Part shown: in pieces, positions 1 to 64,000 of the stretch
Numbering within the stretch: the first letter of the stretch is position 1
How the letters are laid out: every line of letters begins with the position of its first letter
From: Stutzerimonas stutzeri
GTDB lineage: Bacteria; Pseudomonadota; Gammaproteobacteria; Pseudomonadales; Pseudomonadaceae
DNA: 64,000 nucleotides
Reading direction: 5' to 3'
Assembly: GCF_018138085.1 (NCBI RefSeq)
Contig: NZ_CP073105.1
Span: 2,480,001 to 2,544,000 of the forward strand
Translations under genes and position numbers: made by a program
Notes under the pieces: model-generated
The model's database searches: none
Told to the model about the DNA's origin: nothing
Seen by the model: only the letters and a program-made list of their open reading frames with translations

Positions 1-1
1 A

Positions 2-754
2 GTCGTCGAGCAGGTGCAGATCGGTGCCGTGCAGATGACCCGCGTCAGCCTCGGCACGCTCGGCCCGGTGGTTCCGGACGTAAACGTGTTCAACATGCCC
101 TTCGTCTTCCGCGACCACGAACACATGCGCAAGGTCATCGATGGCGAGATCGGCCAGGAGATCCTCGACAAGATCACCAACTCCGAATTCAACATGGTGG
201 GTCTGGCGTGGATGGACGGCGGCGTGCGCAACCTCTACACCAAGAAGCCGGTACGCAGCCTCGAAGACCTTAAGGGCATGAAGATCCGCGTGATCGGTAA
301 CCCGATGTTCATCGAGACCTTCAATGCACTGGGTGCCAGCGGCATCGCCATGGACACCGGCGAGATTTTCAGCGCGCTACAGACCGGCGTGGTCGATGGC
401 GCGGAGAACAACCCTCCGACCATGCTCGAGCACAACCACTTCCGTAGCGCCAAGTACTACACCCTGACCGGCCACCTGATTCTTCCGGAGCCGATCGTGA
501 TCTCCAAGGCTACCTGGAACAAGCTCACGCCCGAGCAACAGGAAATCGTCAAGAAGTACGCCAAGGAGGCGCAGCTCGAAGAGCGCAAGCTGTGGGATGA
601 AAAAACCGCCAGCAGCGAAGCCAAGCTCAAGGAAGCAGGCGTCGAGTTCATCGAGGTGGACAAGAAGCCCTTCTTCGACGCCACCGCTCCGATTCGCGAG
701 AAGTACGGCGCGCCCTACGCCGACCTGATCAAGCGTATCGAAGCGGTCCAGTGA
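2..754 (+). CDS. dctP: TRAP transporter solute-binding protein DctP (5' partial)
   Basis: This is the C-terminal part of a periplasmic solute receptor for a TRAP transporter, which captures an organic acid and delivers it to the DctQM membrane complex. The frame is open to the left edge, so the signal peptide and N-terminus lie outside the window. Family marks include KGMKIRVIGNP, with the conserved substrate-contacting arginine, the ALQTGVVDGAENNP segment, and a charged C-terminal helix rich in E and K. It is followed 65 bp later by dctQ and then dctM, forming an operon. The substrate cannot be read from the sequence; C4-dicarboxylates or sugar acids are typical. The family call is firm. Confidence 0.93.
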   Translation, partial: VVEQVQIGAVQMTRVSLGTLGPVVPDVNVFNMPFVFRDHEHMRKVIDGEIGQEILDKITNSEFNMVGLAWMDGGVRNLYTKKPVRSLEDLKGMKIRVIGNPMFIETFNALGASGIAMDTGEIFSALQTGVVDGAENNPPTMLEHNHFRSAKYYTLTGHLILPEPIVISKATWNKLTPEQQEIVKKYAKEAQLEERKLWDEKTASSEAKLKEAGVEFIEVDKKPFFDATAPIREKYGAPYADLIKRIEAVQ

Positions 755-818
755 TTCGTTCTCTTTGAAAACCTCGCGGCGGCCGGCCTGCACCGCCGCC
801 GCGCTTGTGGTGAGCCTG

Positions 819-1346
819 ATGAAAAACACGCTGCTGCGCGTCAACGACGCGATCTACAAGACCTGCGTATGGGTCGCGGGCATGGCCATCGTGGTCATGT
901 CCATGATCATCCCCTGGGGGATCTTCGCGCGCTACGTGCTGGGTTCCGGGGCCGGCTGGCCCGAACCTGTAGCCATTCTGCTGATGGTGATCTTCACCTT
1001 TCTCGGCGCTGCCGCCAGTTATCGGGCCGGCGCGCACATGGCGGTGAGCATGTTCACTGATCGCCTCCCGCAGTTTCTGCACCGCCACGTCGAACTACTG
1101 GTACAGATCCTGATGGGCATCATCTGTCTGTTCATGACCATCTGGGGCATCAAGTTGTGCGTTGCCACCTGGAACCAGTTCATGAGCACCCTGCCGACCT
1201 TGCGCGTCGGTATTACCTACTCGCCGATCCCGATCGGCGGCGCGATCACCCTGCTGTTCGTGCTCGAACGCCTGTTTTTCGGCGACCAGAGCAAGCGCCG
1301 GGCAGTCGACTATGAATACGTCGAAAGCAGCAAGGAGGCCGTGTAA
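819..1346 (+). CDS. dctQ: TRAP transporter small permease DctQ
   Basis: This is a small inner-membrane subunit of the TRAP transporter, about 175 residues with four predicted membrane segments, including stretches near WVAGMAIVVMSMIIPWGI and LLMVIFTFLGAAASY. The sequence RAGAHMAVSMF matches the conserved DctQ region. I chose ATG 819 (MKNTLLRVND); GTG 810 in the same frame is possible, while the longer extension to 765 adds a non-family N-terminus. Its stop overlaps the dctM start by one base (TAATG), which implies translational coupling. It sits between dctP and dctM and bridges the binding protein and the large permease. Confidence 0.93.
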   Translation: MKNTLLRVNDAIYKTCVWVAGMAIVVMSMIIPWGIFARYVLGSGAGWPEPVAILLMVIFTFLGAAASYRAGAHMAVSMFTDRLPQFLHRHVELLVQILMGIICLFMTIWGIKLCVATWNQFMSTLPTLRVGITYSPIPIGGAITLLFVLERLFFGDQSKRRAVDYEYVESSKEAV

Positions 1347-2626
1347 TGGACGCACTGATTCTGCTCGGCAGCTTTGCCATCCTCTTTCTGCTGCGTATGC
1401 CGGTGGCCTACGCGCTGGGCTTGTCCGCGCTGATTGGCGCCTGGTGGATCGACATTCCGTTCGATGCGGTGATGATTCAGGTCGCCGGCGGCGTCAACAA
1501 GTTCTCTCTGCTGGCCATCCCCTTCTTCGTCCTGGCGGGCGCGATCATGGCCGAAGGCGGCATGTCCCGTCGGCTGGTGGCGTTCGCGGGGGTTCTGGTC
1601 GGATTCGTTCGCGGTGGGCTGTCGCTGGTCAACATCATGGCTTCGACCTTCTTCGGCGCCATTTCGGGCTCGTCGCTCGCCGACACCGCCTCGGTGGGCT
1701 CGGTACTGATCCCGGAGATGGAAAAGAAGGGTTACCCGCGCGAGTTTTCCACGGCCGTAACGGTCAGCGGCTCGGTGCAGGCCCTGCTCACCCCGCCGAG
1801 CCACAACTCGGTGCTCTACTCGCTGGCCGCAGGCGGAACGGTATCGATCTCCTCGCTGTTCATCGCCGGCATCGGCCCGGGCCTGCTGCTGAGCGCGGTG
1901 ATGATGACCATGTGCCTGCTGTTCGCACGGGCGCGCAACTACCCCAAGGGTGAGATCATTCCGCTGCGCCAGGCGTTGAAGATCTGCGCCGAAGCGCTCT
2001 GGGGCCTGATGACCATGGTCATCATCCTCGGCGGCATCCTTTCCGGCGTCTTCACCGCGACCGAATCCGCGTCGATCGCCGTGGTCTGGGCATTCTTCGT
2101 GACCATGTTCATCTACCGTGACTACAAATGGCACGAGCTGCCGAAACTGCTGCACCGCACGGTGCGTACCTTGTCGGTAGTGATGATCCTGATCGCCTTC
2201 GCCGCGAGCTTCGGCTACATCATGACGCTGATGCAGATTCCATCGAAAATCACCACGCTGTTCCTGACCCTGTCGGACAACCGCTACGTGATCCTGATGT
2301 GCATCAACCTGATGCTGCTGGTACTGGGCACGCTGATGGACATGGCACCGCTGATTCTGATCCTCACCCCGATCCTGATGCCGGTCATCACGGGTATCGG
2401 CGTCGATCCGGTGCACTTCGGCATGATCATGCTGGTCAACCTCGGTATCGGGCTGATCACTCCTCCGGTCGGTGCGGTACTCTTCGTCGGTGCGGCGATT
2501 GGCAAAGTGACCATCGAAAATACGGTGAAGGCGCTGTTTCCCTTCTACGTCGCGCTGTTCATGGTACTTCTCGCAGTCACCTACATTCCCGCGATCTCCC
2601 TCTGGTTGCCGAGCGTGGTGCTCTGA
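1346..2626 (+). CDS. dctM: TRAP transporter large permease DctM
   Basis: This is the large membrane subunit of the TRAP transporter, 426 residues with about 12 hydrophobic segments, and it carries the sodium-driven transport path. Recognisable DctM segments are LAIPFFVLAGAIMAEGGM near residues 53-70, the small-residue stretch SSLADTASVGSVLIPEM, the proline-rich LTPPSHNSVLYS (a TRAP-M signature region) and GLITPPVGAVLFV near the C-terminus. The start overlaps the dctQ stop by one base. A rho-independent terminator follows at 2651, closing the dctPQM operon. Confidence 0.96.
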   Translation: MDALILLGSFAILFLLRMPVAYALGLSALIGAWWIDIPFDAVMIQVAGGVNKFSLLAIPFFVLAGAIMAEGGMSRRLVAFAGVLVGFVRGGLSLVNIMASTFFGAISGSSLADTASVGSVLIPEMEKKGYPREFSTAVTVSGSVQALLTPPSHNSVLYSLAAGGTVSISSLFIAGIGPGLLLSAVMMTMCLLFARARNYPKGEIIPLRQALKICAEALWGLMTMVIILGGILSGVFTATESASIAVVWAFFVTMFIYRDYKWHELPKLLHRTVRTLSVVMILIAFAASFGYIMTLMQIPSKITTLFLTLSDNRYVILMCINLMLLVLGTLMDMAPLILILTPILMPVITGIGVDPVHFGMIMLVNLGIGLITPPVGAVLFVGAAIGKVTIENTVKALFPFYVALFMVLLAVTYIPAISLWLPSVVL

Positions 2627-2650
2627 CAGTCCTCAGCGCCCGAACGAGGA

Positions 2651-2676
2651 CGCCGCCCAACCGGGCGGCGTTTTGC
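2651..2676 (+). terminator. Terminator of dctPQM
   Basis: A GC-rich hairpin, CGCCGCCC-AACC-GGGCGGCG, is followed directly by TTTTGCTTT 25 bp after the dctM stop. This is the classic intrinsic terminator form. Confidence 0.88.
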
Positions 2677-2781
2677 TTTGTAAGGTTATGAACAATTCGC
2701 CATCCATCGACATGAAACCGCTTGCGCCAACGCAAGCGCACAGCCGAACGGAATGGATTCTGCCAGGACAGGACTGACCCC

Positions 2782-3690
2782 ATGCAAGCTGCTACACCCT
2801 TTCCACGTCATATCGCCGTACTGATTCTGGCCACACTGGCCTGTTCGTTCGCCGGCAACCACATTGCTGCCCGGATCGCTTTCGACCATGACACCGGCCT
2901 GCTGCTGGCAATGCTCTGCCGCGCTGGCGTCACCCTGTTGGTATTGGCCGGATTGGTTCTATGGCGGCGCGAATCGCTGCGCCTGAGCGGCGCTACCTGG
3001 CGCTGGCAGCTTCTGCTCGGCCTGCTGATCTCCATTCAGAGCTTCTGCATCTACTCGGCCGTGGCGCGCATCCCCGTCGCGCTGGCCCTGTTGGTGGTGA
3101 ATCTTTCGCCCATCATGCTGGCGCTGTTGACATGGCTGCTAGGCGGTCCGCGTCCGAGCCGCCAGGCGCTTGCGATCATGGGCATGATCCTGTTCGGCCT
3201 GGTGTTGGTACTCGACGTCCCGGCGCGCCTGATCAGCAGCGAGGCGCCGGACGGACAATGGATCGCCGGCATCTTGTTCAGCCTGACTGCCGCCGCGGTA
3301 TTCGCGGTCGCGCTGTGGGTCACCGAGCACAAGCTATCGAAGATGGCCGGTTCGGTGCGCAGCATGCTGACGCTGATCGTCGTGTTCGGTGCGTCCGCAC
3401 TGCTCGGCGCCAGCGACCTGATACCGGGCGGTCTGAGCCTGCCCAGCGCGAGCGCCGGCTGGATCGCTCTGGGGTGTCTGGTGTTGCTCTATGGAGCGGC
3501 GTTCTCGACGCTGTTCATCTGCATGCCGCGCCTGAACATCGCGCGCAATGCGCCTGTGATGAACATGGAACCGGTCGCTGGCATGCTTCTGGGCTGGCTA
3601 ATACTCGGCCAGTTGCTCGGGCCCGGGCAGGTGCTGGGCGGCCTGATCGTGGTTGGCGGGATCGTTCTGTTGGCCTACCGCAAGCAATGA
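2782..3690 (+). CDS. EamA/DMT-family exporter
   Basis: This is a 302-residue inner-membrane protein with about ten hydrophobic helices in two homologous halves, typical of EamA drug/metabolite transporters. Landmarks are the N-terminal CSFAGNHIAARIAF, the end of the first repeat (LVVNLSPIMLALLTWLLGG) and the second repeat ending in NMEPVAGMLLGWLILGQ, a common EamA segment. ATG 2782 (MQAATPF) fits better than the extension to 2722 because GGACAGGA-type purines lie just upstream and the extension is hydrophilic. It stands alone between the TRAP operon and a convergent GntR regulator. The substrate is unknown. Confidence 0.88.
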   Translation: MQAATPFPRHIAVLILATLACSFAGNHIAARIAFDHDTGLLLAMLCRAGVTLLVLAGLVLWRRESLRLSGATWRWQLLLGLLISIQSFCIYSAVARIPVALALLVVNLSPIMLALLTWLLGGPRPSRQALAIMGMILFGLVLVLDVPARLISSEAPDGQWIAGILFSLTAAAVFAVALWVTEHKLSKMAGSVRSMLTLIVVFGASALLGASDLIPGGLSLPSASAGWIALGCLVLLYGAAFSTLFICMPRLNIARNAPVMNMEPVAGMLLGWLILGQLLGPGQVLGGLIVVGGIVLLAYRKQ

Positions 3691-3719
3691 AAACGGGAAA
3701 GCGAGCAACCTGCCGTCAA

Positions 3720-3742
3720 GCCCGCTGAGATAGCGGGCTCAA
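3720..3742 (+). terminator. Hairpin after the EamA gene
   Basis: The inverted repeat AGCCCGCT-GAGAT-AGCGGGCT lies 30 bp after the exporter stop, in the convergent space before the GntR gene. There is no T-run, so it is a weak terminator or an mRNA-end stem. Confidence 0.4.
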
Positions 3743-3900
3743 CGCGTTACCAGCCTTGTTTCGGCCAACGGGGCTGCTACGAATAGCAGCCATTGTTTGG
3801 ATCGGCACAGCGGCTCTTTCGATGTTCAGGGGCGCTGGATCCAGGTCAACCCCCTCCTCCTGCCTTCGCCACGATGTGGCGTCTGGGGCAGTGCAAATGT

Positions 3901-4653
3901 TTAGTCGATCTTGTCGGTCTCGGCCTCTTCGTGCGCCTGGCGCAACCGCTCGCGGCTGTTGGTCAGATGCAGGCGCATCGCGGCGCGGGCGGATTCTGCG
4001 TCCTGGCGAGCGATCGCGTCATAGATCTGTTCGTGCTCACGGCCGAGACGCTGCTGGTAATGCGGCTGATCATCGTGCGCGAGGCGTGCGGAATTGAGCC
4101 GACTGCGCGGAATGATCGCCGTGCCCAGGTGGTTCATGATGTCAGTGAAATAGCGATTGCCAGTCGCCTCGGCAATCTGCAGGTGAAACTGGAAGTCCGA
4201 CACGGCCGCTTCGCTCGAGAGCGCAGCGCTCTGTTGCAGAGAGTCCAGAAAGGCACGCATCGCCGCCAACTGCTCGGGTGTCCGACGTATCGCCGCCAAC
4301 CCGGCCGATTCGACCTCGAGGCTGATGCGCAACTCGAGGATCGCCAACACGTCACGCAAGGTGCCGATCGTCGCCGGGTCGATACGAAGCCCGGTGGTGC
4401 TGGGCGTATCGAGCACGAACGTACCGATGCCATGGCGTGTTTCCACCAGGCCCGACGCCTGCAAGCGGGAGATGGCTTCACGCACGACCGTCCTGCTCAC
4501 ACCTTGCGCCTGCATGATGGCCGACTCGGTTGGCAGCTTGTCGCCACGCTTGATGACGCCATCGCGTATTTGCTGGGACAGCTCCGCCACCAGCTCCTGG
4601 GCAAGGCTGCGGTGCTTTCGGCGTGCGCGTGGCTGAGCGATCTGGTTTTCCAT
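3901..4653 (-). CDS. GntR-family transcriptional regulator, FadR/FCD subfamily
   Basis: This is a 250-residue repressor-type regulator. Residues about 13-75 form a GntR winged helix (LAQELVAELSQQIRDGVI, LPTESAIMQAQGVSRTVVREAISRL). Residues about 95-230 form the all-helical FCD ligand-binding domain, with FQFHLQIAEATGNRYF and a run of helices containing HEQIYDAIARQDAESARAAM. I chose ATG 4653 (MENQIAQ) rather than the longer 4695 start because the FadR-type N-terminus begins about 12 residues before the HTH. FCD regulators usually sense sugar acids or carboxylates, so the nearby TRAP transporter is a plausible target (inference). An imperfect dyad lies in the divergent promoter region. Confidence 0.92.
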   Translation of the reverse strand: MENQIAQPRARRKHRSLAQELVAELSQQIRDGVIKRGDKLPTESAIMQAQGVSRTVVREAISRLQASGLVETRHGIGTFVLDTPSTTGLRIDPATIGTLRDVLAILELRISLEVESAGLAAIRRTPEQLAAMRAFLDSLQQSAALSSEAAVSDFQFHLQIAEATGNRYFTDIMNHLGTAIIPRSRLNSARLAHDDQPHYQQRLGREHEQIYDAIARQDAESARAAMRLHLTNSRERLRQAHEEAETDKID

Positions 4654-4703
4654 GGACACATCGATCTCTTTGTGAAGCGAAGTAGTCCGTATCATAGCCC
4701 AGT

Positions 4704-4720
4704 AGTTGTACGATAACTAT
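4704..4720. promoter_or_regulatory. Possible GntR/FCD operator
   Basis: AGTTGTACGATAACTAT has AGTT/AACT arms and the TTGTnnnAnAA character of FCD-regulator half sites. It lies 51 bp upstream of the regulator start, which suggests autoregulation. The dyad is imperfect. Confidence 0.3.
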
Positions 4721-4819
4721 CGGACCTCCGCACATAAGGGCCAGACCTTGCGTCCGAAACCCGCACGTAGCAAGGATGGCTCCTATACTCACGGAGCCAC
4801 CCTCCAGGAGACCGACATC

Positions 4820-5068
4820 ATGCGCCGCCTCGTGCTTACCCTCGCCGCCGCCCTCATCAGCACTCCCCTCTGGGCAATGCACTGCCCGATGGACATGGCG
4901 AAGATCGACGAACAGTTGAAAACGAATCCGCCGAGCGACCCGGCCATCCTCACGCGGGTGCAAGCGTTACGCGCCGAAGGCGAAAAGCTCCATAACGCCG
5001 GCGATCATGAGCAGTCGCTCAAGGTGCTGGGAGAAGCCGAGGAGTTGCTCGGAATGAAAGGGGAATAA
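4820..5068 (+). CDS. Small secreted protein with predicted helical mature part
   Basis: This is an 82-residue protein with a clear signal peptide (MRRLVLTLAAALISTPLWA) and a mature part beginning MHCPMDMAKID. The rest is charged and likely helical, with a TPR-like helix pair (NAGDHEQSLKVLGEAEELL). ATG 4820 is supported by CAGGAG eight bases upstream and by the signal peptide; the frame is open further upstream but without secretion character. I do not recognise a named family. It is transcribed divergently from the GntR regulator. Confidence 0.72.
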   Translation: MRRLVLTLAAALISTPLWAMHCPMDMAKIDEQLKTNPPSDPAILTRVQALRAEGEKLHNAGDHEQSLKVLGEAEELLGMKGE

Positions 5069-5122
5069 ATCTTTCCCTACCGAGCGGTTGCCGAGTCGAC
5101 AACCGCTCGGCCCGCCCCTCGG

Positions 5123-5368
5123 TCACTCCGCCACGCAGCGAATACGCAACTCCTTGCGGTCGAAATCCTCTTCGCTGCTCAACGTCTCGTACCCCATCGG
5201 GCACGCCTGTTGTGCCTGCGTTTCGCAACCGGGTTGGCCGGCTACCTTCGTACAGGCGAAGACATATTCATCGGTGCCGTCGGCAGGTGGAACTCGCTCG
5301 ATAAGGCTACAGCTGGCCAGAAGAGCCAGGCCAGCGATCACACCGTAATGCTTGGTCAGTTTAATCAT
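5123..5368 (-). CDS. Small lipoprotein, unknown function
   Basis: This is an 81-residue predicted outer-membrane or periplasmic lipoprotein. The N-terminus MIKLTKHYGVIAGLALLASC carries a lipobox (LLASC) with the lipidated cysteine at residue 20. The mature part contains four further cysteines (FACTKV, GCETQ, ACPMG, RCVAE), consistent with two disulfides. I chose ATG 5368; a start at 5383 would add five residues before the signal. It converges on the small secreted protein gene. Confidence 0.7.
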   Translation of the reverse strand: MIKLTKHYGVIAGLALLASCSLIERVPPADGTDEYVFACTKVAGQPGCETQAQQACPMGYETLSSEEDFDRKELRIRCVAE

Positions 5369-5584
5369 CGTCGGTCCGAACATGATGCAGATGAACGAAA
5401 CGCCCTGGCTGAGCGTCACGCCGGCCTGGGGCATGGCTGGACGCAGAAGGCGTATCGCTCGCTGTTTGCGAGGTTCTTGAGTGCTGATGCGACTCTCCGT
5501 GCGGGCCCGAATGCCAGGAAAACGCACGCTTATGGGTACAATCGGCGCGGCAGGGAGATATCGCAAGCGTATGGCGCGCGAGGG

Positions 5585-5863
5585 CTAGCGCGGGTCAGGC
5601 GCATCATCCATTTCGGCGTTGTCGACATCGATGTCAGGCGTTTCGCCCTCGATGGGAACGCCGTTCTTACGATCCCGCGGACGCTGCATCTCGTTTCCGG
5701 GCAACTCATCGACGCCCGGCTGATCGTCCGGATTCACATCGATGCGTCCTGGGCTTAGGGGCGGTGCGGAGCCAGGAATCACCACCCCGTCGTCATCGCT
5801 TTCGGTACGAGTGCCTGTAGGGGGGCCGCTCTGCGGTTGCCGGTCGTCTCGCTCGATGCTCAT
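5585..5863 (-). CDS. Acidic, probably disordered small protein
   Basis: This is a 92-residue hypothetical protein, very rich in Asp, Glu, Pro, Gly and Arg with almost no hydrophobic core, so it is probably disordered. The C-terminus is strongly acidic (DIDVDNAEMDD). ATG 5863 follows a GAGGTGAG ribosome site. Small proteins of this kind occur in many pseudomonads, but no function can be assigned. Confidence 0.55.
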   Translation of the reverse strand: MSIERDDRQPQSGPPTGTRTESDDDGVVIPGSAPPLSPGRIDVNPDDQPGVDELPGNEMQRPRDRKNGVPIEGETPDIDVDNAEMDDAPDPR

Positions 5864-6082
5864 CACTCACCTCTGCGTTATCTGTACAGATAAGAGGATC
5901 GAGCAGCGTGTGCGTTCAGGCGGACAGCTTGCCATTGGTCACCGCGGAGGAAAGCTAGCCCCCTTGACGCTCGTAACGAGCTAACCGGCCATAAGCGTCC
6001 CCTCGAGTCGCCTGAGCATTCCGCTTAAATGCCGCCAGTAGCTGGGCTGCTTCGACGTCTCGGTGCCGTGCGTTACGGGTTT

Positions 6083-6586
6083 TTAATCAGCGGTCTTTTC
6101 CGCAGTGCTATCGGCTGCGGGGATACGCTGTTTCGGCTTTGATTGAGTGCGTCGTGCTTGTCCGCGCTGCCGCTTAGCCTGCTGCCTGGCATGTAGCGCT
6201 TGGGCGGCCGTCACCGAGCCAACCGCCTGGCCGCTCAAGTCCAGACGCGGAGCATTCTCCACCATGCTTGCCCAGTAGCGGCTTCCTTTGCACCAGGTCG
6301 CGATGCCCAGCTTAAGCTGTTCGCTGGATATTCCGAGCAGCTCCAGGTGTTGCTCGGCATCTTTGAGGATGCCCTCCTTAAGCGGGACCTTGGGGGCTGG
6401 GTTGACGGGGAAGGCCAATGGAAAGTGCTTCTGCAATCGCCATATTGCCTCCACCGCTGGATCCTGCTCACGAGGCTTCGTTTGCAAGGCTGGTTCCCGC
6501 TTGCGCTGCTTAGTACTTTCCGTCCTTACCTGCTGTTTTTCGGCCCGCAGGCGGTCGCGTAGCTCAGCTAGTTGCTCAAAACCCAT
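6083..6586 (-). CDS. ProQ/FinO-domain RNA-binding protein
   Basis: This is a 167-residue protein with a ProQ/FinO domain at about residues 40-120, including WRLQKHFPLAFPVNPAPKVPLKEGI and the helical LKLGIATWCKGSRYWASM, both typical of FinO-type RNA chaperones. A charged N-terminal helix (ELRDRLRAEKQQ) and a basic, Arg/Lys/Gln-rich C-terminal tail flank the domain; basic tails of this kind often contact RNA. It likely binds structured RNAs or mRNA 3' ends. It is monocistronic. Confidence 0.85.
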   Translation of the reverse strand: MGFEQLAELRDRLRAEKQQVRTESTKQRKREPALQTKPREQDPAVEAIWRLQKHFPLAFPVNPAPKVPLKEGILKDAEQHLELLGISSEQLKLGIATWCKGSRYWASMVENAPRLDLSGQAVGSVTAAQALHARQQAKRQRGQARRTQSKPKQRIPAADSTAEKTAD

Positions 6587-6986
6587 CGTTCAGCTCACCG
6601 CTTCATGGTTATTCGTGGCGCAAGACTATCCCATGCAGCCTTTCGGAGCAGCCTCGCCAGAGGAAAACGCGATCAAGCAACCGTTCACGGCACATCGCTC
6701 GCCAATAACCACCGGCTCGATTACCACCAAGATGGCGACACCGTCTTGGCTTCACCAGTCACCGGTGCAACTATCTGCGGTTCTGATGAGCACACCGACC
6801 GGATCGGCATCCTGCCTCCGAGCCTGTACCGAAATGCTGTCTGCCGAACTCAGTTTCACATGGTGGCCCGAATGGGCAGCATCACCCACGCCGCGAAGAC
6901 GCTTCGCATGCTCGGTCGGCTCACTCCGCCTTCCTGGGCGTTTGAGCGCGGCCGGCCCGATTAGGTTAGGCCTCGCAGGCCGAAAT
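6587..6986. other. Intergenic stretch without a supported gene
   Basis: About 400 bp lie between the ProQ-like gene and the tRNA-Leu terminator. Frames on both strands are open for 100-130 codons, but their translations are low complexity, lack ribosome sites and match nothing I know. I see no RNA gene here. Confidence 0.5.
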
Positions 6987-7020
6987 AAAAAAGCCGCCCT
7001 TGCAAACGCAAGGACGGCTC
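6985..7020 (-). terminator. Terminator of tRNA-Leu
   Basis: Read on the minus strand, GCCGTCCTTGC-GTTT-GCAAGGGCGGC is followed by TTTTTTA, seven bases after the tRNA 3' end. It is a strong intrinsic terminator. Confidence 0.9.
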
Positions 7021-7026
7021 CTGGAT

Positions 7027-7341
7027 TGGTGCCCGAGGCCGGAATCGAACCGGCACGACCGCGAAGTCGAGGGATTTTCTTACCACTTCGACTTTCGCCG
7101 CCAACGCACATGCGCTGTTCGTGGTCTGGAGCACGCCTTCACCATAGCCCTGCGGCCGTAGGTGCCCGCCGTCTGCTCTCTACACCTTCCCAACCATATA
7201 GGCCGGGCTTGGCTCGGCGTTGGCTCGGATACAAGAGCATCCAGGGCTTTCGCCGAATTTGACGGGCTTCACCTCTGAGGTTTCCCCTAGAGGGCTCAAA
7301 TTGTTTAAGTCCCTTGTGTCTACCGATTTCACCACTCGGGC
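7027..7341 (-). tRNA. tRNA-Leu(UAA), interrupted by a group I intron
   Basis: The minus strand holds both halves of a leucine tRNA. The 5' exon (7341-7307, 35 nt) begins GCCCGAG and ends GGGACTT. The 3' exon (7078-7027) begins AAAATCCC, carries the long variable arm of class II tRNAs (CTCGACTTCGCGGTCG), a T-arm GCCGGTTCGATTCCGGC, and ends CTCGGGCACCA with encoded CCA. The acceptor stem pairs 7/7 and the anticodon stem GGGA/TCCC re-forms on joining, giving the loop CUUAAAA with anticodon UAA. The 228-nt insertion falls exactly between U34 and A35. tRNA-Cys and tRNA-Gly lie upstream on the same strand. Confidence 0.95.
7079..7306 (-). ncRNA. Group I self-splicing intron in tRNA-Leu(UAA)
   Basis: The insertion is 228 nt and has no reading frame. 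It begins AAACAATTTGAGCCC: GAG can pair with exon CUU, placing a U-G wobble at the 5' splice site (P1). It contains the conserved core GAGCCAAGCCC (P4 side) and GGGAAGGUGUAGAGAGC (P6/P7 side). GCCCGUC pairs with GACGGCGGGC as P3, and AGAGAGC with GUGCUC as P7. It ends in G, as all group I introns do. The insertion site (after U34) and the core sequence match the cyanobacterial and plastid tRNA-Leu(UAA) intron, subgroup IC3. It has no homing endonuclease. Confidence 0.92.
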
Positions 7342-7606
7342 GTAGTGCGCAAAAAACTCCAACGCTACCAGCTGGCGCCTACCTAGCCGCTAGCTCGCCA
7401 AGGCTAACCATTAAATTACGTCTTGGCTACTTGCAACCCCTTGTCACTGCTGGATTTTCAGCTTTGCTCGATTGCGGCGCAGGACTATAACCAGCCACCC
7501 GTCGAGGTGCAACCCGAACGACTCGAAGATGTAAGAGGTTTCGCGCGGCGCGCAGGAAGGCAATCAAAGACCCTTCAAACGCAGTGCGCAGCAGCTGGCT
7601 CGGACA

Positions 7607-7801
7607 TCAATGCCGGCGACGCATGCCGACGATCAACCAGAACACCAGACCGAGAACGGGAAACAATGCGATGCCAATGGCCCAGAGCGCCTTGGCTCCT
7701 ACCGTTCGATCGCTTTTGAAGACGTTGATGATGGCAAGTAGGTCCAGGGCAATCACCATAACGGCCACGGCGATTGCGAAATAACTCATCGCGTCAGACA
7801 T
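7607..7801 (-). CDS. Small membrane protein with PLDc_N-type domain
   Basis: This is a 64-residue protein with two transmembrane helices: residues about 6-27 (YFAIAVAVMVIALDLLAIINVF) and about 40-60 (LWAIGIALFPVLGLVFWLIVG), ending in MRRRH. The order helix, short basic loop, W-x-I-x-I-x-L-F-P-V-x-G-L-x-x-W is the PLD nuclease N-terminal / cardiolipin synthase N-terminal signature, here standing alone. ATG 7801 is preceded by GAGGAG at good spacing. It probably sits in the inner membrane; function unknown. Confidence 0.75.
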   Translation of the reverse strand: MSDAMSYFAIAVAVMVIALDLLAIINVFKSDRTVGAKALWAIGIALFPVLGLVFWLIVGMRRRH

Positions 7802-7948
7802 GCAGCTCTCCTCACTCGGCTCATAAGATATGAGGCCTGAGCACACGGCTGCAGTTCCGTTGGTGTAGGTGCCTCGAAAGAGATGTCGTTGCCAGAGACG
7901 GCCGCATCAGAGCGCTGGCAGAGCACCGCCAGGCCAAATCGAGCACAT

Positions 7949-7982
7949 AAAAAAACCGCAAGCTTGCGCTTGCGGTTTCTTT
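7949..7982 (-). terminator. Terminator after tRNA-Cys
   Basis: On the minus strand, AAACCGCAAGCGCAAGCTTGCGGTTT runs into TTTTTA, six bases beyond the tRNA-Cys 3' end. It closes the Gly-Cys tRNA unit. Confidence 0.85.
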
Positions 7983-7987
7983 ACTAA

Positions 7988-8061
7988 TGGAGGCCGATGT
8001 CGGAATCGAACCGGCGTACACGGATTTGCAATCCGCTGCATAACCACTCTGCCAACCGGCC
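7988..8061 (-). tRNA. tRNA-Cys(GCA)
   Basis: A 74-nt cloverleaf starts GGCCGGT and ends ATCGGCC-T-CCA. The anticodon stem-loop CGGATTGCAAATCCG gives anticodon GCA, and the T-arm is GCCGGTTCGATTCCGAC. The acceptor pairs fully (one G-U). CCA is encoded. It lies between tRNA-Gly and tRNA-Leu. Confidence 0.97.
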
Positions 8062-8067
8062 TCAAAA

Positions 8068-8097
8068 CGATAACGCCGCATACTGCGGCGTCATCGT
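8068..8097 (-). other. Stem-loop between tRNA-Gly and tRNA-Cys
   Basis: ACGAT-AACGCCGCA-TAC-TGCGGCG-TC-ATCGT forms a long near-perfect hairpin in the 44-bp spacer between the two tRNAs. It is probably an RNase processing signal for the dicistronic tRNA transcript; a terminator role is less likely because tRNA-Cys has its own terminator. Confidence 0.5.
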
Positions 8098-8105
8098 CAA
8101 CAAAC

Positions 8106-8181
<76 letters not shown>

Positions 8182-8251
8182 ATCGTCTTGGTGACGGGCG
8201 CCATTTTATAGTTTCAGCAGCGCCCGTCAAGCCCTTGATTAAAAAAGTTTT

Positions 8252-8809
8252 TTATTTCTTTTCGGATGGACTGAGGTGAGGCCAGGCAGCCATCAGGTAA
8301 TGGACCATCGACCATAGCGTCAACGCCGCGGCGATGATCAGCAATGCATAGCCAAGCCCCACCCATACCGTCGCCAAGGGCGGGTTGGCCAGCAAAATAA
8401 TCAACGCCACCATCTGCGCAGCCGTTTTCCACTTGCCCAGGTTGGACACCGCCACGTGAGCACGCGCGCCCAGTTCCGCCATCCACTCGCGCAGAGCCGA
8501 CACCACGATCTCGCGACCGATGATGATGGCAGCCGGCAGCGTCAGCCAGAGATTGGAGTGTTCCTCGACCAGCAGTACCAGCGCCACCGCCACCATCAAT
8601 TTGTCGGCGACCGGATCCAGGAAGGCGCCGAACGGCGTGCTCTGCTGAAGCCTGCGAGCCAGGTAGCCGTCCAGCCAATCGGTGGCCGCCGCGATGGCGA
8701 ACACCGCGCTAGCGGCCAGGTAGCTCCACTGAAAGGGGAGATAGAACAACAGGATGATGATCGGTATCAGCAGTACGCGTAGCACGGTGAGAATGTTTGG
8801 AATGTTCAT
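8252..8809 (-). CDS. pgsA: CDP-diacylglycerol-glycerol-3-phosphate phosphatidyltransferase
   Basis: This is a 185-residue inner-membrane enzyme that makes phosphatidylglycerophosphate from CDP-diacylglycerol and glycerol-3-phosphate, the committed step to phosphatidylglycerol and cardiolipin. The CDP-alcohol phosphotransferase motif is visible at about residues 43-65 as [29 protein letters not shown] split over two segments (D-G-x2-A-R-x8-G-x3-D-x3-D). ATG 8809 ([11 protein letters not shown]) is the usual family start; upstream GTG 8818 is less likely. It follows uvrC on the same strand, the normal Pseudomonas order gacA-uvrC-pgsA. Confidence 0.96.
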
Positions 8810-8843
8810 CGATACCACTGATCCGCGAATTTAGGAGGTGATT

Positions 8844-10664
8844 CTACTCACTGTGCAAAGCGGCATAAATCGATTCGGCCAGCTTTTTGCTGATGCCTGG
8901 CGCCTTGGCGATCTCATCGAGACTGGCGCGACAGAGTTCCTGAAGACCACCGAAGTGTTTGAGCAGTTCGCGACGGCGTTTCGGTCCTATGCCCGGTACG
9001 CCTTCCAGTGTCGAGGTCATCCGCGCCTTGCCGCGGCGCGCCCGGTGACCGGTGATGGCAAAACGGTGAGCCTCGTCGCGCACCTGCTGGATCAGGTGCA
9101 GCGCCGGAGAGTCCCCCGGCAGCGTGAATTCATGGGCCGCGTCATTGAGATAGAGCGTTTCCAGACCGGGCTTGCGGGTCACGCCCTTGGCCACGCCGAG
9201 CAGGATCAACTCCGGCACGGCGAGTTCCTGGAGAACCTCACGGGCCATGTTGAGCTGCCCCTTGCCGCCGTCCACCAACAGGATGTCCGGCAGCTTGCCC
9301 TCCCCTTCGGCGGCCTTCTTGAAACGACGAGACAGCGCCTGATGCATCGCGGCATAGTCGTCGCCCGCCGTCACGCCTTCGATGTTGTAGCGACGATAAT
9401 CGGACTTCAGCGGCCCTTCCGGACCGAAGACGACGCAGGAGGCAACCGTTGCCTCGCCACTGGAGTGGCTGATGTCGAAGCACTCGAGCCGGGTCGGCAG
9501 CTCATCCAGATCCAGCGCCTCGGCAAGCGACTGGAAACGTGCGGCGAGGTGCTGACGGTTCGCCAGGCGTGCGCCCAAAGCCTGCTCGGCGTTGGTCAGG
9601 GCCAGTTGCTGCCAGCGTGCGCGCGTGCCCCGGACGCGATGGCTGATGGTCAGTTCGACCTCGCGCAGCTCGGCAACCGCGCTGATCAGCGTTTCGAAGT
9701 CCTCGTGAACGGTATTGACGATCAGCTCAGACGGCAGATCGCGCTCCATCGAACTGAGGTAGTACTGTTCCAGGAACGCCTGCAGCACATCACTTACGCT
9801 CTCCTCGATGGCGACCTGCGGGAAGAAGTTCTTGGAACCGAGCACTCGCCCGGCACGCACGCTTATCAGGTGCACACAAGCACCGCCTGGGCTGACCACG
9901 GCGGCGACGATGTCGACGTTGCCGCTACCACCCTCCATGCTTTGCTGGTCCTGCACCCGGCGCAAGATGCCGATCTGGTCGCGAATCTCGGCGGCGCGCT
10001 CGAAATCGAGCGCCATGGCGGCCTTCTCCATGTTGCGCGACAGCTCTTCGGCCAAGGCGTTGCTACGACCTTCGAGAAACATCACCGAGTGCCGGACGTC
10101 CTCGGCGTATTCCTCGGGATCGACCAAGTTCACGCATGGCGCCTTGCAGCGCTTGATTTGGTATTGCAGGCAGGGCCGGGTGCGATTGCGGTAGTAGCTG
10201 TCTTCGCACTGGCGCACGAAGAACGCCTTCTGCAACAGGCTCAGGCTCTCGCGAATGGCCCCTGCGCTCGGATACGGACCGAAATAGCGCCCCGGCTCTT
10301 TTTTTGCGCCTCGGTGAATGCTGAGCCGCGGAAAGTCGCCGCTCGAGAGAAACACGTAGGGATAGGACTTATCGTCACGCAGCAGGATGTTATAGGGCGG
10401 GCGCCACTGCTTGATCAGCGTCTGTTCGAGCAACAGTGCTTCGGTTTCGTTGGCCGTGATGGTGGTTTCGACCTGCGCGATCTTCGCCACCAGCGCTGCG
10501 GTTTTCGGCGCTTGTCCGGTCTTGCGAAAGTAACTCGCCAACCGCTTCTTGAGGTTTTTCGCCTTTCCTACATAAAGCAGCTTGGCTTCGGCGTCGAACA
10601 TCCGGTAAACGCCAGGACGCCCGCTGCAGGAAGCCAGGAAGGCGGAAGAATCGAAACCGCTCAT
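8844..10664 (-). CDS. uvrC: Excinuclease ABC subunit C
   Basis: UvrC is the nuclease that makes both incisions around UvrB-marked DNA lesions in nucleotide excision repair. The 606-residue length matches the family. It has an N-terminal GIY-YIG domain ([25 protein letters not shown]), a UVR motif ([15 protein letters not shown], near residue 210), the RNase H-like endonuclease domain ([31 protein letters not shown]) and C-terminal helix-hairpin-helix repeats ([20 protein letters not shown]). I chose ATG 10664 ([10 protein letters not shown]); the extension to 10820 runs back into gacA. The start overlaps the gacA stop by one base (TGATG), so the two are coupled. Confidence 0.98.
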
Positions 10665-11308
10665 CAATTGATGGTATCGACCATGCCGTGGCGAACCGCT
10701 AGCAAAGCCAGTTCGACGTCGCTGGTGATCGCAAGCTTTTCGTAGATGCGGTAGCGATAGGTATTGACGGTTTTCGGCGACAGACAAAGCTTGTCGGAGA
10801 TGGCCTGAACCTTCTGACAATTGGCGATCATCAGCGCGATCTGGATTTCCCGTTCTGACAGCAGGTCGAAGGGGGACCCGTTAACCTTGGGCTGGAACGA
10901 TTTCAACGCGAGCTGCTGGGCGATCTGCGGGCTGATGTAGCGCTGTCCGGCGAACACCATGCGAATCGCCTGGACCATCTCGTCGAGCGCCGCGCCCTTC
11001 GTCAGATAACCAGCCGCACCCGCCTGCAACAGGCGAGTCGGGAAAGGATCTTCCTCGCAGACGGTGACCGCAATGACCTTGATGTCCGGGTGGCTGCGTA
11101 GGAGCTTGCGGGTGGCTTCGAGACCACCGATACCCGGCATCTTGACATCCATCAGTACGACGTCCGGCTTGAGCTCGCGCGACTTCTTGATCGCGGCCTC
11201 GCCGGATTCCGCCTGACCGATAACCTGTAGGCCATCGATATCGGCGAGCATTCGGGAAATGCCTGTGCGTACCAGATCGTGGTCATCGACCACTAGCACC
11301 CTAATCAA
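10664..11308 (-). CDS. gacA: Response regulator GacA
   Basis: GacA is the partner of the sensor GacS and activates small RNAs (rsmY/rsmZ type) that titrate RsmA, controlling secondary metabolism and biofilm. The 214-residue protein has a receiver domain ([14 protein letters not shown]; phospho-acceptor Asp in [10 protein letters not shown], about residue 54; TKGAALDEM) and a C-terminal LuxR helix-turn-helix ([31 protein letters not shown]). The position directly upstream of uvrC is the invariant gammaproteobacterial arrangement (uvrY-uvrC). Confidence 0.97.
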
Positions 11309-11780
11309 GCAGACACCTCTTTATTGCAAATTCAAAGCTGGCTGGCTGCTCGCTTCATCAGCGGCGAACTCTAACAAAAACTGACCGGCTTACCCAGACC
11401 ATACATCGCTACGTGGCCAGATGACAGCATGCGGCACTTGTTGGCGACGTCGGCGGGGTAAACGCAAGCATACAAGCCTGACCTAACGATCAACTAGCAT
11501 CGACGGGGCGACAGCGCATTGTCGACGCAGCTTCGTAGCCGGCGCACACAACCAAGCGGCGTCCGACGTCGATGCAGCCGCTGTGGCGCTTGAACGGCCG
11601 TTGGCGCGCCTAAGACCACTTCGCTGGTACGTTGGCTGGCTATCCGGACCGGTTGCCAAGCGAGCGATCAAACATTTACATACGCCAATTCATATATTGA
11701 CGCGACGAGCATACCTACGCACCAAGGCCACGCCACATGGTGAAGGTCGTTTTCGTGGGCGCGTCTTTACCGGACATGTG
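11309..11780. other. Intergenic region between gacA and arsR
   Basis: About 470 bp lie between divergent genes. I see no supported gene; short open frames on both strands have no ribosome site. A CATATATT element at 11691-11698 resembles half of the arsR operator found at 11787. Confidence 0.5.
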
Positions 11781-11786
11781 AATATC

Positions 11787-11812
11787 CATATATTCGTCTA
11801 GCCGCATATATG
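11787..11812. promoter_or_regulatory. Probable ArsR operator
   Basis: CATATATTCG-TCTAGC-CGCATATATG is an inverted repeat matching in 9 of 10 arm positions, 14 bp before the arsR start codon. AT-rich dyads of this kind are typical ArsR/SmtB sites. A second half site lies at 11691-11698. Confidence 0.6.
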
Positions 11813-11825
11813 ACGAACCTATCTC

Positions 11826-12173
11826 ATGGTCGAACACCTGACGCCCAATACCCTCTTCAAATGCCTGGCGGACGAGACCCGCGCACGGCTAACCCTGCTC
11901 GTGGCCCACGAAGGCGAGCTGTGCGTCTGCGAACTGACCTGCGCGCTGGACGAAACCCAGCCAAAGGTGTCACGGCATCTGGCACAGCTTCGGACTTGCG
12001 GGCTCCTGGCGGGCCGACGCCAGGGCCAGTGGGTTTACTACCGTCTCCACCCGCACTTGCCCGACTGGGTTCACCAGGTACTCGACACCATTCTTGGCGC
12101 TAACAAGCATTGGCTGGCGGACTGCAGCGGGCGGTTGGACGCCATGCGCAACCGGCCGTCAGCCTGCGGTTGA
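11826..12173 (+). CDS. arsR: ArsR-family arsenite-responsive repressor
   Basis: This is a 115-residue winged-helix repressor. The metal-binding alpha-3 motif ELCVCEL is present (Cys 33 and 35), followed by the recognition helix ETQPKVSRHLAQLRTCGLL and the wing RRQGQWVYYRLH. As(III) bound by the cysteines releases the repressor from its operator; a strong dyad lies just upstream. The gene heads the operon arsR-arsH-ynfA-like-gapdh-arsJ. The start ATG 11826 is the only one that fits the family N-terminus (LFKCLADETRARL). Confidence 0.95.
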   Translation: MVEHLTPNTLFKCLADETRARLTLLVAHEGELCVCELTCALDETQPKVSRHLAQLRTCGLLAGRRQGQWVYYRLHPHLPDWVHQVLDTILGANKHWLADCSGRLDAMRNRPSACG

Positions 12174-12191
12174 ACGAAACGAGGAACCGCC

Positions 12192-12923
12192 ATGACCACC
12201 CGTGATACGCATCAGGCCGAGCTGCCGAACGTCGACAGCGAGCTGTTCGCGCTGCCCGACCTGGAACGGCTCGAAACCACCCGTGCTCTCTCCCACCCTC
12301 CGCGAATACTGCTGCTCCATGGCTCGAACCGTGAGCGTTCGTTCAGCCGGCTGCTGGTCGAGGAAGCCTCTCGCCTGCTGCGACAGCTCGGCGCCGATAC
12401 GCATATCTTTGATCCATCTGGGCTGCCATTGCCGGACGACGCACCCGACTCGCACCCTAAGGTCAGGGAGCTGCGCGAGCTGATGGCCTGGTCGGAGGGG
12501 CAAGTCTGGTGTTCGCCCGAGCGGCACGGCTCGATGAGCGCGGTGTTCAAGGCGCAGATCGACTGGGTTCCCCTGGCGCTTGGTGCCGTTCGCCCCACGC
12601 AAGGCAAGACGTTGGCGGTCATGCAAGTTTGCGGCGGCTCGCAGTCGTTCAACGTGGTCAACCAGCTTCGTGTGCTGGGGCGTTGGATGCGCATGTTCAC
12701 GATCCCCAACCAGTCCTCGGTGCCCAAGGCCTTTCTCGAGTTCGACGAGGCGGGCCGCATGAAGCCGTCCTCCTTCTACGACCGCTTGGTCGATGTGATG
12801 GAAGAGCTGATGAAATTCACCCTGCTGCTGCGTGGCCGACAGGACTATCTGGTCGACCGCTACTCGGAACGCAAGGAAACGGCCGAGGCGCTGTCCCGCC
12901 GCGTTAACCAGCGCTCGATCTAG
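12192..12923 (+). CDS. arsH: ArsH, NADPH-dependent FMN reductase / organoarsenical oxidase
   Basis: ArsH is a cytosolic flavoprotein that oxidises trivalent organoarsenicals and can reduce other substrates with NADPH. The 243-residue protein has the flavodoxin-like fold with the FMN phosphate loop [15 protein letters not shown] (about residues 38-52), the segment [20 protein letters not shown] typical of ArsH, and the C-terminal motif [23 protein letters not shown]. It begins 18 bp after arsR, in the same operon. Confidence 0.95.
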
Positions 12924-12949
12924 CCGCCTGCAGACCCAGCGAGAATCCA

Positions 12950-13276
12950 ATGCTTAAAACGTTAGCCCTGTTTGCCGTCACCGCCGTGGCCGAGATCGCC
13001 GGCTGCTACCTGCCCTATCTCTGGCTCAAGCAGGGCAAGAGCATCTGGCTGCTGGTGCCTGCCGCACTGTCGCTGGCCCTGTTCGCCTGGCTGCTGACCC
13101 TGCACCCAACCGCCGCGGGCCGTGTGTATGCCGCTTACGGCGGTGTCTATGTCGGCGTGGCGATGCTCTGGTTGTGGCTCGTCGACGGCATTCGACCAAC
13201 CCACTGGGACCTGCTCGGCTGCGCAGTGGCCTTGCTCGGCATGGCGATCATCATGTTCGGCCCGCGAGCCACCTGA
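12950..13276 (+). CDS. YnfA/UPF0060-family small membrane protein
   Basis: This is a 108-residue inner-membrane protein with four transmembrane helices. The family marks are [22 protein letters not shown] at the N-terminus, [17 protein letters not shown] in the middle and a C-terminal [17 protein letters not shown]. YnfA proteins resemble small multidrug resistance pumps. Placement between arsH and the arsenate-linked GAPDH suggests a role in arsenical handling, but that is inference. Confidence 0.9.
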
Positions 13277-13300
13277 ATTACATTGCAGGAGTGACATTTC

Positions 13301-14308
13301 ATGACGATCAAAGTAGGCATCAACGGTTTTGGCCGCATCGGACGCCTGGCGCTTCGTGCCGCGTGGGGCTGGCCGGAGCTGGAATTCGTTCACATCAACG
13401 ACCCGGCCGGCGATGCGGCGACCCATGCCCACCTGCTGAACTTCGACTCGGTCCATGGACGCTGGACGCACGAAGCGGATAGCGAGGGTGATCATCTGGT
13501 AATCGAGGGTAAGCGAATCCAGGTCACCGCCAACAAGGCAATTGCCGAAACGGACTGGTCGGACTGCGATCTGGTGATCGAAGCCAGCGGCAAGATGAAG
13601 ACGGAGGCGGCGCTGCAAGCGTATCTGCAGCAAGGCGTGAAACGCGTCGTCGTCAGCGCGCCGGTCAAGGAACCCGGCGTGCTCAACGTCGTCATGGGCG
13701 TCAACGATCAGTTGTTCGAGCCGACGCAACATCGCATCGTCACGGCGGCATCCTGCACCACCAACTGCCTGGCGCCAGTGGTCAAGGTGATCCAAGAGCA
13801 TCTGGGCATCCGCCATGGCGCGATCACCACCATCCACGATCTGACCAATACCCAGAGCATTCTCGATCAGGCCCATAAGGACCTGCGACGTGCCCGCGCC
13901 TCTGGCATGAGCCTGATTCCAACCACTACCGGTTCGGCGACAGCCATCGCTGAAATCTTTCCCGAGCTGCGCGGCAAACTCAACGGCCATGCCGTGCGGG
14001 TGCCGCTCGCCAACGCCTCACTGACCGACTGCGTCTTCGAGGTCGAGCGCCCGACCAGTGTCGACGAGGTCAACCGGTTGCTGCGGGCCGCCGCGAGCGA
14101 GGGCCCGCTCAAGGGCATTCTCGGCTACGAGGAGCGGCCGCTGGTTTCGATCGACTACCGCACCGACCCCCGCTCCTCGATCATCGATGCGCTGTCGACC
14201 ATGGTCGTCGACGGGACCCAGGTGAAGCTCTACGCCTGGTACGACAACGAATGGGGTTATGCCAATCGCACCGCGGAACTGGCGCGCAAAGTCGGCCTGG
14301 CCGGCTGA
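13301..14308 (+). CDS. Arsenic-associated glyceraldehyde-3-phosphate dehydrogenase
   Basis: This is a 335-residue type I GAPDH. It has the NAD-binding [14 protein letters not shown], the catalytic [12 protein letters not shown] (Cys about 151) with the downstream His in [13 protein letters not shown], and the C-terminal [11 protein letters not shown]. In ars operons next to arsJ such GAPDHs make 1-arseno-3-phosphoglycerate from arsenate, which ArsJ exports; the product hydrolyses to arsenate outside the cell (established for the arsJ-gapdh pair). It follows ynfA-like by 24 bp and precedes arsJ by 34 bp. Confidence 0.94.
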
Positions 14309-14342
14309 CGCTGGTTGCAGCCCCATCGAGCAAGGATCTCCC

Positions 14343-15575
14343 ATGCATGCCCTCTCCCACCTTGCACCCGAGGTGCGCCAGTATCTGCTGGTAACAGGCA
14401 ATTACTGGGCGTTCACCCTGACCGATGGTGCGCTGCGCATGCTGGTCGTGCTGCACTTTCATGCGCTGGGCTATACACCGCTGCAAATCGCCGCCTTGTT
14501 TTTGTTCTACGAAATCTTCGGCGTGGTCACCAACCTGCTGGGCGGCTACCTGGGCGCGCGGCTGGGGCTCAACCGCACCATGAATGTCGGTCTGGCCATG
14601 CAGGTGGTGGCGCTGCTGATGCTGGCGGTGCCGGGCACATGGCTGACGATCCCCTGGGTGATGGGCGCGCAGGCGCTGTCCGGCATCGCCAAGGATCTGA
14701 ACAAGATGAGCGCCAAGAGCTCCGTCAAGCTGTTGGTACCGGAGGCTCAGCAAGGCACCTTGTATCGCTGGATAGCGGTGCTCACAGGATCGAAAAACGC
14801 GCTCAAAGGCGTTGGTTTCTTCCTCGGCGGGGCCTTGCTCGCCGGCATCGGCTTTCGCGGCTCGCTGCTGGCCATGGCGGCGGCGTTGGCGCTGATCTGG
14901 ATCGCCAGCCTGTTGCTGCTCAAGAAGGACTTGGGCAAGGCCAAGGCGAAGCCGAAATTCCGCGAACTGCTCTCCAAAAGCCGCGCTATCAATGTCCTGT
15001 CCGCCGCTCGGCTTTTCCTGTTCGGTGCGCGAGACGTCTGGTTCGTGGTGGCGCTGCCGGTCTACCTGTCCGCGGTATTTGGCTGGGATTTCTGGCAGGT
15101 CGGCGGATTCCTCGCGCTCTGGGTAATCGGCTACGGGCTCGTTCAGTCCCTGGCACCCGCGATTACCGGGAAGAAGCGCGGGCAGGTTCCCGATGGGCGT
15201 GCTGCCTTTGCCTGGTCACTGCTGCTTGCGGGTTTGCCGGCGGGCATCGCATCGGGCTTGGATAGCGGGCTCTCGCCTCAAGTCGTGCTGCTCGGCGGCC
15301 TGCTGGTATTCGGCGCGTTGTTCGCGGTGAACTCATCGCTGCACAGCTATCTCATCGTCTCCTACGCCACGGCCGACGGCGTGTCGCTGGACGTTGGCTT
15401 TTACTACATGTCCAACGCCCTGGGCCGGCTGCTCGGTACGCTGCTGTCCGGTTGGGTCTACCAGCGTTACGGCCTGGAAACCTGCCTCTGGATATCCAGC
15501 GCCTTCGTGCTGTTCGCCGCCTTCATCTCGATGAGGCTGCCGCACCATTCGCGGGAAGACGCGCGGGCTGGTTGA
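14343..15575 (+). CDS. arsJ: ArsJ organoarsenical exporter (MFS)
   Basis: This is a 410-residue major facilitator protein with about 11-12 membrane helices. It begins MHALSHLAPEVRQYLLVTGNYWAFTLTDGALR (split here from the longer open frame) and has the ArsJ-like segments LFLFYEIFGVVTNLLGGYLGARLG and LSGIAKDLNKMSAKSSVKL. It exports 1-arseno-3-phosphoglycerate made by the preceding GAPDH. I chose ATG 14343, which follows AGGATCTCCC; the upstream extension overlaps the GAPDH gene. It is the last gene of the ars operon and converges on the ercS gene. Confidence 0.94.
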   Translation: MHALSHLAPEVRQYLLVTGNYWAFTLTDGALRMLVVLHFHALGYTPLQIAALFLFYEIFGVVTNLLGGYLGARLGLNRTMNVGLAMQVVALLMLAVPGTWLTIPWVMGAQALSGIAKDLNKMSAKSSVKLLVPEAQQGTLYRWIAVLTGSKNALKGVGFFLGGALLAGIGFRGSLLAMAAALALIWIASLLLLKKDLGKAKAKPKFRELLSKSRAINVLSAARLFLFGARDVWFVVALPVYLSAVFGWDFWQVGGFLALWVIGYGLVQSLAPAITGKKRGQVPDGRAAFAWSLLLAGLPAGIASGLDSGLSPQVVLLGGLLVFGALFAVNSSLHSYLIVSYATADGVSLDVGFYYMSNALGRLLGTLLSGWVYQRYGLETCLWISSAFVLFAAFISMRLPHHSREDARAG

Positions 15576-15673
15576 TGGCTGTGATCAGTGACCAGGGCGA
15601 TTGCCCGGTCGGTCAGGCAACAAAATCAGCCGCGAGCCAAGCAATGCCGCGGTAGATAGTCGGAGCAGAAGGC

Positions 15674-17374
15674 TCAGATCGTGCTTTTCCCATTGCTGGG
15701 CTGCGGGTTGTTGCCAAGAAGATGGCTGAGGACCGAGCGCATCTTCCCGGCCTTGACCGGCTTGTTCAGCACCGGTACGTCGAGCCCCTGCAGTTGGCGG
15801 CGACACTGGTCGCTACGATCGGCGGTGATCATGACGACCGGGATCGCTCGCCCGAAGTGCGCACGTATCGCGGTCGCGACCTCCCACCCCGTCACGCCCT
15901 GGTCGAGGTGGTAATCGGCAAGAATTACCTCGGGCGGCGAACCTTCCAGCACGGCCATCGCAGCGTCCTGATCGACGGCCGTCAATACGTCGCAGCCCCA
16001 CTGACCGAGCAACGCCGCCATGCTGTGCAGAATGCTCTCTTCATTGTCCACGACCAGCAACCGTCGGCCGGGTAGCGGATCGCCTGGTCCGGCCATGACA
16101 GCCGGCGCCTCGGCTGCGCGCTGCGTCGGGTTCTCGGCGAGCGGCACGTCGATGCTGAAGACCGAACCTCGGCCGATCTGCGAACGTACCTGGACGCTGT
16201 AGCCGAGCATCGAGGCGATGCGGTCGACGATGGCCAGGCCGAGCCCGACCCCGGCCCGCTCGGCGGCCCGTTGCACGCCCAGCTGGTTGAACTCGAGGAA
16301 GATCGACTGCATCTGGTCCGCCGCGATTCCCTGGCCCGTGTCCCAGACCTCGATCCGCAGGTTCTCGCCGCGGCGGCGCGCCCCCAGCAGCACCCTGCCC
16401 CGGGCGGTATACCGGCAGGCATTGCTGAGGAAGTTGCGCAGGATGCGCGTCAGCAGGCGGAAATCGCTGCGCAATGCATAGGCTGGGATGTAGAAATCGA
16501 AACCGAGCCCCTGCGCTTCGGCCACTGACTGGAATTCGGACACCAGGGGCAGCAGCACATCATCGAGCCGATAGACTTCGATGTCGGGTTTGATCGCCTG
16601 TTGGTCGAGTTTAGAAATATCCAGCAGATCGGTCAGCAGGTCTTCGGCGCCTTCCAGCGCCTGGTGTGCGCGCTCGACGAGGGTCTGCTCGGAGGTCGGC
16701 AGTCCCCGCTCGCGCAAGGTCGAGATCAGCAGGCGTGCCGCATTGAGCGGCTGCAACAGGTCATGGCTGGCAGCGGCCAGGTACTTGTCCTTGCTGTGGT
16801 TGGCCGCCTCTGCCGCATCGCGCGCCTTGCGCAATTCCAACGTGCGGTCGGCGACCCGCTGTTCGAGCTGTTCATTGAGCTGCAACAGGCGCAGTTGCGC
16901 CAGTTTGCGCTCGGTGATATCGGCGACGAAGCCTTCGACCAACCCCTCTTCCTCGGGTTTGAGGAGCAGGTTCATCATCACGTCGAGGGTGCTGCCGTCC
17001 TTTCGCCGCAGCCGGGTTTCATAGCCGAACAACCCGCGCTGAGTGCTCAGCACGTGGCGGATCTGCTTGAGCTCGCCCTCACCACCCAGAAACAGATGAT
17101 GGGACAGGTCGGTCAGCATCCACAGCGCTTCTTCTGGACTCTCGTAGCCGAGCATGCGCGCCAGGGCGGGATTGGCCGCCCGGATGCCCTCTTGCAAGCT
17201 GGCCTGGAAAATACCGTGCACCGCATGCTCGAACAGCCACTTGTAGCGGTTGCGTTCGGACTCCAGTTCTTCGAGCCGCGCCACCAACTCGGGATAGTGG
17301 CTCTTGCGTGCCGAATGGCTACCCAGGCCGAGCAGCCCGGCGAGCGCCTCGTCCTGTTCAGAGTGCTTCGGCAT
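15674..17374 (-). CDS. ercS: Hybrid sensor histidine kinase ErcS
   Basis: This is a 566-residue cytosolic hybrid kinase. In order: a coiled coil (about 35-50), a PAS domain (about 50-165; FEHAVHGIFQASLQEG to GFVADITERK), a second coiled coil, HisKA with AAASHDLLQPLNAARLL (phospho-His about residue 203), HATPase (NFLSNACRYT, DTGQGIAADQ, GVGLGLAIV) and a C-terminal receiver (LLVVDNEESI, ILADYHLDQ, NKPVK). There are no membrane helices. Its start overlaps the end of ercA by 17 bp, as for ercA-ercS of P. aeruginosa, where they act in the regulatory cascade for ethanol oxidation. The gene name rests on this context. Confidence 0.85.
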   Translation of the reverse strand: MPKHSEQDEALAGLLGLGSHSARKSHYPELVARLEELESERNRYKWLFEHAVHGIFQASLQEGIRAANPALARMLGYESPEEALWMLTDLSHHLFLGGEGELKQIRHVLSTQRGLFGYETRLRRKDGSTLDVMMNLLLKPEEEGLVEGFVADITERKLAQLRLLQLNEQLEQRVADRTLELRKARDAAEAANHSKDKYLAAASHDLLQPLNAARLLISTLRERGLPTSEQTLVERAHQALEGAEDLLTDLLDISKLDQQAIKPDIEVYRLDDVLLPLVSEFQSVAEAQGLGFDFYIPAYALRSDFRLLTRILRNFLSNACRYTARGRVLLGARRRGENLRIEVWDTGQGIAADQMQSIFLEFNQLGVQRAAERAGVGLGLAIVDRIASMLGYSVQVRSQIGRGSVFSIDVPLAENPTQRAAEAPAVMAGPGDPLPGRRLLVVDNEESILHSMAALLGQWGCDVLTAVDQDAAMAVLEGSPPEVILADYHLDQGVTGWEVATAIRAHFGRAIPVVMITADRSDQCRRQLQGLDVPVLNKPVKAGKMRSVLSHLLGNNPQPSNGKSTI

Positions 17375-18521
17375 AGACCACTTCGACGTCCCGCTGAGTG
17401 GATGAACGCGGATTGGTCAGGATGCAGGGATCTTGCATCGCATGCTGCGACAGGAACGGGATGTCGGAGAGATCGACTCCGTGCAGACCCAGGGTCTCGT
17501 GGAAACCGATAGCCTGCTTGAGCGCGGCAAGATGCTGTACCAGGCGCTCACGGATCTGCCGATGGCTCAAGCCGCGGCTGTCTATCCCTAGGGTTTCGGC
17601 GACGACCTTGAAACGGTCCGGCGCCGCGTCGTAGTTGAAGGCCACTACGTGCTCGACCAGCACGGCATTGCACAGGCCATGGGGAAGATCCAGGTAACCG
17701 CCGAGGCTGTGAGACATCGCGTGGACCGCACCGAGAATGGCGTTGGAAAACGCCAGGCCAGCCTGCATGCTGCCGAGCATGATCTTCTCGCGCAGCTGGA
17801 TGTCAGTTGGATTGGCGATCATCTGCACCAGGTGCCCGTTGATCAGCCGCATCGCCTCCAATGCATGAGGGTCGGTCAATGGGCCATGGCCGGTGGAGAC
17901 GAAGGCCTCGATCGCATGCACCAGCGCATCGATGCCGGTACAGGCGGAGAGGAACGGGTCCATGCTGAGCGTGGTTTCCGGATCGATCAGCGAGACGTCC
18001 GGCACGGCGCCCTTGCTGACGATCGAGAACTTCATGCGCTCTTCCTGGTTGGAGATGATCACGAATTGCGAGACATCCGCCGAAGTGCCGGCGGTGGTCG
18101 GGATCAGGATCAATGGCGGGCTCGGCACCCGCAAGGTATCGACGCCTTCGAATTCGATGATGCAGCGCCCATGGGCCACCGCGATGCCGATGCCCTTGGC
18201 GCAGTCCATGGGACTGCCACCGCCCACCGCGACGATGACATTGCACCCTTCGCTGCGATAGACCTCGGCGCCAGCCATTACCTCTTCCGCACGGGGATTG
18301 GCCGATACCTGGGTGAACAGATGATAGTCGATGCCCTGGTTGGTCAGGCTGGCCTGAACATCGCCGACCCAGCCGGCGGCGACGACGCCCGGGTCCGACA
18401 CCAGCAGCACCTTGCGTGCGCCGAAATTCTTCGCGTAATTGCCGACGCTATGGCGGCATCCTGCGCCGAAAACGATCTCTGGCGAGACGAACTTACGCTG
18501 CAGGCTAAGGTTTGGGCTCAT
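17358..18521 (-). CDS. ercA: Iron-containing alcohol dehydrogenase-like protein ErcA
   Basis: This is a 387-residue member of the Fe-dependent ADH family. It has the NAD-binding GGGSPMDCAKGIGIAV (about residues 98-113), GTSADVSQFVI, and metal ligands in TGIDALVHAIEAF and AVHAMSHSLGGYLDLPHG (Asp and three His). In P. aeruginosa the homologue lies next to ercS and has a regulatory role in expression of the quinoprotein ethanol oxidation genes. ATG 18521 (MSPNLSLQRKF) fits the family N-terminus; the longer 18575 start adds an unrelated leader. It is transcribed with ercS. Confidence 0.9.
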   Translation of the reverse strand: MSPNLSLQRKFVSPEIVFGAGCRHSVGNYAKNFGARKVLLVSDPGVVAAGWVGDVQASLTNQGIDYHLFTQVSANPRAEEVMAGAEVYRSEGCNVIVAVGGGSPMDCAKGIGIAVAHGRCIIEFEGVDTLRVPSPPLILIPTTAGTSADVSQFVIISNQEERMKFSIVSKGAVPDVSLIDPETTLSMDPFLSACTGIDALVHAIEAFVSTGHGPLTDPHALEAMRLINGHLVQMIANPTDIQLREKIMLGSMQAGLAFSNAILGAVHAMSHSLGGYLDLPHGLCNAVLVEHVVAFNYDAAPDRFKVVAETLGIDSRGLSHRQIRERLVQHLAALKQAIGFHETLGLHGVDLSDIPFLSQHAMQDPCILTNPRSSTQRDVEVVYAEAL

Positions 18522-18677
18522 ACAACGGCCTTCGTAATTATTTGTTACCGACACCAAGCCTACTGCTTTGCGCAATCAAAGCAATCGGCAAAAAGGTGCA
18601 GCCCGGGCCAGGCTGGGGAGTCTACAGGTTCGCCGGCTGGACCGGGTGACTCGAAGCGCCCGCAATGACGCCTGCCG

Positions 18678-20594
18678 CTAGCCGAGTAGCCGCTGGTAAA
18701 AACGATACTCGCACTCGAGGGCGTCGGCCAGGTTGGCTGCCTGGCGGAACCCGTGGCGCTCCTGCGGGTAGAGACGATACTCCACGGTAATCCCTTGCCG
18801 CTTCAGGGCATCGACCATGGATTCGGTCTGCTCGGGCAATACCACCGCGTCCTTGCCGCCCTGAAAGAAGATCACCGGCACCTTGATCCGCGCGGCATTG
18901 TTAAGCGGCGCGCGCTGGCGATAGCGGTCAGCGTGCTGCTCCGGATCGCCGATCAACCAATCCAGGTAATCCGCCTCGAACTTGTGCGTGACGCGGCGCA
19001 GGGCAAGCGGATCGCTGACTCCGTAAAGACTGGCGCCACCCCTGAAGCCACTGTCGGACGCCAACGCGCAAAGCGCTGTATATCCGCCGGCGCTGGAGCC
19101 GCGGATGAAGGTGCGGGCCGGGTCGATCTGCCCGCTCACGTTCAGCGCCCGGACCAAGGCTGCGGCGTCCTCGACATCGACCATACCCCACTGGTTCTTC
19201 AGGCGTTGCCGATAGGCACGGCCGAAGCCGCTGCTGCCGCGATAGTTGAGATCGGCAACGGCAAAGCCGCGTTGGGTCCAGTACTGAATTCGTGGATCGA
19301 ATACCGGATAGCAGGCGGATGTCGGTCCCCCATGCAGGAAAACCACCAACGGCGGTTTTTCCCCTGTCAGGCTTCGGTAGTCAGCGTTGCTCGGCGGATA
19401 GAAGAACGCATGAGCTGTCTCGCCATTGGCCGTGGCGAAGCTGAACGGCTGCGGTCGCGACAGCTGCTCGGCCGGCAGCGGCTCAGCGCCGCCCGCGACG
19501 ATTCGCACCTCTCCGGTTCGCCGTGTGATGGCCAGCACAGCGGGCGCGCGATTGGCGGCGCCGGCAATGCAGTAAAAATATCGATCATCTGCGGCAAGCT
19601 GTCGGCAACGGTCGAATCCGGTCGCCAACTGGCGCTCCTGGCCGTCTCCATTGCGCTCGAACAGCAGTCCATAGCCATCGATCATGCGCGTCAGCAGCAG
19701 GCCGCCGTCGGCCAACGGCAGGTAGCTGACGGTTCCGAGCTGCCAAGGCGCAGGGGCGTGGTCATAAGGAGCCGCCAGGTCGTCGGCCTCGGCGTCGACG
19801 TCAGCATCCGGCGCGAACGCCGGGACCAGCCGGCCGCACTGCTCGCGCCAGGGTTGCCACCAGCCCGCCCTGTCACTCAGGCAGTAGAGCGAGTCATCGG
19901 GGGCGAAACGCGGTTGCTGCAGGGATTCGCCGCCCTCCGCTCCGGCCAGGCGTAGCGCCGGCCGCCAGGCGCCGTCATCGCCACGTTCGGCCATCCACAG
20001 GCTGGTCGCCGTCCACGGCTGTTCGGGCCGCTGCCACTGGATCCAGGCCATCCGCCGGGATTGGGCATCGACGACCGCGGAGGAGTAGAAGTCCGCGCCT
20101 TCGCCGAGCACGCTGCGAGCGCCATCGCTCGTCGAGAAACTGACCAGCCGGTGCACAACGGGCTGCGCGGCGTGGCTTTCTTCTACCGCGATGATGGCCG
20201 ACTGGCGCGAATCGAATTGCAGATCGCCGTAACGGCAGTCGGGGCACGCGGTCAGCGCGACAGGTTCGTCGAACCGGCCCCGTTCGAAGGATTGCAGATG
20301 AATCTGCTGGTCCGTTTCATCGACGAAGGCGACGCCCTGCGTCGTCACGCAGAACGCGCCGCCGCCATATTCGTAGACGCGGCTGCGCAGCGACCGGCCG
20401 GCTGGCGTCGCACAGACGAGCTGCCCGTCCCGCCAGTACCACAGCGTGCAGAGGGCGTCCGCCGGGTCGTATTCGATCCAGAACAGGCCGTCATGGCCTG
20501 CGCGGATCTCAGCGAAGTCGCGGCTCGCCGCTGCCGCCTTTTCGGCGCTCCAATCGCTTGGCCAGAAGCCGAAGGGTGTAGCAGTCTTGGTCAT
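18678..20594 (-). CDS. pqqH: S9-family peptidase of the pqq locus (PqqH/PqqM)
   Basis: This is a 638-residue prolyl-oligopeptidase-like protein: an N-terminal seven-bladed propeller (about 1-370) and a C-terminal alpha/beta hydrolase (about 390-638) with VVFLHGGPTSACYPVFD, the nucleophile in FIRGSSAGGYTALCAL (Ser about 496), Asp in QGGKDAVVLPEQTE and His in RLYPQERHGFRQA. It lies 41 bp downstream of pqqE, in the position of PA1990 in P. aeruginosa. The usual hypothesis is a contribution to PqqA peptide processing; this is not proven for it. ATG 20594 (MTKTATPFGFW) is the family start. Confidence 0.9.
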   Translation of the reverse strand: MTKTATPFGFWPSDWSAEKAAAASRDFAEIRAGHDGLFWIEYDPADALCTLWYWRDGQLVCATPAGRSLRSRVYEYGGGAFCVTTQGVAFVDETDQQIHLQSFERGRFDEPVALTACPDCRYGDLQFDSRQSAIIAVEESHAAQPVVHRLVSFSTSDGARSVLGEGADFYSSAVVDAQSRRMAWIQWQRPEQPWTATSLWMAERGDDGAWRPALRLAGAEGGESLQQPRFAPDDSLYCLSDRAGWWQPWREQCGRLVPAFAPDADVDAEADDLAAPYDHAPAPWQLGTVSYLPLADGGLLLTRMIDGYGLLFERNGDGQERQLATGFDRCRQLAADDRYFYCIAGAANRAPAVLAITRRTGEVRIVAGGAEPLPAEQLSRPQPFSFATANGETAHAFFYPPSNADYRSLTGEKPPLVVFLHGGPTSACYPVFDPRIQYWTQRGFAVADLNYRGSSGFGRAYRQRLKNQWGMVDVEDAAALVRALNVSGQIDPARTFIRGSSAGGYTALCALASDSGFRGGASLYGVSDPLALRRVTHKFEADYLDWLIGDPEQHADRYRQRAPLNNAARIKVPVIFFQGGKDAVVLPEQTESMVDALKRQGITVEYRLYPQERHGFRQAANLADALECEYRFYQRLLG

Positions 20595-20635
20595 CGTGAT
20601 CGCGCTCGACAGCCATAAGCTCGTGTCGAGCCACC

Positions 20636-21790
20636 TTATACCTTGAGGATCAGTTTCGAAGCCTTCTCGTTGCGGAAGGTCAGTTCTTCCAGTCCGCGGG
20701 GAGCCTGCTCGGCCTCGGTACGTGCCGCGAGAATCTTGCCGTGATGAGCCGACTTGCTGCACACCGGATCCGCGTTGGCTGCGTCGCCGGTGAGCATGAA
20801 GGCCTGACAGCGGCAGCCTCCGAAATCCTTTTCTTTCTCGTCACACGACTGGCATGGCTCGGGCATCCAGTCGAAACCACGGAACTTGTTGAAGCCCATC
20901 GAGTGCTTCCAAATCTGTTCGATGCTCTGCTCGCGTACGTTCGGAAAGCTGATCGGCAATTGGCGGGCACTGTGGCAAGGCAGCGCGGTACCGTCCGGCG
21001 TGATGTCGAGGAACAGGTTGCCCCAGCCGTTCATGCAGCCCTTGGGGCGTTCTTCGTAGTAATCGGGCGTCACGAAGATCAGTTTGCACGGGTGGTTCTC
21101 GGCGGCGAGCTTGTCACGCCACTCGTTGGTAATCCGCTCGGCCCGCACCAGCTGCGCCTTGCTCGGCAGTAGTCCGGCGCGATTGAGCTCGGCCCAGCCG
21201 TAGAACTGGCAGGTGGCAAGCTCGACGAAGTCAGCCTCCAGCTCCAGGCAGAGCTGGATGATGCGATCGATGTTGTCGATGTTGTGCCGGTGGGTGACGA
21301 AGTTCAGCACCATCGGATAGCCATGCGCCTTGACCGCCCGCGCCATTGCGAGCTTTTGGGCGAACGCCTTCTTCGAGCCGGCCAGCAGGTTGTTCACTTC
21401 CTCGTCGGCGGCCTGGAAACTGATCTGGATATGGTCGAGCCCGGCCTCGGCGAACGAGGCGATCTTCTCCTCGGTTAGGCCGATGCCGGAGGTGATCAGG
21501 TTGGTGTAGTAACCGAGGTCGCGCGCCGCCTTGATCAGCTCGGCCAGGTCCTGGCGGACCAGGGGCTCACCGCCGGAAAACCCCAGCTGCGCCGCCCCCA
21601 GCTCCCGCGCCTGGCGGAACACCTCGATCCACTGCGCGGTGGTCAGTTCGTCCTGGTTGCGGGCGAAGTCCAGCGGGTTCGAGCAATACGGACATTGCAA
21701 CGGACAGCGATAGGTGAGCTCGGCCAGCAGCCACAAGGGTGGGCCAGGCTCGAAACCCGGTTTAGCGAAGCTCGATCCAGAACCGTTCAA
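20636..21790 (-). CDS. pqqE: PqqE, radical SAM enzyme of PQQ synthesis
   Basis: PqqE is a radical SAM/SPASM enzyme that joins the Glu and Tyr side chains of PqqA, the first committed step of PQQ synthesis. The 384-residue protein has the cluster motif [10 protein letters not shown] (about residues 30-39), [13 protein letters not shown] for SAM binding, and the SPASM cysteines [37 protein letters not shown]. It overlaps pqqD by 29 bp, consistent with the PqqD-PqqE-PqqA ternary complex. Confidence 0.98.
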
Positions 21791-22040
21791 CGGCTACCTC
21801 CAGGAACGCAACGATGTCTTCCTCGATACCTTCCGCATCGGGAAACCTGCTCTGCAACTCGGCGACGATATTGCCGACCGTGCGGGTGCCGTCCACTTCG
21901 CCCAGTACGGCCGATGCGCTCTCGTTGAGCTTGATCATGCCCTCGGGGTAAAGCAGGACATGACAGTTCTGCGCGGGCTCCCATTGGTAACGAAAGCCGC
22001 GGCGAAAGGCTGGGATTTGCGTCAGTTGGATATCGCTCAT
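21762..22040 (-). CDS. pqqD: PqqD, PqqA peptide chaperone
   Basis: This is a 92-residue winged-helix RiPP recognition element that binds PqqA and presents it to PqqE. It has the family core [33 protein letters not shown] (split over two strands) and a C-terminal helix [13 protein letters not shown] 22040 ([10 protein letters not shown]) is preferred to the 22118 start, which lacks family similarity. It lies between pqqC and pqqE. Confidence 0.96.
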
Positions 22041-22147
22041 GTTGTCTGTCTCGCCGATGGCAGACGGTGGCCTGCGAGTGGTAAATCTGTGACCTGTCGG
22101 ATGAGTCGGCGGCGCCAAGCCCTGGCAGTCCAGTTTGGCGCCGATGC

Positions 22148-22900
22148 TCAGACGGTGATGCCCTTATGCCAGACGCGCTCGCTCGTTACTGTGTGATACG
22201 GCGGGCGGTCCAGCTCGTAGGCCATGCTCATGGCATCGAGCATGCTCCACAAGACGTCGAGTTTGAACTGAAGAATGTTCAGCATGCGCTCCTGGCTTTC
22301 GCGGGTCGTGTAGTGCTCCAAGGTGATGCGCAGGCCGTGTTCGACATCGCGGCGCGCTTCTTTCAACCGCTTGCGGAAATAGTCGTAGCCAGACGGATCG
22401 ATCCAGCTGTAATGCTGCGGCCAGGCGTCCAGTCGGGACTGGTGAATGGTCGGCGCGAACAGCTCGGTGAGCGAGCTGCTGGCTGCCTCCTGCCAGACCG
22501 CTCGACGCGCGAAGTTGACGTAGGCATCCACCGCGAAGCGCACACCCGGCAGCACCAGCTCCTGGGACAGCACCTGCTCGCGATCCAGCCCTACCGATTC
22601 AGCCAGGCGCAGCCAGGCCTCGATACCGCCCTCCTCTCCGGGCCTGCCGTCATGGTCGATGATGCGCTGTATCCATTCACGCCGCGTCTCGCGATCCGGA
22701 CAGTTGGCCATGATCGCCGCGTCCTTTACCGGGATGCAGACCTGATAGTAGAAGCGGTTCGCGACCCAGCCCTGAATCTGCGCGCGGGTCGAGCGACCTT
22801 CGTACATGGCCCGATGGAACGGGTGGTGGATATGGTAGTAGTCGCCCTTGGCGCGTAGCGCCGCCTCGAACTCGGCGGGGGTCATGGCTGGCTGAGTCAT
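22148..22900 (-). CDS. pqqC: PqqC, PQQ synthase
   Basis: PqqC is a cofactor-free oxidase with a heme-oxygenase-like helical fold that catalyses the last step, ring closure and eight-electron oxidation to PQQ. The 250-residue length is typical. Recognisable segments are [18 protein letters not shown] (about residues 21-38), [19 protein letters not shown] and [20 protein letters not shown]. It lies 90 bp after pqqB in the pqqABCDEH order. Confidence 0.97.
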
Positions 22901-22989
22901 AGAGTTTCCTTACGGTGATAGCGAGCGGCTGTCCGGGCGCGCCTGGCTGCGTTGGACAGCGATACCTGTAGGCTTGGCGATCTATCCTG

Positions 22990-23901
22990 CTAGAGCTCGA
23001 TGCTCATGCCATCGAACGACACCTCGATCCGATGCCTGTCGAGCTCGGCACGCTCGGCGGAATCCTCGTCGAGGATCGGATTGGTGTTGTTGATGTGGAT
23101 GAGGATCTTGCGGCTGGCTGGCATGCCGTCGAGCACCTCGATCATGCCGCCAGGCCCGCTCTGTTGCAGATGCCCCATCTCGGAACCCAGCTTGGTTCCC
23201 ACTTCCCGCACCCGCATCTCATCGTCACGCCAGAGCGTACCGTCGACCAACAGGCAGTCGGCGCCTCGCATCAGGTCCAGCAGCTCGGGGCTGACCTGGC
23301 CGAGGCCGGGCGCGTAGAACAGCTTGCCGCCAGTGTTGCGGTCCTCGATCAGCAGGCCGATATTGTCGCCGGGATGCGGGTCGTTGCGGTGTGGCGAATA
23401 GGGTGGCGCCGAGCTGCGCAGCGGAATCGGCGTGATCTCGAGATTCGGACAGGTCGGAATACGGAAGCTGCCTTCCAGCGCGATCGGGTTCCAGCGCAGG
23501 CCGCCGTTCCAGTGCTCGAGCATCTTGAACAATGGGAACCCGGTGGTGAGGTCCTGGTGGACCATCTCGGTACACCAGACTTCGTGCGGGCAGCCTTCAC
23601 GCAGCGTCAGCAAGCCGGTGGTGTGGTCGATCTGGCTGTCCAGCAGGATGATGGCGCCGATCGCGGTATCGCGCGGCGCCCGTGCCGGTTGCAGCTTGGG
23701 AAACGATTCGAGCTGGGCACGGATATCCGGCGAGGCGTTGCACAGGATCCAGTCTTCGCCGTTGTCGCTGATGGCGATCGATGACTGGGTGCGCGCTTGG
23801 GCACGCAGCGTGCCGGCTCGCAGCCCGGCGCAGTTGGCACAATTACAGTTCCATTGTGGAAAGCCGCCGCCAGCAGCCGAACCGAGGATCTGGATGAACA
23901 T
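22990..23901 (-). CDS. pqqB: PqqB, metallo-beta-lactamase-fold oxygenase of PQQ synthesis
   Basis: PqqB hydroxylates the Glu-Tyr intermediate during PQQ synthesis. The 303-residue protein begins [19 protein letters not shown], the invariant PqqB start, and has [18 protein letters not shown] (metal-site region), [14 protein letters not shown] and [13 protein letters not shown] chose ATG 23901; the longer 23949 start reads through the pqqA-pqqB hairpin. It follows pqqA after an attenuator-like stem. Confidence 0.97.
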
Positions 23902-23910
23902 GGGCAGCTC

Positions 23911-23942
23911 CCAAAAAGCGGAGCCCCGGCCGGGGCCGGGGC
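23911..23942 (-). terminator. Attenuator-type hairpin between pqqA and pqqB
   Basis: On the minus strand, CCCCGGCCCCGGCCGGGGCT is followed by CCGCTTTTTGG, 8 bp after the pqqA stop. The stem with a short U-run could end part of the transcripts after pqqA, giving excess PqqA peptide. Confidence 0.6.
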
Positions 23943-23949
23943 AGATCAA

Positions 23950-24021
23950 TCAGCGGTTGGCGAAGTACATGGTGACTTCGAAACCAATGCGCAGGTCGGT
24001 GAAAGCAGGTTTGGTCCACAT
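23950..24021 (-). CDS. pqqA: PqqA, PQQ precursor peptide (copy 1)
   Basis: This 23-residue peptide is the ribosomal precursor of PQQ. It reads [23 protein letters not shown], with the Glu and Tyr that become PQQ in the ExxxY spacing (Glu 15, Tyr 19). It is below the usual ORF length cutoff but is flanked correctly by pqqB. GAGGAATCGAACC upstream supplies the ribosome site. A CTACCAAGG motif lies about 105 bp upstream. Confidence 0.97.
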
Positions 24022-24124
24022 GGTTCGATTCCTCTTTTTATGGATGGCGGGTTATCCCGACGACTCATTAAGCACCCTGTTCCGTCAAAAGCAGAATGGT
24101 ACTTTGGAAGGAGACAGCGCCCTG

Positions 24125-24134
24125 CCTTGGTAGT
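24125..24134 (-). promoter_or_regulatory. CTACC-type motif upstream of pqqA1
   Basis: Toward pqqA the strand reads GGCACTACCAAGGCAGGG, about 105 bp before the start. It is one of several copies of a shared element upstream of alcohol oxidation genes here (see findings). Confidence 0.5.
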
Positions 24135-24157
24135 GCCCGCTCGCTGTCGGCAGCGAA

Positions 24158-25276
24158 CTATCGCTGCCGCGTAGCCGGGCGGTCGTTCATGCCCCGCCAG
24201 GCCAGTTCGTTGGTGAGCGTGGCCATGGGCGAGAACATGTCGTAATCGAACGAGGTCATCCTGTCGCCTTGCTCGGCGCGTAGCGGCCAATCGTGATTGG
24301 CCAGCGCGGCCTTGCCCACCGCGACGAGGTCCAGTTCGCCATCGTCCAACAGCTTCTGCGCCTGCTCGCGGGTCTGCACACCACCGTTGCCGATCACTGG
24401 TATCGACACACTGGCCTTGGCAATCGCCGACAGCGTCGGGCCTTCTTCGAACGCTGGCGCACCGACGTCGTATTCGGTGATGTGCAAGTAATCCAGCCCC
24501 GCGTCGGCTAGGGTGGCGAAGCGAACCCTGGCCGCCTCTACCCCGCCGTCCCATTTCAGCCGGCTCGCGGACACCATGCCCTGGGACAGCCGCATCCCGA
24601 CCAGAAATTGCGCACCGACCGCTTCGCGCACGGCCTCGATCACCGCCAACGGCAGCGCCAGCCGAGCCTTGAAATCGCCACCCCATCGATCGGTGCGCTG
24701 GTTGAACTCGGCGCTCATGAACTCGTGCAACAGATAGCCATTGGCGCCGTGCAGCTCGACGCCGTCGAAACCGGCATCACGCGCGTGCCGGGCGGCCTGA
24801 ACGAATCCGGCAATGGCCTGCTGGATTTCTTGCTCGGTCATCTCGGCGGGCGTGGCGTACGGACCTTCGCCACCATAGAAGCTCAGTTGCTCACCACCAG
24901 GCTGCACCGCAGATGGCGCAACGTGGCGGGCATGGTGAACGTTGCCCTGGGTCTGCGCGCCACCGTGCATGAGCTGTGCAACGAAGGCAGCACCCGCCTC
25001 GTGCACGGCCTGGACCAGGGGTTTCCAGCTGTCCCGCTGGACCTCGGTCGCCAGCCCCGGCTGATTGAAGTACCCCTGGCTGTAGGCGGTATCGGTGTAG
25101 GTACCTTCGGTTATCAGCAAGGCGAAACCGCCTTCGGCGAACGCCTGGTAGTAGTCGCGCATCAGCTCGTTGGCCGTCCCGTCCGGCTCGGCGCTGACGC
25201 GCGTCATCGGTGCCAGCACGGTGCGATTGCGCAAGGTCAGTTGCTTGAGCGTGAAGGGTTCGAACAGCTGGGGCAT
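24158..25276 (-). CDS. Old yellow enzyme family NADH:flavin oxidoreductase
   Basis: This is a 372-residue FMN-containing TIM-barrel ene-reductase. It has PFTLKQLTLRNRTVLAPMTR (FMN-binding start), AQLMHGGAQT, the substrate-binding H-x2-N in GFDGVELHGANGYLLHEFMS (His/Asn about 178-181), QRTDRWGGDF, and the phosphate-binding PVIGNGGVQT and LVAVGKAALAN. It reduces activated C=C bonds. It stands between the pqqA promoter and exaC, all on the minus strand; a link to alcohol or aldehyde metabolism is possible but not shown. Confidence 0.93.
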   Translation of the reverse strand: MPQLFEPFTLKQLTLRNRTVLAPMTRVSAEPDGTANELMRDYYQAFAEGGFALLITEGTYTDTAYSQGYFNQPGLATEVQRDSWKPLVQAVHEAGAAFVAQLMHGGAQTQGNVHHARHVAPSAVQPGGEQLSFYGGEGPYATPAEMTEQEIQQAIAGFVQAARHARDAGFDGVELHGANGYLLHEFMSAEFNQRTDRWGGDFKARLALPLAVIEAVREAVGAQFLVGMRLSQGMVSASRLKWDGGVEAARVRFATLADAGLDYLHITEYDVGAPAFEEGPTLSAIAKASVSIPVIGNGGVQTREQAQKLLDDGELDLVAVGKAALANHDWPLRAEQGDRMTSFDYDMFSPMATLTNELAWRGMNDRPATRQR

Positions 25277-25367
25277 GGGCCTTTCCTCATGAAAGCGGGG
25301 CGTTTCCGAATCTGAGGGGTTTCAGGGCAGCGGAGTTCGGTGATTAGCGATGGCTGGTCTGTCGCGA

Positions 25368-25397
25368 ACAAAAAAACGCGGCCCTAAGGCCGCGTTG
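25368..25397 (-). terminator. Terminator of exaC
   Basis: On the minus strand, AACGCGGCC-TTA-GGCCGCGTT is followed by TTTTTGTT. It lies about 115 bp after the exaC stop, a strong intrinsic terminator. Confidence 0.85.
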
Positions 25398-25513
25398 CGT
25401 TGACGAACCAGCGACCGCACCCTGCCGGTCGATGGTCCCGCACTCAGGGTGCGAGCAAGTCCTGCCGACGCGCTGGAGCGAACGCGCCGGGTCCAACGAG
25501 TGACGACGCTGGC

Positions 25514-27034
25514 TTAGAAGAAGCCCAGCGGGTTGATGTCGTAGCTGACCAGCAGGTTCTTGGTCTGCTGGTAGTGATCGAGCATCATCTTGTGGGTCTC
25601 GCGGCCGACCCCGGACTTCTTGTAGCCACCGAAGGCGGCGTGCGCCGGGTACAGGTGGTAGCAATTGGTCCACACGCGACCGGCCTTGATGCCACGGCCC
25701 ATGCGGTAGGCGCGGTTGATATCGCGGGTCCAGACACCAGCGCCCAGGCCGAACTCGGTGTCGTTGGCGATCGCCAGTGCTTCGGCCTCGTCCTTGAACG
25801 TGGCCACCCCGACCACCGGCCCGAAGATCTCTTCCTGGAACACGCGCATCTTGTTGTGGCCCTTGATCAGGGTCGGCTGCACGTAGTAACCGGTCGACAG
25901 GCTGCCTTCAAGCTTCTCGGCGTTGCCACCGGTCAGGATCTGCGCACCTTCCTGCTGAGCGATTTCCATGTACGAAAGGATCTTGTCGAACTGCTGCTCG
26001 GACGCCTGTGCGCCGACCATGGTGTCGGTGTCCAGCGGGTTGCCGCGCTTGATAGCCTTGATCTTCTTCATCACCACTTCCATGAAGGGTTCGAAGATCG
26101 ATTCCTGAATCAGTGCACGCGACGGGCAGGTGCAGACCTCGCCCTGGTTGAAGAACGCCAGCACCAGGCCTTCAGCGGCCTTTTCGATGAACGCCGGCTC
26201 GGCATTCATGATGTCTTCGAAGAAGATGTTAGGGCTCTTGCCGCCCAGCTCGACGGTGCTCGGAATAATGTTCTCGGCAGCGCAGCGCATGATGTGCGAG
26301 CCCACCGGGGTGGAACCGGTAAAGGCGATCTTGGCGATGCGGGTGCTGGTGGCGAGCGCCTGCCCCGCCTCCTTGCCAAAGCCCTGAACGATGTTCAGCA
26401 CGCCGGCTGGCAGCAGGTCGCCGATCAGCTCAGCGAAGACCATGATCGACAGCGGAGTCTGCTCGGCGGGCTTGAGGATCACGCAGTTGCCGGCAGCCAG
26501 TGCGGGCGCGAGCTTCCAGGCGGCCATCAGCAGCGGAAAGTTCCACGGAATGATCTGACCGACCACACCCAGCGGCTCATGGAAATGGTAGGCCGCGGTG
26601 TGTTCGTTGATTTCGGCGGCGCTGCCTTCCTGGGCGCGGATGCAGCCAGCGAAGTAGCGGAAGTGATCGGCTGCCAGCGGCACGTCGGCGTTCAGGGTTT
26701 CGCGCACGGCCTTGCCGTTGTCCCAGGTCTCGGCGATGGCGAGCTTCTCCAGGTTGGCTTCGATGCGGTCGGCGATCTTCAGCAGGATCAGCGCGCGATC
26801 CTGGACCGAGGTCTTGCCCCAGGCGTCAGCGGCAGCATGCGCGGCGTCCAGCGCCTTCTCGACGTCTTCGGCGCCGGAGCGCGGGAATTCCGCGATGACC
26901 TGCCCATTGACCGGCGAGGTGTTGACGAAATACTCACCCTTGACCGGCGGGACGAATTCACCGCCGATGAAGTTGCCATAGCGTGGCTTGAAGGAAATGA
27001 CGGAGCCTTCCGTACCGGGTTGGGCGTAGATCAT
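25514..27034 (-). CDS. exaC: NAD-dependent aldehyde dehydrogenase ExaC
   Basis: ExaC is a cytosolic NAD-dependent aldehyde dehydrogenase that oxidises the acetaldehyde made by periplasmic ethanol oxidation. The 506-residue protein has [29 protein letters not shown], the glycine motif [19 protein letters not shown] (Glu general base) and the catalytic Cys in [13 protein letters not shown] (about residue 302). ATG 27034 follows GGAGAGG at good spacing. A CTACTACCAAATG motif lies about 118 bp upstream. PA1984 of the P. aeruginosa exa locus is the nearest match I recall. Confidence 0.94.
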
Positions 27035-27151
27035 GAGCGGCCTCTCCAATGTTCTGCTTATCGAGCCTGACCGGGGATGGACAGGGCATGGAGCGATAGT
27101 AGGCAGCGCGACAGCCGTGCCGGAATGCACCCAAGGGAGAGATGCGCTCGT

Positions 27152-27164
27152 CATTTGGTAGTAG
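27152..27164 (-). promoter_or_regulatory. CTACTACC motif upstream of exaC
   Basis: Toward exaC the strand reads CATCTACTACCAAATGACG, about 118 bp before ATG 27034. It is the same element as upstream of pqqA1, pedH and the cytochrome c gene. Confidence 0.55.
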
Positions 27165-27468
27165 ATGCCGGGTGGCGTCCAGGCGGCCTGTCGCAGCGGC
27201 GATTAGCCTCGGGAACGGCCTGCGGCGGATCGAGAAATCCGACAGGTTAATCCGCGTCGCCCAGCTGGAAATTGACCATCGGCAAGCCCGATCAGGCGGA
27301 TCGCAAATTCTCTTGCGACGCAACAAAAGCGCGACCAATTACCCATGAAATCGAGCCGAAAGTCCTATTAGGACGCCCCTCCTCGCACCGTAGTTTTCGG
27401 CTGGCGGCACCGTTCCATTTCCCTGATACGGAAAGTCAAAAACGAAAACAACGATGAGGAGATACCCC
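27165..27468. other. Divergent regulatory region between exaC and pqqA2
   Basis: About 300 bp without a gene. It contains the perfect palindrome at 27362 and must carry the promoter of the second pqq operon. Nothing else is recognisable. Confidence 0.5.
27362..27374. promoter_or_regulatory. Palindrome upstream of pqqA2
   Basis: GTCCTA-T-TAGGAC is a perfect 6+1+6 inverted repeat, 95 bp before the pqqA2 start. The spacing resembles that of the CTACTACC motif at the other PQQ genes, but the sequence differs, so a different regulator is possible. Confidence 0.4.
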
Positions 27469-27543
27469 ATGCAATGGATCGATCCTGACTTCTGCGACCT
27501 GCGACTGGGCTTCGAAGTCACCGCGTACGTCTACGTACGCTGA
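27469..27543 (+). CDS. pqqA2: PqqA-like precursor peptide (copy 2)
   Basis: This 24-residue peptide is clearly PqqA-like: MQWIDPDFCDLRLGFEV-TAYVYVR. It shares DLR-x-GFEVT-x-Y with copy 1 and keeps the Glu (16) and Tyr (20) at ExxxY spacing. It differs in having Asp and Cys before the core (DFCD) and a YVYVR tail instead of YFANR. The ribosome site GAGGAG lies 7 bases upstream of ATG. pqqD2 and pqqE2 follow on the same strand. It is too short for ordinary gene callers. Confidence 0.92.
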   Translation: MQWIDPDFCDLRLGFEVTAYVYVR

Positions 27544-27599
27544 GCCCCTGACCGGCGTGGCGGCGCAAGCCGTCACGCTGGCGGTGCGAGGAAATCGAC

Positions 27600-27893
27600 A
27601 TGACCATCCCGAACACTGCGCTTGAGCGCTGCTACGAGATCCGCCCGCCGTTCCTGTTTCGCTGGGAAGACTCGCAGCAGGCCCACGTGCTGCTCTACCC
27701 CGAAGGCATCGTCAAGCTGAACGCCACCGGCGGCGACATCCTCCGGCACTGCGACGGCAAGACCAGCGTGGCCGAGCTGATCGACCGGCTCAGCCACATC
27801 TACAACGCAACCGACCGCGACGCCATAAGCAAGGGCGTCCTGAACTTCCTGGAGGTGTCCCATGGCAAGGGGTGGATCCGAGCTAAGGCTTGA
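27600..27893 (+). CDS. pqqD2: PqqD paralogue (peptide chaperone, copy 2)
   Basis: This is a 97-residue PqqD-like winged-helix protein: [31 protein letters not shown] (split; beta strands that bind the peptide), TGGDILRHCDGKTSVAELIDRL and a C-terminal FLEVSHGKGW helix. It lacks the PAFRRG start of PqqD1 and is clearly diverged. It lies 56 bp after pqqA2 with its own GAGGAAA ribosome site and overlaps pqqE2 by 32 bp, the same arrangement as the first locus. Confidence 0.92.
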   Translation: MTIPNTALERCYEIRPPFLFRWEDSQQAHVLLYPEGIVKLNATGGDILRHCDGKTSVAELIDRLSHIYNATDRDAISKGVLNFLEVSHGKGWIRAKA

Positions 27894-29007
27894 TGGCAGC
27901 GGCAACCCCGTCTGGCTGCTGCTGGAGCTGACCTACCAATGTCCGCTGCAGTGCGCGTTTTGCAGCAACCCGCGCAACTTCGGCGACTACCGCCAAGACG
28001 AGCTCAGCACCGCCGAGTGGATCGACGTGATGGCCCAGGCCCGCGCCATGGGCGCCATGCAGATCGGCTTCTCCGGCGGCGAGCCGACCCTGCGCAAAGA
28101 CCTCGAGACGCTGGTCGCCGAGGCCGATCGCATGGGCTACTACACCAACCTGATCACTTCCGGCATCGGCCTGACCGAAGCTCGGCTGCACGCCCTGAAG
28201 GACGCCGGGTTGCGCCACATCCAGCTCGGTTTCCAGTCCACCGACCGCGACGTGGCGCGCCAGCTGGCCGGGGTCGATGCCTGGGAGCGCAAGCTCGGCA
28301 TGGCACGGCTGATCAAGTCGCTGGACTTTCCCATGGTGCTGAACGTACCGATTACCCGACAGAACATCGGCCAGATCCCGGACATCATCGACTTCGCCAT
28401 CGAGCTAGGCGTGGAATACCTCGAACTGGCCAATGTGCAGTACTACAACTGGGCGCTGCTCAACCGTGATGCGCTGATGCCGACCCGCGCCGATCTGCAG
28501 CGTGCGGAAAGCCAGGTGCAGCAAGCGCGCAAGCGTCACGGCGATCGGCTGACCATTTTCTTCGTCATCCCCGACTATTACGAAGGCCGACCCAAGGCCT
28601 GCATGAACGGCTGGGGCGCCATCCACGTCACCGTCGCGCCCAATGGCGACGTGCTGCCCTGCTCCCAGGCGGCCAACTTCAAGCATCTCCAGTTTCCCAA
28701 CGTGCGCCAGCAGCGTCTGGCGCAGATCTGGCACGATTCGCCGGTGTTCAACCTGTACCGCGGCGATAGCTGGATGCCCGAGCCCTGCCGCAGCTGCGAC
28801 GAGAAGGAAAAGGACTTCGGTGGTTGCCGCTGCCAGGCCCTGCTGCTGACCGGCGACGGCGCCAACACCGATCCGGCGTGCAACCGGTCGCCGCATCACC
28901 AGTTGGTGCGCCAGGCCGTGGCACTGGCCGAAGAGGCCGCCCGCCCGCAGGGCACCCTGATTGCCCGCCAAGCCAGCCAGGGGGTCGAAATTGAAACTGC
29001 CCCATGA
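27862..29007 (+). CDS. pqqE2: PqqE paralogue, radical SAM/SPASM enzyme (copy 2)
   Basis: This is a 381-residue radical SAM enzyme with the complete PqqE motif set: [54 protein letters not shown] and [20 protein letters not shown]. The central region differs strongly from PqqE1 (for example TRQNIGQIPDIIDFAIELGV), so this is a diverged paralogue rather than a recent duplicate. With both the radical SAM and auxiliary cluster cysteines intact it should be active, and the ExxxY peptide next door is its likely substrate. It overlaps pqqD2 and the following small membrane ORF. Confidence 0.94.
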   Translation: MARGGSELRLDGSGNPVWLLLELTYQCPLQCAFCSNPRNFGDYRQDELSTAEWIDVMAQARAMGAMQIGFSGGEPTLRKDLETLVAEADRMGYYTNLITSGIGLTEARLHALKDAGLRHIQLGFQSTDRDVARQLAGVDAWERKLGMARLIKSLDFPMVLNVPITRQNIGQIPDIIDFAIELGVEYLELANVQYYNWALLNRDALMPTRADLQRAESQVQQARKRHGDRLTIFFVIPDYYEGRPKACMNGWGAIHVTVAPNGDVLPCSQAANFKHLQFPNVRQQRLAQIWHDSPVFNLYRGDSWMPEPCRSCDEKEKDFGGCRCQALLLTGDGANTDPACNRSPHHQLVRQAVALAEEAARPQGTLIARQASQGVEIETAP

Positions 29008-29083
29008 TTCATTCGCCGGCACTCTCGGCGCCGGCCTCGTATTGACGCTCGGCTGCTACCTGCTGCTGCGCGTGCTGGTCTAG
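28991..29083 (+). CDS. 30-residue single-span membrane peptide (TTG start)
   Basis: This unannotated frame lies between pqqE2 and the PuuD-like gene. It starts at TTG 28991 with AGGGGG six bases upstream, overlaps the pqqE2 end by 17 bp and ends at TAG 29083, whose bases form part of the AGGAGG ribosome site of the next gene. It encodes one hydrophobic helix, GTLGAGLVLTLGCYLLLRVL, after a short polar start (KLPHDSFA). Small subunits of this shape accompany membrane cytochromes (CcoQ/CydX-like). The tight packing supports translation; the function is unknown. Confidence 0.6.
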   Translation: MKLPHDSFAGTLGAGLVLTLGCYLLLRVLV

Positions 29084-29091
29084 GAGGCGTG

Positions 29092-29595
29092 ATGCAGTCG
29101 CCCATCCTCGACGTGCTGGCCCGCTACGCGCATTTGCTATTCGCGCTGGTCTGGGTTGGCCACAACTACGCCAACTTCATCCAGAATCCGCGCTTCGTGC
29201 CGCTGCACAACGGCATCGACACTGCCACGCTGAATCGCGACCTGGAAGCGCGGATGAAGCGCGAGCACGGCATCTTCCGTTACGCCTCATTAGTGGTCTG
29301 GCTGTCCGGGATGGCCATGCTCTGGCATCGCGGTTGGCTGCCCGACGCCCTGTTGCTCAAAGGTCCGCTGGCGGTCATCGGCCTCGGCGCCTGGATCGGC
29401 ACGGCAATGCTGCTCAACCTCTGGCTCGTGCTCTGGCCACACCAGAAGAAGTTGCTCGGCTTCGTCCCGGCGACGCTGGAGGAGCGCGTGCGCTGCTCGC
29501 GTATCACCTTCCTGTCGTCGCGCAGCAATACCATCCTGTCGATTCCCCTGCTGTTCCTGATGGCGACTGGCGGCCATGGCTTGCACCTCTACTGA
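29092..29595 (+). CDS. PuuD-like integral membrane protein (urate oxidase N-terminal family)
   Basis: This is a 167-residue membrane protein with four hydrophobic helices. Segments ARYAHLLFALVWVGHNYANF near the N-terminus and LNLWLVLWPHQKKLLGF resemble the membrane part of PuuD-type urate hydroxylases, where histidines on the helices may hold heme. Several His are present (His 14, 24, 39, 60, 74, 119, 161, 165). ATG 29092 has AGGAGG four bases upstream. It overlaps the serC-like gene by 20 bp. In this operon it could pass electrons between the product pathway and the respiratory chain (inference). Confidence 0.75.
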   Translation: MQSPILDVLARYAHLLFALVWVGHNYANFIQNPRFVPLHNGIDTATLNRDLEARMKREHGIFRYASLVVWLSGMAMLWHRGWLPDALLLKGPLAVIGLGAWIGTAMLLNLWLVLWPHQKKLLGFVPATLEERVRCSRITFLSSRSNTILSIPLLFLMATGGHGLHLY

Positions 29596-30676
29596 ACCGT
29601 CCGCTCGCTACAACTTCGCCGCCGGTCCGGCGATGCTGCCGGTCGAGGTGCTGACGCAGATCGCCGAGGAGTTGCCGAACTGGCAGGCGAGCGGCTTTTC
29701 GGTGCTCGAGCAACCGTTCACCGATGCGCCGTTCAAGCACTTGATGAGCGATACCGAACAGTTGCTGCGCAGGCTCCTGGCGATTCCGCACGGCTACCGC
29801 GTGCTGTTCCTGCAGGGTGGCGCATCGGCGCAGTTCGGGCTGTTACCGCTGAACCTGCTTCGCCCCGGACAAAGCGCCGACTACCTCGAAAGCGGCCACT
29901 GGGCACGCAAGGCGATCGCCGAGGCGCGTCGGCACGCACCGGTCAGGGTTGTCGCCAGCGGTGCCGCACGAGGCTTCAGCGCCCTGCCCTCGTTCGAACA
30001 CTGGCGGCTCGATCCCGATGCCGGCTATTGCCACCTCACCAGCAACGAAACCAGCAACGGCCTGCAGATGCAGCATTTCCCAGAGTCGCCCGTGCCGCTG
30101 GTTGCCGACATGACCTCCGACCTGCTGACGCGCCCCTTGCCGGTCGGGCGCTTCGGGCTGATCTATGCCAGCGCACAGAAAAACCTCGGCGTCGCCGGCC
30201 TCTGCCTGCTGATCGTGCGCGATGACGTGCTACGCAAGCCGCCGCGCGGGCTGCCCGCCGCGTTCAGCTATGCCGTCCAGGCCGAGCAGCAGAGCCGCTT
30301 CAACACACCGCCAACCTTTGCCCTGTATGTCGCCAACCTGATGCTGCGCTGGATCGAGCGCCAGGGTGGCCTCGAGGTGATGGCCGCCAACGCCCGCGAG
30401 CGCAGCCAGCGGCTTTATCGCCATATCGACGCCAGCGGCTTCTACCATTGCCCGCAGCGCGTGGCAGACCGCTCCACCATCAACGTCTGCTTCCAGTTAC
30501 GCGATCCGCAGCGGGTCGCGGCGTTCGTTGCCGAGGCGGCACATCAGGGGCTGCATCACCTGGCCGGCCACGCGGCGGTCGGCGGCCTGCGGGCGAGCTT
30601 GTACAACGCCATGCCGCTGGAGGGCGTCGAGCGGTTGCTGGCGTTCATGCAACGGTTCGAGTGCCGCCATGGCTGA
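29576..30676 (+). CDS. SerC-like PLP aminotransferase with altered substrate pocket
   Basis: This is a 366-residue class V aminotransferase clearly derived from phosphoserine aminotransferase: YNFAAGPAMLPVEVL at the start, W109 in SGHWARKAI, the PLP lysine in YASAQKNLG (Lys 202), NTPPTFALY and LRASLYNAMPLEGVE at the end. However, the substrate phosphate contacts of SerC are changed: the SHR of E. coli SerC (His41-Arg42) corresponds to PFT here (Phe48-Thr49), and GHR near the C-terminus is GHA. PLP binding is kept. It is therefore unlikely to act on phosphohydroxypyruvate and probably serves the pqq-like operon. It overlaps both neighbours. Confidence 0.85.
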   Translation: MACTSTEPSARYNFAAGPAMLPVEVLTQIAEELPNWQASGFSVLEQPFTDAPFKHLMSDTEQLLRRLLAIPHGYRVLFLQGGASAQFGLLPLNLLRPGQSADYLESGHWARKAIAEARRHAPVRVVASGAARGFSALPSFEHWRLDPDAGYCHLTSNETSNGLQMQHFPESPVPLVADMTSDLLTRPLPVGRFGLIYASAQKNLGVAGLCLLIVRDDVLRKPPRGLPAAFSYAVQAEQQSRFNTPPTFALYVANLMLRWIERQGGLEVMAANARERSQRLYRHIDASGFYHCPQRVADRSTINVCFQLRDPQRVAAFVAEAAHQGLHHLAGHAAVGGLRASLYNAMPLEGVERLLAFMQRFECRHG

Positions 30677-31535
30677 GGGGGTTTTGCCAGCACAGCGCAC
30701 GCGTCTGCGCCACCGCTTCGCACTGGACCTGGCGAGCCTGGCGTGCCGCCTCCCCGCGCAGCCAATCGCTCAACCGGTCGAGGCGATGGGCCTGCAGTTC
30801 CAGACCCCGGTGGGTATCGCGGCCGGCTTCGATCGACTCGGACGGCTCGGGCGCCGGGCTTCGACGCTGGGCTTCGGTTTTACCGAGATCGGCAGCCTGA
30901 CCGCCGCCGACCTGCCCCTTCTGGCAGCTCCCCGGCTAGGCGCGGCACAACTGGGCGTCAACCTGACGCTCGACGCGGGTCATGCGATCGCCCAGACCTG
31001 CGCGCTGCTCCAGGGCGCCTGGCCTTGGGCCGACTATCTGTTGCTCAACCTCATCGGGCCAGCCTGTGCGCCTTTGCTGGAGCAGCCCGGGCGTCTCCAA
31101 GCGCGGCTCGCCTCACTGCGTGACCATCACCGACATCTCAACTGCGCCTATGGTCGGCAGGTCCCGCTGGTGGCCAAGCTACGCTGCCTGCCCGACAACC
31201 TGCCGCTGGCCCTGGTCGACCGGCTTCTGGGGCTGGGCTTCGATGGTCTGCTGCTGGCCCATGACCCCGGACCGCCAGCTACACGCCAACGCTACCTGGC
31301 CTGGCAGGATGAGCGTGTCCAGGCGCAGGCGTGCGCGCAGGTCGCGCAGCTGCACCGTCTCTGCGGACCGAACGCTGTATTGATGTCGGTGGGTGGCATC
31401 CAGACGGCCGATCACCTGCGTGAGCGTAGGGCGGCCGGCGCGCAGCTGGTCCAGGTGCATGCGGCCCTGCTGCAGCAAGGACCCTGGCTGGCGCGCCGCC
31501 TGCTGGGGGCGGGAACCGAAGGTCCGGTTCGGTAG
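30669..31535 (+). CDS. PyrD-like flavoprotein with degenerate active site
   Basis: This 288-residue TIM-barrel protein resembles class 2 dihydroorotate dehydrogenase: TPVGIAAGFDRLGRLGRRAS, LGFGFTEIGSLT, the FMN-phosphate half with SVGGIQTADHLRERRAAGA and LVQVHAALLQQGPWLARRL. The catalytic NxSSPNTPG segment of PyrD is replaced by NLIGPACAP, and the TNTT orotate-binding segment by AHDP, so it should not oxidise dihydroorotate. Lys 170 (VAKLR) of the barrel is kept. ATG 30669 overlaps the serC-like stop by 8 bp. It is the last gene of the second pqq operon; a terminator follows. Confidence 0.8.
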   Translation: MAEGVLPAQRTRLRHRFALDLASLACRLPAQPIAQPVEAMGLQFQTPVGIAAGFDRLGRLGRRASTLGFGFTEIGSLTAADLPLLAAPRLGAAQLGVNLTLDAGHAIAQTCALLQGAWPWADYLLLNLIGPACAPLLEQPGRLQARLASLRDHHRHLNCAYGRQVPLVAKLRCLPDNLPLALVDRLLGLGFDGLLLAHDPGPPATRQRYLAWQDERVQAQACAQVAQLHRLCGPNAVLMSVGGIQTADHLRERRAAGAQLVQVHAALLQQGPWLARRLLGAGTEGPVR

Positions 31536-31593
31536 AGGGCGCAAGGCTAGCCGCGCGAAGGCGTTGCCCTCCACGACTGCCTGCGCACAAACG

Positions 31594-31624
31594 AAAAGGG
31601 CCGGCTAAGAGCCGGCCCTTTGTC
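31594..31624. terminator. Bidirectional terminator between pqq-like operon and pedH
   Basis: AAAAGGGCCGGCT-AAGA-GCCGGCCCTTT has A and T runs on both sides and lies between two converging genes (pyrD-like and pedH). Confidence 0.88.
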
Positions 31625-31636
31625 TTCAGGTGTCGA

Positions 31637-33415
31637 TCAACGCTTGGCGACGACCTGGTCCTTCGGCAGCTTGAACGTCCAGACCATGCCACCCTGGTTG
31701 AAGTCCTTGATGCGCTTGGCGACTTCGCCGCCCCACAGCGGGACCGCACCACCCCAGCCGGAGAGCACGGAGACGTACTGCTCGCCGTCCATTTCCCAGG
31801 TAATCGGCGAGCCGATCACGCCGGAGCCGGTGTTGAACTCGTAGAGTTTCTTGCCGGTCTTGGCGTCGAACGCCATCAGGTAGCCTTCCGGGTTGCCGGT
31901 GAATACCAGGTTACCCTTGGTTGCCAGCACACCGCCCCAGAGCGGCGCGTAGTTCTTGTAGCGCCAGACTTCCTTGCCGGTCTTCGGATCGATGGCGCGC
32001 AGTACGCCGATGTAGTCCTCGTTCAGCGGATGAATGGTGAAGCCGGCACCCAGATAGGCCGCGCCCTTCTTGTAGGCGACGCCTTCGTTCCAGATGTCCA
32101 TGCCCCATTCGTTGGACGGCACGTAGAACAGCCCGGTGTCCTGGCTGTAAGCCATCGGCATCCAGTTCTTGCCGCCGAGGAACGACGGCGCGACGAAGAC
32201 CGACTTGCCCTTGTCCGCGTCGCCCGGGGCGCCAGGACGGTTGGCATCGTCGTAGACCGGACGGCCATCCTTGTCCAGACCCTTGGCCCAGGTGATCTTG
32301 TCGACGAAGGGGAAGCCGCGGATGAACTTGCCGTTGGTGCGGTCGAGAACGTAGAAGAAGCCGTTACGGTCCGCGGTGCCGGCGGCCTTGACGGTTTTTC
32401 CGCCGTCCTTGTAATCGAAGGAGATCAGCTCGTTCACACCGTCGAAGTCCCAGCCGTCATGTGGCGTCGACTGGAAGTGCCATTTGATCGAGCCATCGTC
32501 CGGGTTCAATGCCAGGCGGGACGACGAGAACAGGTTGTCACCCGGGCGCAGGTGCGAGTTCCACGGCGATGGGTTACCGGTGCCGAACAGCAGCGAGTTG
32601 GTATCCGGATCGTAATAGCCGCCCAGCCAGGGCGCGGCGCCGCCAGTCTTCCACAGGTCGCCCGGCCAGGTCTTGCCGGCCTCACCACCGGAGATGCCGT
32701 TCTCGACCTTCTTGCCGTCCTTCATCACGTAGCCCATGTGGCCTTCGACGGTCGGACGGGTCCAGAGCAGCTCGCCATTCTTGGCATCGAATGCCTGGAT
32801 CATGCCGACAACGCCGAATTCGCCGCCTGCCAGGCCAGTGATGACCTTGCCCTTGACGACCATGGGTGCGGCGGAAATGGAGTAGCCGGCCTTGTAGTCA
32901 GCGACGGTCTTCTTCCAGACGACCTTGCCGGTGTCCTTGTTCAACGCGACCAGCTTGGCGTCCAGGGTGCCGAAGATCACCAGGTCGTCATACAGCGCGA
33001 CACCGCGGTTGATCACGTCACAGCACGGCATGATGCCATCGGGCAGGCGCGCATCGTACTGCCAGATTTCCTTGCCGGTACGGGCGTCCACGGCGAAGAC
33101 GCGGGAATAGGAGCCGGTCACATACATCACGCCGTCCTTGATCAGCGGCTGCGCTTCCTGACCACGCTGCTTTTCGCCGCCGAGGGAGAACCCCCAGACC
33201 GGGCGCAGTTGGCTGACGTTTTCGGTGTTCAGTTTGTCCAGTTGACTGTAGCGCTGCCCTTGCAGGCCCAGGCCGTTGGTGACGATCTGATCGGTGGACT
33301 TGGCGTCGTTGAGAATTTCCTGATCAGTGACTGCCCAAGCCGACACGCTGGACATCGCCATGGCGGCGCATAGCGCGGTCAGGGCGAAGGGCTTGCGAAG
33401 ACCGGTGTGCTTCAT
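31637..33415 (-). CDS. pedH: Lanthanide-type PQQ alcohol dehydrogenase (PedH-like)
   Basis: This is a 592-residue periplasmic quinoprotein with a signal peptide ([16 protein letters not shown]) and an eight-bladed propeller of Trp-docking motifs (such as [12 protein letters not shown]). The vicinal disulfide of PQQ enzymes is Cys131-Cys132 in PCCDV; metal ligands Glu199 and Asn281 and catalytic Asp323 are present. The key feature is WDFDG: Asp325 two residues after the catalytic Asp, which marks lanthanide-dependent enzymes (PedH, XoxF). It oxidises primary alcohols and aldehydes and feeds cytochrome c. The start ATG 33415 has GAGGTAG upstream. A CTACC motif lies 118 bp before it. Confidence 0.94.
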
Positions 33416-33531
33416 TGCGGCTACCTCTACGGGTTCATTGTTATCGTCGCCGGGAAGTTTTCCCGGTCTGTTGCCGATTCTTCGTTGCAGGCCCTTTGCC
33501 AACAATTGCACGCAGTACCGATTTTCCTACT

Positions 33532-33543
33532 CCCTTGGTAGCA
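33532..33543 (-). promoter_or_regulatory. CTACC motif upstream of pedH
   Basis: Toward pedH the strand reads TATTGCTACCAAGGGAGTA, about 118 bp before ATG 33415. It is the shared element (see findings). Confidence 0.55.
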
Positions 33544-33698
33544 ATACCGTCACGCAGGGCGCGCCAGCTCAGCGATCGAAGGGTCTGGCCGAGCGCAACC
33601 CGACACCGAAGTCGCAGCCCGGGGGCCCGAAAAGACAATTTCTCGCGGTGACAACTGCCCGTAAAAAAGCGGTTCCCCCGCTCACAAGGACATGAGCC

Positions 33699-34934
33699 AT
33701 GCTTCGTCCCCTTTTTCTTATCCTGCTATTGGCGCTGACGGCTGACGGCCAAGCAGCAACGGCGATTCGCGTCGGCCTGAACTACCCGAGCACCGGTAAC
33801 TACAAAAGCGAAGGGCTGGAGCTGCGCCGTGGCGCCCTGCTCGCGATCGACGACATCAACCGCGAGGGGGGCGTGCTCGGCAGGCCGCTGGAGCTGGTCA
33901 GCCACAACACGGCGGCACGCGACGAAAAGGCCAGCGCCAACATCGAGCGGTTTGCCGCCCAGGGTGTTTCCATGGCTTTCGGTGGCGCCACCAGCGAGGA
34001 AGCCATTGCCGCCGGCCAGCGGGCACGCGAGCTCGGTCTGCTGTTTTTCCCCACGCTGGCCTATGCCAATTCGATTACCGGCCGTGACGGGCAGCGTTAT
34101 CTGTTCCGCGAAACCAACAGCGCCTGGATGAGTGCGCGGGTGCTGGGCGAGTACCTCAGTTGGCACCTGCCCAACCGCCGTTACCACTACATCAGCCTCG
34201 AAGACAGCTGGGGCCACAGCATGGAACAGGCGCTGCGTGAGGCCACTCGCAGCCGCGATCGAGCCCGTCATGGCTTCTCCAGAATCAGTGCCAGAGGCGC
34301 GCATCATGACGAGTATCTCGCCGCGCTGAAGAAAGCCGATGCGAGTGATGCCGATGTGTTGGTCGTCGTGCTGCTCGGCCAGGATCTGGTGCAGACGATG
34401 CGTCTCGCCCATGATCTGCGCCTCGATCGACGAATGCAGATCATCGTCCCCAACCTGACCAGCAGCATCGTCGAACAGGCCGGTCCGCAGGTCATGGAGC
34501 ATGTGATCGGCACCACCGCCTGGACCTGGCAGGTGCCTGCGCTGGTCAAAAACACCCAGGGTCAGGCATTCGTCGATGCCTACATCGCGCAGCATCGACG
34601 CTACCCCGACAGCACCACCGCCTCGGCCTATAGCATCGTTCGGGAGTGGGCCGCCGCCGTTCAGCGAGCCGGAAGCCTGGACAGTGAGGCAGTCATCGGC
34701 GCGTTGGAGGATCATCACTACAGCCTGCTCAAGGATGACCAGTACTGGCGCGGCTTCGACCATCAGAACGTACAGAGTATCTATGCCGTGCGGGTCCGCT
34801 CGCGCAGCGAGATCATGCAGGACCGCTTCAAGCAGGACTACTTCACCATCATCCACCGCATGGGCGGTGAGGAAGCGGCCCCAAGCCGTGACGATTGGCT
34901 GGAAGAGCGCGGCGACGATCCAATCCTGCGATAA
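33699..34934 (+). CDS. Periplasmic amide/urea-type binding protein without ABC partners
   Basis: This is a 411-residue type I periplasmic binding protein with a signal peptide (LFLILLLALTADGQA). It belongs to the branched-chain amino acid/urea receptor group: VGLNYPSTGNYKSEGLELRRGA, AIDDINREGGVLGRPLELV and FGGATSEEAIAAG, YISLEDSWGHSMEQALRE. No permease or ATPase gene is adjacent. It is divergent from pedH, across a 283-bp spacer. It may be a sensing or delivery protein for quinoprotein substrates or metal (inference only). Confidence 0.85.
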   Translation: MLRPLFLILLLALTADGQAATAIRVGLNYPSTGNYKSEGLELRRGALLAIDDINREGGVLGRPLELVSHNTAARDEKASANIERFAAQGVSMAFGGATSEEAIAAGQRARELGLLFFPTLAYANSITGRDGQRYLFRETNSAWMSARVLGEYLSWHLPNRRYHYISLEDSWGHSMEQALREATRSRDRARHGFSRISARGAHHDEYLAALKKADASDADVLVVVLLGQDLVQTMRLAHDLRLDRRMQIIVPNLTSSIVEQAGPQVMEHVIGTTAWTWQVPALVKNTQGQAFVDAYIAQHRRYPDSTTASAYSIVREWAAAVQRAGSLDSEAVIGALEDHHYSLLKDDQYWRGFDHQNVQSIYAVRVRSRSEIMQDRFKQDYFTIIHRMGGEEAAPSRDDWLEERGDDPILR

Positions 34935-35170
34935 TCGCCGGCCAAGCGTGCCGGACACCGTTCGACCACGCCTCCTCGCAGCGTCAGCAGGCCCAACGGG
35001 CGCGCTGGCGCTTTTTTCGTTTCCACGTGGGAATCGCCTGCCGCGCGAACGCGGTGACCGGCACGATGCCCGGTCGCTGAGCGCAGCCTATCGAGCAGCG
35101 GTCCCGTGGTGCGACGAGAGGCTGGCGAGCGGCACCGGCAGTTCCCGATCCAATCGCCGCAGGACGATCC

Positions 35171-36367
35171 ATGAAGCAACAGTGGCCGGCGTTTCCCTGG
35201 GTATGTTTCGCCATGTGCGTCGGGGTCATGGGCACCGCGCTCATTTCACCGCTCTATCCGCTCTATCAGCAGGTCTGGCACCTGCGCACCAGCGACGTAT
35301 CGCTGATCTACGTGGTGTACATGCTGGGTGCGCTGGCAGGGCTGCTATTCATGGGCCGACTGTCGGACACGTTGGGGTTTCACCGCGTGATGCTGGCGGG
35401 CCTGCTGCTCGGCTGGGGTGGCACCTTGGTGACGATGCTGGCGTGGAACCTGCCGAGCCTGAATATCGGGCGCTTCGCGGTTGGGCTGTCCTCGAGCCTG
35501 ATCGTCACCAGTGCTTCCGTTGGCCTGGTGCAGATCTCCCGTGACGGCGCCTCGCAGCGTATTTCCACCCTCACCAGCTTCCTGCTCGCCTTCGGCTTCG
35601 GGCTCGGGCCCTTGACCGGGGGCGTCATCGGCCAGTGGTTCGCCGACCCGCTGAGATCCGCCTATGTGCCGTCGCTGGGCCTCGGCGTGCTGGCGGTCTA
35701 TGCATTGCTACGCCTGGACTTCGTAACACCCGGCGCCGGACCGGGCGTGGCGCTCGGCTGGCGAACCTTCATCCCGCGCCTGGCCTGGACGCGACGCAGC
35801 GATTCGCACGCCTTTCTGCTGACCTGCGCCTGTCCATTCTTCGCCTTCGGCGTGTTCGGACTCTACGCGTCCATGGCGCCGCTGTTCCTGAAAAAGATGC
35901 TGCCGTGGCACGGCCCGGTGGTCAGCGGCACCTCGATCGGCGTGATCCTGCTTACCTCAGCGATGGTGCAGCTTGCCTGCGCCCGGCTGCCGCTGCGCTG
36001 GGGCGGACTGCTCGGCCTGCTGGCCGTGGTGCTGAGCAACGCCATGCTGGTGCTCAACTTCAGCCTCGGTTCGGCGCTGGTCTTCATCGTCGGCGTCTGC
36101 GCCGCGGCTACCGGCCACGGCCTGTGCCTGCTAGCGGGCATCAGCATGGTCAACCGCATCGCTAGCCCTTCCGAACGCTCCGGGCTGATTTCGACCTACC
36201 TCGTGTGTGGCTACGTTGGCAGCATCGTGCCCTTGCTCGGCGTCGGCTGGATCGCCGACCACTACGGCCTGCCGGTGGCGGTGACCTCGCTGGGGCTGGG
36301 TGTGATGATTATCGCAACGCCTCTGGCCGGACGGTTCTTCCTCCACCCGCGGATGCGGGACGCTTGA
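35171..36367 (+). CDS. MFS transporter
   Basis: This is a 398-residue inner-membrane protein with 12 hydrophobic segments. The MFS loop 2-3 motif is GRLSDTLGFHRVMLAG (about residues 62-77), and a large cytosolic loop lies near residue 200. The substrate is unknown. It lies 236 bp downstream of the binding protein gene; there is no recognisable gene between, and no clear terminator. Confidence 0.9.
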   Translation: MKQQWPAFPWVCFAMCVGVMGTALISPLYPLYQQVWHLRTSDVSLIYVVYMLGALAGLLFMGRLSDTLGFHRVMLAGLLLGWGGTLVTMLAWNLPSLNIGRFAVGLSSSLIVTSASVGLVQISRDGASQRISTLTSFLLAFGFGLGPLTGGVIGQWFADPLRSAYVPSLGLGVLAVYALLRLDFVTPGAGPGVALGWRTFIPRLAWTRRSDSHAFLLTCACPFFAFGVFGLYASMAPLFLKKMLPWHGPVVSGTSIGVILLTSAMVQLACARLPLRWGGLLGLLAVVLSNAMLVLNFSLGSALVFIVGVCAAATGHGLCLLAGISMVNRIASPSERSGLISTYLVCGYVGSIVPLLGVGWIADHYGLPVAVTSLGLGVMIIATPLAGRFFLHPRMRDA

Positions 36368-36477
36368 CGACGGAGATGGCGATCGAACGGCAGCTTCCGA
36401 TCGCTGACTGACTACGGTTCCATGTGTTCGCAGCCTGGAATTCCCGGGTCGCTGCCGCATCGCGACCCATTCGCCCT

Positions 36478-37365
36478 TTACTGTGCCTGGTACAGATCGG
36501 GCAGCTCGTATTGCAGACCGTAACCGTTGAACATCTTCTTCAGACCGCCTTCCTCGATCAGCTCCTGAACCTGGGCTTCCAGCGCATAGGCAAGCTGACG
36601 GTTGGACTCATGGACGGCCATCCCGAGATCCCAGGCCTGGCGGCCCATGTTCGGGTAGGCGTTTTCGGCCAGCTTGAGGTGATCGTCTTGGGCGTTGTGC
36701 AGCATCCAGTCGATCTCGCCGCGCATGGCCATGGTGGCGTCCACCTCACCCGTATGCATCGCGTTGAATGCCGCCTGCGCGGTGGGATAGTGGTGCAGCA
36801 TCTTGGCGATGCTGCCGTTGAACACCGAGGACAGGTAGAACGACGGCACGCTGTCGATCTCCACGCCGACCGGATGGAAACGCAGCACACCCACACTGGA
36901 CAGCTCTTCCAGGCGGCGGTCGTCGTAGGCGGCCTGCCAGCGCTCACGCTGGTAGGGTGCGAACATCACCACCTGCTCGTTGACCAGCTCGCCGACGTCG
37001 TTGCGCTTGAGGCTGTACTCACGGTCGTAAGGCACGCGCATCATCACGTCGGCCAGGACGTCCGGGCGCAGGTAGTGCCCCTTCCAGATGAAGTTGCGCA
37101 AGTCATCGTCCAGCGTTTCGCCGGGCGTGACCCAGAGCACCTCGACCTTCAGCCCGAGCGCCTTAGCCAGTGCGTTGGCGAGGTCCACATCGACCCCGCG
37201 CGGTTTGCCATCCTCGATGAAACTATAGGGCGGAAAGTTCTCGTACATCGCCACCTTGAGCACGCCCGAGGCGACGATGTCATCGTATGCCCGCACCTTG
37301 ATCACGCCCGCCTGAGCCAGCAAGCACCACATCGATAGGCACAGAACCGCTAGCAACTGGCGCAT
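36478..37365 (-). CDS. Quinoprotein dehydrogenase-associated binding protein (XoxJ/MoxJ-like)
   Basis: This is a 295-residue periplasmic type II binding protein with a signal peptide (LLAVLCLSMWCLLAQA). It has the SBP family 3 segment YENFPPYSFIEDGKPRGVDVDLANALAKALGL split over about residues 42-73 and MPYDREY-type RVPYDREYSL. Proteins of this group occur beside quinoprotein alcohol dehydrogenases and cytochromes (moxJ/xoxJ) and are thought to help assemble or activate the enzyme. The gene lies 5 bp downstream of the cytochrome c gene, on the same strand, so they form an operon. ATG 37365 is chosen for the signal peptide. Confidence 0.86.
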   Translation of the reverse strand: MRQLLAVLCLSMWCLLAQAGVIKVRAYDDIVASGVLKVAMYENFPPYSFIEDGKPRGVDVDLANALAKALGLKVEVLWVTPGETLDDDLRNFIWKGHYLRPDVLADVMMRVPYDREYSLKRNDVGELVNEQVVMFAPYQRERWQAAYDDRRLEELSSVGVLRFHPVGVEIDSVPSFYLSSVFNGSIAKMLHHYPTAQAAFNAMHTGEVDATMAMRGEIDWMLHNAQDDHLKLAENAYPNMGRQAWDLGMAVHESNRQLAYALEAQVQELIEEGGLKKMFNGYGLQYELPDLYQAQ

Positions 37366-37370
37366 GGCGA

Positions 37371-37808
37371 TCACCGCTTGGCAGCTTCGCTTTCGATGTA
37401 GGTGCGAATCGCCCAGAGCGCTTCCTGGCTGAGGTAATCGGCCATACGCGGCATGTACACGGCGCCGTCGCGGACCGCTCCGTTGATCACGCGCTCCTTG
37501 AACCACTCGTCGCCGTCATAGCTGACTTCCAGGTCTCGCAGGTCGGGCGCGATACCGCCAGAGATCGCCTCCAGGCCATGGCAACGCGCGCAGTTCTGGT
37601 TGTAGGCGGAAGCGCCGATCTCGACGGCTTTGTCATGGTCCTTGCTGGGGGCGCGATAAGGGTTCTCATCCACCCACTCTTCTCCCAGGGGAGTCAGGCC
37701 CTTGGTCTCGACCTTTTGTGGCGTGACGTCGCCGTGAGCCAGCGCCAGGCCGGCAACACCAAGCAGACCAGCAGCAAAGAGAGCGCGCAGTGCGATTTTA
37801 TTATTCAT
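37371..37808 (-). CDS. Periplasmic cytochrome c (ExaB/PedF-type)
   Basis: This is a 145-residue single-heme cytochrome c with a signal peptide (LFAAGLLGVAGLALA), the heme motif CARCH (about residues 66-70) and a methionine ligand candidate in VYMPRMADYL. It is the likely electron acceptor of ExaA/PedH. It is transcribed divergently from exaA, with the XoxJ-like gene downstream. ATG 37808 is the signal peptide start; the longer 37964 frame is non-coding upstream. A CTACTACC motif lies 116 bp before the start. Confidence 0.92.
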   Translation of the reverse strand: MNNKIALRALFAAGLLGVAGLALAHGDVTPQKVETKGLTPLGEEWVDENPYRAPSKDHDKAVEIGASAYNQNCARCHGLEAISGGIAPDLRDLEVSYDGDEWFKERVINGAVRDGAVYMPRMADYLSQEALWAIRTYIESEAAKR

Positions 37809-38153
37809 GACTACCACCGTTGATTTCGAATACCTGAGCAAGGCAACCCCATTCGGAGCGCATGCTGGACATCTTGGAGTTTGCGACTCCACGGCAGAAT
37901 GGTGCTTTGGTTGCCTGCTTCTCCTCCCTTGGTAGTAGGGCCTCATGAGGCCTGTGCACGGCACACCTGTAGCGGTTCGAAAACACAGGCTGATTGGGAA
38001 GTTTTCCCTGAATCAGCGGGAGCTTTTCCGTATCGGCCGCCACGCCCGGCTTCCACTATTCGAATCGCCTGGCCTGTTGCTTGCCCCCAAGCAACCGACC
38101 GCATCGCGAGCGCAGCGCCTGGCCACGTTCGAATCGACCAAGGGAAACCAATA
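37809..38153. other. Divergent promoter region of cytochrome c and exaA
   Basis: 345 bp without a gene. It contains the CTACTACCAAGGGAG motif at 37924-37938 facing the cytochrome gene and, for exaA, AAGGGA as ribosome site at 38141-38146. No open frame here has a ribosome site or family match. Confidence 0.6.
37924..37938 (-). promoter_or_regulatory. CTACTACC motif in the cytochrome c/exaA intergenic region
   Basis: Toward the cytochrome gene the strand reads CCCTACTACCAAGGGAGG, about 116 bp before ATG 37808. It is the best-conserved copy together with that of exaC and pedH. Confidence 0.6.
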
Positions 38154-40013
38154 ATGACAACTCGATCAGATCTGGGCAGCAGATGCCCGCTTGCCATCGC
38201 CGTGCTCGTTGCCGGACTCACCTCCAGTGGCGTCGCAACTGCCAGAAACGTCACCTGGGAGGACATCGCCAACGATCACCTATCGACCGCAGACGTGCTG
38301 CAGTACGGCATGGGCACCAACGCCCAACGCTGGAGTCCGCTGGACCACGTTAACGATGAGAACGTCTTCAAGCTGACACCCGCCTGGTCCTTTTCCTTCG
38401 GCGACGAGAAACAGCGGGGGCAGGAGTCCCAGGCCATCGTGCATGATGGCGTTATCTACGTGACTGGCTCCTACTCACGTGTCTTCGCGCTCGATGCACG
38501 CACCGGCAAGCGCCTCTGGAGCTACGCACACCGGCTGCCGGCCGATATCCGACCTTGCTGCGATGTGGTCAACCGCGGGGCGGCCATCTTCGGTGACAAG
38601 ATTTACTTCGGAACCCTCGACGCTCAAGTGGTCGCGCTGAACAAGGACACCGGCAAGGTCGTCTGGAAGAAGAAGTTCGGAGATCACGGGGCGGGCTACA
38701 CCATGACCGGCGCGCCCACCCTGATCAAGGACCAGAAGAGTGGCAAGGTCCTGCTGATACACGGCAGCTCCGGCGACGAATTCGGCGTCGTCGGCAAGCT
38801 GTTCGCCCGCGACCCGGACACCGGCGAGGAGGTCTGGATGCGCCCCTTCGTCGAAGGCCACGTGGGCCGCCTCAACGGCAAGGACAGCACGCCGACCGGA
38901 GACGTCAAGGCGCCCTCCTGGCCCGACGACGCCAACTCCCCCACCGGCAAGAAGGAAGCCTGGAGCCAGGGTGGTGGCGCGCCCTGGCAGAGCGCGAGTT
39001 TCGATGCCGAGACCAACACCATCATCGTCGGTGCGGGCAACCCGGCTCCCTGGAACGGCTGGGCACGCACCGCCGAAGGCGGCGAGCCGAAGGACTATGA
39101 CAGCCTCTACACCTCCGGGCAGGTTGGCGTCGATGCCAGCACCGGCGAAGTGAAATGGTTCTACCAGCACACGCCGAACGATGCCTGGGACTTCTCCGGC
39201 AACAACGAGCTGGTTCTGTTCGACTACAAGGGCAAGGACGGCAAAACGGTCAAGGCGACCGCCCACGCTGACCGCAACGGTTTCTTCTACGTCGTCAATC
39301 GCCAGGACGGCAAGCTGCAGAATGCGTTCCCCTTCGTCGACAACATCAGCTGGGCCAGCCATATCGACCTCAAAACCGGTCGACCGGTGGAAAACGCAGG
39401 CCAGCGCCCGCCGAAACCCGAGCCTGGTGAAGCGCATGGCAAGTCGGTGGAGGTCTCGCCACCGTTCCTCGGCGGCAAGAACTGGAATCCCATGGCCTAC
39501 AGCCAGGACACCGGCCTGTTCTACGTCCCCGCCAACCACTGGAAAGAGGACTACTGGACCGAAGAGGTCAGCTACAAAAAGGGCAATGCCTATCTCGGCC
39601 AGGGTTTCCGGATCAAACGCATGTACGACGATCACGTCGGCATCCTGCGTGCAATGGACCCGCGCACCGGCAAGGTGGCTTGGGAGCACAAGGAAGCGCT
39701 ACCGCTCTGGGCCGGCGTGCTCGCCACCAAAGGCAACTTGGTGTTCACCGGAACAGGCGATGGCTACCTGAAAGCCTTCAACGCGAAGACCGGCGAGGAG
39801 CTCTGGAAATTCCAGACCGGTAGCGGAATCATCGCGCCCCCGATTACCTGGGAGCAGGACGGCGAGCAGTTCATTGGTGTGACGGTCGGCTATGGCGGTG
39901 CGGTACCGCTGTGGGGCGGAGACATGGCCGCACTGACCAAACCGGTCGCTCAGGGTGGTTCGTTCTGGGCCTTTCGTATCCCGAGTTGGGAAAACCAGAC
40001 CGCCAGACGCTGA
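38154..40013 (+). CDS. exaA: Calcium-type quinoprotein ethanol dehydrogenase
   Basis: This is a 619-residue periplasmic PQQ dehydrogenase with an N-terminal signal (AIAVLVAGLTSSGVATA). The vicinal cysteines are Cys135-Cys136 (RPCCDV); Glu209 (DEFG), Asn296 and the catalytic Asp346 are present. In WDFSG the residue two after the catalytic Asp is Ser348, the marker of calcium-dependent enzymes (ExaA/PedE), unlike PedH above. It oxidises ethanol and other primary alcohols to aldehydes. ATG 38154 follows AAGGGA; the open frame to 37881 lacks coding character. It is divergent from the cytochrome c gene. Confidence 0.95.
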   Translation: MTTRSDLGSRCPLAIAVLVAGLTSSGVATARNVTWEDIANDHLSTADVLQYGMGTNAQRWSPLDHVNDENVFKLTPAWSFSFGDEKQRGQESQAIVHDGVIYVTGSYSRVFALDARTGKRLWSYAHRLPADIRPCCDVVNRGAAIFGDKIYFGTLDAQVVALNKDTGKVVWKKKFGDHGAGYTMTGAPTLIKDQKSGKVLLIHGSSGDEFGVVGKLFARDPDTGEEVWMRPFVEGHVGRLNGKDSTPTGDVKAPSWPDDANSPTGKKEAWSQGGGAPWQSASFDAETNTIIVGAGNPAPWNGWARTAEGGEPKDYDSLYTSGQVGVDASTGEVKWFYQHTPNDAWDFSGNNELVLFDYKGKDGKTVKATAHADRNGFFYVVNRQDGKLQNAFPFVDNISWASHIDLKTGRPVENAGQRPPKPEPGEAHGKSVEVSPPFLGGKNWNPMAYSQDTGLFYVPANHWKEDYWTEEVSYKKGNAYLGQGFRIKRMYDDHVGILRAMDPRTGKVAWEHKEALPLWAGVLATKGNLVFTGTGDGYLKAFNAKTGEELWKFQTGSGIIAPPITWEQDGEQFIGVTVGYGGAVPLWGGDMAALTKPVAQGGSFWAFRIPSWENQTARR

Positions 40014-40134
40014 TTCGGCAGCAAGCTAATGCGATGGCGGGAGCGTCGCCCGGGTTGGCGCTCTCTCGGCGCCCCGCCATTGCCCTGGCCATCGCCGGAT
40101 GGCCGACATTTTTCCCCGATGCTTCGGAGCCGCC

Positions 40135-40785
40135 ATGAACATGTCCCGCTATCTGCTGCCCATCGCGCTGCTCGTCAGCGCACCACTGCATGCTGAAGAC
40201 GAGCAGCCCCCGACCATCAACGGTTGCATCATTCAACCGGAGAGCAAATGTCCCCACGCCGATCTCCGCGGTGCTGACCTGAGCAACCAGGACATGCGCA
40301 AAATGGATCTGGCAGGGGCCGATCTGACCGGCGCCAATCTGCGCCACGCCAACCTCGACCTGGCCAACCTGGAGAAGGCCGATTTGACCGGTGCCAACCT
40401 CACTCGAGCCAACCTGCAACAAGCCAACCTGCGCCTGGCGATTCTCAGCGATGCGCAGTTGGTCGCGATACAGGGATGGGGCCTGTTCGGCCAGGCCGCA
40501 CGGCTCGACGGCGCCAATCTGACTGCAGCCAATCTCGAGTTCGCGCGCCTGAGCGGGGCAAAGCTGCAGCGCGCCAACCTGACCGCTGCCAATCTGGAGA
40601 TGACCTGGTTGAGCAAGGCTGACCTCAGCCATGCCAATCTGACCGATGCAAATTTGCAGGAAGGCAAGCTCAACGAGGCCAATCTTGCAGGCGCTACCCT
40701 GACCGGCGCGCGGCGGCACTACGCAACCTTCCAGGGCACCTACATGGAAGATTGCCTGGACTGCCCACGCGACTGGGAACAATAG
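40135..40785 (+). CDS. Secreted pentapeptide-repeat protein
   Basis: This is a 216-residue protein with a signal peptide (YLLPIALLVSAPLHA) and about 25 tandem A(D/N)LxX pentapeptides (ADLRGADLSNQDM, GANLRHANLDLANLEKADL), which form a right-handed quadrilateral beta helix. The repeat is interrupted near residues 110-120 (QLVAIQGWGLFGQ). A cysteine pair ends the protein (DCLDCP). It follows exaA by 121 bp and is probably co-transcribed. Pentapeptide proteins next to quinoprotein genes are seen in other pseudomonads, but their role is unknown. Confidence 0.88.
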   Translation: MNMSRYLLPIALLVSAPLHAEDEQPPTINGCIIQPESKCPHADLRGADLSNQDMRKMDLAGADLTGANLRHANLDLANLEKADLTGANLTRANLQQANLRLAILSDAQLVAIQGWGLFGQAARLDGANLTAANLEFARLSGAKLQRANLTAANLEMTWLSKADLSHANLTDANLQEGKLNEANLAGATLTGARRHYATFQGTYMEDCLDCPRDWEQ

Positions 40786-40868
40786 GCAAGCGCTGTCGAT
40801 GTTTGGATGCGCTTTACTAAGGGGCCCTATGTAGATTCACGACGCTTTCGTCAGCGGAGGCACACATC

Positions 40869-41504
40869 ATTCGAATCCCTCAGGTAACGCAGCTCGACAG
40901 CCTGCCCTGCTTCGCCGGTCTGGCCCTGGACCGGATCGTAATCCCTCGCACGCCTACGGAGTTCCGTCAGGCGGTCGAAGATGTTCTGGGCCATGCGCAG
41001 ATCGGCTTCGACACCGAATCCAAGCCCACCTTCCGGGTGGGTGAGCGCTCCGATGGTCCCCATCTGATTCAGCTCGCGACGCCGGAACGGGCTTATCTGT
41101 TGCAGATCGGAGCGCAAGGATGCGCGGAGGCGGCGAAGCAGATACTGGAATCCGAGCGGGTGCTCAAAGTCGGATTCGGCCTGAGTTCAGACCGCAGCCG
41201 TCTTCACACCCGGCTCGGGATCGAACTGCAGCACAGCATCGATCTCGGAACAGCGCTGCGATATGAGGGCAAGAAGGGCCAGGTCGGGCTCCGCGGTGCG
41301 GTGGCCGCGGTGTTGGGTGCAGCCATCAGCAAGTCCCGGCGCGTGTCGACGTCCAACTGGGCCAATGCGCGCTTGACCGAGGCACAGCAGCGCTACGCCG
41401 CCAACGATGCCTATGCCGCGCTAGCCGTGTTTCTGGCGCTTGGGGATGATCCGGAGCGGCTGCTGGCCGACCGCATCATGCCAGCGCGGCGCCCGCAACC
41501 CTGA
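40869..41504 (+). CDS. RNase D-like 3'-5' exonuclease (non-canonical start)
   Basis: This is a DEDD-type exonuclease domain of about 211 residues: IGFDTESKPTFRV (first Asp-x-Glu), VLKVGFGLSSDRSRLH (second Asp region), SNWANARLTEAQQRYAANDAYAALAVF (third Asp and the Tyr of DEDDy). The family N-terminus is in frame from about 40866 (IIRIPQVTQLDSLP), but there is no ATG, GTG or TTG upstream of GTG 41037, which would remove the catalytic DTE. CGGAGG at 40855-40860 lies 5 to 8 bases before ATC 40866 / ATT 40869, so an ATT (or ATC) start is most likely. Sequence error is the alternative. Confidence 0.8.
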   Translation: MRIPQVTQLDSLPCFAGLALDRIVIPRTPTEFRQAVEDVLGHAQIGFDTESKPTFRVGERSDGPHLIQLATPERAYLLQIGAQGCAEAAKQILESERVLKVGFGLSSDRSRLHTRLGIELQHSIDLGTALRYEGKKGQVGLRGAVAAVLGAAISKSRRVSTSNWANARLTEAQQRYAANDAYAALAVFLALGDDPERLLADRIMPARRPQP

Positions 41505-41590
41505 CGATTCGACTCCATAAACCCGGCACCGCCGTGCAACCCGTCCGCGCGATTGTCGTCTACCGCAGACGTTCCCCAACGGAGGTAGCC

Positions 41591-42130
41591 GTGGAAGGCA
41601 TGTTTTTTAGCGGTTGGTCGACCCTGCTTCGCACGCTCGTCATCGGCGTGCTGGCCTATATCAATCTCATCGTTTTGCTGCGCATTTCAGGCAGACGCAC
41701 CCTTTCGAAGATGAACGCCTTCGACCTGGTCGTCACCGTGGCGCTGGGATCGACTTTCGCCACCATTCTGCTGAACCGGAACGTGGCACTGGCCGAAGGT
41801 ACGCTGGCGCTCGCGTTGCTGATCGGCCTGCAGTTTCTGGTGACCTGGACCAGCGTGCGGGTTGGCTGGGTGCGCAAGCTGGTGACCGGTGAGCCTGCGC
41901 TGCTGTATTACCAAGGGCAGATGCTGGGCGAGGCGATGCGCAAGGCCCGGGTGACCGAAGACGAAGTGCGCTCTGCCCTGCGTTCCAGCGGCATCTCGGC
42001 ACAGGACGGCGCCGAGGCGGTGGTGCTGGAAACCGACGGTAGCTTCAGCGTCGTCAAGAAAGGTGCTGGCGACAGCCGCTCTACCCTGTCCGACGTAGTG
42101 ACGCCCGGCCCGCGAGACGTCCAGATGTAG
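41591..42130 (+). CDS. DUF421/YetF-like membrane protein
   Basis: This is a 179-residue protein with three N-terminal helices (LLRTLVIGVLAYINLIVLLRISG, DLVVTVALGSTFATILL, TLALALLIGLQFLVTW) and a C-terminal soluble domain with ALLYYQGQMLGEAMRKARVTEDEVRSALR and VVLETDGSFSVV, the DUF421 signature. The family is membrane-bound and widely linked to stress and spore coats; the function is unclear. GTG 41591 has GGAGG five bases upstream; ATG 41600 is the alternative. Confidence 0.85.
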   Translation: MEGMFFSGWSTLLRTLVIGVLAYINLIVLLRISGRRTLSKMNAFDLVVTVALGSTFATILLNRNVALAEGTLALALLIGLQFLVTWTSVRVGWVRKLVTGEPALLYYQGQMLGEAMRKARVTEDEVRSALRSSGISAQDGAEAVVLETDGSFSVVKKGAGDSRSTLSDVVTPGPRDVQM

Positions 42131-42334
42131 CTCTGACTCAACGAGCACCAGAGCGCATGGCTGCCTGGTAAAAGCGCAGCCATCGTACGCTGGTAGCGGC
42201 CATGAGCCCCTTGCCCTGCCAGCAGTGGCGACGCCTGGTCCGGGTAAAAATATGTTTGAAAGTCACTCAAGAAAAACTTGTACATGCCGATGAGCTTGTA
42301 CAACATTCGTGCTTTCACTCATCGGACCACAAAC

Positions 42335-43651
42335 ATGTTCAACAAGCAGTTGAAACTGGAGCTAGCGGCGTTGCGCGAAGAAGTCGCGACCAACCGACAG
42401 ATCAAGGAGTCGTTGTACCGCGAGATGATGGTGCTGGAGGTTGATCCCAACGGTCACGTTCAGTACGCCAACCCGGTTTTCCTGAGCGAGATGGGCTTGC
42501 GCCTCGACGATATCGTCGGCTGCTCGATCGATAGCTTCTTTTCCGATGAGTTCCGTAAAGAGCCCAACTACACCAGCCTCAAGCGCGCCATGCAGCGCGG
42601 CGAGCATCTCAACGGTGCCTTCCGCATGCTGCAGGCGAACGGAAAAGAAGCCTGGCTTCGGTCGATCTGGCAGCCCATCAAGGCCGCTGACGGCTCGCTG
42701 CGCCACTTCACCTTATGCGCCAACAACCTGACCCGCACCATTGCGACCTCACGAGAGCATGAAAGCATCATCAGTGCGCTCAAACGGTCGACCGCCGTGA
42801 TCGAATTCGATCTGGACGGGCACGTCATCACCGCCAACGATCAGTTTCTCAACGCCATGGGCTACCGGTTGGAACAGATCAGGGGCAAGCACCACAGCCT
42901 GTTCTGTACCCGCGAAGAAAGCGATTCGTCGGCCTACCGCGACTTCTGGGCATGCCTGAACCGTGGCGAGTATGTCGCTGAACGCTTCAAGCGTATCGAC
43001 GCGCACGGCCAGGTCGTCTGGCTCGAAGCCTCATACAACCCGGTACACGACGCTTACGGAAAGTTGTACAAGGTGATCAAGTTTGCAACCGTGATCACGG
43101 ACCAGGTCAATCGCGAATTGGCGGTCGCCGAGGCAGCCACCATTGCCTACGACACCTCGCAGCAAACCGATCTGAGCGCCCAGCGAGGCGCCGCTGTGGT
43201 ACAGGAGACGGTCGGCGTCATGCGCAAGATCGCCGCGCAGATGCAGGAAGCATCCGACGGGATCGAGGCACTGGACAAACAATCGCAGCTCATCAGCGCA
43301 ATTCTTAAAACGATCAGCGACATCGCCGACCAGACCAACCTGCTCGCACTGAACGCGGCCATCGAAGCCGCTCGAGCCGGCGACCAGGGCCGTGGTTTTG
43401 CCGTGGTGGCCGATGAGGTCCGTCAGCTCGCGGCGCGGACCAGCAAAGCAGCGGGTGAGATCGTCGGCGTCGTCGGCAAGAACCAGGACCTCGCGCAGGC
43501 CGCCGTACACAGCATGTCGACCAGCCGCAGCCAGGCCGAAAACGGGCTCGAGCTCGCCAACCAGGCCGGCTCGGTGATCGTGGAAATTCAAGACGGCGCC
43601 CAGCGCGTGGTCAGCGCGGTGGGCCAGTTTGCCAGCCAACTGAAGAACTGA
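42335..43651 (+). CDS. BdlA-like soluble methyl-accepting sensor (PAS-PAS-MCP)
   Basis: This is a 438-residue cytosolic chemoreceptor without membrane helices. Two PAS domains (about residues 24-130 and 145-250; the repeated pattern VxYANxxFLxEMG / [12 protein letters not shown]) are followed by a methyl-accepting domain with the hairpin tip [37 protein letters not shown] (split). The layout and length match BdlA, which controls biofilm dispersal in P. aeruginosa, and Aer-2-like sensors. ATG 42335 ([10 protein letters not shown]) is the family start. It is probably monocistronic. Confidence 0.88.
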
Positions 43652-43707
43652 ACGCGACGGACCTGAGCCGTCGGGCCTACGCCTGGCCTTTCCAGACGCA
43701 GGCCCGT

Positions 43708-44844
43708 TCAGCCCGAACGCTGCGCGGCGGTCCCGTAGATGTGCTCCCAACGCCAGCCATCCGCCTCGAGCAGCGCGGTCAGCAGTGCGCGTCGCTGCTG
43801 CTCAGTCCCATCCTCGCCCGTGCGTGCTTTCAGCGGAATGTGCACAACCTTGAGTGGCGAAACGTCGATGTCAGGTCGTGCCACATCGGAAGAAGCACCA
43901 TTCAGATAGTGCGTGCGTTGCAAATAGAGATACCTATCGAGTGCCGACCCGAGCATCTTGCGCTTGAGTCCGTCCTGGGGGACGTCCTCGGCGACCTGGT
44001 CGAGCAACCTCAGCACATCATCGAGCATGACGACAGCCGGAATGATGTTCTTGCTGGCATGCCTGTTGTGAAAGCAGCGGATCACCGGATAGGCGTGATG
44101 GTTCAAGGTGTGCTCCACCAGCATCTGGCGGATGTCGCTGGCGTTGTCGTAGAAACGCGAAAAGTCGGAGCCGTTCCAGCTGTTCACCAGGATTTCCTGT
44201 GGCGTCCGGCCCATGCTGGTGATCAGCAGGCTGAGCTGATTTTGCAAGCTGACGGCTGACAGCACCGGAACGATGTAGGTAATCGCAGCTGTGATGAAGG
44301 TCAGCCCGCAAAAGGCGGCGGCACTGGTCAGAACCCGCCAGCCATCGCCCGATGCCACGTAGTCCCCCACGCCCAGCGTCGACAAGGTGAAGCCCGCGAA
44401 ATAGAGCACTTCCCACGAGTCGGCTGCCAGTTTGGTCGTGCCATCGACCACCGCGCCGGGATCCGAGGCGAGCATCAGAAACAGGCTGAGCCACAAACAG
44501 ACGATCCAGGTGAGCAACACCAGCATCAGCACGCACTGGCCGGCGTATTCGAGCGGCTTCGACGCCCCTCGCCGCCCCGCCGCGATAAAAAAGCCCCGCC
44601 ACACCAGCCGGGAGACGCCATTGGTGATCGTCCCGCCGCCCCGCGTCGACAATGTGGTTTTGGTGATATCCGCCGCTGTGATCAGAAAAAGCGCGATTCC
44701 CAGGAAAAGAAAGACCATATCGGTGCTGTGGCGCTCCATTGCAACGTAATCAAAGTATGAAGAACGCAGCCGTCGTAAGTTCAGAATCGACGCCCTAGCT
44801 CCGCTGAGAGCGCCGAAAGAAAGGCAGAACGCCAGTACAATCAT
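43708..44844 (-). CDS. Voltage-independent potassium channel-like protein
   Basis: This is a 378-residue membrane protein with about four to five hydrophobic helices and an Ion_trans_2-type pore: the loop FAGFTLSTLGVGDYVASG carries TLGVGD in place of the canonical TxGYGD filter. The C-terminal half (about 220-378) is soluble. ATG 44844 has a weak GGTGA site; MERHSTD at 44739 is an alternative start that keeps all helices. The altered filter residue makes ion selectivity uncertain. It is divergent from the diguanylate cyclase gene. Confidence 0.78.
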   Translation of the reverse strand: MIVLAFCLSFGALSGARASILNLRRLRSSYFDYVAMERHSTDMVFLFLGIALFLITAADITKTTLSTRGGGTITNGVSRLVWRGFFIAAGRRGASKPLEYAGQCVLMLVLLTWIVCLWLSLFLMLASDPGAVVDGTTKLAADSWEVLYFAGFTLSTLGVGDYVASGDGWRVLTSAAAFCGLTFITAAITYIVPVLSAVSLQNQLSLLITSMGRTPQEILVNSWNGSDFSRFYDNASDIRQMLVEHTLNHHAYPVIRCFHNRHASKNIIPAVVMLDDVLRLLDQVAEDVPQDGLKRKMLGSALDRYLYLQRTHYLNGASSDVARPDIDVSPLKVVHIPLKARTGEDGTEQQRRALLTALLEADGWRWEHIYGTAAQRSG

Positions 44845-44921
44845 TCACCCGGATACACGGCTTTGAGGTATCTTCGCCGCACAGAAATTCGCTCACCTGC
44901 GCACGTATCGAGGGCGGCCCG

Positions 44922-46604
44922 ATGTTGGCCTGTTTGAATTCAGATTGGAGTTTTTCAGCCCCCGTGCTGATGGCTCTGCTGGTTGGCCTCGGCGTCGCGG
45001 TGTTGACTCGCTGGGTTCGTCACCAACGGCAATTCGCCGGCAGTTCCGCTTTCACCTTGATGCACCTGGCTATCCTCTGGTGGCTCGGCGTTGCTGCGCT
45101 GGAAATGAGCGTTCACCAGCAGAGCTGCAAGATGTTCTGGGCAGGCATGGCCTGGCCCGCGATCCTCGGTGTGCCGACGTTCTGGTCGGTGTTTCTCTGG
45201 CAATACGCCAACAGCGTGCATCGCCCACTCAAGCCGCTCGCTATCATCGCCCTCATGGCAATGCCGGCGCTGTTCTGGCTGCTGGCACTGACCAACCCCT
45301 GGCACTGGCAGTTCTACGGCACGGCAAGCGCGCCGATCTCTTCAGCGCCCAACGCACCGATCGCCTACCAGCACGGACCGTTGTTCTACCTGGCGGCCGC
45401 TTATGGCTACCCTTTCATGCTGTTCTGCATCGGCATCACCTTGCGCGCGGCGGTGCTCAGCCGCGGCTTGCATAGGCGGCACTATGTGGTTTTCCTGGTG
45501 CTTACCACCATTCCCTGGGCGGCCAATATCAGTTACATCGCGTTTGGCTGGTCGCTGTTCGGCTTCGATCCCACGCCGTTCAGCTTTGCGCTGACGCTTG
45601 CAGGGTTCGGTTGGGCGATCAGCGGGCTGCGGCTGTTCGATCTGTTGCCAATAGCGCGCCACCTGCTGCTCGATGCATTGATCGACCCGGTGCTGGTGGT
45701 CGACCCGCAACGCCGCGTAATCGAGGCCAACCCCGCTGCACTTCGCCTGGCGCACCTCAAGCGCGACTGGCGCGGTCGCCCGTTGGCGCAATGGCCCTAC
45801 ATCGGCAGCACGCTGGACGACATCGTGCAGCGGGAGCTCGGAGACGCGCCGCAGATGCTGAGCGTCGACGCGCAGCAGCAGCATTTCGAGGTCCGCGTTC
45901 GATCGATCTGTCGCGCTACGCGGGAAGGGCCGGTGAGACTGGGGCAGATGCTCTATCTGCGCAACATCACCGAGTTCCAGCGCAGCCAGCAGCAACTGGC
46001 CGAGGCGCTGGCACTGAGCGAACAGCAACTGGCGACCATTACCAGCCTTCATGAAACGCTGCAGAACCAGGCACTTCGCGATCCGCTCACGGGCCTGTAC
46101 AACCGGCGTTACCTGCAGGAATTCTTCGCCCACGAGCTGGCCCACGCGCAGCGTGATGGAACACCTATCGCACTGGCCATGGTCGACCTCGATCATTTCA
46201 AGCGACTGAACGACACATACGGCCACGCGGCCGGTGACGACGCCTTGAAGGGCGTGGCGGCATTCCTGCTGGGCGGGTTGCGCAACACCGATGCGGCTTT
46301 TCGCATCGGTGGCGAGGAGTTCTTGCTGGTATTGCCGCGCACCCCGCCGCACGAGGCCGTGGCGAAGCTGGTGCGGCTGTGCGAACAATTCGCAGCCCAG
46401 GCGCTGGATACGCGCGCCGGCGCGCTACGCCTGACCATGTCCATAGGCGTAGCGCACTATCCATCACAAGCCAGCGACCTGGACGGCCTTATGCAGCAGG
46501 CCGACCGGCAGCTCTATCTGGCCAAGAACAGCGGACGGAACCAGGTCAGGTCGGCGCACGACACCATTGACGCGGCGGTCAGTGCCCTACCACGACCTCG
46601 CTAA
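44922..46604 (+). CDS. Membrane diguanylate cyclase (7TM-PAS-GGDEF)
   Basis: This is a 560-residue protein with seven hydrophobic helices in residues 1-230 (7TM histidine-kinase-type sensor region), a PAS domain (about 245-350), a coiled coil (LAEALALSEQQLATI) and a GGDEF domain (about 385-545). The active-site loop is FRIGGEEFLLVLPR, GGEEF, consistent with activity; LTGLYNRRYLQEFF begins the domain. There is no I-site RxxD evident four residues upstream. It makes cyclic di-GMP in response to a membrane or periplasmic signal. Confidence 0.9.
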   Translation: MLACLNSDWSFSAPVLMALLVGLGVAVLTRWVRHQRQFAGSSAFTLMHLAILWWLGVAALEMSVHQQSCKMFWAGMAWPAILGVPTFWSVFLWQYANSVHRPLKPLAIIALMAMPALFWLLALTNPWHWQFYGTASAPISSAPNAPIAYQHGPLFYLAAAYGYPFMLFCIGITLRAAVLSRGLHRRHYVVFLVLTTIPWAANISYIAFGWSLFGFDPTPFSFALTLAGFGWAISGLRLFDLLPIARHLLLDALIDPVLVVDPQRRVIEANPAALRLAHLKRDWRGRPLAQWPYIGSTLDDIVQRELGDAPQMLSVDAQQQHFEVRVRSICRATREGPVRLGQMLYLRNITEFQRSQQQLAEALALSEQQLATITSLHETLQNQALRDPLTGLYNRRYLQEFFAHELAHAQRDGTPIALAMVDLDHFKRLNDTYGHAAGDDALKGVAAFLLGGLRNTDAAFRIGGEEFLLVLPRTPPHEAVAKLVRLCEQFAAQALDTRAGALRLTMSIGVAHYPSQASDLDGLMQQADRQLYLAKNSGRNQVRSAHDTIDAAVSALPRPR

Positions 46605-46896
46605 CCTGCCGGATCGGCGTCAAATCGGTGTAATTGGCGATGTCCGCCATGATCTCTTCGGCGTGAGGGCCTATGCCGGCCTGAAAGGCTTCGACCGAAT
46701 CACAGAAGATGTGGCACATCGCAACGTACGGCGCCGGCTTGTCAGGGGTGCCGCCGGCAATGGCCTTGTCGATCGTGTAGTAAAGGCAGGCATCGCCCAT
46801 GCGGGCTTTGAGCAGCGGCAGATGCTTGTCGCGATAATAGTCGTGGTCGAACCGGGCGCCCGGTGTGTTGGGGTACATCACGCTGACTTTGATCAT
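46579..46896 (-). CDS. EthD-family dimeric alpha-beta barrel protein
   Basis: This is a 105-residue protein of the EthD/ferredoxin-like dimeric barrel family: MIKVSVMYPNTPGARFDHDYY, KHLPLLKARMGDA, FCDSVEAFQAGIGPHAEEIMADI and the conserved YTDLTP. EthD accompanies ether-degrading cytochrome P450 systems, but most members have unknown substrates. It overlaps the convergent diguanylate cyclase end by 26 bp. Confidence 0.85.
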   Translation of the reverse strand: MIKVSVMYPNTPGARFDHDYYRDKHLPLLKARMGDACLYYTIDKAIAGGTPDKPAPYVAMCHIFCDSVEAFQAGIGPHAEEIMADIANYTDLTPIRQVSEVVVGH

Positions 46897-47004
46897 GCAA
46901 CGGCTCCTCGATCGCGGGCGCTACCCGCGGGGATTAGGGACGGTCAACTATTGCACGGTTCGGCAGTGACAACCATGCGCGGGGGTTGTGCTTACAGCTC
47001 CATC

Positions 47005-47658
47005 TTAGCCGGCAACCCGTTCGCCAACCCGCAGCACGCCGGTGTCGATGGCCAGGTGAACCAGTTCGGCGTGTGAGCTGACCTGGAGCTTGCTCTTGAG
47101 CATGGTCAGGTAGTTGGAAACGGTCTTGCCACTGATGCACAGCCGCTCAGCGATCAACCGCGTAGGGGTTCCCTTGGCAAGCATCACGAATATCTCGAAT
47201 TCGCGCTGCGTCATTTCCTGCAGGCGCGGGTCCGGCGCGTCAACTGTCACCGGATTGCGCGCCAGCTGGGTCGCCAACGGCTGCTCGATATACGCATGAC
47301 CAGCCAGAATACGCCGCACCGCATCCACCAGCACCTCGGGCGATGAGCTTTTGGTGATGTAGCCCGCGGCGCCTGCATCCAGCGCCTGGCGCACCAACGG
47401 CAGCTCGTCGTGCATGCTGAAAAACAGCACACGCAGTTGGGGCAGTCGCTGCAGCAATCGCCGTGTGGTTTCAACGCCGCTGATGCCTGGCAAGCCAACG
47501 TCCATGATCACCAGGCTGGGTGGGGCTTGCTCGGCCCTCGACAACGCTTGCTCGCCATCGCAGGCCTCGATCACCTGAGCTTCCGGAAGCAAGACCCGCA
47601 GCAGCGCGGCATAGCCTTGCCTAACCACAGCGTGATCATCGACAAGCAGAATCTTCAT
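47005..47658 (-). CDS. eraR: Response regulator EraR (NarL/LuxR type)
   Basis: This is a 217-residue response regulator: receiver (ILLVDDHAVVRQGYAAL, phospho-Asp in LVIMDVGLPG about residue 54, TKSSSPEVLVDAV) and LuxR helix-turn-helix (EMTQREFEIFVMLAKG, LCISGKTVSNYLTMLKSKL). It overlaps the end of the kinase gene by 23 bp, so the pair is translated together. The location in the PQQ alcohol-oxidation region matches eraSR of P. aeruginosa; the name rests on context. Confidence 0.86.
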   Translation of the reverse strand: MKILLVDDHAVVRQGYAALLRVLLPEAQVIEACDGEQALSRAEQAPPSLVIMDVGLPGISGVETTRRLLQRLPQLRVLFFSMHDELPLVRQALDAGAAGYITKSSSPEVLVDAVRRILAGHAYIEQPLATQLARNPVTVDAPDPRLQEMTQREFEIFVMLAKGTPTRLIAERLCISGKTVSNYLTMLKSKLQVSSHAELVHLAIDTGVLRVGERVAG

Positions 47659-48922
47659 TGGACGCTGACTCCTTATAGGGAATGTCGAGGTAGACGACCC
47701 AGCCGGTGCTTCTGCAGTGGGTTGCGATCAGGGTGCCTTCCAGCGCACGCGCGCGCTCTTGCATTGACCGCAGACCGATGCCGGGCCGTCGTGCCCCCTG
47801 GTGGCCATTGCCGTTGTCACGGATCAGCAGCCTTAACCTCCGCCCGCTCAAGCGCAGCCGCACACGTACGAAGCTGGCCTGCGCATGTTTGGCCACGTTG
47901 GTCAGCGACTCCTGCAAGAGACGATACAGGTGCTCCTTGGTATGCAGTGGCAGGCTCGGCACACGGTGATCGATCCGCAGGCGCAGTTCGATACCTTGAG
48001 CGCTCTGCCACTGCTCGGCCAGCAGGCGCATGGCCTCTGGCAGCTCGAGATGATCGAGCATCACCGGGTAGAGCTCATGGGTCAGGCGACGGAATCCATC
48101 CTGCAATTGCTCGCAGTGCTCGTCGAGGCGGTGCGCGGTGCTGCTGACCATACATGGCTGGTCCTTGATCGCCTGGAGCAAGCAGGCCTGAGCGCGGATG
48201 CCAGCAAGGTATTGGCCCAGATCATCATGCAGCGTCTGAGCGAGCTGGGTGCGTTCGCGCTCCTGCAATGCCAGTAAAGCGCGCGTCAGATCGTCGTTGT
48301 CCCTTCGTGCATTCTCCAGCGAGCTCACCATGCGGTTGAAATGGCCGGCCAGCTGCCGCGCTTCGAGCATCGACTGATTCGGCAGACGTGTATCGAGCTG
48401 GCCTTGCGATACCCGGCCGAAGGCTGCGAGCAACTGATGCAGTACGTCCGAGGCTGGACGAACGGCCCAGCGAATCGCCAGCAGGCTCAGCGCCAACGCG
48501 ATGCCGAACAGCACCAGCAGCTGGCGCAGCGAATCCCGGACTTCCTCAATTTCATCTTGCGGATCGACGCTTAATTGCAAAGCCCGGCCATCGGCTAAGC
48601 GGACGGTCAGCGGCTCGGCGAGCGAATCCGGATACAAGGCCGCTTCCAGCCAGCCGCGCCGCTCCGACAATGGCTGTGTCTGGACGGCAGCATCATTCAA
48701 CCAACGCACCTTAACGTGTCGCAGGTGACGGGTAAGACCGGGCTGCAAGTCGGCCGGGTCGCGCTCTGCAACGTCTTTGAGATAGCCGATCACAGCACCC
48801 GCGGCATCGAGCTCCCGGACCACATCGTGACTGGCCTGGCGCAGGAGCACCACCGTGCAGATGCTCGCCACCAGACCGAAAAACAATGAGACCAGCAGAC
48901 TGATTCGCCAAAGTGCCGACAT
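47636..48922 (-). CDS. eraS: Sensor histidine kinase EraS (NarX type)
   Basis: This is a 428-residue membrane histidine kinase: TM1 (LLVSLFFGLVASICTVVLL), a periplasmic region of about 110 residues, TM2 (LLVLFGIALALSLLAI), a HAMP linker (about 155-205), a HisKA_3 box LAQTLHDDLGQYLAGI (phospho-His about 234) and an HATPase with LLQESLTNVAKHA and IRDNGNG. This domain order matches EraS, which works with EraR in the P. aeruginosa ethanol oxidation cascade. Its ligand is unknown. It lies 38 bp downstream of the start of the cupredoxin-like gene's stop side on the same strand. Confidence 0.85.
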   Translation of the reverse strand: MSALWRISLLVSLFFGLVASICTVVLLRQASHDVVRELDAAGAVIGYLKDVAERDPADLQPGLTRHLRHVKVRWLNDAAVQTQPLSERRGWLEAALYPDSLAEPLTVRLADGRALQLSVDPQDEIEEVRDSLRQLLVLFGIALALSLLAIRWAVRPASDVLHQLLAAFGRVSQGQLDTRLPNQSMLEARQLAGHFNRMVSSLENARRDNDDLTRALLALQERERTQLAQTLHDDLGQYLAGIRAQACLLQAIKDQPCMVSSTAHRLDEHCEQLQDGFRRLTHELYPVMLDHLELPEAMRLLAEQWQSAQGIELRLRIDHRVPSLPLHTKEHLYRLLQESLTNVAKHAQASFVRVRLRLSGRRLRLLIRDNGNGHQGARRPGIGLRSMQERARALEGTLIATHCRSTGWVVYLDIPYKESASNEDSACR

Positions 48923-48960
48923 GCGCAGCGCCCGGAGCCGTTAGATCGAAGGCCAGTGCA

Positions 48961-49398
48961 TCACTTGACCACGAAGCGCCCTTCCATGCCTTTGTTTTGC
49001 AGCCCTTGGCAGTAATAAGCAAAGCTGCCGGGCTTGACGGGCACGAAGAACAGCTCCGCCTCGCCCGCGTCTTCGAACTCCAGCTCGACCAGCGTGATGG
49101 CCTTGATCTCGACCCCACCGGCCTCGACCTTGCGCAGGAATATCGAGCGCGCGAACTCCGGCGCCTGGAACGCACAGGCCTTTTGTCCGTCGACAACGAC
49201 CTTCAACCGATAGGCCGTGCCGGTTTCAAGCTGATATTCCTTCTGCGAGACGGCGTAATCGCTTTCCTCGGAACCGAAGCGAAGATCGGGTAATGCCTGC
49301 GGGCGCAGGGTCAGGTCGCCGGCTGCGTGAACCTGATCGAAACCGATCAGGCTACCGAACAGCAAAAGATTGAGGATCAGGGCTCTGCAAGGCGTCAT
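48961..49398 (-). CDS. Cupredoxin-like secreted protein lacking histidines
   Basis: This is a 145-residue secreted protein with a signal peptide (ILNLLLFGSLIGFDQVHA). The C-terminal part FVPVKPGSFAYYCQGLQNKGMEG is clearly cupredoxin-like, with Cys and Met at the CxnM spacing of blue copper proteins. But there is no His at the expected position (QGLQ) and none in the whole mature protein, so a type 1 copper site is not possible in the usual form. It precedes eraSR on the same strand and is divergent from the PQQ-associated ABC operon, suggesting a periplasmic sensing or electron-transfer role. Confidence 0.75.
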   Translation of the reverse strand: MTPCRALILNLLLFGSLIGFDQVHAAGDLTLRPQALPDLRFGSEESDYAVSQKEYQLETGTAYRLKVVVDGQKACAFQAPEFARSIFLRKVEAGGVEIKAITLVELEFEDAGEAELFFVPVKPGSFAYYCQGLQNKGMEGRFVVK

Positions 49399-49460
49399 GG
49401 GGGGCAAGCTCTTCTTATTGTGGATGAGCGCCATCCTAGGGCGCCTCGCCGACGCGCTGG

Positions 49461-49474
49461 CTACTACCTTGGTA
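49461..49474 (+). promoter_or_regulatory. CTACTACC motif upstream of the PQQ-associated ABC operon
   Basis: GGCTACTACCTTGGTACAC lies about 80 bp before ATG 49554, in the spacer divergent from the cupredoxin-like gene. Same element family as at pqqA1, exaC and pedH. Confidence 0.6.
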
Positions 49475-49553
49475 CACAACGACTGGTACTTTCTGCATAT
49501 TTCCCCGCCCCGCCAGGGTTCCTATGCTGGTCGCAACGCCATAGGAGTCGCCC

Positions 49554-50747
49554 ATGCCCCATCCTTTGCTACGCACCGGTCGCCTGCTGGTACTGTGTTG
49601 CTGCGCCGCCCTGGCGAACACCGCAGCGGTCGCTGGCGAAGCGCTGGACGTGCGCATCGGCTATCTAGGTTACCGTCCGGATCCGGGCCCGCTGCTCTCC
49701 AACGTCATTCCCGAGCCGGACGATGCCGGGCTGCGCGGAGCGGAGCTGGCGATCACCGACAGCAACACCACAGGTCGCTTCCTCAACCACAGCTACCAGC
49801 TGACCGCACGTAACAGCGACTCGCCAGAACACCTGCTCGACGACGCGCGCGCGTTGCGCAACGACGGCCTGCGGCTGTTCATCGTCAACGCACCGGACGA
49901 CAGCCTGCGCCAGCTCGCCGAAGCATTACCCGACAGCCTGCTGATCAATGCCGGCAGCGCCAGCGACGAACTGCGCACCACGACCTGCCTGGCCAACGTG
50001 CTGCATACCCTGCCGAGCCGCAGCATGCTGGCCGATGCCCTGGGCCAGTTCCTCGCGGTGCGCCGCTGGAACCGCTGGCTGCTGATCAGCGGCCCGACGC
50101 CGGAAGACCAGGCCTACGCGGCGGCCATCCGGCGCGCAGCCAAACGCTTCGGCCACAAGATCGTCCTCGAGAAGGCCTGGACCTTCGACAATGACCAGCG
50201 CCGCACCGCCCAGGCGGAGATGCCACTGTTCACACAGGCCGACGATTACGACGTGGTGGTGGTGGCGGACGAGCGAGGCGACTTCGGCGAGTACGTGCCC
50301 TATCAGACCTGGCTACCGCGCCCGGTGGTCGGCACCCAGGGCATGACGCCCACCGGCTGGCACAAGACGGTGGAAACCTACGGCGCGGCGCAGTTGCAGA
50401 AGCGCTTCGAGGCGCTTGCCAACCGCTGGATGAACGACCGTGATTTCGCCGCCTGGATCGGCGTACGCAGCATTGCCACCGCGGTTACCCGACTGGGCAA
50501 CCCCGACCCGGCAGGCATCCTCCAGCTTTCCCTTAGCGAAACGCTACCGGTGGACGGCTTCAAGGGTCGCAAGCTGACCTTTCGCCCCTGGAGCGGCGAG
50601 CTGCGCCAGCCGATTCCGCTGGTGCACCCACGCGGTCTGGTTTCCAACTCGCCCCAGGAAGGCTTTCTGCATCCGACCAGCGAACTGGACACGCTGGGCT
50701 TCGACCGGCCCGAAAGCCAATGTCGTTTGAGCGAGCAGGAACTCTGA
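49554..50747 (+). CDS. PQQ alcohol-system ABC transporter substrate-binding protein
   Basis: This is a 397-residue periplasmic type I binding protein with a signal peptide (LVLCCCAALANTAAVAG). It contains IGYLGYRPDPGPLLSNVIPEPDDAGLRGAELAI (split) and VVVVADERGDFGEYVPYQTW, features of the receptor family found only beside quinoprotein alcohol dehydrogenases. It heads the operon binding protein - Sel1 protein - beta-propeller - ATPase - permease. Substrate unknown; export of a toxic aldehyde or a siderophore/metallophore-like delivery are guesses. Confidence 0.87.
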   Translation: MPHPLLRTGRLLVLCCCAALANTAAVAGEALDVRIGYLGYRPDPGPLLSNVIPEPDDAGLRGAELAITDSNTTGRFLNHSYQLTARNSDSPEHLLDDARALRNDGLRLFIVNAPDDSLRQLAEALPDSLLINAGSASDELRTTTCLANVLHTLPSRSMLADALGQFLAVRRWNRWLLISGPTPEDQAYAAAIRRAAKRFGHKIVLEKAWTFDNDQRRTAQAEMPLFTQADDYDVVVVADERGDFGEYVPYQTWLPRPVVGTQGMTPTGWHKTVETYGAAQLQKRFEALANRWMNDRDFAAWIGVRSIATAVTRLGNPDPAGILQLSLSETLPVDGFKGRKLTFRPWSGELRQPIPLVHPRGLVSNSPQEGFLHPTSELDTLGFDRPESQCRLSEQEL

Positions 50748-50751
50748 GCCA

Positions 50752-51234
50752 ATGCCAGCCAATTCACTACGTCTGGCACTACTCCTGACGGCGCCCGCGG
50801 CGTTTGGCGAAACCAGCGATCTGAGCTACGAATCCTTCGTCGATAGCGACAAGCGAATCAAATGCCTCTACGGGTACGCAGCGCAGAAAACCGGCGATCA
50901 CGCCGCGGCGCTGAAGATATTCGAAGACTGCGTCGAGCGCTGGAACGACGTCTATTCGATGATATGGCTGGCGCAGATGTACGAATCCGGCACCGGAGTG
51001 CCCCTGAGCCTGGAAAAGGCGGCTGCGCTCATCAAACTCGGTGCCGAGCAACCGGATACCGCCGCCTACGTAAGTCTCGCCCGTTATCACTGGGGCGTTG
51101 CGCTCGCCGAGGGCCGTGGCGTCACGGTTGACGTACAGGCCGCACGCTACTGGCTGCAGCGCGCCTCGGCAGATGGCCAGACCGAGGCCGATGACTATCT
51201 ACGACGGCTGGATTCACCCACTGCGCCTCGCTGA
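50752..51234 (+). CDS. Secreted Sel1/TPR-like repeat protein
   Basis: This is a 160-residue protein with a short signal peptide (LRLALLLTAPAAFG). Two to three Sel1-type helical repeats are visible: DVYSMIWLAQMYESGTGVPLSLEKAAALIKLGA and YHWGVALAEGRGVTVDVQAARYWLQRA (split). It starts 4 bp after the binding protein gene. Such repeats usually mediate protein contacts. No enzyme motif is present. Confidence 0.82.
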   Translation: MPANSLRLALLLTAPAAFGETSDLSYESFVDSDKRIKCLYGYAAQKTGDHAAALKIFEDCVERWNDVYSMIWLAQMYESGTGVPLSLEKAAALIKLGAEQPDTAAYVSLARYHWGVALAEGRGVTVDVQAARYWLQRASADGQTEADDYLRRLDSPTAPR

Positions 51235-51270
51235 CGGCAAGCGCCCTTACAACAATAACGAGACCGAACC

Positions 51271-52242
51271 ATGACCCGAACGCTCCTTGCCTCTGCCATC
51301 GCCTGCGGCCTCGCGTGGACCGCCAGCTCTGCGCTGGCGGCCACTGCCTATGTGTCCAACGAAAAGGACGACACCATCAGCGTGATCGACCTGGACTCGA
51401 TGGAAACGGTGGACACACTGGAGGTCGGCCAACGGCCTCGCGGCTTGGCACTGTCCCATGACAACAAGCTGCTCTATATCTGCGCCAGCGACTCGGACAC
51501 TGTCCAGGTGATGGACCTGGCGACGCGGAGGATCATCAAGCAGTTGCCATCGGGCGCCGACCCGGAACAGTTCGCCCTGCATCCCAATAACAAGTGGCTG
51601 TACATCTCCAACGAAGACGATGCGCTGGTTACGGTGGTGGATGTCGACAGCGAAGCGGTAATTGCCCAGATCGAGGTAGGCGTCGAGCCCGAGGGCATGG
51701 CCGTGTCGCCCGACGGCAAGTGGGCGATCAATACCAGCGAAACCACCAACATGCTGCACTGGATCGATACCGCCACCAACACGCTGGTAGACAACACCCT
51801 GGTCGACCAGCGCCCGCGGCATGTGGAGTTCAGTCATGACAGCAAGACCCTCTGGGCCTCGTCGGAAATCGGCGGCACCGTGACGATTGTCGATGTCGAC
51901 CAGCGCAAGGTGCAAAAGACTATCGATTTCGAGATCAAGGGCGTACACCGCGACAAGATCCAGCCGGTCGGCATTCGCCTGAGCGCCGACGGCAAGTACG
52001 CCTTCGTCGCCCTCGGCCCGGCTAACCGCGTAGCGGTCATCGACGCGAAGACCTACGAGGTGCTCGACTACCTGCTGGTTGGGCATCGCGTCTGGCATAT
52101 GGCGTTCAACCCCGATGAAAGCCGCCTGCTGACAACCAACGGCGTCAGCGGGGACGTGTCGGTCATCGACGTGCCCTCACTCAAAGTGACCAAGTCGATC
52201 AAGGTCGGGCGTTATCCCTGGGGCGTGGTGGTCGCGCCATGA
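51271..52242 (+). CDS. PQQ-associated YVTN beta-propeller protein
   Basis: This is a 323-residue periplasmic protein with a signal peptide (LLASAIACGLAWTASSALA) and seven YVTN-type propeller blades (AYVSNEKDDTISVIDLDSM, WLYISNEDDALVTVVDVDS, AFVALGPANRVAVIDAKT). It belongs to the propeller family always found beside quinoprotein dehydrogenase ABC systems. It may bind a substrate or cofactor for the transporter. Its stop overlaps the ATPase start by four bases (ATGA). Confidence 0.9.
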   Translation: MTRTLLASAIACGLAWTASSALAATAYVSNEKDDTISVIDLDSMETVDTLEVGQRPRGLALSHDNKLLYICASDSDTVQVMDLATRRIIKQLPSGADPEQFALHPNNKWLYISNEDDALVTVVDVDSEAVIAQIEVGVEPEGMAVSPDGKWAINTSETTNMLHWIDTATNTLVDNTLVDQRPRHVEFSHDSKTLWASSEIGGTVTIVDVDQRKVQKTIDFEIKGVHRDKIQPVGIRLSADGKYAFVALGPANRVAVIDAKTYEVLDYLLVGHRVWHMAFNPDESRLLTTNGVSGDVSVIDVPSLKVTKSIKVGRYPWGVVVAP

Positions 52243-52964
52243 GCGCGCTGGAGGTAGCGGACGTCAGTTTCGCCTATGGTGCACGTCAGGCGCTTCAGGA
52301 CGTCAGCTTCAGCGCCGCCAGCGGGCGCTTCACCGCGCTGCTCGGGCCCAACGGGGCCGGCAAGTCGACGTTGATCGCCCTGCTCACCCGTCTTTACGAC
52401 CTGCAGCGCGGCGAGATCAGGGTGGACGGTCATAGTCTGCGCGAGCAGCCGCGCGAGGCACTGCGGCGTCTGGGCGTGGTGTTTCAGCAAAGCACGCTGG
52501 ATCTGGACCTGAGCGTCGAGCAGAATTTGCGCTACCACGCCGCCCTGCACGGCATGCCGCGCAAGTTGGCCGGCGAGCGCATCGAGCTGGAGCTGGACCG
52601 CCAGCAGCTCGGCGAGCGGCGCAAGAGCAAGGTGCGTGAGCTCAACGGCGGGCATCGCCGTCGCGTCGAGATTGCACGCGCCCTGCTGCATCGACCGCGT
52701 CTGCTGCTGCTGGACGAAGCCAGCGCCGGCCTCGACCCGGCGAGCCGCCAGGCTCTGAACGATCACGTCCGGTCGCTGTGCGATGAAGGCATGAGCGTTC
52801 TCTGGACGACCCATTTGCTCGACGAAGTCAGCGCCGACGATGACCTGATCATCCTCAACCGCGGTCAGCTCGTTGCACAGGGCAGCGCCGCCGGGCTGTC
52901 AGCTGCCGATGGCGGCCTGCAGCAGGCTTTCGCGCGGCTCACCGCCCAGCCGGTGCCGACATGA
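52239..52964 (+). CDS. PQQ-associated ABC transporter ATP-binding protein
   Basis: This is a 241-residue ABC ATPase: Walker A GPNGAGKST (about residues 37-45), Q-loop VVFQQSTLDLDL, signature LNGGHRRRVEIARAL (LNGGH in place of LSGGQ), Walker B RLLLLDEASAGLDPASR and H-loop TTHLLDE. The domain matches ABC-2 exporters rather than importers. It is coupled to the propeller gene by ATGA. The 3' end of the gene (from GGTGCCGACATGA) is repeated five times in the following array. Confidence 0.93.
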   Translation: MSALEVADVSFAYGARQALQDVSFSAASGRFTALLGPNGAGKSTLIALLTRLYDLQRGEIRVDGHSLREQPREALRRLGVVFQQSTLDLDLSVEQNLRYHAALHGMPRKLAGERIELELDRQQLGERRKSKVRELNGGHRRRVEIARALLHRPRLLLLDEASAGLDPASRQALNDHVRSLCDEGMSVLWTTHLLDEVSADDDLIILNRGQLVAQGSAAGLSAADGGLQQAFARLTAQPVPT

Positions 52965-53757
52965 GCCCTTGCGCCCCGAACCGCACGCCTCCCCTCGTGG
53001 GCGCGGTCTTGACCGCGAAGAGAGTGGACAGGCACGTTCGCGGTCGAGACCGCTCCCACAGCACCGGCGACCTTCTTCTAAAGCCCTGTTCATTACCATG
53101 CAGGGCTCACCAGCCAGCGGGTGCCGACATGAATCCTTGCGCCCAGAACCGCACTCCTCCACTCGTGGAAGCGGTCTTGGCCACGAAGAGAATGCACCGG
53201 CACGTTCGCGGTCGAGACCGCTCCCACAACACCGGCGAGCTTCTTCTGAAGCCCTGTTCAATACCATGCAGGGCTCACCAGCCAGCCGGTGCCGACATGA
53301 GCGCTTGCGCCCCGAACCGCACGCATCCCCTCGTGGGAGCGGTCTCGACCGCGAAGAAAACGCACCGGCACGTTCGCGGTCGAGACCGCTCCCACAACAC
53401 CGGCGACTTTTTCTGGAGCCCTGTTCATTACCATGCAGGGCTCACCGGCCAGCGGGTGCCGACATGAGCCCTTGCACCCCGAACCGCACTCCTCCCCTCG
53501 TGGGAGCGGTCTTGACCGCGAAGAGAATGCACCGGCACGTTCGCGGTCGAGACCGCTCCCACGGCACCGGCGACTTTTTCTGGGTCCCTGTTCAACCATG
53601 CAGGGCTCACCAGCCAGCGGGTGCCGACATGAATCCTTGCGCCCCGAAACGCACTCCTCCCCTCGTGGGAGCGGTCTTGACCGCGAAGAAAACGCACCGG
53701 CACGTTCGCGGTCGAGACCGCTCCCACGGCACCGGCGACCCTTTTCTGGAGCATTCA
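52955..53757 (+). repeat. Tandem array of five REPIN-containing units (about 168 bp each)
   Basis: The stretch between ATPase and permease genes consists of five tandem units of 168, 168, 167, 165 and about 128 bp. Each opens with GGTGCCGACATGA (a copy of the ATPase gene end), contains GTGGGAGCGGTCTTGACCGC and its inverse GCGGTCGAGACCGCTCCCAC about 20-40 bp apart, and closes with a segment ending CCCTGTTCATTACCATGCAG. The inverted REP pairs (REPINs) span 52997-53059, 53165-53227, 53333-53395, 53500-53562 and 53665-53727. Open frames across the array are repeat artefacts. Confidence 0.93.
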
Positions 53758-53800
53758 TGTCCCTGAACTTCTGCCCCGAAATACTCAGTCAGGAGCTTTC

Positions 53801-54592
53801 ATGACCGCCTATTGGGAATGCCTGCGCACCATCATCGGCCGCGAGTGGCTACGCTTCGTGCAGCAGCGCTCACGCTTTTTCAGCGCCCTGGTGCGCCCGC
53901 TCCTGTGGCTGGTGGTGTTCGCTGCCGGCTTTCGCGCGGCACTGGGGATCGCCATCATCGAGCCCTACGAAACCTACATCACCTACGAGACCTACATCGT
54001 GCCTGGCCTGGCCTGCATGATCCTGCTGTTCAACGGTATGCAGGGTTCGCTGTCGATGGTCTACGACCGCGAGATGGGCAGCATGCGGGTGCTGCTGACG
54101 AGCCCGCTGCCGCGCAGCTTCCTGCTGGCGAGCAAACTGCTGGCGACCTCGCTGATCTCGCTGCTGCAGGTCTATGCCTTCCTGGCGATCGCCTGGTTCT
54201 ACGGCGTGCAGCCGCCGGTGGCTGGGCTGCTGACTGCGCTACCGGCGCTGCTGCTGGTCGCGTTGCTGCTTAGCGCGCTGGGCCTGCTGCTGTCGAACGG
54301 CATCCGCCAGCTGGAAAACTTTGCCGGGGTGATGAATTTCGTCATCTTCCCGATGTTCTTCCTCTCTTCGGCCCTCTATCCGCTGTGGAAAATGCGCGAA
54401 GCCAACGAATGGTTGTTCTGGATCTGTTCGGTCAACCCGTTCACCTACGCAGTGGAGCTGGTTCGCTATGCGCTGTACGAACGCCTCGATCCGCTGTCGC
54501 TGGGGGTCTGCCTCGGCCTGACGCTGCTGTTCAGTTTGCTGTCGGTTCTCAGCTTCAACCCGCAGCACGCCGCACTGCGACGGGCTGCTTGA
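53801..54592 (+). CDS. PQQ-associated ABC-2 type permease
   Basis: This is a 263-residue inner-membrane protein with six hydrophobic helices. The ABC-2 family segment is visible in YDREMGSMRVLLTSPLPRSFLLASKLLATSLISLLQ and the C-terminal NPFTYAVELVRYALY. With the ATPase it would form an exporter. The REPIN array separates them by 836 bp, so expression may be uneven. A CTACTACC motif follows 9 bp after its stop. Confidence 0.92.
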   Translation: MTAYWECLRTIIGREWLRFVQQRSRFFSALVRPLLWLVVFAAGFRAALGIAIIEPYETYITYETYIVPGLACMILLFNGMQGSLSMVYDREMGSMRVLLTSPLPRSFLLASKLLATSLISLLQVYAFLAIAWFYGVQPPVAGLLTALPALLLVALLLSALGLLLSNGIRQLENFAGVMNFVIFPMFFLSSALYPLWKMREANEWLFWICSVNPFTYAVELVRYALYERLDPLSLGVCLGLTLLFSLLSVLSFNPQHAALRRAA

Positions 54593-54935
54593 ATAAAGCT
54601 TTACTACCTTGGTACTGATTTCGATGTCGATCGTAGGATTTCCAACATGGCGCATTTTGCCCTGTAATGTGACCGACCTAAGTCCTTGGGGGACTGGATG
54701 ATGCCTGGCGTGCCGGCGGCATTGACGAACGCAGCCATGGGCGGGTTGCCCGATATCACCCGGCTGCGCCAGGCGCCCGCTGCCGCCGCTACGCCGACAC
54801 ACATGCAGCCGCGGGGAGCAGGCTGGCGACAGACAGGGATAATGAGCACGCGCCCGGATAAGGCGACGCCGCGTGGCATGAGCGCCTTTACCGAACCACA
54901 CCTACGCATAATCACAACAAATGAGGTGACCGGCC
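54593..54935. other. Leader/intergenic region before erbR
   Basis: 343 bp without a supported gene. It begins with the motif TTACTACCTTGGTACTGA at 54601-54616, 320 bp before the erbR start, and has CCTAAGTCCTTGGGGGAC at 54678-54695, a second imperfect copy. The open frame at 54686-54958 has no family match. Confidence 0.5.
54601..54616 (+). promoter_or_regulatory. CTACTACC-type motif upstream of erbR
   Basis: TTACTACCTTGGTACT is nearly identical to the copy at 49461, in the same orientation relative to the next gene, although 320 bp from the erbR start. Confidence 0.5.
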
Positions 54936-55601
54936 TTGTACAAGATACTGATTGCTGATGACCACCCGCTGTTTCGCGAAGCCATCCAGAACGTGATTCG
55001 GGACGGTTTTCCCGGCAGCGAGATTCTCGAGACCGCTGACCTCGATAGCGCCCTGGCCATCACCCTGGAGAACGACGATCTCGACCTGGTGCTGCTCGAC
55101 CTCAACATGCCGGGGATGCACGGCCTCAATGGGCTGATCAACCTGCGCAACGAAGCGCCGACCATCCCGGTGGTCATCGTCTCGGCCGAGCAGGACAAGC
55201 AGATCGTGCTGCAGGCCATTACCTATGGTGCCTGCGGCTTCATCACCAAGTCGTCGCCACGCGCACAGATGACCGATGCCATCGAGCAGATTCTCAACGG
55301 CAACGTCTACCTGCCCTCGGACATCATTCGCAGCCAGAAAGCCAGCACTCGCCGCGCCCAACACAATGAACAGAGCATCCCGCCCGAGCTGTTGCAGGCC
55401 CTGACGCGCAAGCAACTTTTAGTACTCGAGCGCATGACCAAGGGCGAGTCGAACAAGCAGATTGCCTACAACCTCGACATCGCCGAGACCACCGTCAAGG
55501 CCCATGTCTCAGCCATCCTGCGCAAGCTGAACGTGCACAACCGCGTGCAAGCGATCCTCTCAGCCGGCGATATCGACTTCACTTCCTACTTGCGTCGTTG
55601 A
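54936..55601 (+). CDS. erbR: Response regulator ErbR/AgmR (LuxR type)
   Basis: This is a 221-residue NarL/LuxR response regulator: [19 protein letters not shown], phospho-Asp in [10 protein letters not shown] (about residue 55), [26 protein letters not shown] and the [39 protein letters not shown] (split). It closely resembles AgmR/ErbR of P. aeruginosa, which activates the exaA and pqq genes. The start is TTG 54936 with GAGGTG seven bases upstream; this is unusual and may limit expression. It is probably the DNA-binding regulator of the CTACTACC sites (inference). Confidence 0.93.
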
Positions 55602-55831
55602 GGCAAAGAACTGCTCCTTCGCCACGCCTGCCGCCAAGCGCGCTTGCCCGCTGGTGCAAAGGCACCCAGGCAAATATTCGACAACGCCCGATCGCTACGA
55701 ACGGCGCTTCGGGCACCCGCTCGGCTGGAACCATCCGTAGCTGAGCCAGGGGCTGCGTCGTCCCAGCAGGCATCGCCCCTGCGACACCCTCACCTGCTCA
55801 GACAAGCCCTGCGAATCGGGCCCCGCGCAGG

Positions 55832-58483
55832 TCAGGAATGCCCCTGCTCCATCATGTGACACATGGCGGTTTTCAGTTTCATGGGCCGCACCGGCTTGTG
55901 CATCAGCATGTGGCCCAGCTCTCGCACCTGTTGCTTCAGCTCGTTGCTGTAGTTGGCCGTGATCATCAGCGCCGGCAGCGGGCTCGCCCGTCGGGCATTG
56001 ACCGTCTCCACCACGTCGACGCCGTTGCAGCCGTTATCCAGGTGATAGTCGGCGATGATCAGGTCGGCGTCGGCGTGGAAATTGTCGACCTGCCCGGCCA
56101 GATCCTGCTCGGAAAGCGCGGTGACCACTTGGCATCCCCAACCCTCCAGCAAGGTACGCATTCCGGCGCAGATCGCCGTGTCATTGTCGAGCACCCATAC
56201 CCGCGCGCCTTTCAGCCGCTCCAGTAGCAGATCGGTGCTGGCGACCTCTGGGGTGGCTTTTGGCGCCCGCTTGGCCAGCGGTACTTCGATGGCGAACTTC
56301 GAGCCGTGCCCCGGCACCGAACTGACCTGGATGCGATGGCCGAGAATCCGCGCGATCTTCTCGACGATGGCAAGACCCAGGCCGAGTCCGCGGTCCTGCT
56401 GCGGCCGCACGCCTTCGCCGCGTTTGAATTCATGGAAGATTTCTTCAAGCTTGTCTTCGGGGATGCCGACGCCGGTATCCCAGACCTCGATCGACAGGCT
56501 CTGCCGGCGGCGGCGGCAGCCGAGCATCACGCGGCCGCTGGGCGTGTAGCGAATGGCGTTGGTGAGCAGGTTGCGCAGGATGCGCGCCAACAGCTGGATG
56601 TCGCTGCGCACCAGCGCCGAACAGGGAATGAAGTCCAGTCGCAGCTGCTCGCTGCCGGCAATCTGGCGAAACTCCACCGCCAGGTTTTCCAGCAGTTCAC
56701 TGACGGCGAACGGCGCGATGTCCGGCTTGATCACACCGGCATCCAGCTTGGAAATGTCCACCAGCGTGCCGAGCAGGTTTTCCACATCTTCCAGGGAATT
56801 GCTGATGTTGCGGATCAACCCGCTGCTGGGTGCCGCAGGTTGTTCGAGCAACGCGCTGGTGAACAGCCGCGCCGCATTGAGTGGCTGCAGCAGGTCGTGG
56901 CTGACCGCCGCGAGAAACTTGGTTTTCGACAGGTTGGCCAGCTCTGCCTCGCGTTTGGCCTCGCGCAGACGCGCCTCGGCATGGGCGCGCTCGTCGATCT
57001 CGCAGAGCAACTGCTCGTTCAGGCTGGTCAGCTCCGCCGTGCGCTCACGCACCCGCTGTTCGAGGTTCTGATAGGCCTGATGCAAGGCCTCAGCGGTGCG
57101 ACGACGATCGGTGATGTCCTGGATCAGAACGAATATGCCCGCCACTTCGCCGTTGGCCTGGCGGTTGGGCACGTAGGAACGCAGCATGTAACGCTGCTGT
57201 CCGGAGTGGTTGCGCTCGGCCAGCTCGAAGCTGACGCTTTCGCCGGACAGCGCGCGGTCGATGTAGGGCTCCAACTGCTGCCAGTGCTGGCCGCTGTGAA
57301 CGTCACGCAGGGATTGACCGAGCATGCCGTCGCTGGGCCAGCGATACCATTCCTCATAAACCTTGTTGGTGAACTCGTAAGTCAGGTCCGCCGAGACGTA
57401 GGCGATCAACGCCGGCACGTGGTCGGTGATCAGGCGAATCCAGCGCTCGCTTTCACGCAGGGCTTCGGCATGGCGATAGCGCTCGGTGATGTCGGTGAAA
57501 GTGTTGACGAAACCGCCGGTGGGCAGCGGATGCGTACGGATCTCCAGCGTGCGGCCGTCGAACAGATGCTGTTCCAGTTCGGTCAAGGGCTGGCCATCGG
57601 CGTCGAAGGTGTTGGGTGTCAGCAACTTGAGTTCGCTGTCGGCCATCACCTCTTCGAAAGGCCGATGCGCCTCGATTGGCGCCAGGCCGCAGAGTTCGAG
57701 GAAGCGGCCGTTCCAGAGTTCGAGGCTGCCATCGGCGCTGACCATCGCCACGCCCTGGGACAGGTTGTCGACGGCCCGCTGCAGCAGTCGCGACTTTTGC
57801 GCCAAGGCTTGTTCCCGGCGCATGGTCTCGCTGAGTTTCACCTCGGTGATGTCGGTGTAGAGCATCACCAACCCGCCCTCGCGGGTCGGCCGCTCACTGA
57901 CCTGAACCCAGCGGCTGTTATGCAGGCGGTAGACGGTCGGCTCGTTGGCCTTGCCGCGGTGTTCTTCGGCGATCATGCCGCTGCTTTCGGCCAGCCGCTT
58001 GAGCTCCGACAGTCGTGTGCCGCTGTTTATGCGTGCCCGGGTGCGGCTCCATAGCGACTTGAAACGCTTGTTGAACAGGACGATGCGCTGGTCCTTGTCG
58101 AACAGCACGAAGGCATCGGAGATGCTCTCGATGGCGTCCACCAGATGCTGATGCGCGGTTTCGGCACGCAGGCGCGCATCGCTGAGCAGGCGGTTGCTGG
58201 CCTTGAGTTCGGCCATCGCCTGGTTCAGCGCATCGGTCCGCTCACGCACCTGCTCGGCCAGTTCGACCGAATGCTGAAACGCCGCATAGGAGGCGTCGCG
58301 TCCGCTGCCGCTCGATTCGATACGCTCGATCAAGGCGTCGTTGATGCGACGCAGCTTGTAGTTCTCGCGTTCGAGCTCAGCCTGCCTGACGAGTAGCTCA
58401 GCGGCTGCCCCGCCCTCCAGGCCGGCCGATGGCGACGCCGGTGAAGGTCTGGTTGATGTGCATGCCATTGAACTGCTCTCCAT
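55832..58483 (-). CDS. nahK: Hybrid sensor kinase NahK (ErcS')
   Basis: This is an 883-residue cytosolic hybrid kinase: coiled coil (about 25-100), three PAS domains (about 105-220, 235-345, 355-480), a long coiled coil (about 490-560), HisKA with AAVSHDLLQPLNAARLF (phospho-His about residue 570), HATPase (NLLTNAIRYT, DTGVGIPEDK, GLGLGLAIV) and a C-terminal receiver (VLDNDTAIC, LIIADYHLD, HKPVRPM). It overlaps the nosP end by 86 bp. In P. aeruginosa NahK is the kinase partner of the NO sensor NosP. ATG 58468 is an alternative start. Confidence 0.88.
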   Translation of the reverse strand: MESSSMACTSTRPSPASPSAGLEGGAAAELLVRQAELERENYKLRRINDALIERIESSGSGRDASYAAFQHSVELAEQVRERTDALNQAMAELKASNRLLSDARLRAETAHQHLVDAIESISDAFVLFDKDQRIVLFNKRFKSLWSRTRARINSGTRLSELKRLAESSGMIAEEHRGKANEPTVYRLHNSRWVQVSERPTREGGLVMLYTDITEVKLSETMRREQALAQKSRLLQRAVDNLSQGVAMVSADGSLELWNGRFLELCGLAPIEAHRPFEEVMADSELKLLTPNTFDADGQPLTELEQHLFDGRTLEIRTHPLPTGGFVNTFTDITERYRHAEALRESERWIRLITDHVPALIAYVSADLTYEFTNKVYEEWYRWPSDGMLGQSLRDVHSGQHWQQLEPYIDRALSGESVSFELAERNHSGQQRYMLRSYVPNRQANGEVAGIFVLIQDITDRRRTAEALHQAYQNLEQRVRERTAELTSLNEQLLCEIDERAHAEARLREAKREAELANLSKTKFLAAVSHDLLQPLNAARLFTSALLEQPAAPSSGLIRNISNSLEDVENLLGTLVDISKLDAGVIKPDIAPFAVSELLENLAVEFRQIAGSEQLRLDFIPCSALVRSDIQLLARILRNLLTNAIRYTPSGRVMLGCRRRRQSLSIEVWDTGVGIPEDKLEEIFHEFKRGEGVRPQQDRGLGLGLAIVEKIARILGHRIQVSSVPGHGSKFAIEVPLAKRAPKATPEVASTDLLLERLKGARVWVLDNDTAICAGMRTLLEGWGCQVVTALSEQDLAGQVDNFHADADLIIADYHLDNGCNGVDVVETVNARRASPLPALMITANYSNELKQQVRELGHMLMHKPVRPMKLKTAMCHMMEQGHS

Positions 58484-59525
58484 AGGTGTTGAAGCCGATC
58501 ACCTGCTGGCGCCGAAGAAAGGCCGAAGTGTCTTCTGTGGAGCCATTGCCCTCGATTTCGAGGCGCCTGAGGAAACAGTCGCAGCCGATGGTCAACAGCG
58601 GCGGACCGAGGCGCTGCTCGAGACGCTCGAACAGCGACTCCAGATTGGGCATCAGCGGGCCGGGGCGCATGGCGGTGAGCACGATGCCGTTCTCCACCGC
58701 ACAGTAGAACGTCAGGCTCAGGTCCTCGTTGACCTTCTGAATCGAGCGCACGTAGTAGTGCTCGTTGATGCGCACCGCCAACGGATGCGCCGCGAACAGC
58801 CGGTGATCCAGTTCGCTGAGTTCGACACCGATCAACCGTGCGTACTCTTCTGCGGCAGGCTCGGCATTGAGCTCATAGACGCGGCGCGAATGGCTGTCGG
58901 CGCGCGTGACCACCAGCTTCTCGGAGCGCGGCAGGACGTGGTGGGTGGTGAACACCTCGAAATCGAGCCAGGTGTTGATCAGCACGACGATGGCCGCGCC
59001 GCTGTGAAACTGGCCGTCGTAATAGACGTGGGTATCGGTCAGATGGTTGTCGTCACCGGCCGAGCCGCCGAAATGCGGAATGCTGCCGAACGCGGCACTC
59101 AGTGCTGACAGGACAATCTCTTCGCGGCTGGATAAGCCATCGAGCAAGGTCAGCGCGAAACTGTGATCCTTGATCGGCGCCAGCGAGTTGCTGCGGCAGT
59201 CGCTGCCCAGACGTTCGACCAATTGCTGTGCGTCGATGAGGCTGAAGCGGTCCATCTCGTCGATCAGTTCGCATGCGATTGAGAAGCTACGGTGATCGAA
59301 GCCGACCGCGGTGACGCAACTGCGACCGTAGCCTTGCGAAGTAATTTCCCCGGCGGAGGTGCAGCCAACCAGCCGGACGCCCCCGAAGTACTGATGCAGG
59401 GCGGTTCCCAGCGCGGGCAGGTCGTACTCGGCCGAACAGAAGAACAGGACGAAGCCCAGGTGCGGATGGATCAGCTGGCGAGCCAGATCCTGGGCGACCG
59501 TTTCGGGATCACGCGCCTCTGACAT
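58398..59525 (-). CDS. nosP: NosP, FIST-domain nitric oxide sensor
   Basis: This is a 375-residue cytosolic sensor with a FIST N-terminal domain (about 20-220; GGVRLVGCTSAGEITSQGYG, GLSSREEIVLSALSAAFG, HFGGSAGDD) and a FIST_C domain (about 220-375; RVYELNAEPAAEEYARLIG, FYCAVENGIVL, QVIGFNTYGEQF). NosP proteins bind heme and report NO to the neighbouring kinase NahK. ATG 59525 (MSEARDP) is likely; an upstream start at 59579 is possible. A CTACC motif lies about 126 bp upstream. Confidence 0.88.
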   Translation of the reverse strand: MSEARDPETVAQDLARQLIHPHLGFVLFFCSAEYDLPALGTALHQYFGGVRLVGCTSAGEITSQGYGRSCVTAVGFDHRSFSIACELIDEMDRFSLIDAQQLVERLGSDCRSNSLAPIKDHSFALTLLDGLSSREEIVLSALSAAFGSIPHFGGSAGDDNHLTDTHVYYDGQFHSGAAIVVLINTWLDFEVFTTHHVLPRSEKLVVTRADSHSRRVYELNAEPAAEEYARLIGVELSELDHRLFAAHPLAVRINEHYYVRSIQKVNEDLSLTFYCAVENGIVLTAMRPGPLMPNLESLFERLEQRLGPPLLTIGCDCFLRRLEIEGNGSTEDTSAFLRRQQVIGFNTYGEQFNGMHINQTFTGVAIGRPGGRGSR

Positions 59526-59650
59526 GGCCGTGCGCACTTCTTTGGACTCTTGCTCGATCACGCACGCACCCCAATACACACTTATCGTATGACCTCATTC
59601 TTGGTCAGGGCATTGGGTACGAAAATGCTACTTCAGTACCGGCGACGACA

Positions 59651-59663
59651 TGCCTAGGTAGCA
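59651..59663 (-). promoter_or_regulatory. CTACC motif upstream of nosP
   Basis: Toward nosP the strand reads CTTTGCTACCTAGGCATG, about 126 bp before ATG 59525. Its central TA differs from the CCAAGG or CCTTGG copies. Confidence 0.45.
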
Positions 59664-59713
59664 AAGCGACGAAAGACCGCGGGACTGGCAGCGGGTGAAG
59701 CGCAGGCGATCAG

Positions 59714-59743
59714 ACAAAAAACGGGCACCCCGAGAGGTGCCCG
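59714..59743 (-). terminator. Terminator of the porin gene
   Basis: On the minus strand, ACGGGCACC-TCTCG-GGTGCCCGT is followed by TTTTTTGTC, 22 bp after the porin stop. Confidence 0.9.
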
Positions 59744-59764
59744 TCTGGTGACCGTTGAGGCGGT

Positions 59765-60952
59765 TTAGAAGCTGAGCGTGGCACCGATGGCGAAGGTGCG
59801 GGTGTCCTCGTCGAGGGCGTCCGTGTCGTGGCCGCGCAACTCGAACTCGTTCACCTCGGCAACCAGCTTCAGGTTGTCGTTGATGGTACGGAAGTAGGCG
59901 ATGCCGCGGGTCTGGTAGTCGGCTGCGGTGCCCAGGCCGTTGCCGTCATCCTTGGTCTTGCCGGTGGAAAGCGCGATGCGGTTCTTGCCGAAGGTGTAGG
60001 AGCCTTGCAGCAGGTAACCATCGCTGTCGACATCGCGCAGGTGGGCTTTACCGGCGTTATTGGTATAGAACGGGTTGATGCCCTCGGCCTGGAAGCCCGA
60101 CGCGGTGAGCGAGAACCCGGCCATCTTGGCTTGAACGCCATAGCCGAGACCTTTGGAATCGACGTCGTCGACCGTACTGTCGGTATTCTTCGAGCTCTGC
60201 TGCATACCGTTGACCCAGGTGTAGAACTGCGCGCCGCCGAGGTCGAACTGATAGGTGACCTCGGTTTCGAAGCGGGGGCTGTCCTGGTAGGCCTCATCCA
60301 GCGCCGAACTCTGGTCGTCCGTGGTATCGACCGGGTCCATGATGCCGGCAGCGATACGCAGGCCGCCCATCACCGGCGAGCGATAGGTAACCTGGGACGT
60401 CGGGAACGGGTACGGGTAGCCGGTACCGATGTTGCCGAAGGAGACGCCGCCGAAATCGACCAGACCCAGGGTGTCGCTGACCTGGCCGTAGCCGGTGAGC
60501 ATCTCGTCGAGGAAGATGTTGGAGCGGCCGAACAGACCGAAGTCCTTACCGAAGAGCACCTCACCCCACTGGTCGTTGGATGCGGTGCCGTAGAACTGGC
60601 GGACGTCGATGCCGGTCTCGGTACCGTTGCTGTCGCTGTCGTTGATGGTGACCCAGAAGGACGAGCGACCGCCCACTTTCACGTCATCGAGTTGTTTGCC
60701 GAAGTTGAAGCCGATGTAGTTGGGCAGGAAACCCATCTTTACCCGCGACTGGTCGCGATCGAACTGTTCGCCGGCACGGTCGACCTTGCTGCTGACGTAG
60801 AAGGTATTGAAGTAGCCGTCGACGGAGAATGTAGTGTCGTCCTTGTCGTACAGCTTGATTTCGGCAACCGCCGACTGGCTCAGGGTCATGGCAATCGCGC
60901 TGGCCAGGGCCAACGGGATCAGGGTTGTACTCACGTTCTTCTTGTTGTGCAT
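59765..60952 (-). CDS. Outer-membrane porin (Gram-negative type 1)
   Basis: This is a 395-residue outer-membrane protein with a signal peptide (LALASAIAMTLSQSAVA) and the alternating pattern of a 16-strand beta barrel. The N-terminal VDGYFNTFYV, the middle RQFYGTASNDQWGEVLFGKDFGLFGR and the final strand FAIGATLSF with terminal Phe are typical of general porins of the OmpC/Omp32 type. It may let alcohols or acids enter. A terminator follows. The CTACTAC copy at 61047 lies in the upstream region but in the opposite orientation. Confidence 0.9.
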   Translation of the reverse strand: MHNKKNVSTTLIPLALASAIAMTLSQSAVAEIKLYDKDDTTFSVDGYFNTFYVSSKVDRAGEQFDRDQSRVKMGFLPNYIGFNFGKQLDDVKVGGRSSFWVTINDSDSNGTETGIDVRQFYGTASNDQWGEVLFGKDFGLFGRSNIFLDEMLTGYGQVSDTLGLVDFGGVSFGNIGTGYPYPFPTSQVTYRSPVMGGLRIAAGIMDPVDTTDDQSSALDEAYQDSPRFETEVTYQFDLGGAQFYTWVNGMQQSSKNTDSTVDDVDSKGLGYGVQAKMAGFSLTASGFQAEGINPFYTNNAGKAHLRDVDSDGYLLQGSYTFGKNRIALSTGKTKDDGNGLGTAADYQTRGIAYFRTINDNLKLVAEVNEFELRGHDTDALDEDTRTFAIGATLSF

Positions 60953-61046
60953 GGCGCTCTCCGCTGATGTGACGACAGGCAGTCGTGTCGAGGCGGATTA
61001 TCGAAAGCGCAACCGAGGGCCCATAGGCTCCAATAGCGGCGACTGG

Positions 61047-61058
61047 CTACTACTTTCG
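61047..61058 (+). promoter_or_regulatory. Weak CTACTACC-type element upstream of the porin
   Basis: GGCTACTACTTTCGCC lies about 100 bp from the porin start but faces away from it. It matches only the first part of the motif. Confidence 0.25.
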
Positions 61059-61228
61059 CCGAGCTCGCCGTCTTGCGTACTAAGGCGATCGTGCCCGTTC
61101 CGTCCGTCGTAGCGCTTAGGTCGTACGCCGTCACGCTTAGGTAGGCACGCGCACCGGCCCGGCTCGCCAACAGGACGGCAGGCAGGGGGCAGCTTGAATC
61201 TGATAAACGAAGGAGTAACGGCTCGGGA

Positions 61229-63757
61229 TCAGCCCTGCGCCGCGGCGGGCGCAGCGGCGTTGGCCACCACGACCCAGCCGGCGGTGCGCGCACGTAGTAC
61301 GGCCAGGGCGGCCGTCAGGTCCTGGCGTTGCAGAGCGCGCATGGCGGACGCAACCTCCCGCGGGTGGCCGGCGTCATGACCGGCTAGAAGACTCTGCCAG
61401 AGCTGTTCCGCACGAGCCCGCAGATCCGTTTCGGCGATCAGGTGCGTATCGCTCGCATCACGCACGGCTCGCTCGATGACGCCTGCAGGTAGAACATCCA
61501 GGCTACTGGCGAAGTCGGCAAGAAAAGTCTCGATATGCGCGAGGATCTCTTCTGCGGACGCAGAGGGCGATTGCACGGCGAAGAGCATGCCGGGATGACC
61601 ACCGAACTGACAGAAGCGGCTGAAGACGGCGTAACCCAGTTGCAGTTCGCTGCGCAGGCGACGAAAAAAGGGGCCTTCGATCAACCTTGCCAATACGCGC
61701 CAGGCCGCTTCGCATACGGCGGTTTGCTGCGGCAACGGGCAAAACAGCAGGAGCGCCGCCTCGGCCATTGCCGCCCCACCGCTCAGGTCGTGCCAACGTA
61801 TGCCTGCCAAACGGCCACCGGGCGCAATGGATATCGAGGATGCAGAGCCCGGCAACGCCCTGAGCGCATCGGTCAACGGCCCACTCAACGTCGGCGGGAA
61901 GCCTGTCGCGAGCGCCTGCCACTGCGCTGACCTCCACTGCGTCCAGAGCCTGCCTGCATCCAGAGCTTCGCAATGCGTAGCCGGCGTTGCGTCTGCCAGT
62001 AGTCGGGGCATGCGGTCGAGCAATTGCCGAATCAGCATCTCGTCACCGCCCAACGCGACCTCACGTTCCGCGAGCCGTTGCCCCTGGATAAAGGACGCCT
62101 CCGCAGGCTGGCGCATCAGCTCGGCAATATCGGCAAGTATCAGGGGGATGGCCTCGGCAGCACCCACCAGGCTCAGGGTCCAGGCGTCGCCGAGGTCATC
62201 GAACCGCTGTCTCACGCCTGCTTGTTGCACAGCCCAGTCGACGGACTGAAGCGCGTGTCGCAGCACATGCCGGAGTCCCGGCGCCGCTTGCCCCGCCGGG
62301 AACTGCCAGCGCAGGTAGAACGCGCCCTGCCCGTCCGCGTCGGCCGGCCCGAGCCAGTGCAGCGCCGGCGGCATCGAGCTCGCCTGGTACTGGCGGGCAG
62401 CGGTCTGTAACCAGGGATTGATCGACGGCGGCCGCCAATGCCATGCCTTTTGCTCCGCCTGTAGCGGCGGCTCCCGTTTCAGTCGCAGCGCGAAGCCTGC
62501 GCGCTCGATGGGTTGGCAATCGCAGTCGTCGGCAGTCATCACCAGCGGTCCCGTGGCAGTCATCTGCGCCACAAGCGCCGCGAACGCCTGGCGAATCGCG
62601 GACTCATCGCTGTCGTCGCTCCAGGCCAGCGGCTCAACCCAATGACGCAGCTTGGCCAAGGGGTCTGCGCCTTGCAGGCTTCGTTGGCGCACGCGCCGAT
62701 ATTCGCCATGGCAAAGCTGCCAGTACGACTCGCCTGAGCAATAACGCAACCAGTCGAGCACCGCCTCGACGATCACCGCGCGCTCGCCCAGCCCTTGCTC
62801 CGTCAACGACAGTTCAACGACGACGACGCTTTGCCCCGCAAACCAGTACGGCGTGCGTAGCCTGACCGAATGGCACAGACCGGCGTCGCGCAGGCGCCGG
62901 GCGAAGCCGTGCTGTGCCTGAGAAGTGACCGCGAAGGAAAGAACATCCAGCGCCGCCTGACTATGCTCGGGCATGTGTTCGAGCGAAAACAGCAGGTTCA
63001 ACCGGGGCTCGGCGCCGCCGATGTGCAACCGGAGCCAGGCATCGCGACTGCAACGCAGCGGCGGCGCGTCCCGCGTGACCGGGCAGCCCGCTGCCAGCAT
63101 GCCGTCGGCAAGCTCGGCGAGCCGCTGCAACTGTGCATGGCTCTGAGGACCGATGATCAGCAGCTCGATCTGGCCGCTGTGGTAGAAGCGCCGGTGATAG
63201 CCAACCAGCGCCTGTTGGAACGCGGGTTGCTCTACCGGCAGCGTGTCGCGGTTGCCCGCGTGGAAGCCGGCGAACGGATGGCTCGGGTCGAAGGCCGTGC
63301 CCAGGGCAGCATCGCAAAGCGTTTCGACATCCCGCGCGCGCGCCTGGAATTCAGCCTGCAATACCTCACGCTCGCGCAGCTGGGCGGCAGGATCGAGCAG
63401 TGGATGCGCCAGCATGTCCAGGAGGCGATGCAAGGCGGGCTCGAGCTGACCGGCCGGTAGCTGGAAGAAGAAGTCGGTGTGCCGCTCGCGAGTCGATGCG
63501 TTCAGTTGCCCACCACAGCCTTGAACGAAGGCCATCAGGCCCTCTTCCGCCGAATAGCCTCGGCTGCCGAGAAACAGCAGGTGCTCGAGAAAATGGGCCA
63601 ACCCGGGATAGTCCCGCGGCGCATCATGGGCACCGGCATGGACTCGCACCATCGCCGCGGCCTGCGAATGGCCGGAAAGGGGCAACAGACGCACCCGCAA
63701 GCCGTTGGCCAGTGTCGTCTGAGGCGGTCGCCGGGAGGTGTCGGATGGACGAGGCAT
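61229..63757 (-). CDS. pqqF: PqqF, M16 zinc metallopeptidase of the PQQ pathway
   Basis: PqqF is a zinc peptidase thought to cleave PqqA after the PqqE cross-link. The 842-residue protein belongs to the M16 family: the inverted zinc motif HFLEHLLFLGS (HxxEH, about residues 55-60) and the downstream Glu region LREREVLQAEF, followed by inactive-domain halves (about 250-500 and 520-800). ATG 63757 (MPRPSDTSRRPP) is the usual start; the longer open frame to 63814 does not fit. It lies 37 kb from pqqABCDEH, outside the main cluster. Confidence 0.93.
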   Translation of the reverse strand: MPRPSDTSRRPPQTTLANGLRVRLLPLSGHSQAAAMVRVHAGAHDAPRDYPGLAHFLEHLLFLGSRGYSAEEGLMAFVQGCGGQLNASTRERHTDFFFQLPAGQLEPALHRLLDMLAHPLLDPAAQLREREVLQAEFQARARDVETLCDAALGTAFDPSHPFAGFHAGNRDTLPVEQPAFQQALVGYHRRFYHSGQIELLIIGPQSHAQLQRLAELADGMLAAGCPVTRDAPPLRCSRDAWLRLHIGGAEPRLNLLFSLEHMPEHSQAALDVLSFAVTSQAQHGFARRLRDAGLCHSVRLRTPYWFAGQSVVVVELSLTEQGLGERAVIVEAVLDWLRYCSGESYWQLCHGEYRRVRQRSLQGADPLAKLRHWVEPLAWSDDSDESAIRQAFAALVAQMTATGPLVMTADDCDCQPIERAGFALRLKREPPLQAEQKAWHWRPPSINPWLQTAARQYQASSMPPALHWLGPADADGQGAFYLRWQFPAGQAAPGLRHVLRHALQSVDWAVQQAGVRQRFDDLGDAWTLSLVGAAEAIPLILADIAELMRQPAEASFIQGQRLAEREVALGGDEMLIRQLLDRMPRLLADATPATHCEALDAGRLWTQWRSAQWQALATGFPPTLSGPLTDALRALPGSASSISIAPGGRLAGIRWHDLSGGAAMAEAALLLFCPLPQQTAVCEAAWRVLARLIEGPFFRRLRSELQLGYAVFSRFCQFGGHPGMLFAVQSPSASAEEILAHIETFLADFASSLDVLPAGVIERAVRDASDTHLIAETDLRARAEQLWQSLLAGHDAGHPREVASAMRALQRQDLTAALAVLRARTAGWVVVANAAAPAAAQG

Positions 63758-63861
63758 GCAATAACCCGTTGCGGCAGGATCGATGAGCATCGCGCCCATT
63801 ACCCATGGCCGCAATGCCGCTTTAGCATCGTTTGCCGAACGCCACGCGGCAAGCGTCGCGG

Positions 63862-64000
63862 CTAGGTGTCCAGCTTGCCGTCCAGAAACTGGAGAAGACG
63901 GCGCTGCATCAGTCTACTGGCACTGCCCAGGCAGGCGATTGGCGAGCCCCGCAGCGCGTCCTCGGCCGCCTCGCCAGCCATGGCCAGCGGGCAGTCGAGC
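63862..64000 (-). CDS. 3' end of an unidentified gene (cut at the window edge)
   Basis: From the right edge to TAG at 63862 the minus strand is open for 45 codons and ends ...LDGKLDT. The fragment contains ACLGSASRLMQRRLLQFL. Codon use is GC-rich like its neighbours and it lies 104 bp upstream of pqqF on the same strand. I cannot assign a family from this fragment. Confidence 0.45.
   Translation of the reverse strand, partial: LDCPLAMAGEAAEDALRGSPIACLGSASRLMQRRLLQFLDGKLDT

Follow-up and report, generated by a model that had tools for sequence, protein, structure and literature searches.

What does the second pqq-like operon of Stutzerimonas stutzeri make, and under which conditions would it be needed? 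The locus was analysed within a window of 64,000 nucleotides (NZ_CP073105.1, positions 2,480,001 to 2,544,000). As listed in Table 1, ORF calls placed seven tightly spaced or overlapping genes on the + strand at 27469-31535, with gaps (negative for overlaps) of 56, -32, -17, 8, -20 and -8 nt from pqqA2 to the PyrD-like gene. This order and these overlaps were as claimed in the preliminary description, and so was the lack of a second pqqB or pqqC within the seven-gene operon, as judged by ORF calls and family profile matches. As for the terminator that it had set at 31594, a terminator next to this position is plausible because of the stem itself and not because of the site count, as the scan, which placed it on the - strand, found 3 sites where 2.8 were expected by shuffling. 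A palindrome was also seen near 27362, upstream of pqqA2.

Table 1. Features of the second pqq-like operon (window coordinates)
Feature	Position	Strand	Evidence or remark
Degenerate Anr/FNR-like box TTGACCATCGGCAA	27272..27285	+	3 mismatches to TTGATN4ATCAA; 197 nt upstream of pqqA2 start
pqqA2, 24-residue precursor MQWIDPDFCDLRLGFEVTAYVYVR, E-x3-Y	27469..27543	+	PF08042 40.1 bits; TIGR02107 32.1 (cut-off 20)
pqqD2, peptide chaperone	27600..27893	+	TIGR03859 81.3 bits (cut-off 46)
pqqE2, radical SAM/SPASM PqqE	27862..29007	+	TIGR02109 509 bits (cut-off 381); cysteines; own clade
30-residue membrane (TM) peptide	28991..29083	+	TTG start; overlaps pqqE2 end; conserved across loci
PuuD-like membrane protein lacking a cytochrome c part (N-terminal region of urate oxidase)	29092..29595	+	PF06181; invariant His
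SerC-like PLP aminotransferase (SerC2) without phosphate-site residues	29576..30676	+	QK motif kept
PyrD-like flavoprotein (PyrD2), class-2 DHOD relative, active site altered	30669..31535	+	PF01180 53.2 bits
Terminator-like stem, pyrD2/pedH intergenic	31595..31621	.	12 pairs, 8 G-C

The same seven-gene order was found in other Stutzerimonas, in nine Pseudomonas-titled loci, in a Marinobacter-like pair and in two further gammaproteobacterial families, and it was kept in at least five lineages. When the window's operon was compared with ten other loci, dN/dS was at or below 0.5 for all seven genes, these values being rough with synonymous sites far diverged. Constraint and the order kept in other families thus confirmed that the operon is real and beyond chance. 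The conservation check proposed in the preliminary description was also run: instead of the non-conservation named there as counter-evidence, the late genes stood always together with pqqA2DE in every lineage found. In 398 phylum genomes, the A2 codon pattern matched in the window's genome (G000) and G002 only. Among 369 class genomes, the PyrD2 profile (at 1e-35) gave the same two and missed three divergent operons, which were recovered by the PuuD profile. In 390 order genomes the PuuD profile found 4. The order to which G190 belongs is represented by 4 genomes only.

Judged from sequence, PqqA2, PqqD2 and PqqE2 are PQQ-type parts, in agreement with the PqqA/D/E core described earlier, and each matches its family profiles (Table 1). 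The segment DLRLGFEVTAYVYVR was identical in 57 pqqA2 rows, which were chosen by the pattern VTAYVYVR and include some genomes fetched twice. PqqD2 misses the second PqqD model NF002535 (84.7 against a cut-off of 101). CxxxCxxC and the SPASM cysteines are common to PqqE2 and PqqE1, which share about 51% identity. In a comparison of 13 E2 with 15 E1 rows, PqqE2 formed a clade separate from canonical PqqE with branch support 100/100. Hence PqqE2 is no recent duplicate, and a recent duplication of the canonical operon was ruled out.

The loss of the usual substrate-site residues in the SerC-like and PyrD-like proteins, also noted earlier, was borne out. The SerC-like protein passes the SerC equivalog NF003764 (443 vs 253) and fails TIGR01364 (406 vs 443.6). 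In 15/15 sequences Pro-Phe (Ser-Phe in one) replaces His-Arg and GH-x-x-x-GG has no Arg, the P. aeruginosa-type SerC 4xk1 having served as a reference in alignment; His-Arg and the Arg of GHR are what we take to be the SerC phosphate site. The PLP lysine of the QK motif was kept in all 15. PyrD2 stays under all PyrD equivalog cut-offs listed (best 93.9 vs 457 bits), and its DHOD motif NISSPN has become NLIGPA, SSPN being presumably the active-site motif of dihydroorotate dehydrogenase PyrD. The operon SerC and PyrD were rejected as housekeeping enzymes. Of the operon-bearing genomes tested from Stutzerimonas and the Marinobacter-like group, 8/8 had a separate, higher-scoring SerC; in the window's genome the second, housekeeping SerC lies at G000:C1:2069434-2070507. 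One SerC was found in each of 8/8 operon-free genomes tested. The operon's own SerC was the only match to the SerC family in G177, G190, G398 and G1134, and operon-free G302 gave no match to this family.

The PuuD-like protein (167 aa) aligns to PF06181 at positions 172-237 of 295 only and has no cytochrome c match; it falls outside urate oxidase PuuD, which has a full membrane domain plus cytochrome c. His14, His24, His59, His117 and His162 were invariant among 7 aligned sequences from four lineages, with dN/dS of 0.07-0.13. PuuD-like proteins are also widespread apart from pqq genes, and a sequence search returned no PDB relative. The TM peptide (dN/dS 0.11-0.32) was present in 21/21 loci of one set and 31/31 of another, plus L133-L135, L146-L147 and L222.

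The preliminary description had regarded this gene set as undescribed. That claim is out of date, because excerpts of Li et al. 2025 (PMC12423496) already report pqqAED-puuD-serC-pyrD clusters in denitrifiers, with Hyphomicrobium denitrificans, Halomonas sulfidovorans, S. stutzeri, Methylophaga nitratireducenticrescens and Azoarcus as hosts. The likeness covers the genes, the coexisting canonical pqq operon and the functional proposal, and may extend to the denitrifying hosts; O2-independent PQQ synthesis by the cluster was put forward there as a speculation from its denitrifier distribution. According to the same excerpts, no PQQ is produced anaerobically by P. aeruginosa or K. pneumoniae, whose only set is the canonical one, and the H. 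denitrificans set is under sHdrR/SoxR influence. Section 2.9 of Li et al. 2025 contains neither the TM peptide nor the Anr/FNR boxes, residue losses and PqqE2 clade. Beyond the excerpts, our analysis adds the Anr/FNR boxes, the anaerobic-type neighbours and the conserved 30-residue membrane peptide. Excerpts of a 2026 ped review (PMC12997753) hold that O2 is required for PQQ synthesis, and our literature search found no test of O2-free PQQ synthesis by these genes.

An anaerobic context of the operon was absent from the preliminary description. A scan of 69 loci (993,772 nt) gave 13 perfect Anr/FNR boxes (consensus TTGATN4ATCAA), of which 12 lie 150-230 nt before pqqA2; L222 had one additional perfect box. 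Outside the window's genus, 13/15 pqqA2 loci had a perfect box and 1/15 a box with one mismatch, compared with 0/38 canonical pqqA loci with a box of two mismatches or fewer. In the nine Pseudomonas-titled loci the perfect box lies at -173 to -178, and the window's degenerate box is at about the same place. Within the window's genus, 0/42 pqqA2 rows (several genomes fetched twice) had a perfect box. The score of the window's box was equalled or beaten in 24/300 shuffles of its 300 nt, and therefore this box is not significant alone.

The neighbouring genes were inspected as well. In Marinobacter-like genomes the neighbouring genes are narK, narX and narL, with narG about 5 kb away; the neighbours are nrdD-nrdG in G190 and a formate-DH/DMSO-reductase-type molybdoenzyme in G398. 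G190 (locus L133) has two mismatches in its best box and showed no narG and no cytochrome d1. Among the genus genomes tested, narG occurred in 17/22 operon-bearing vs 1/14 other genomes, and nirS-type cytochrome d1 in 22/22 vs 10/14. After tree correction of the narG test, 3/5 independent pairs agreed and about 0 opposed, which is not significant (p 0.25). The window's genome has cytochrome d1 genes and no narG.

The PedH gene noted earlier does lie beside the operon in the window, and its product carries GWDFDG, whose Asp-x-Asp we take to mark lanthanide-type PedH. PedH adjoins the operon in part of the loci only, and the link was thus rejected as a general rule. The window's genome also has PqqE1 and PqqC, with a pqqA1 ORF at 23950-24021. 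Canonical PqqC was retained in 7/7 operon-bearing genomes tested, as expected if the operon were an added anaerobic route. No operon without canonical PqqC was found among these 7 genomes; sufficiency of the set alone was therefore not seen.

On balance, we favour with moderate confidence one of the options of the preliminary description, PQQ by another route: the operon would make PQQ or a close analogue without O2, as a second, anaerobically expressed route replacing the O2-dependent PqqB/PqqC. The E-x3-Y of PqqA2, the PQQ-type D2/E2, the seven genes kept together and the Anr/FNR box that most lineages other than the window's genus carry are sequence features consistent with it. PqqE2/D2 would cross-link Glu and Tyr of PqqA2, and a peptidase encoded outside the operon may release the Glu-Tyr pair. 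Ring closure, oxidation and a hydroxylation that takes its oxygen from water could then be the work of SerC2, PyrD2 and the PuuD-like protein with its small TM partner, the electrons presumably passing to the respiratory chain rather than to O2. PedE/PedH-type dehydrogenases might use the product, which would be PQQ or something very close to it, in nitrate respiration. A weak point lies in the aminotransferase: a transaminase is expected to remove a nitrogen and fits PQQ poorly, because PQQ keeps both. The imperfect boxes of the window's genus, the narG test after tree correction, the lack of narG in the window's genome, the findings in G190, the canonical PqqC in all 7 genomes tested for it and the PuuD-like proteins that occur apart from pqq genes also count against this reading.

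In a rival reading, SerC2 would transaminate the cross-linked Glu-Tyr to an alpha-keto acid, and PyrD2 and the PuuD-like protein would oxidise it to a PQQ relative minus one nitrogen. The operon would then yield a redox cofactor or chelator of RiPP origin that is new, anaerobically controlled and used beside PQQ in denitrifying bacteria. We regard this as a tentative alternative. It agrees with the carboxylate-side Arg retained in SerC2, the full canonical route kept in every operon-bearing genome tested, the invariant C-terminal YVYVR of PqqA2 in place of canonical MYFANR, and those loci in which the operon has no PQQ dehydrogenases nearby. However, the PqqE cysteines are kept in PqqE2, the operon sits within the ped cluster in Stutzerimonas, and no dedicated client enzyme was common to the neighbourhoods examined.

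Another proposal, that pqqADE only boosts the cross-linked precursor for canonical PqqB/PqqC and the other four genes are unrelated, appears unlikely. Canonical pqqE does occur in 22/22 operon-bearing genus genomes, and secondary, often incomplete pqq operons are called auxiliary in the excerpts of the 2026 review (PMC12997753). Yet in none of the loci found do the late genes stand apart from pqqA2DE, PqqE2 belongs to an old clade of its own, and anaerobic-type promoters would drive expression when PqqC cannot work. Least probable is that the operon is a decaying relic without a present function: operon remnants in G010 and G028, damaged copies in G006 (pyrD2) and G021 (D2/E2), the missing pqqA2 of G005 and the fast-evolving pyrD2 point that way, whereas the constraint on every gene over the ten loci compared and the intact copy in the window argue against it.

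Compared with canonical pqqABCDE, the operon shares PqqA, PqqD and PqqE parts and has SerC-, PyrD- and PuuD-like enzymes instead of PqqB/PqqC. Mycofactocin synthesis likewise uses a short precursor, a PqqD-like partner, a radical SAM enzyme and a later flavoprotein step, and the operon resembles it in all four; however, PqqE2 scores 99.7 bits against the 265-bit maturase (MftC) cut-off, and the operon lacks both a glycosyltransferase and an MftE-type gene. The two-route logic might be like that of HemF/HemN and other O2-dependent/O2-independent pairs for one cofactor step, with the O2-free route induced by Anr/FNR, although here a multi-gene replacement is proposed.

Among denitrifiers, methylotrophs and alcohol oxidisers depend on PQQ enzymes even when O2 is absent. 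If the favoured reading is true, a dedicated O2-free route would meet this anaerobic PQQ need of denitrifiers, adding late steps in which respiratory electron acceptors take the place of O2, and anaerobic PQQ production would be possible. A product other than PQQ would be a new cofactor.

All seven genes of the preliminary description (pqqA2-pqqD2-pqqE2-TM peptide-PuuD-like-SerC-like-PyrD-like) were confirmed at the locus, and its PqqA/D/E core held, as the first three genes match PQQ-type families. The family HMM matches of the other operon genes were Aminotran_5, DHO_dh and Urate_ox_N. The operon is bordered on one side by an aldehyde dehydrogenase gene of the ExaC type and on the other by a quinoprotein gene of the PedH type, and the canonical pqq genes lie upstream of it. 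The old-yellow-enzyme family gene between pqqA1 and exaC is also found in part of the Stutzerimonas loci.

Features in and around the second pqq operon
Feature	Window position	Strand	Basis
PqqE1	20669-21745	opposite to operon	HMM
PqqC	22178-22885	opposite to operon	HMM
pqqA1	23950-24021	opposite to operon	ORF + sequence
Old-yellow-enzyme family gene	24158-25276		
AAAGTCCTATTAG box	27359-27371		
Seven-gene operon	27469-31535	+	

PqqE2 retains the radical SAM and SPASM cysteines, and in the tree 13 PqqE2 and 15 PqqE1 sequences were split by a 100/100 branch, though many share the same genomes. The SerC-like and PyrD-like enzymes have indeed lost residues of their usual substrate site. SerC2 keeps the PLP lysine; its His-Arg is replaced by Pro-Phe (14/15 sequences) or Ser-Phe (1/15), and the Arg of GHR is missing from all 15. 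PyrD2 has lost SSPN, and the AHDPGPPATR motif of Stutzerimonas and Pseudomonas PyrD2 is missing from that of genomes G190, G398 and G177. When these three and G1134 were searched with the SerC family model, the operon's SerC alone was matched and no housekeeping phosphoserine aminotransferase was found. A natural SerC2-PyrD2 fusion carrying both Pfam domains (P0106, 485 aa) was also observed, possibly the product of a deletion. Five histidines of the PuuD-like protein are kept in seven sequences; heme binding is a guess. PuuD-like membrane proteins without pqq genes are present in 101 of 369 class genomes. They adjoin argD-argF in the two annotated loci, both gammaproteobacterial (L136 and L142), and a TM-peptide match lies 5' of them in 6/7 loci examined (L136-L141).

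Among 37 genomes of the genus, PyrD2 was detected at length in 22 (split in two pieces in G006), in two (G010 and G028) as fragments lying between ExaC and the gene that follows it, and below threshold in 13, one of them only 71% complete. The operon remnants adjoining exaC in G010 (L052) and G028 (L053) show independent losses. The complete set was detected in 20 of the 21 fetched genus loci; G005 is without pqqA2, while D2/E2 are damaged in G021 and PyrD2 in G006. In a wider scan the named carriers were Stutzerimonas species and, outside the genus sample, nine loci titled Pseudomonas, with all seven genes in 30 of 31 loci (L054-L084, many of whose genomes also belong to the genus sample); the exception, L070, is TS44, the G005 genome, again without pqqA2. 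The other 16 matches (L085-L100) were weaker, and the 13 checked (L085-L097) showed a PyrD match only.

Beyond the genus, a PuuD profile search recovered three operons in other families (G190, G398 and G177), two more in a family that we take for Marinobacter because its PuuD is 92% identical to a Marinobacter protein, and another in G1134. The order A2-D2-E2-TM-PuuD-SerC-PyrD is kept in 6/6 of these divergent operons, so the downstream genes are conserved with pqqA2DE, even though the PyrD2 of these operons is only ~30-36% identical to that of the window. A close PuuD occurs in 5/369 class genomes, and the PuuD profile found 4/390 order genomes, the window's genome included each time, which shows that the operon is rare in both samples.

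The HMM-annotated surroundings of several operons contain genes suggestive of anaerobic life: narK, narX, narL and selD in a Marinobacter-like genome, with narG ~5 kb away; a molybdoenzyme in G398; and nrdD-nrdG2 in G190, where a gene for aerobic cytochrome c oxidase lies nearby too. Within the genus, narG is present in 17/22 operon-bearing vs 1/14 other genomes (G004 outside the test); the window's genome is one of the five operon-bearing genomes without it. Fisher's test gave p 8e-5 over 35 rows (17/22 vs 1/13), but on the tree five independent pairs, of which three agree and ~0 oppose, gave a median p of 0.25. Cytochrome d1 is found in 22/22 vs 10/14, with only a fragment in G024. The association of narG and cytochrome d1 with the operon is suggestive only.

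Across 69 loci (993,772 nt) the Anr/FNR box TTGATN4ATCAA has 13 perfect sites, and 12 of these lie 150-230 nt upstream of pqqA2. By pqqA2 row (genomes fetched twice included), 13/57 have a perfect box and 1/57 one mismatch; all 14 come from outside the window's genus, where there are 15 rows in total (nine placed there by record title), the remaining one being G190 with two mismatches. Within the window's genus, each of the 42 rows shows two to four mismatches. Canonical pqqA, as control, gave 0/38 rows with <=2 mismatches, 37 of the 38 coming from the window's genus and the control thus being nearly all Stutzerimonas. Upstream of pqqA2 the window also carries AAAGTCCTATTAG, and a similar AAAGTCnTATTAG recurs there in many aligned loci; it may belong to a promoter or be bound by a regulator.

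The preliminary description knew of no system with this gene set; the cluster is already described, with S. stutzeri named, in Li et al. 2025 (PMC12423496), where O2-independent PQQ synthesis is put forward as a speculation. According to a 2026 ped review (PMC12997753), O2 is required to make PQQ; the review also refers to secondary pqq operons, which are often incomplete. No literature test of the O2-independent idea was found, most subscription journals and all preprints lying outside the scope of the search. The transaminase and the degenerate box in the window's genus are the weak points of an O2-independent PQQ reading. A candidate O2-independent operon for PQQ or a near-PQQ product is the best explanation, and one that we modestly favour. 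This kind of operon is already in print, with its O2-independent function as a proposal.
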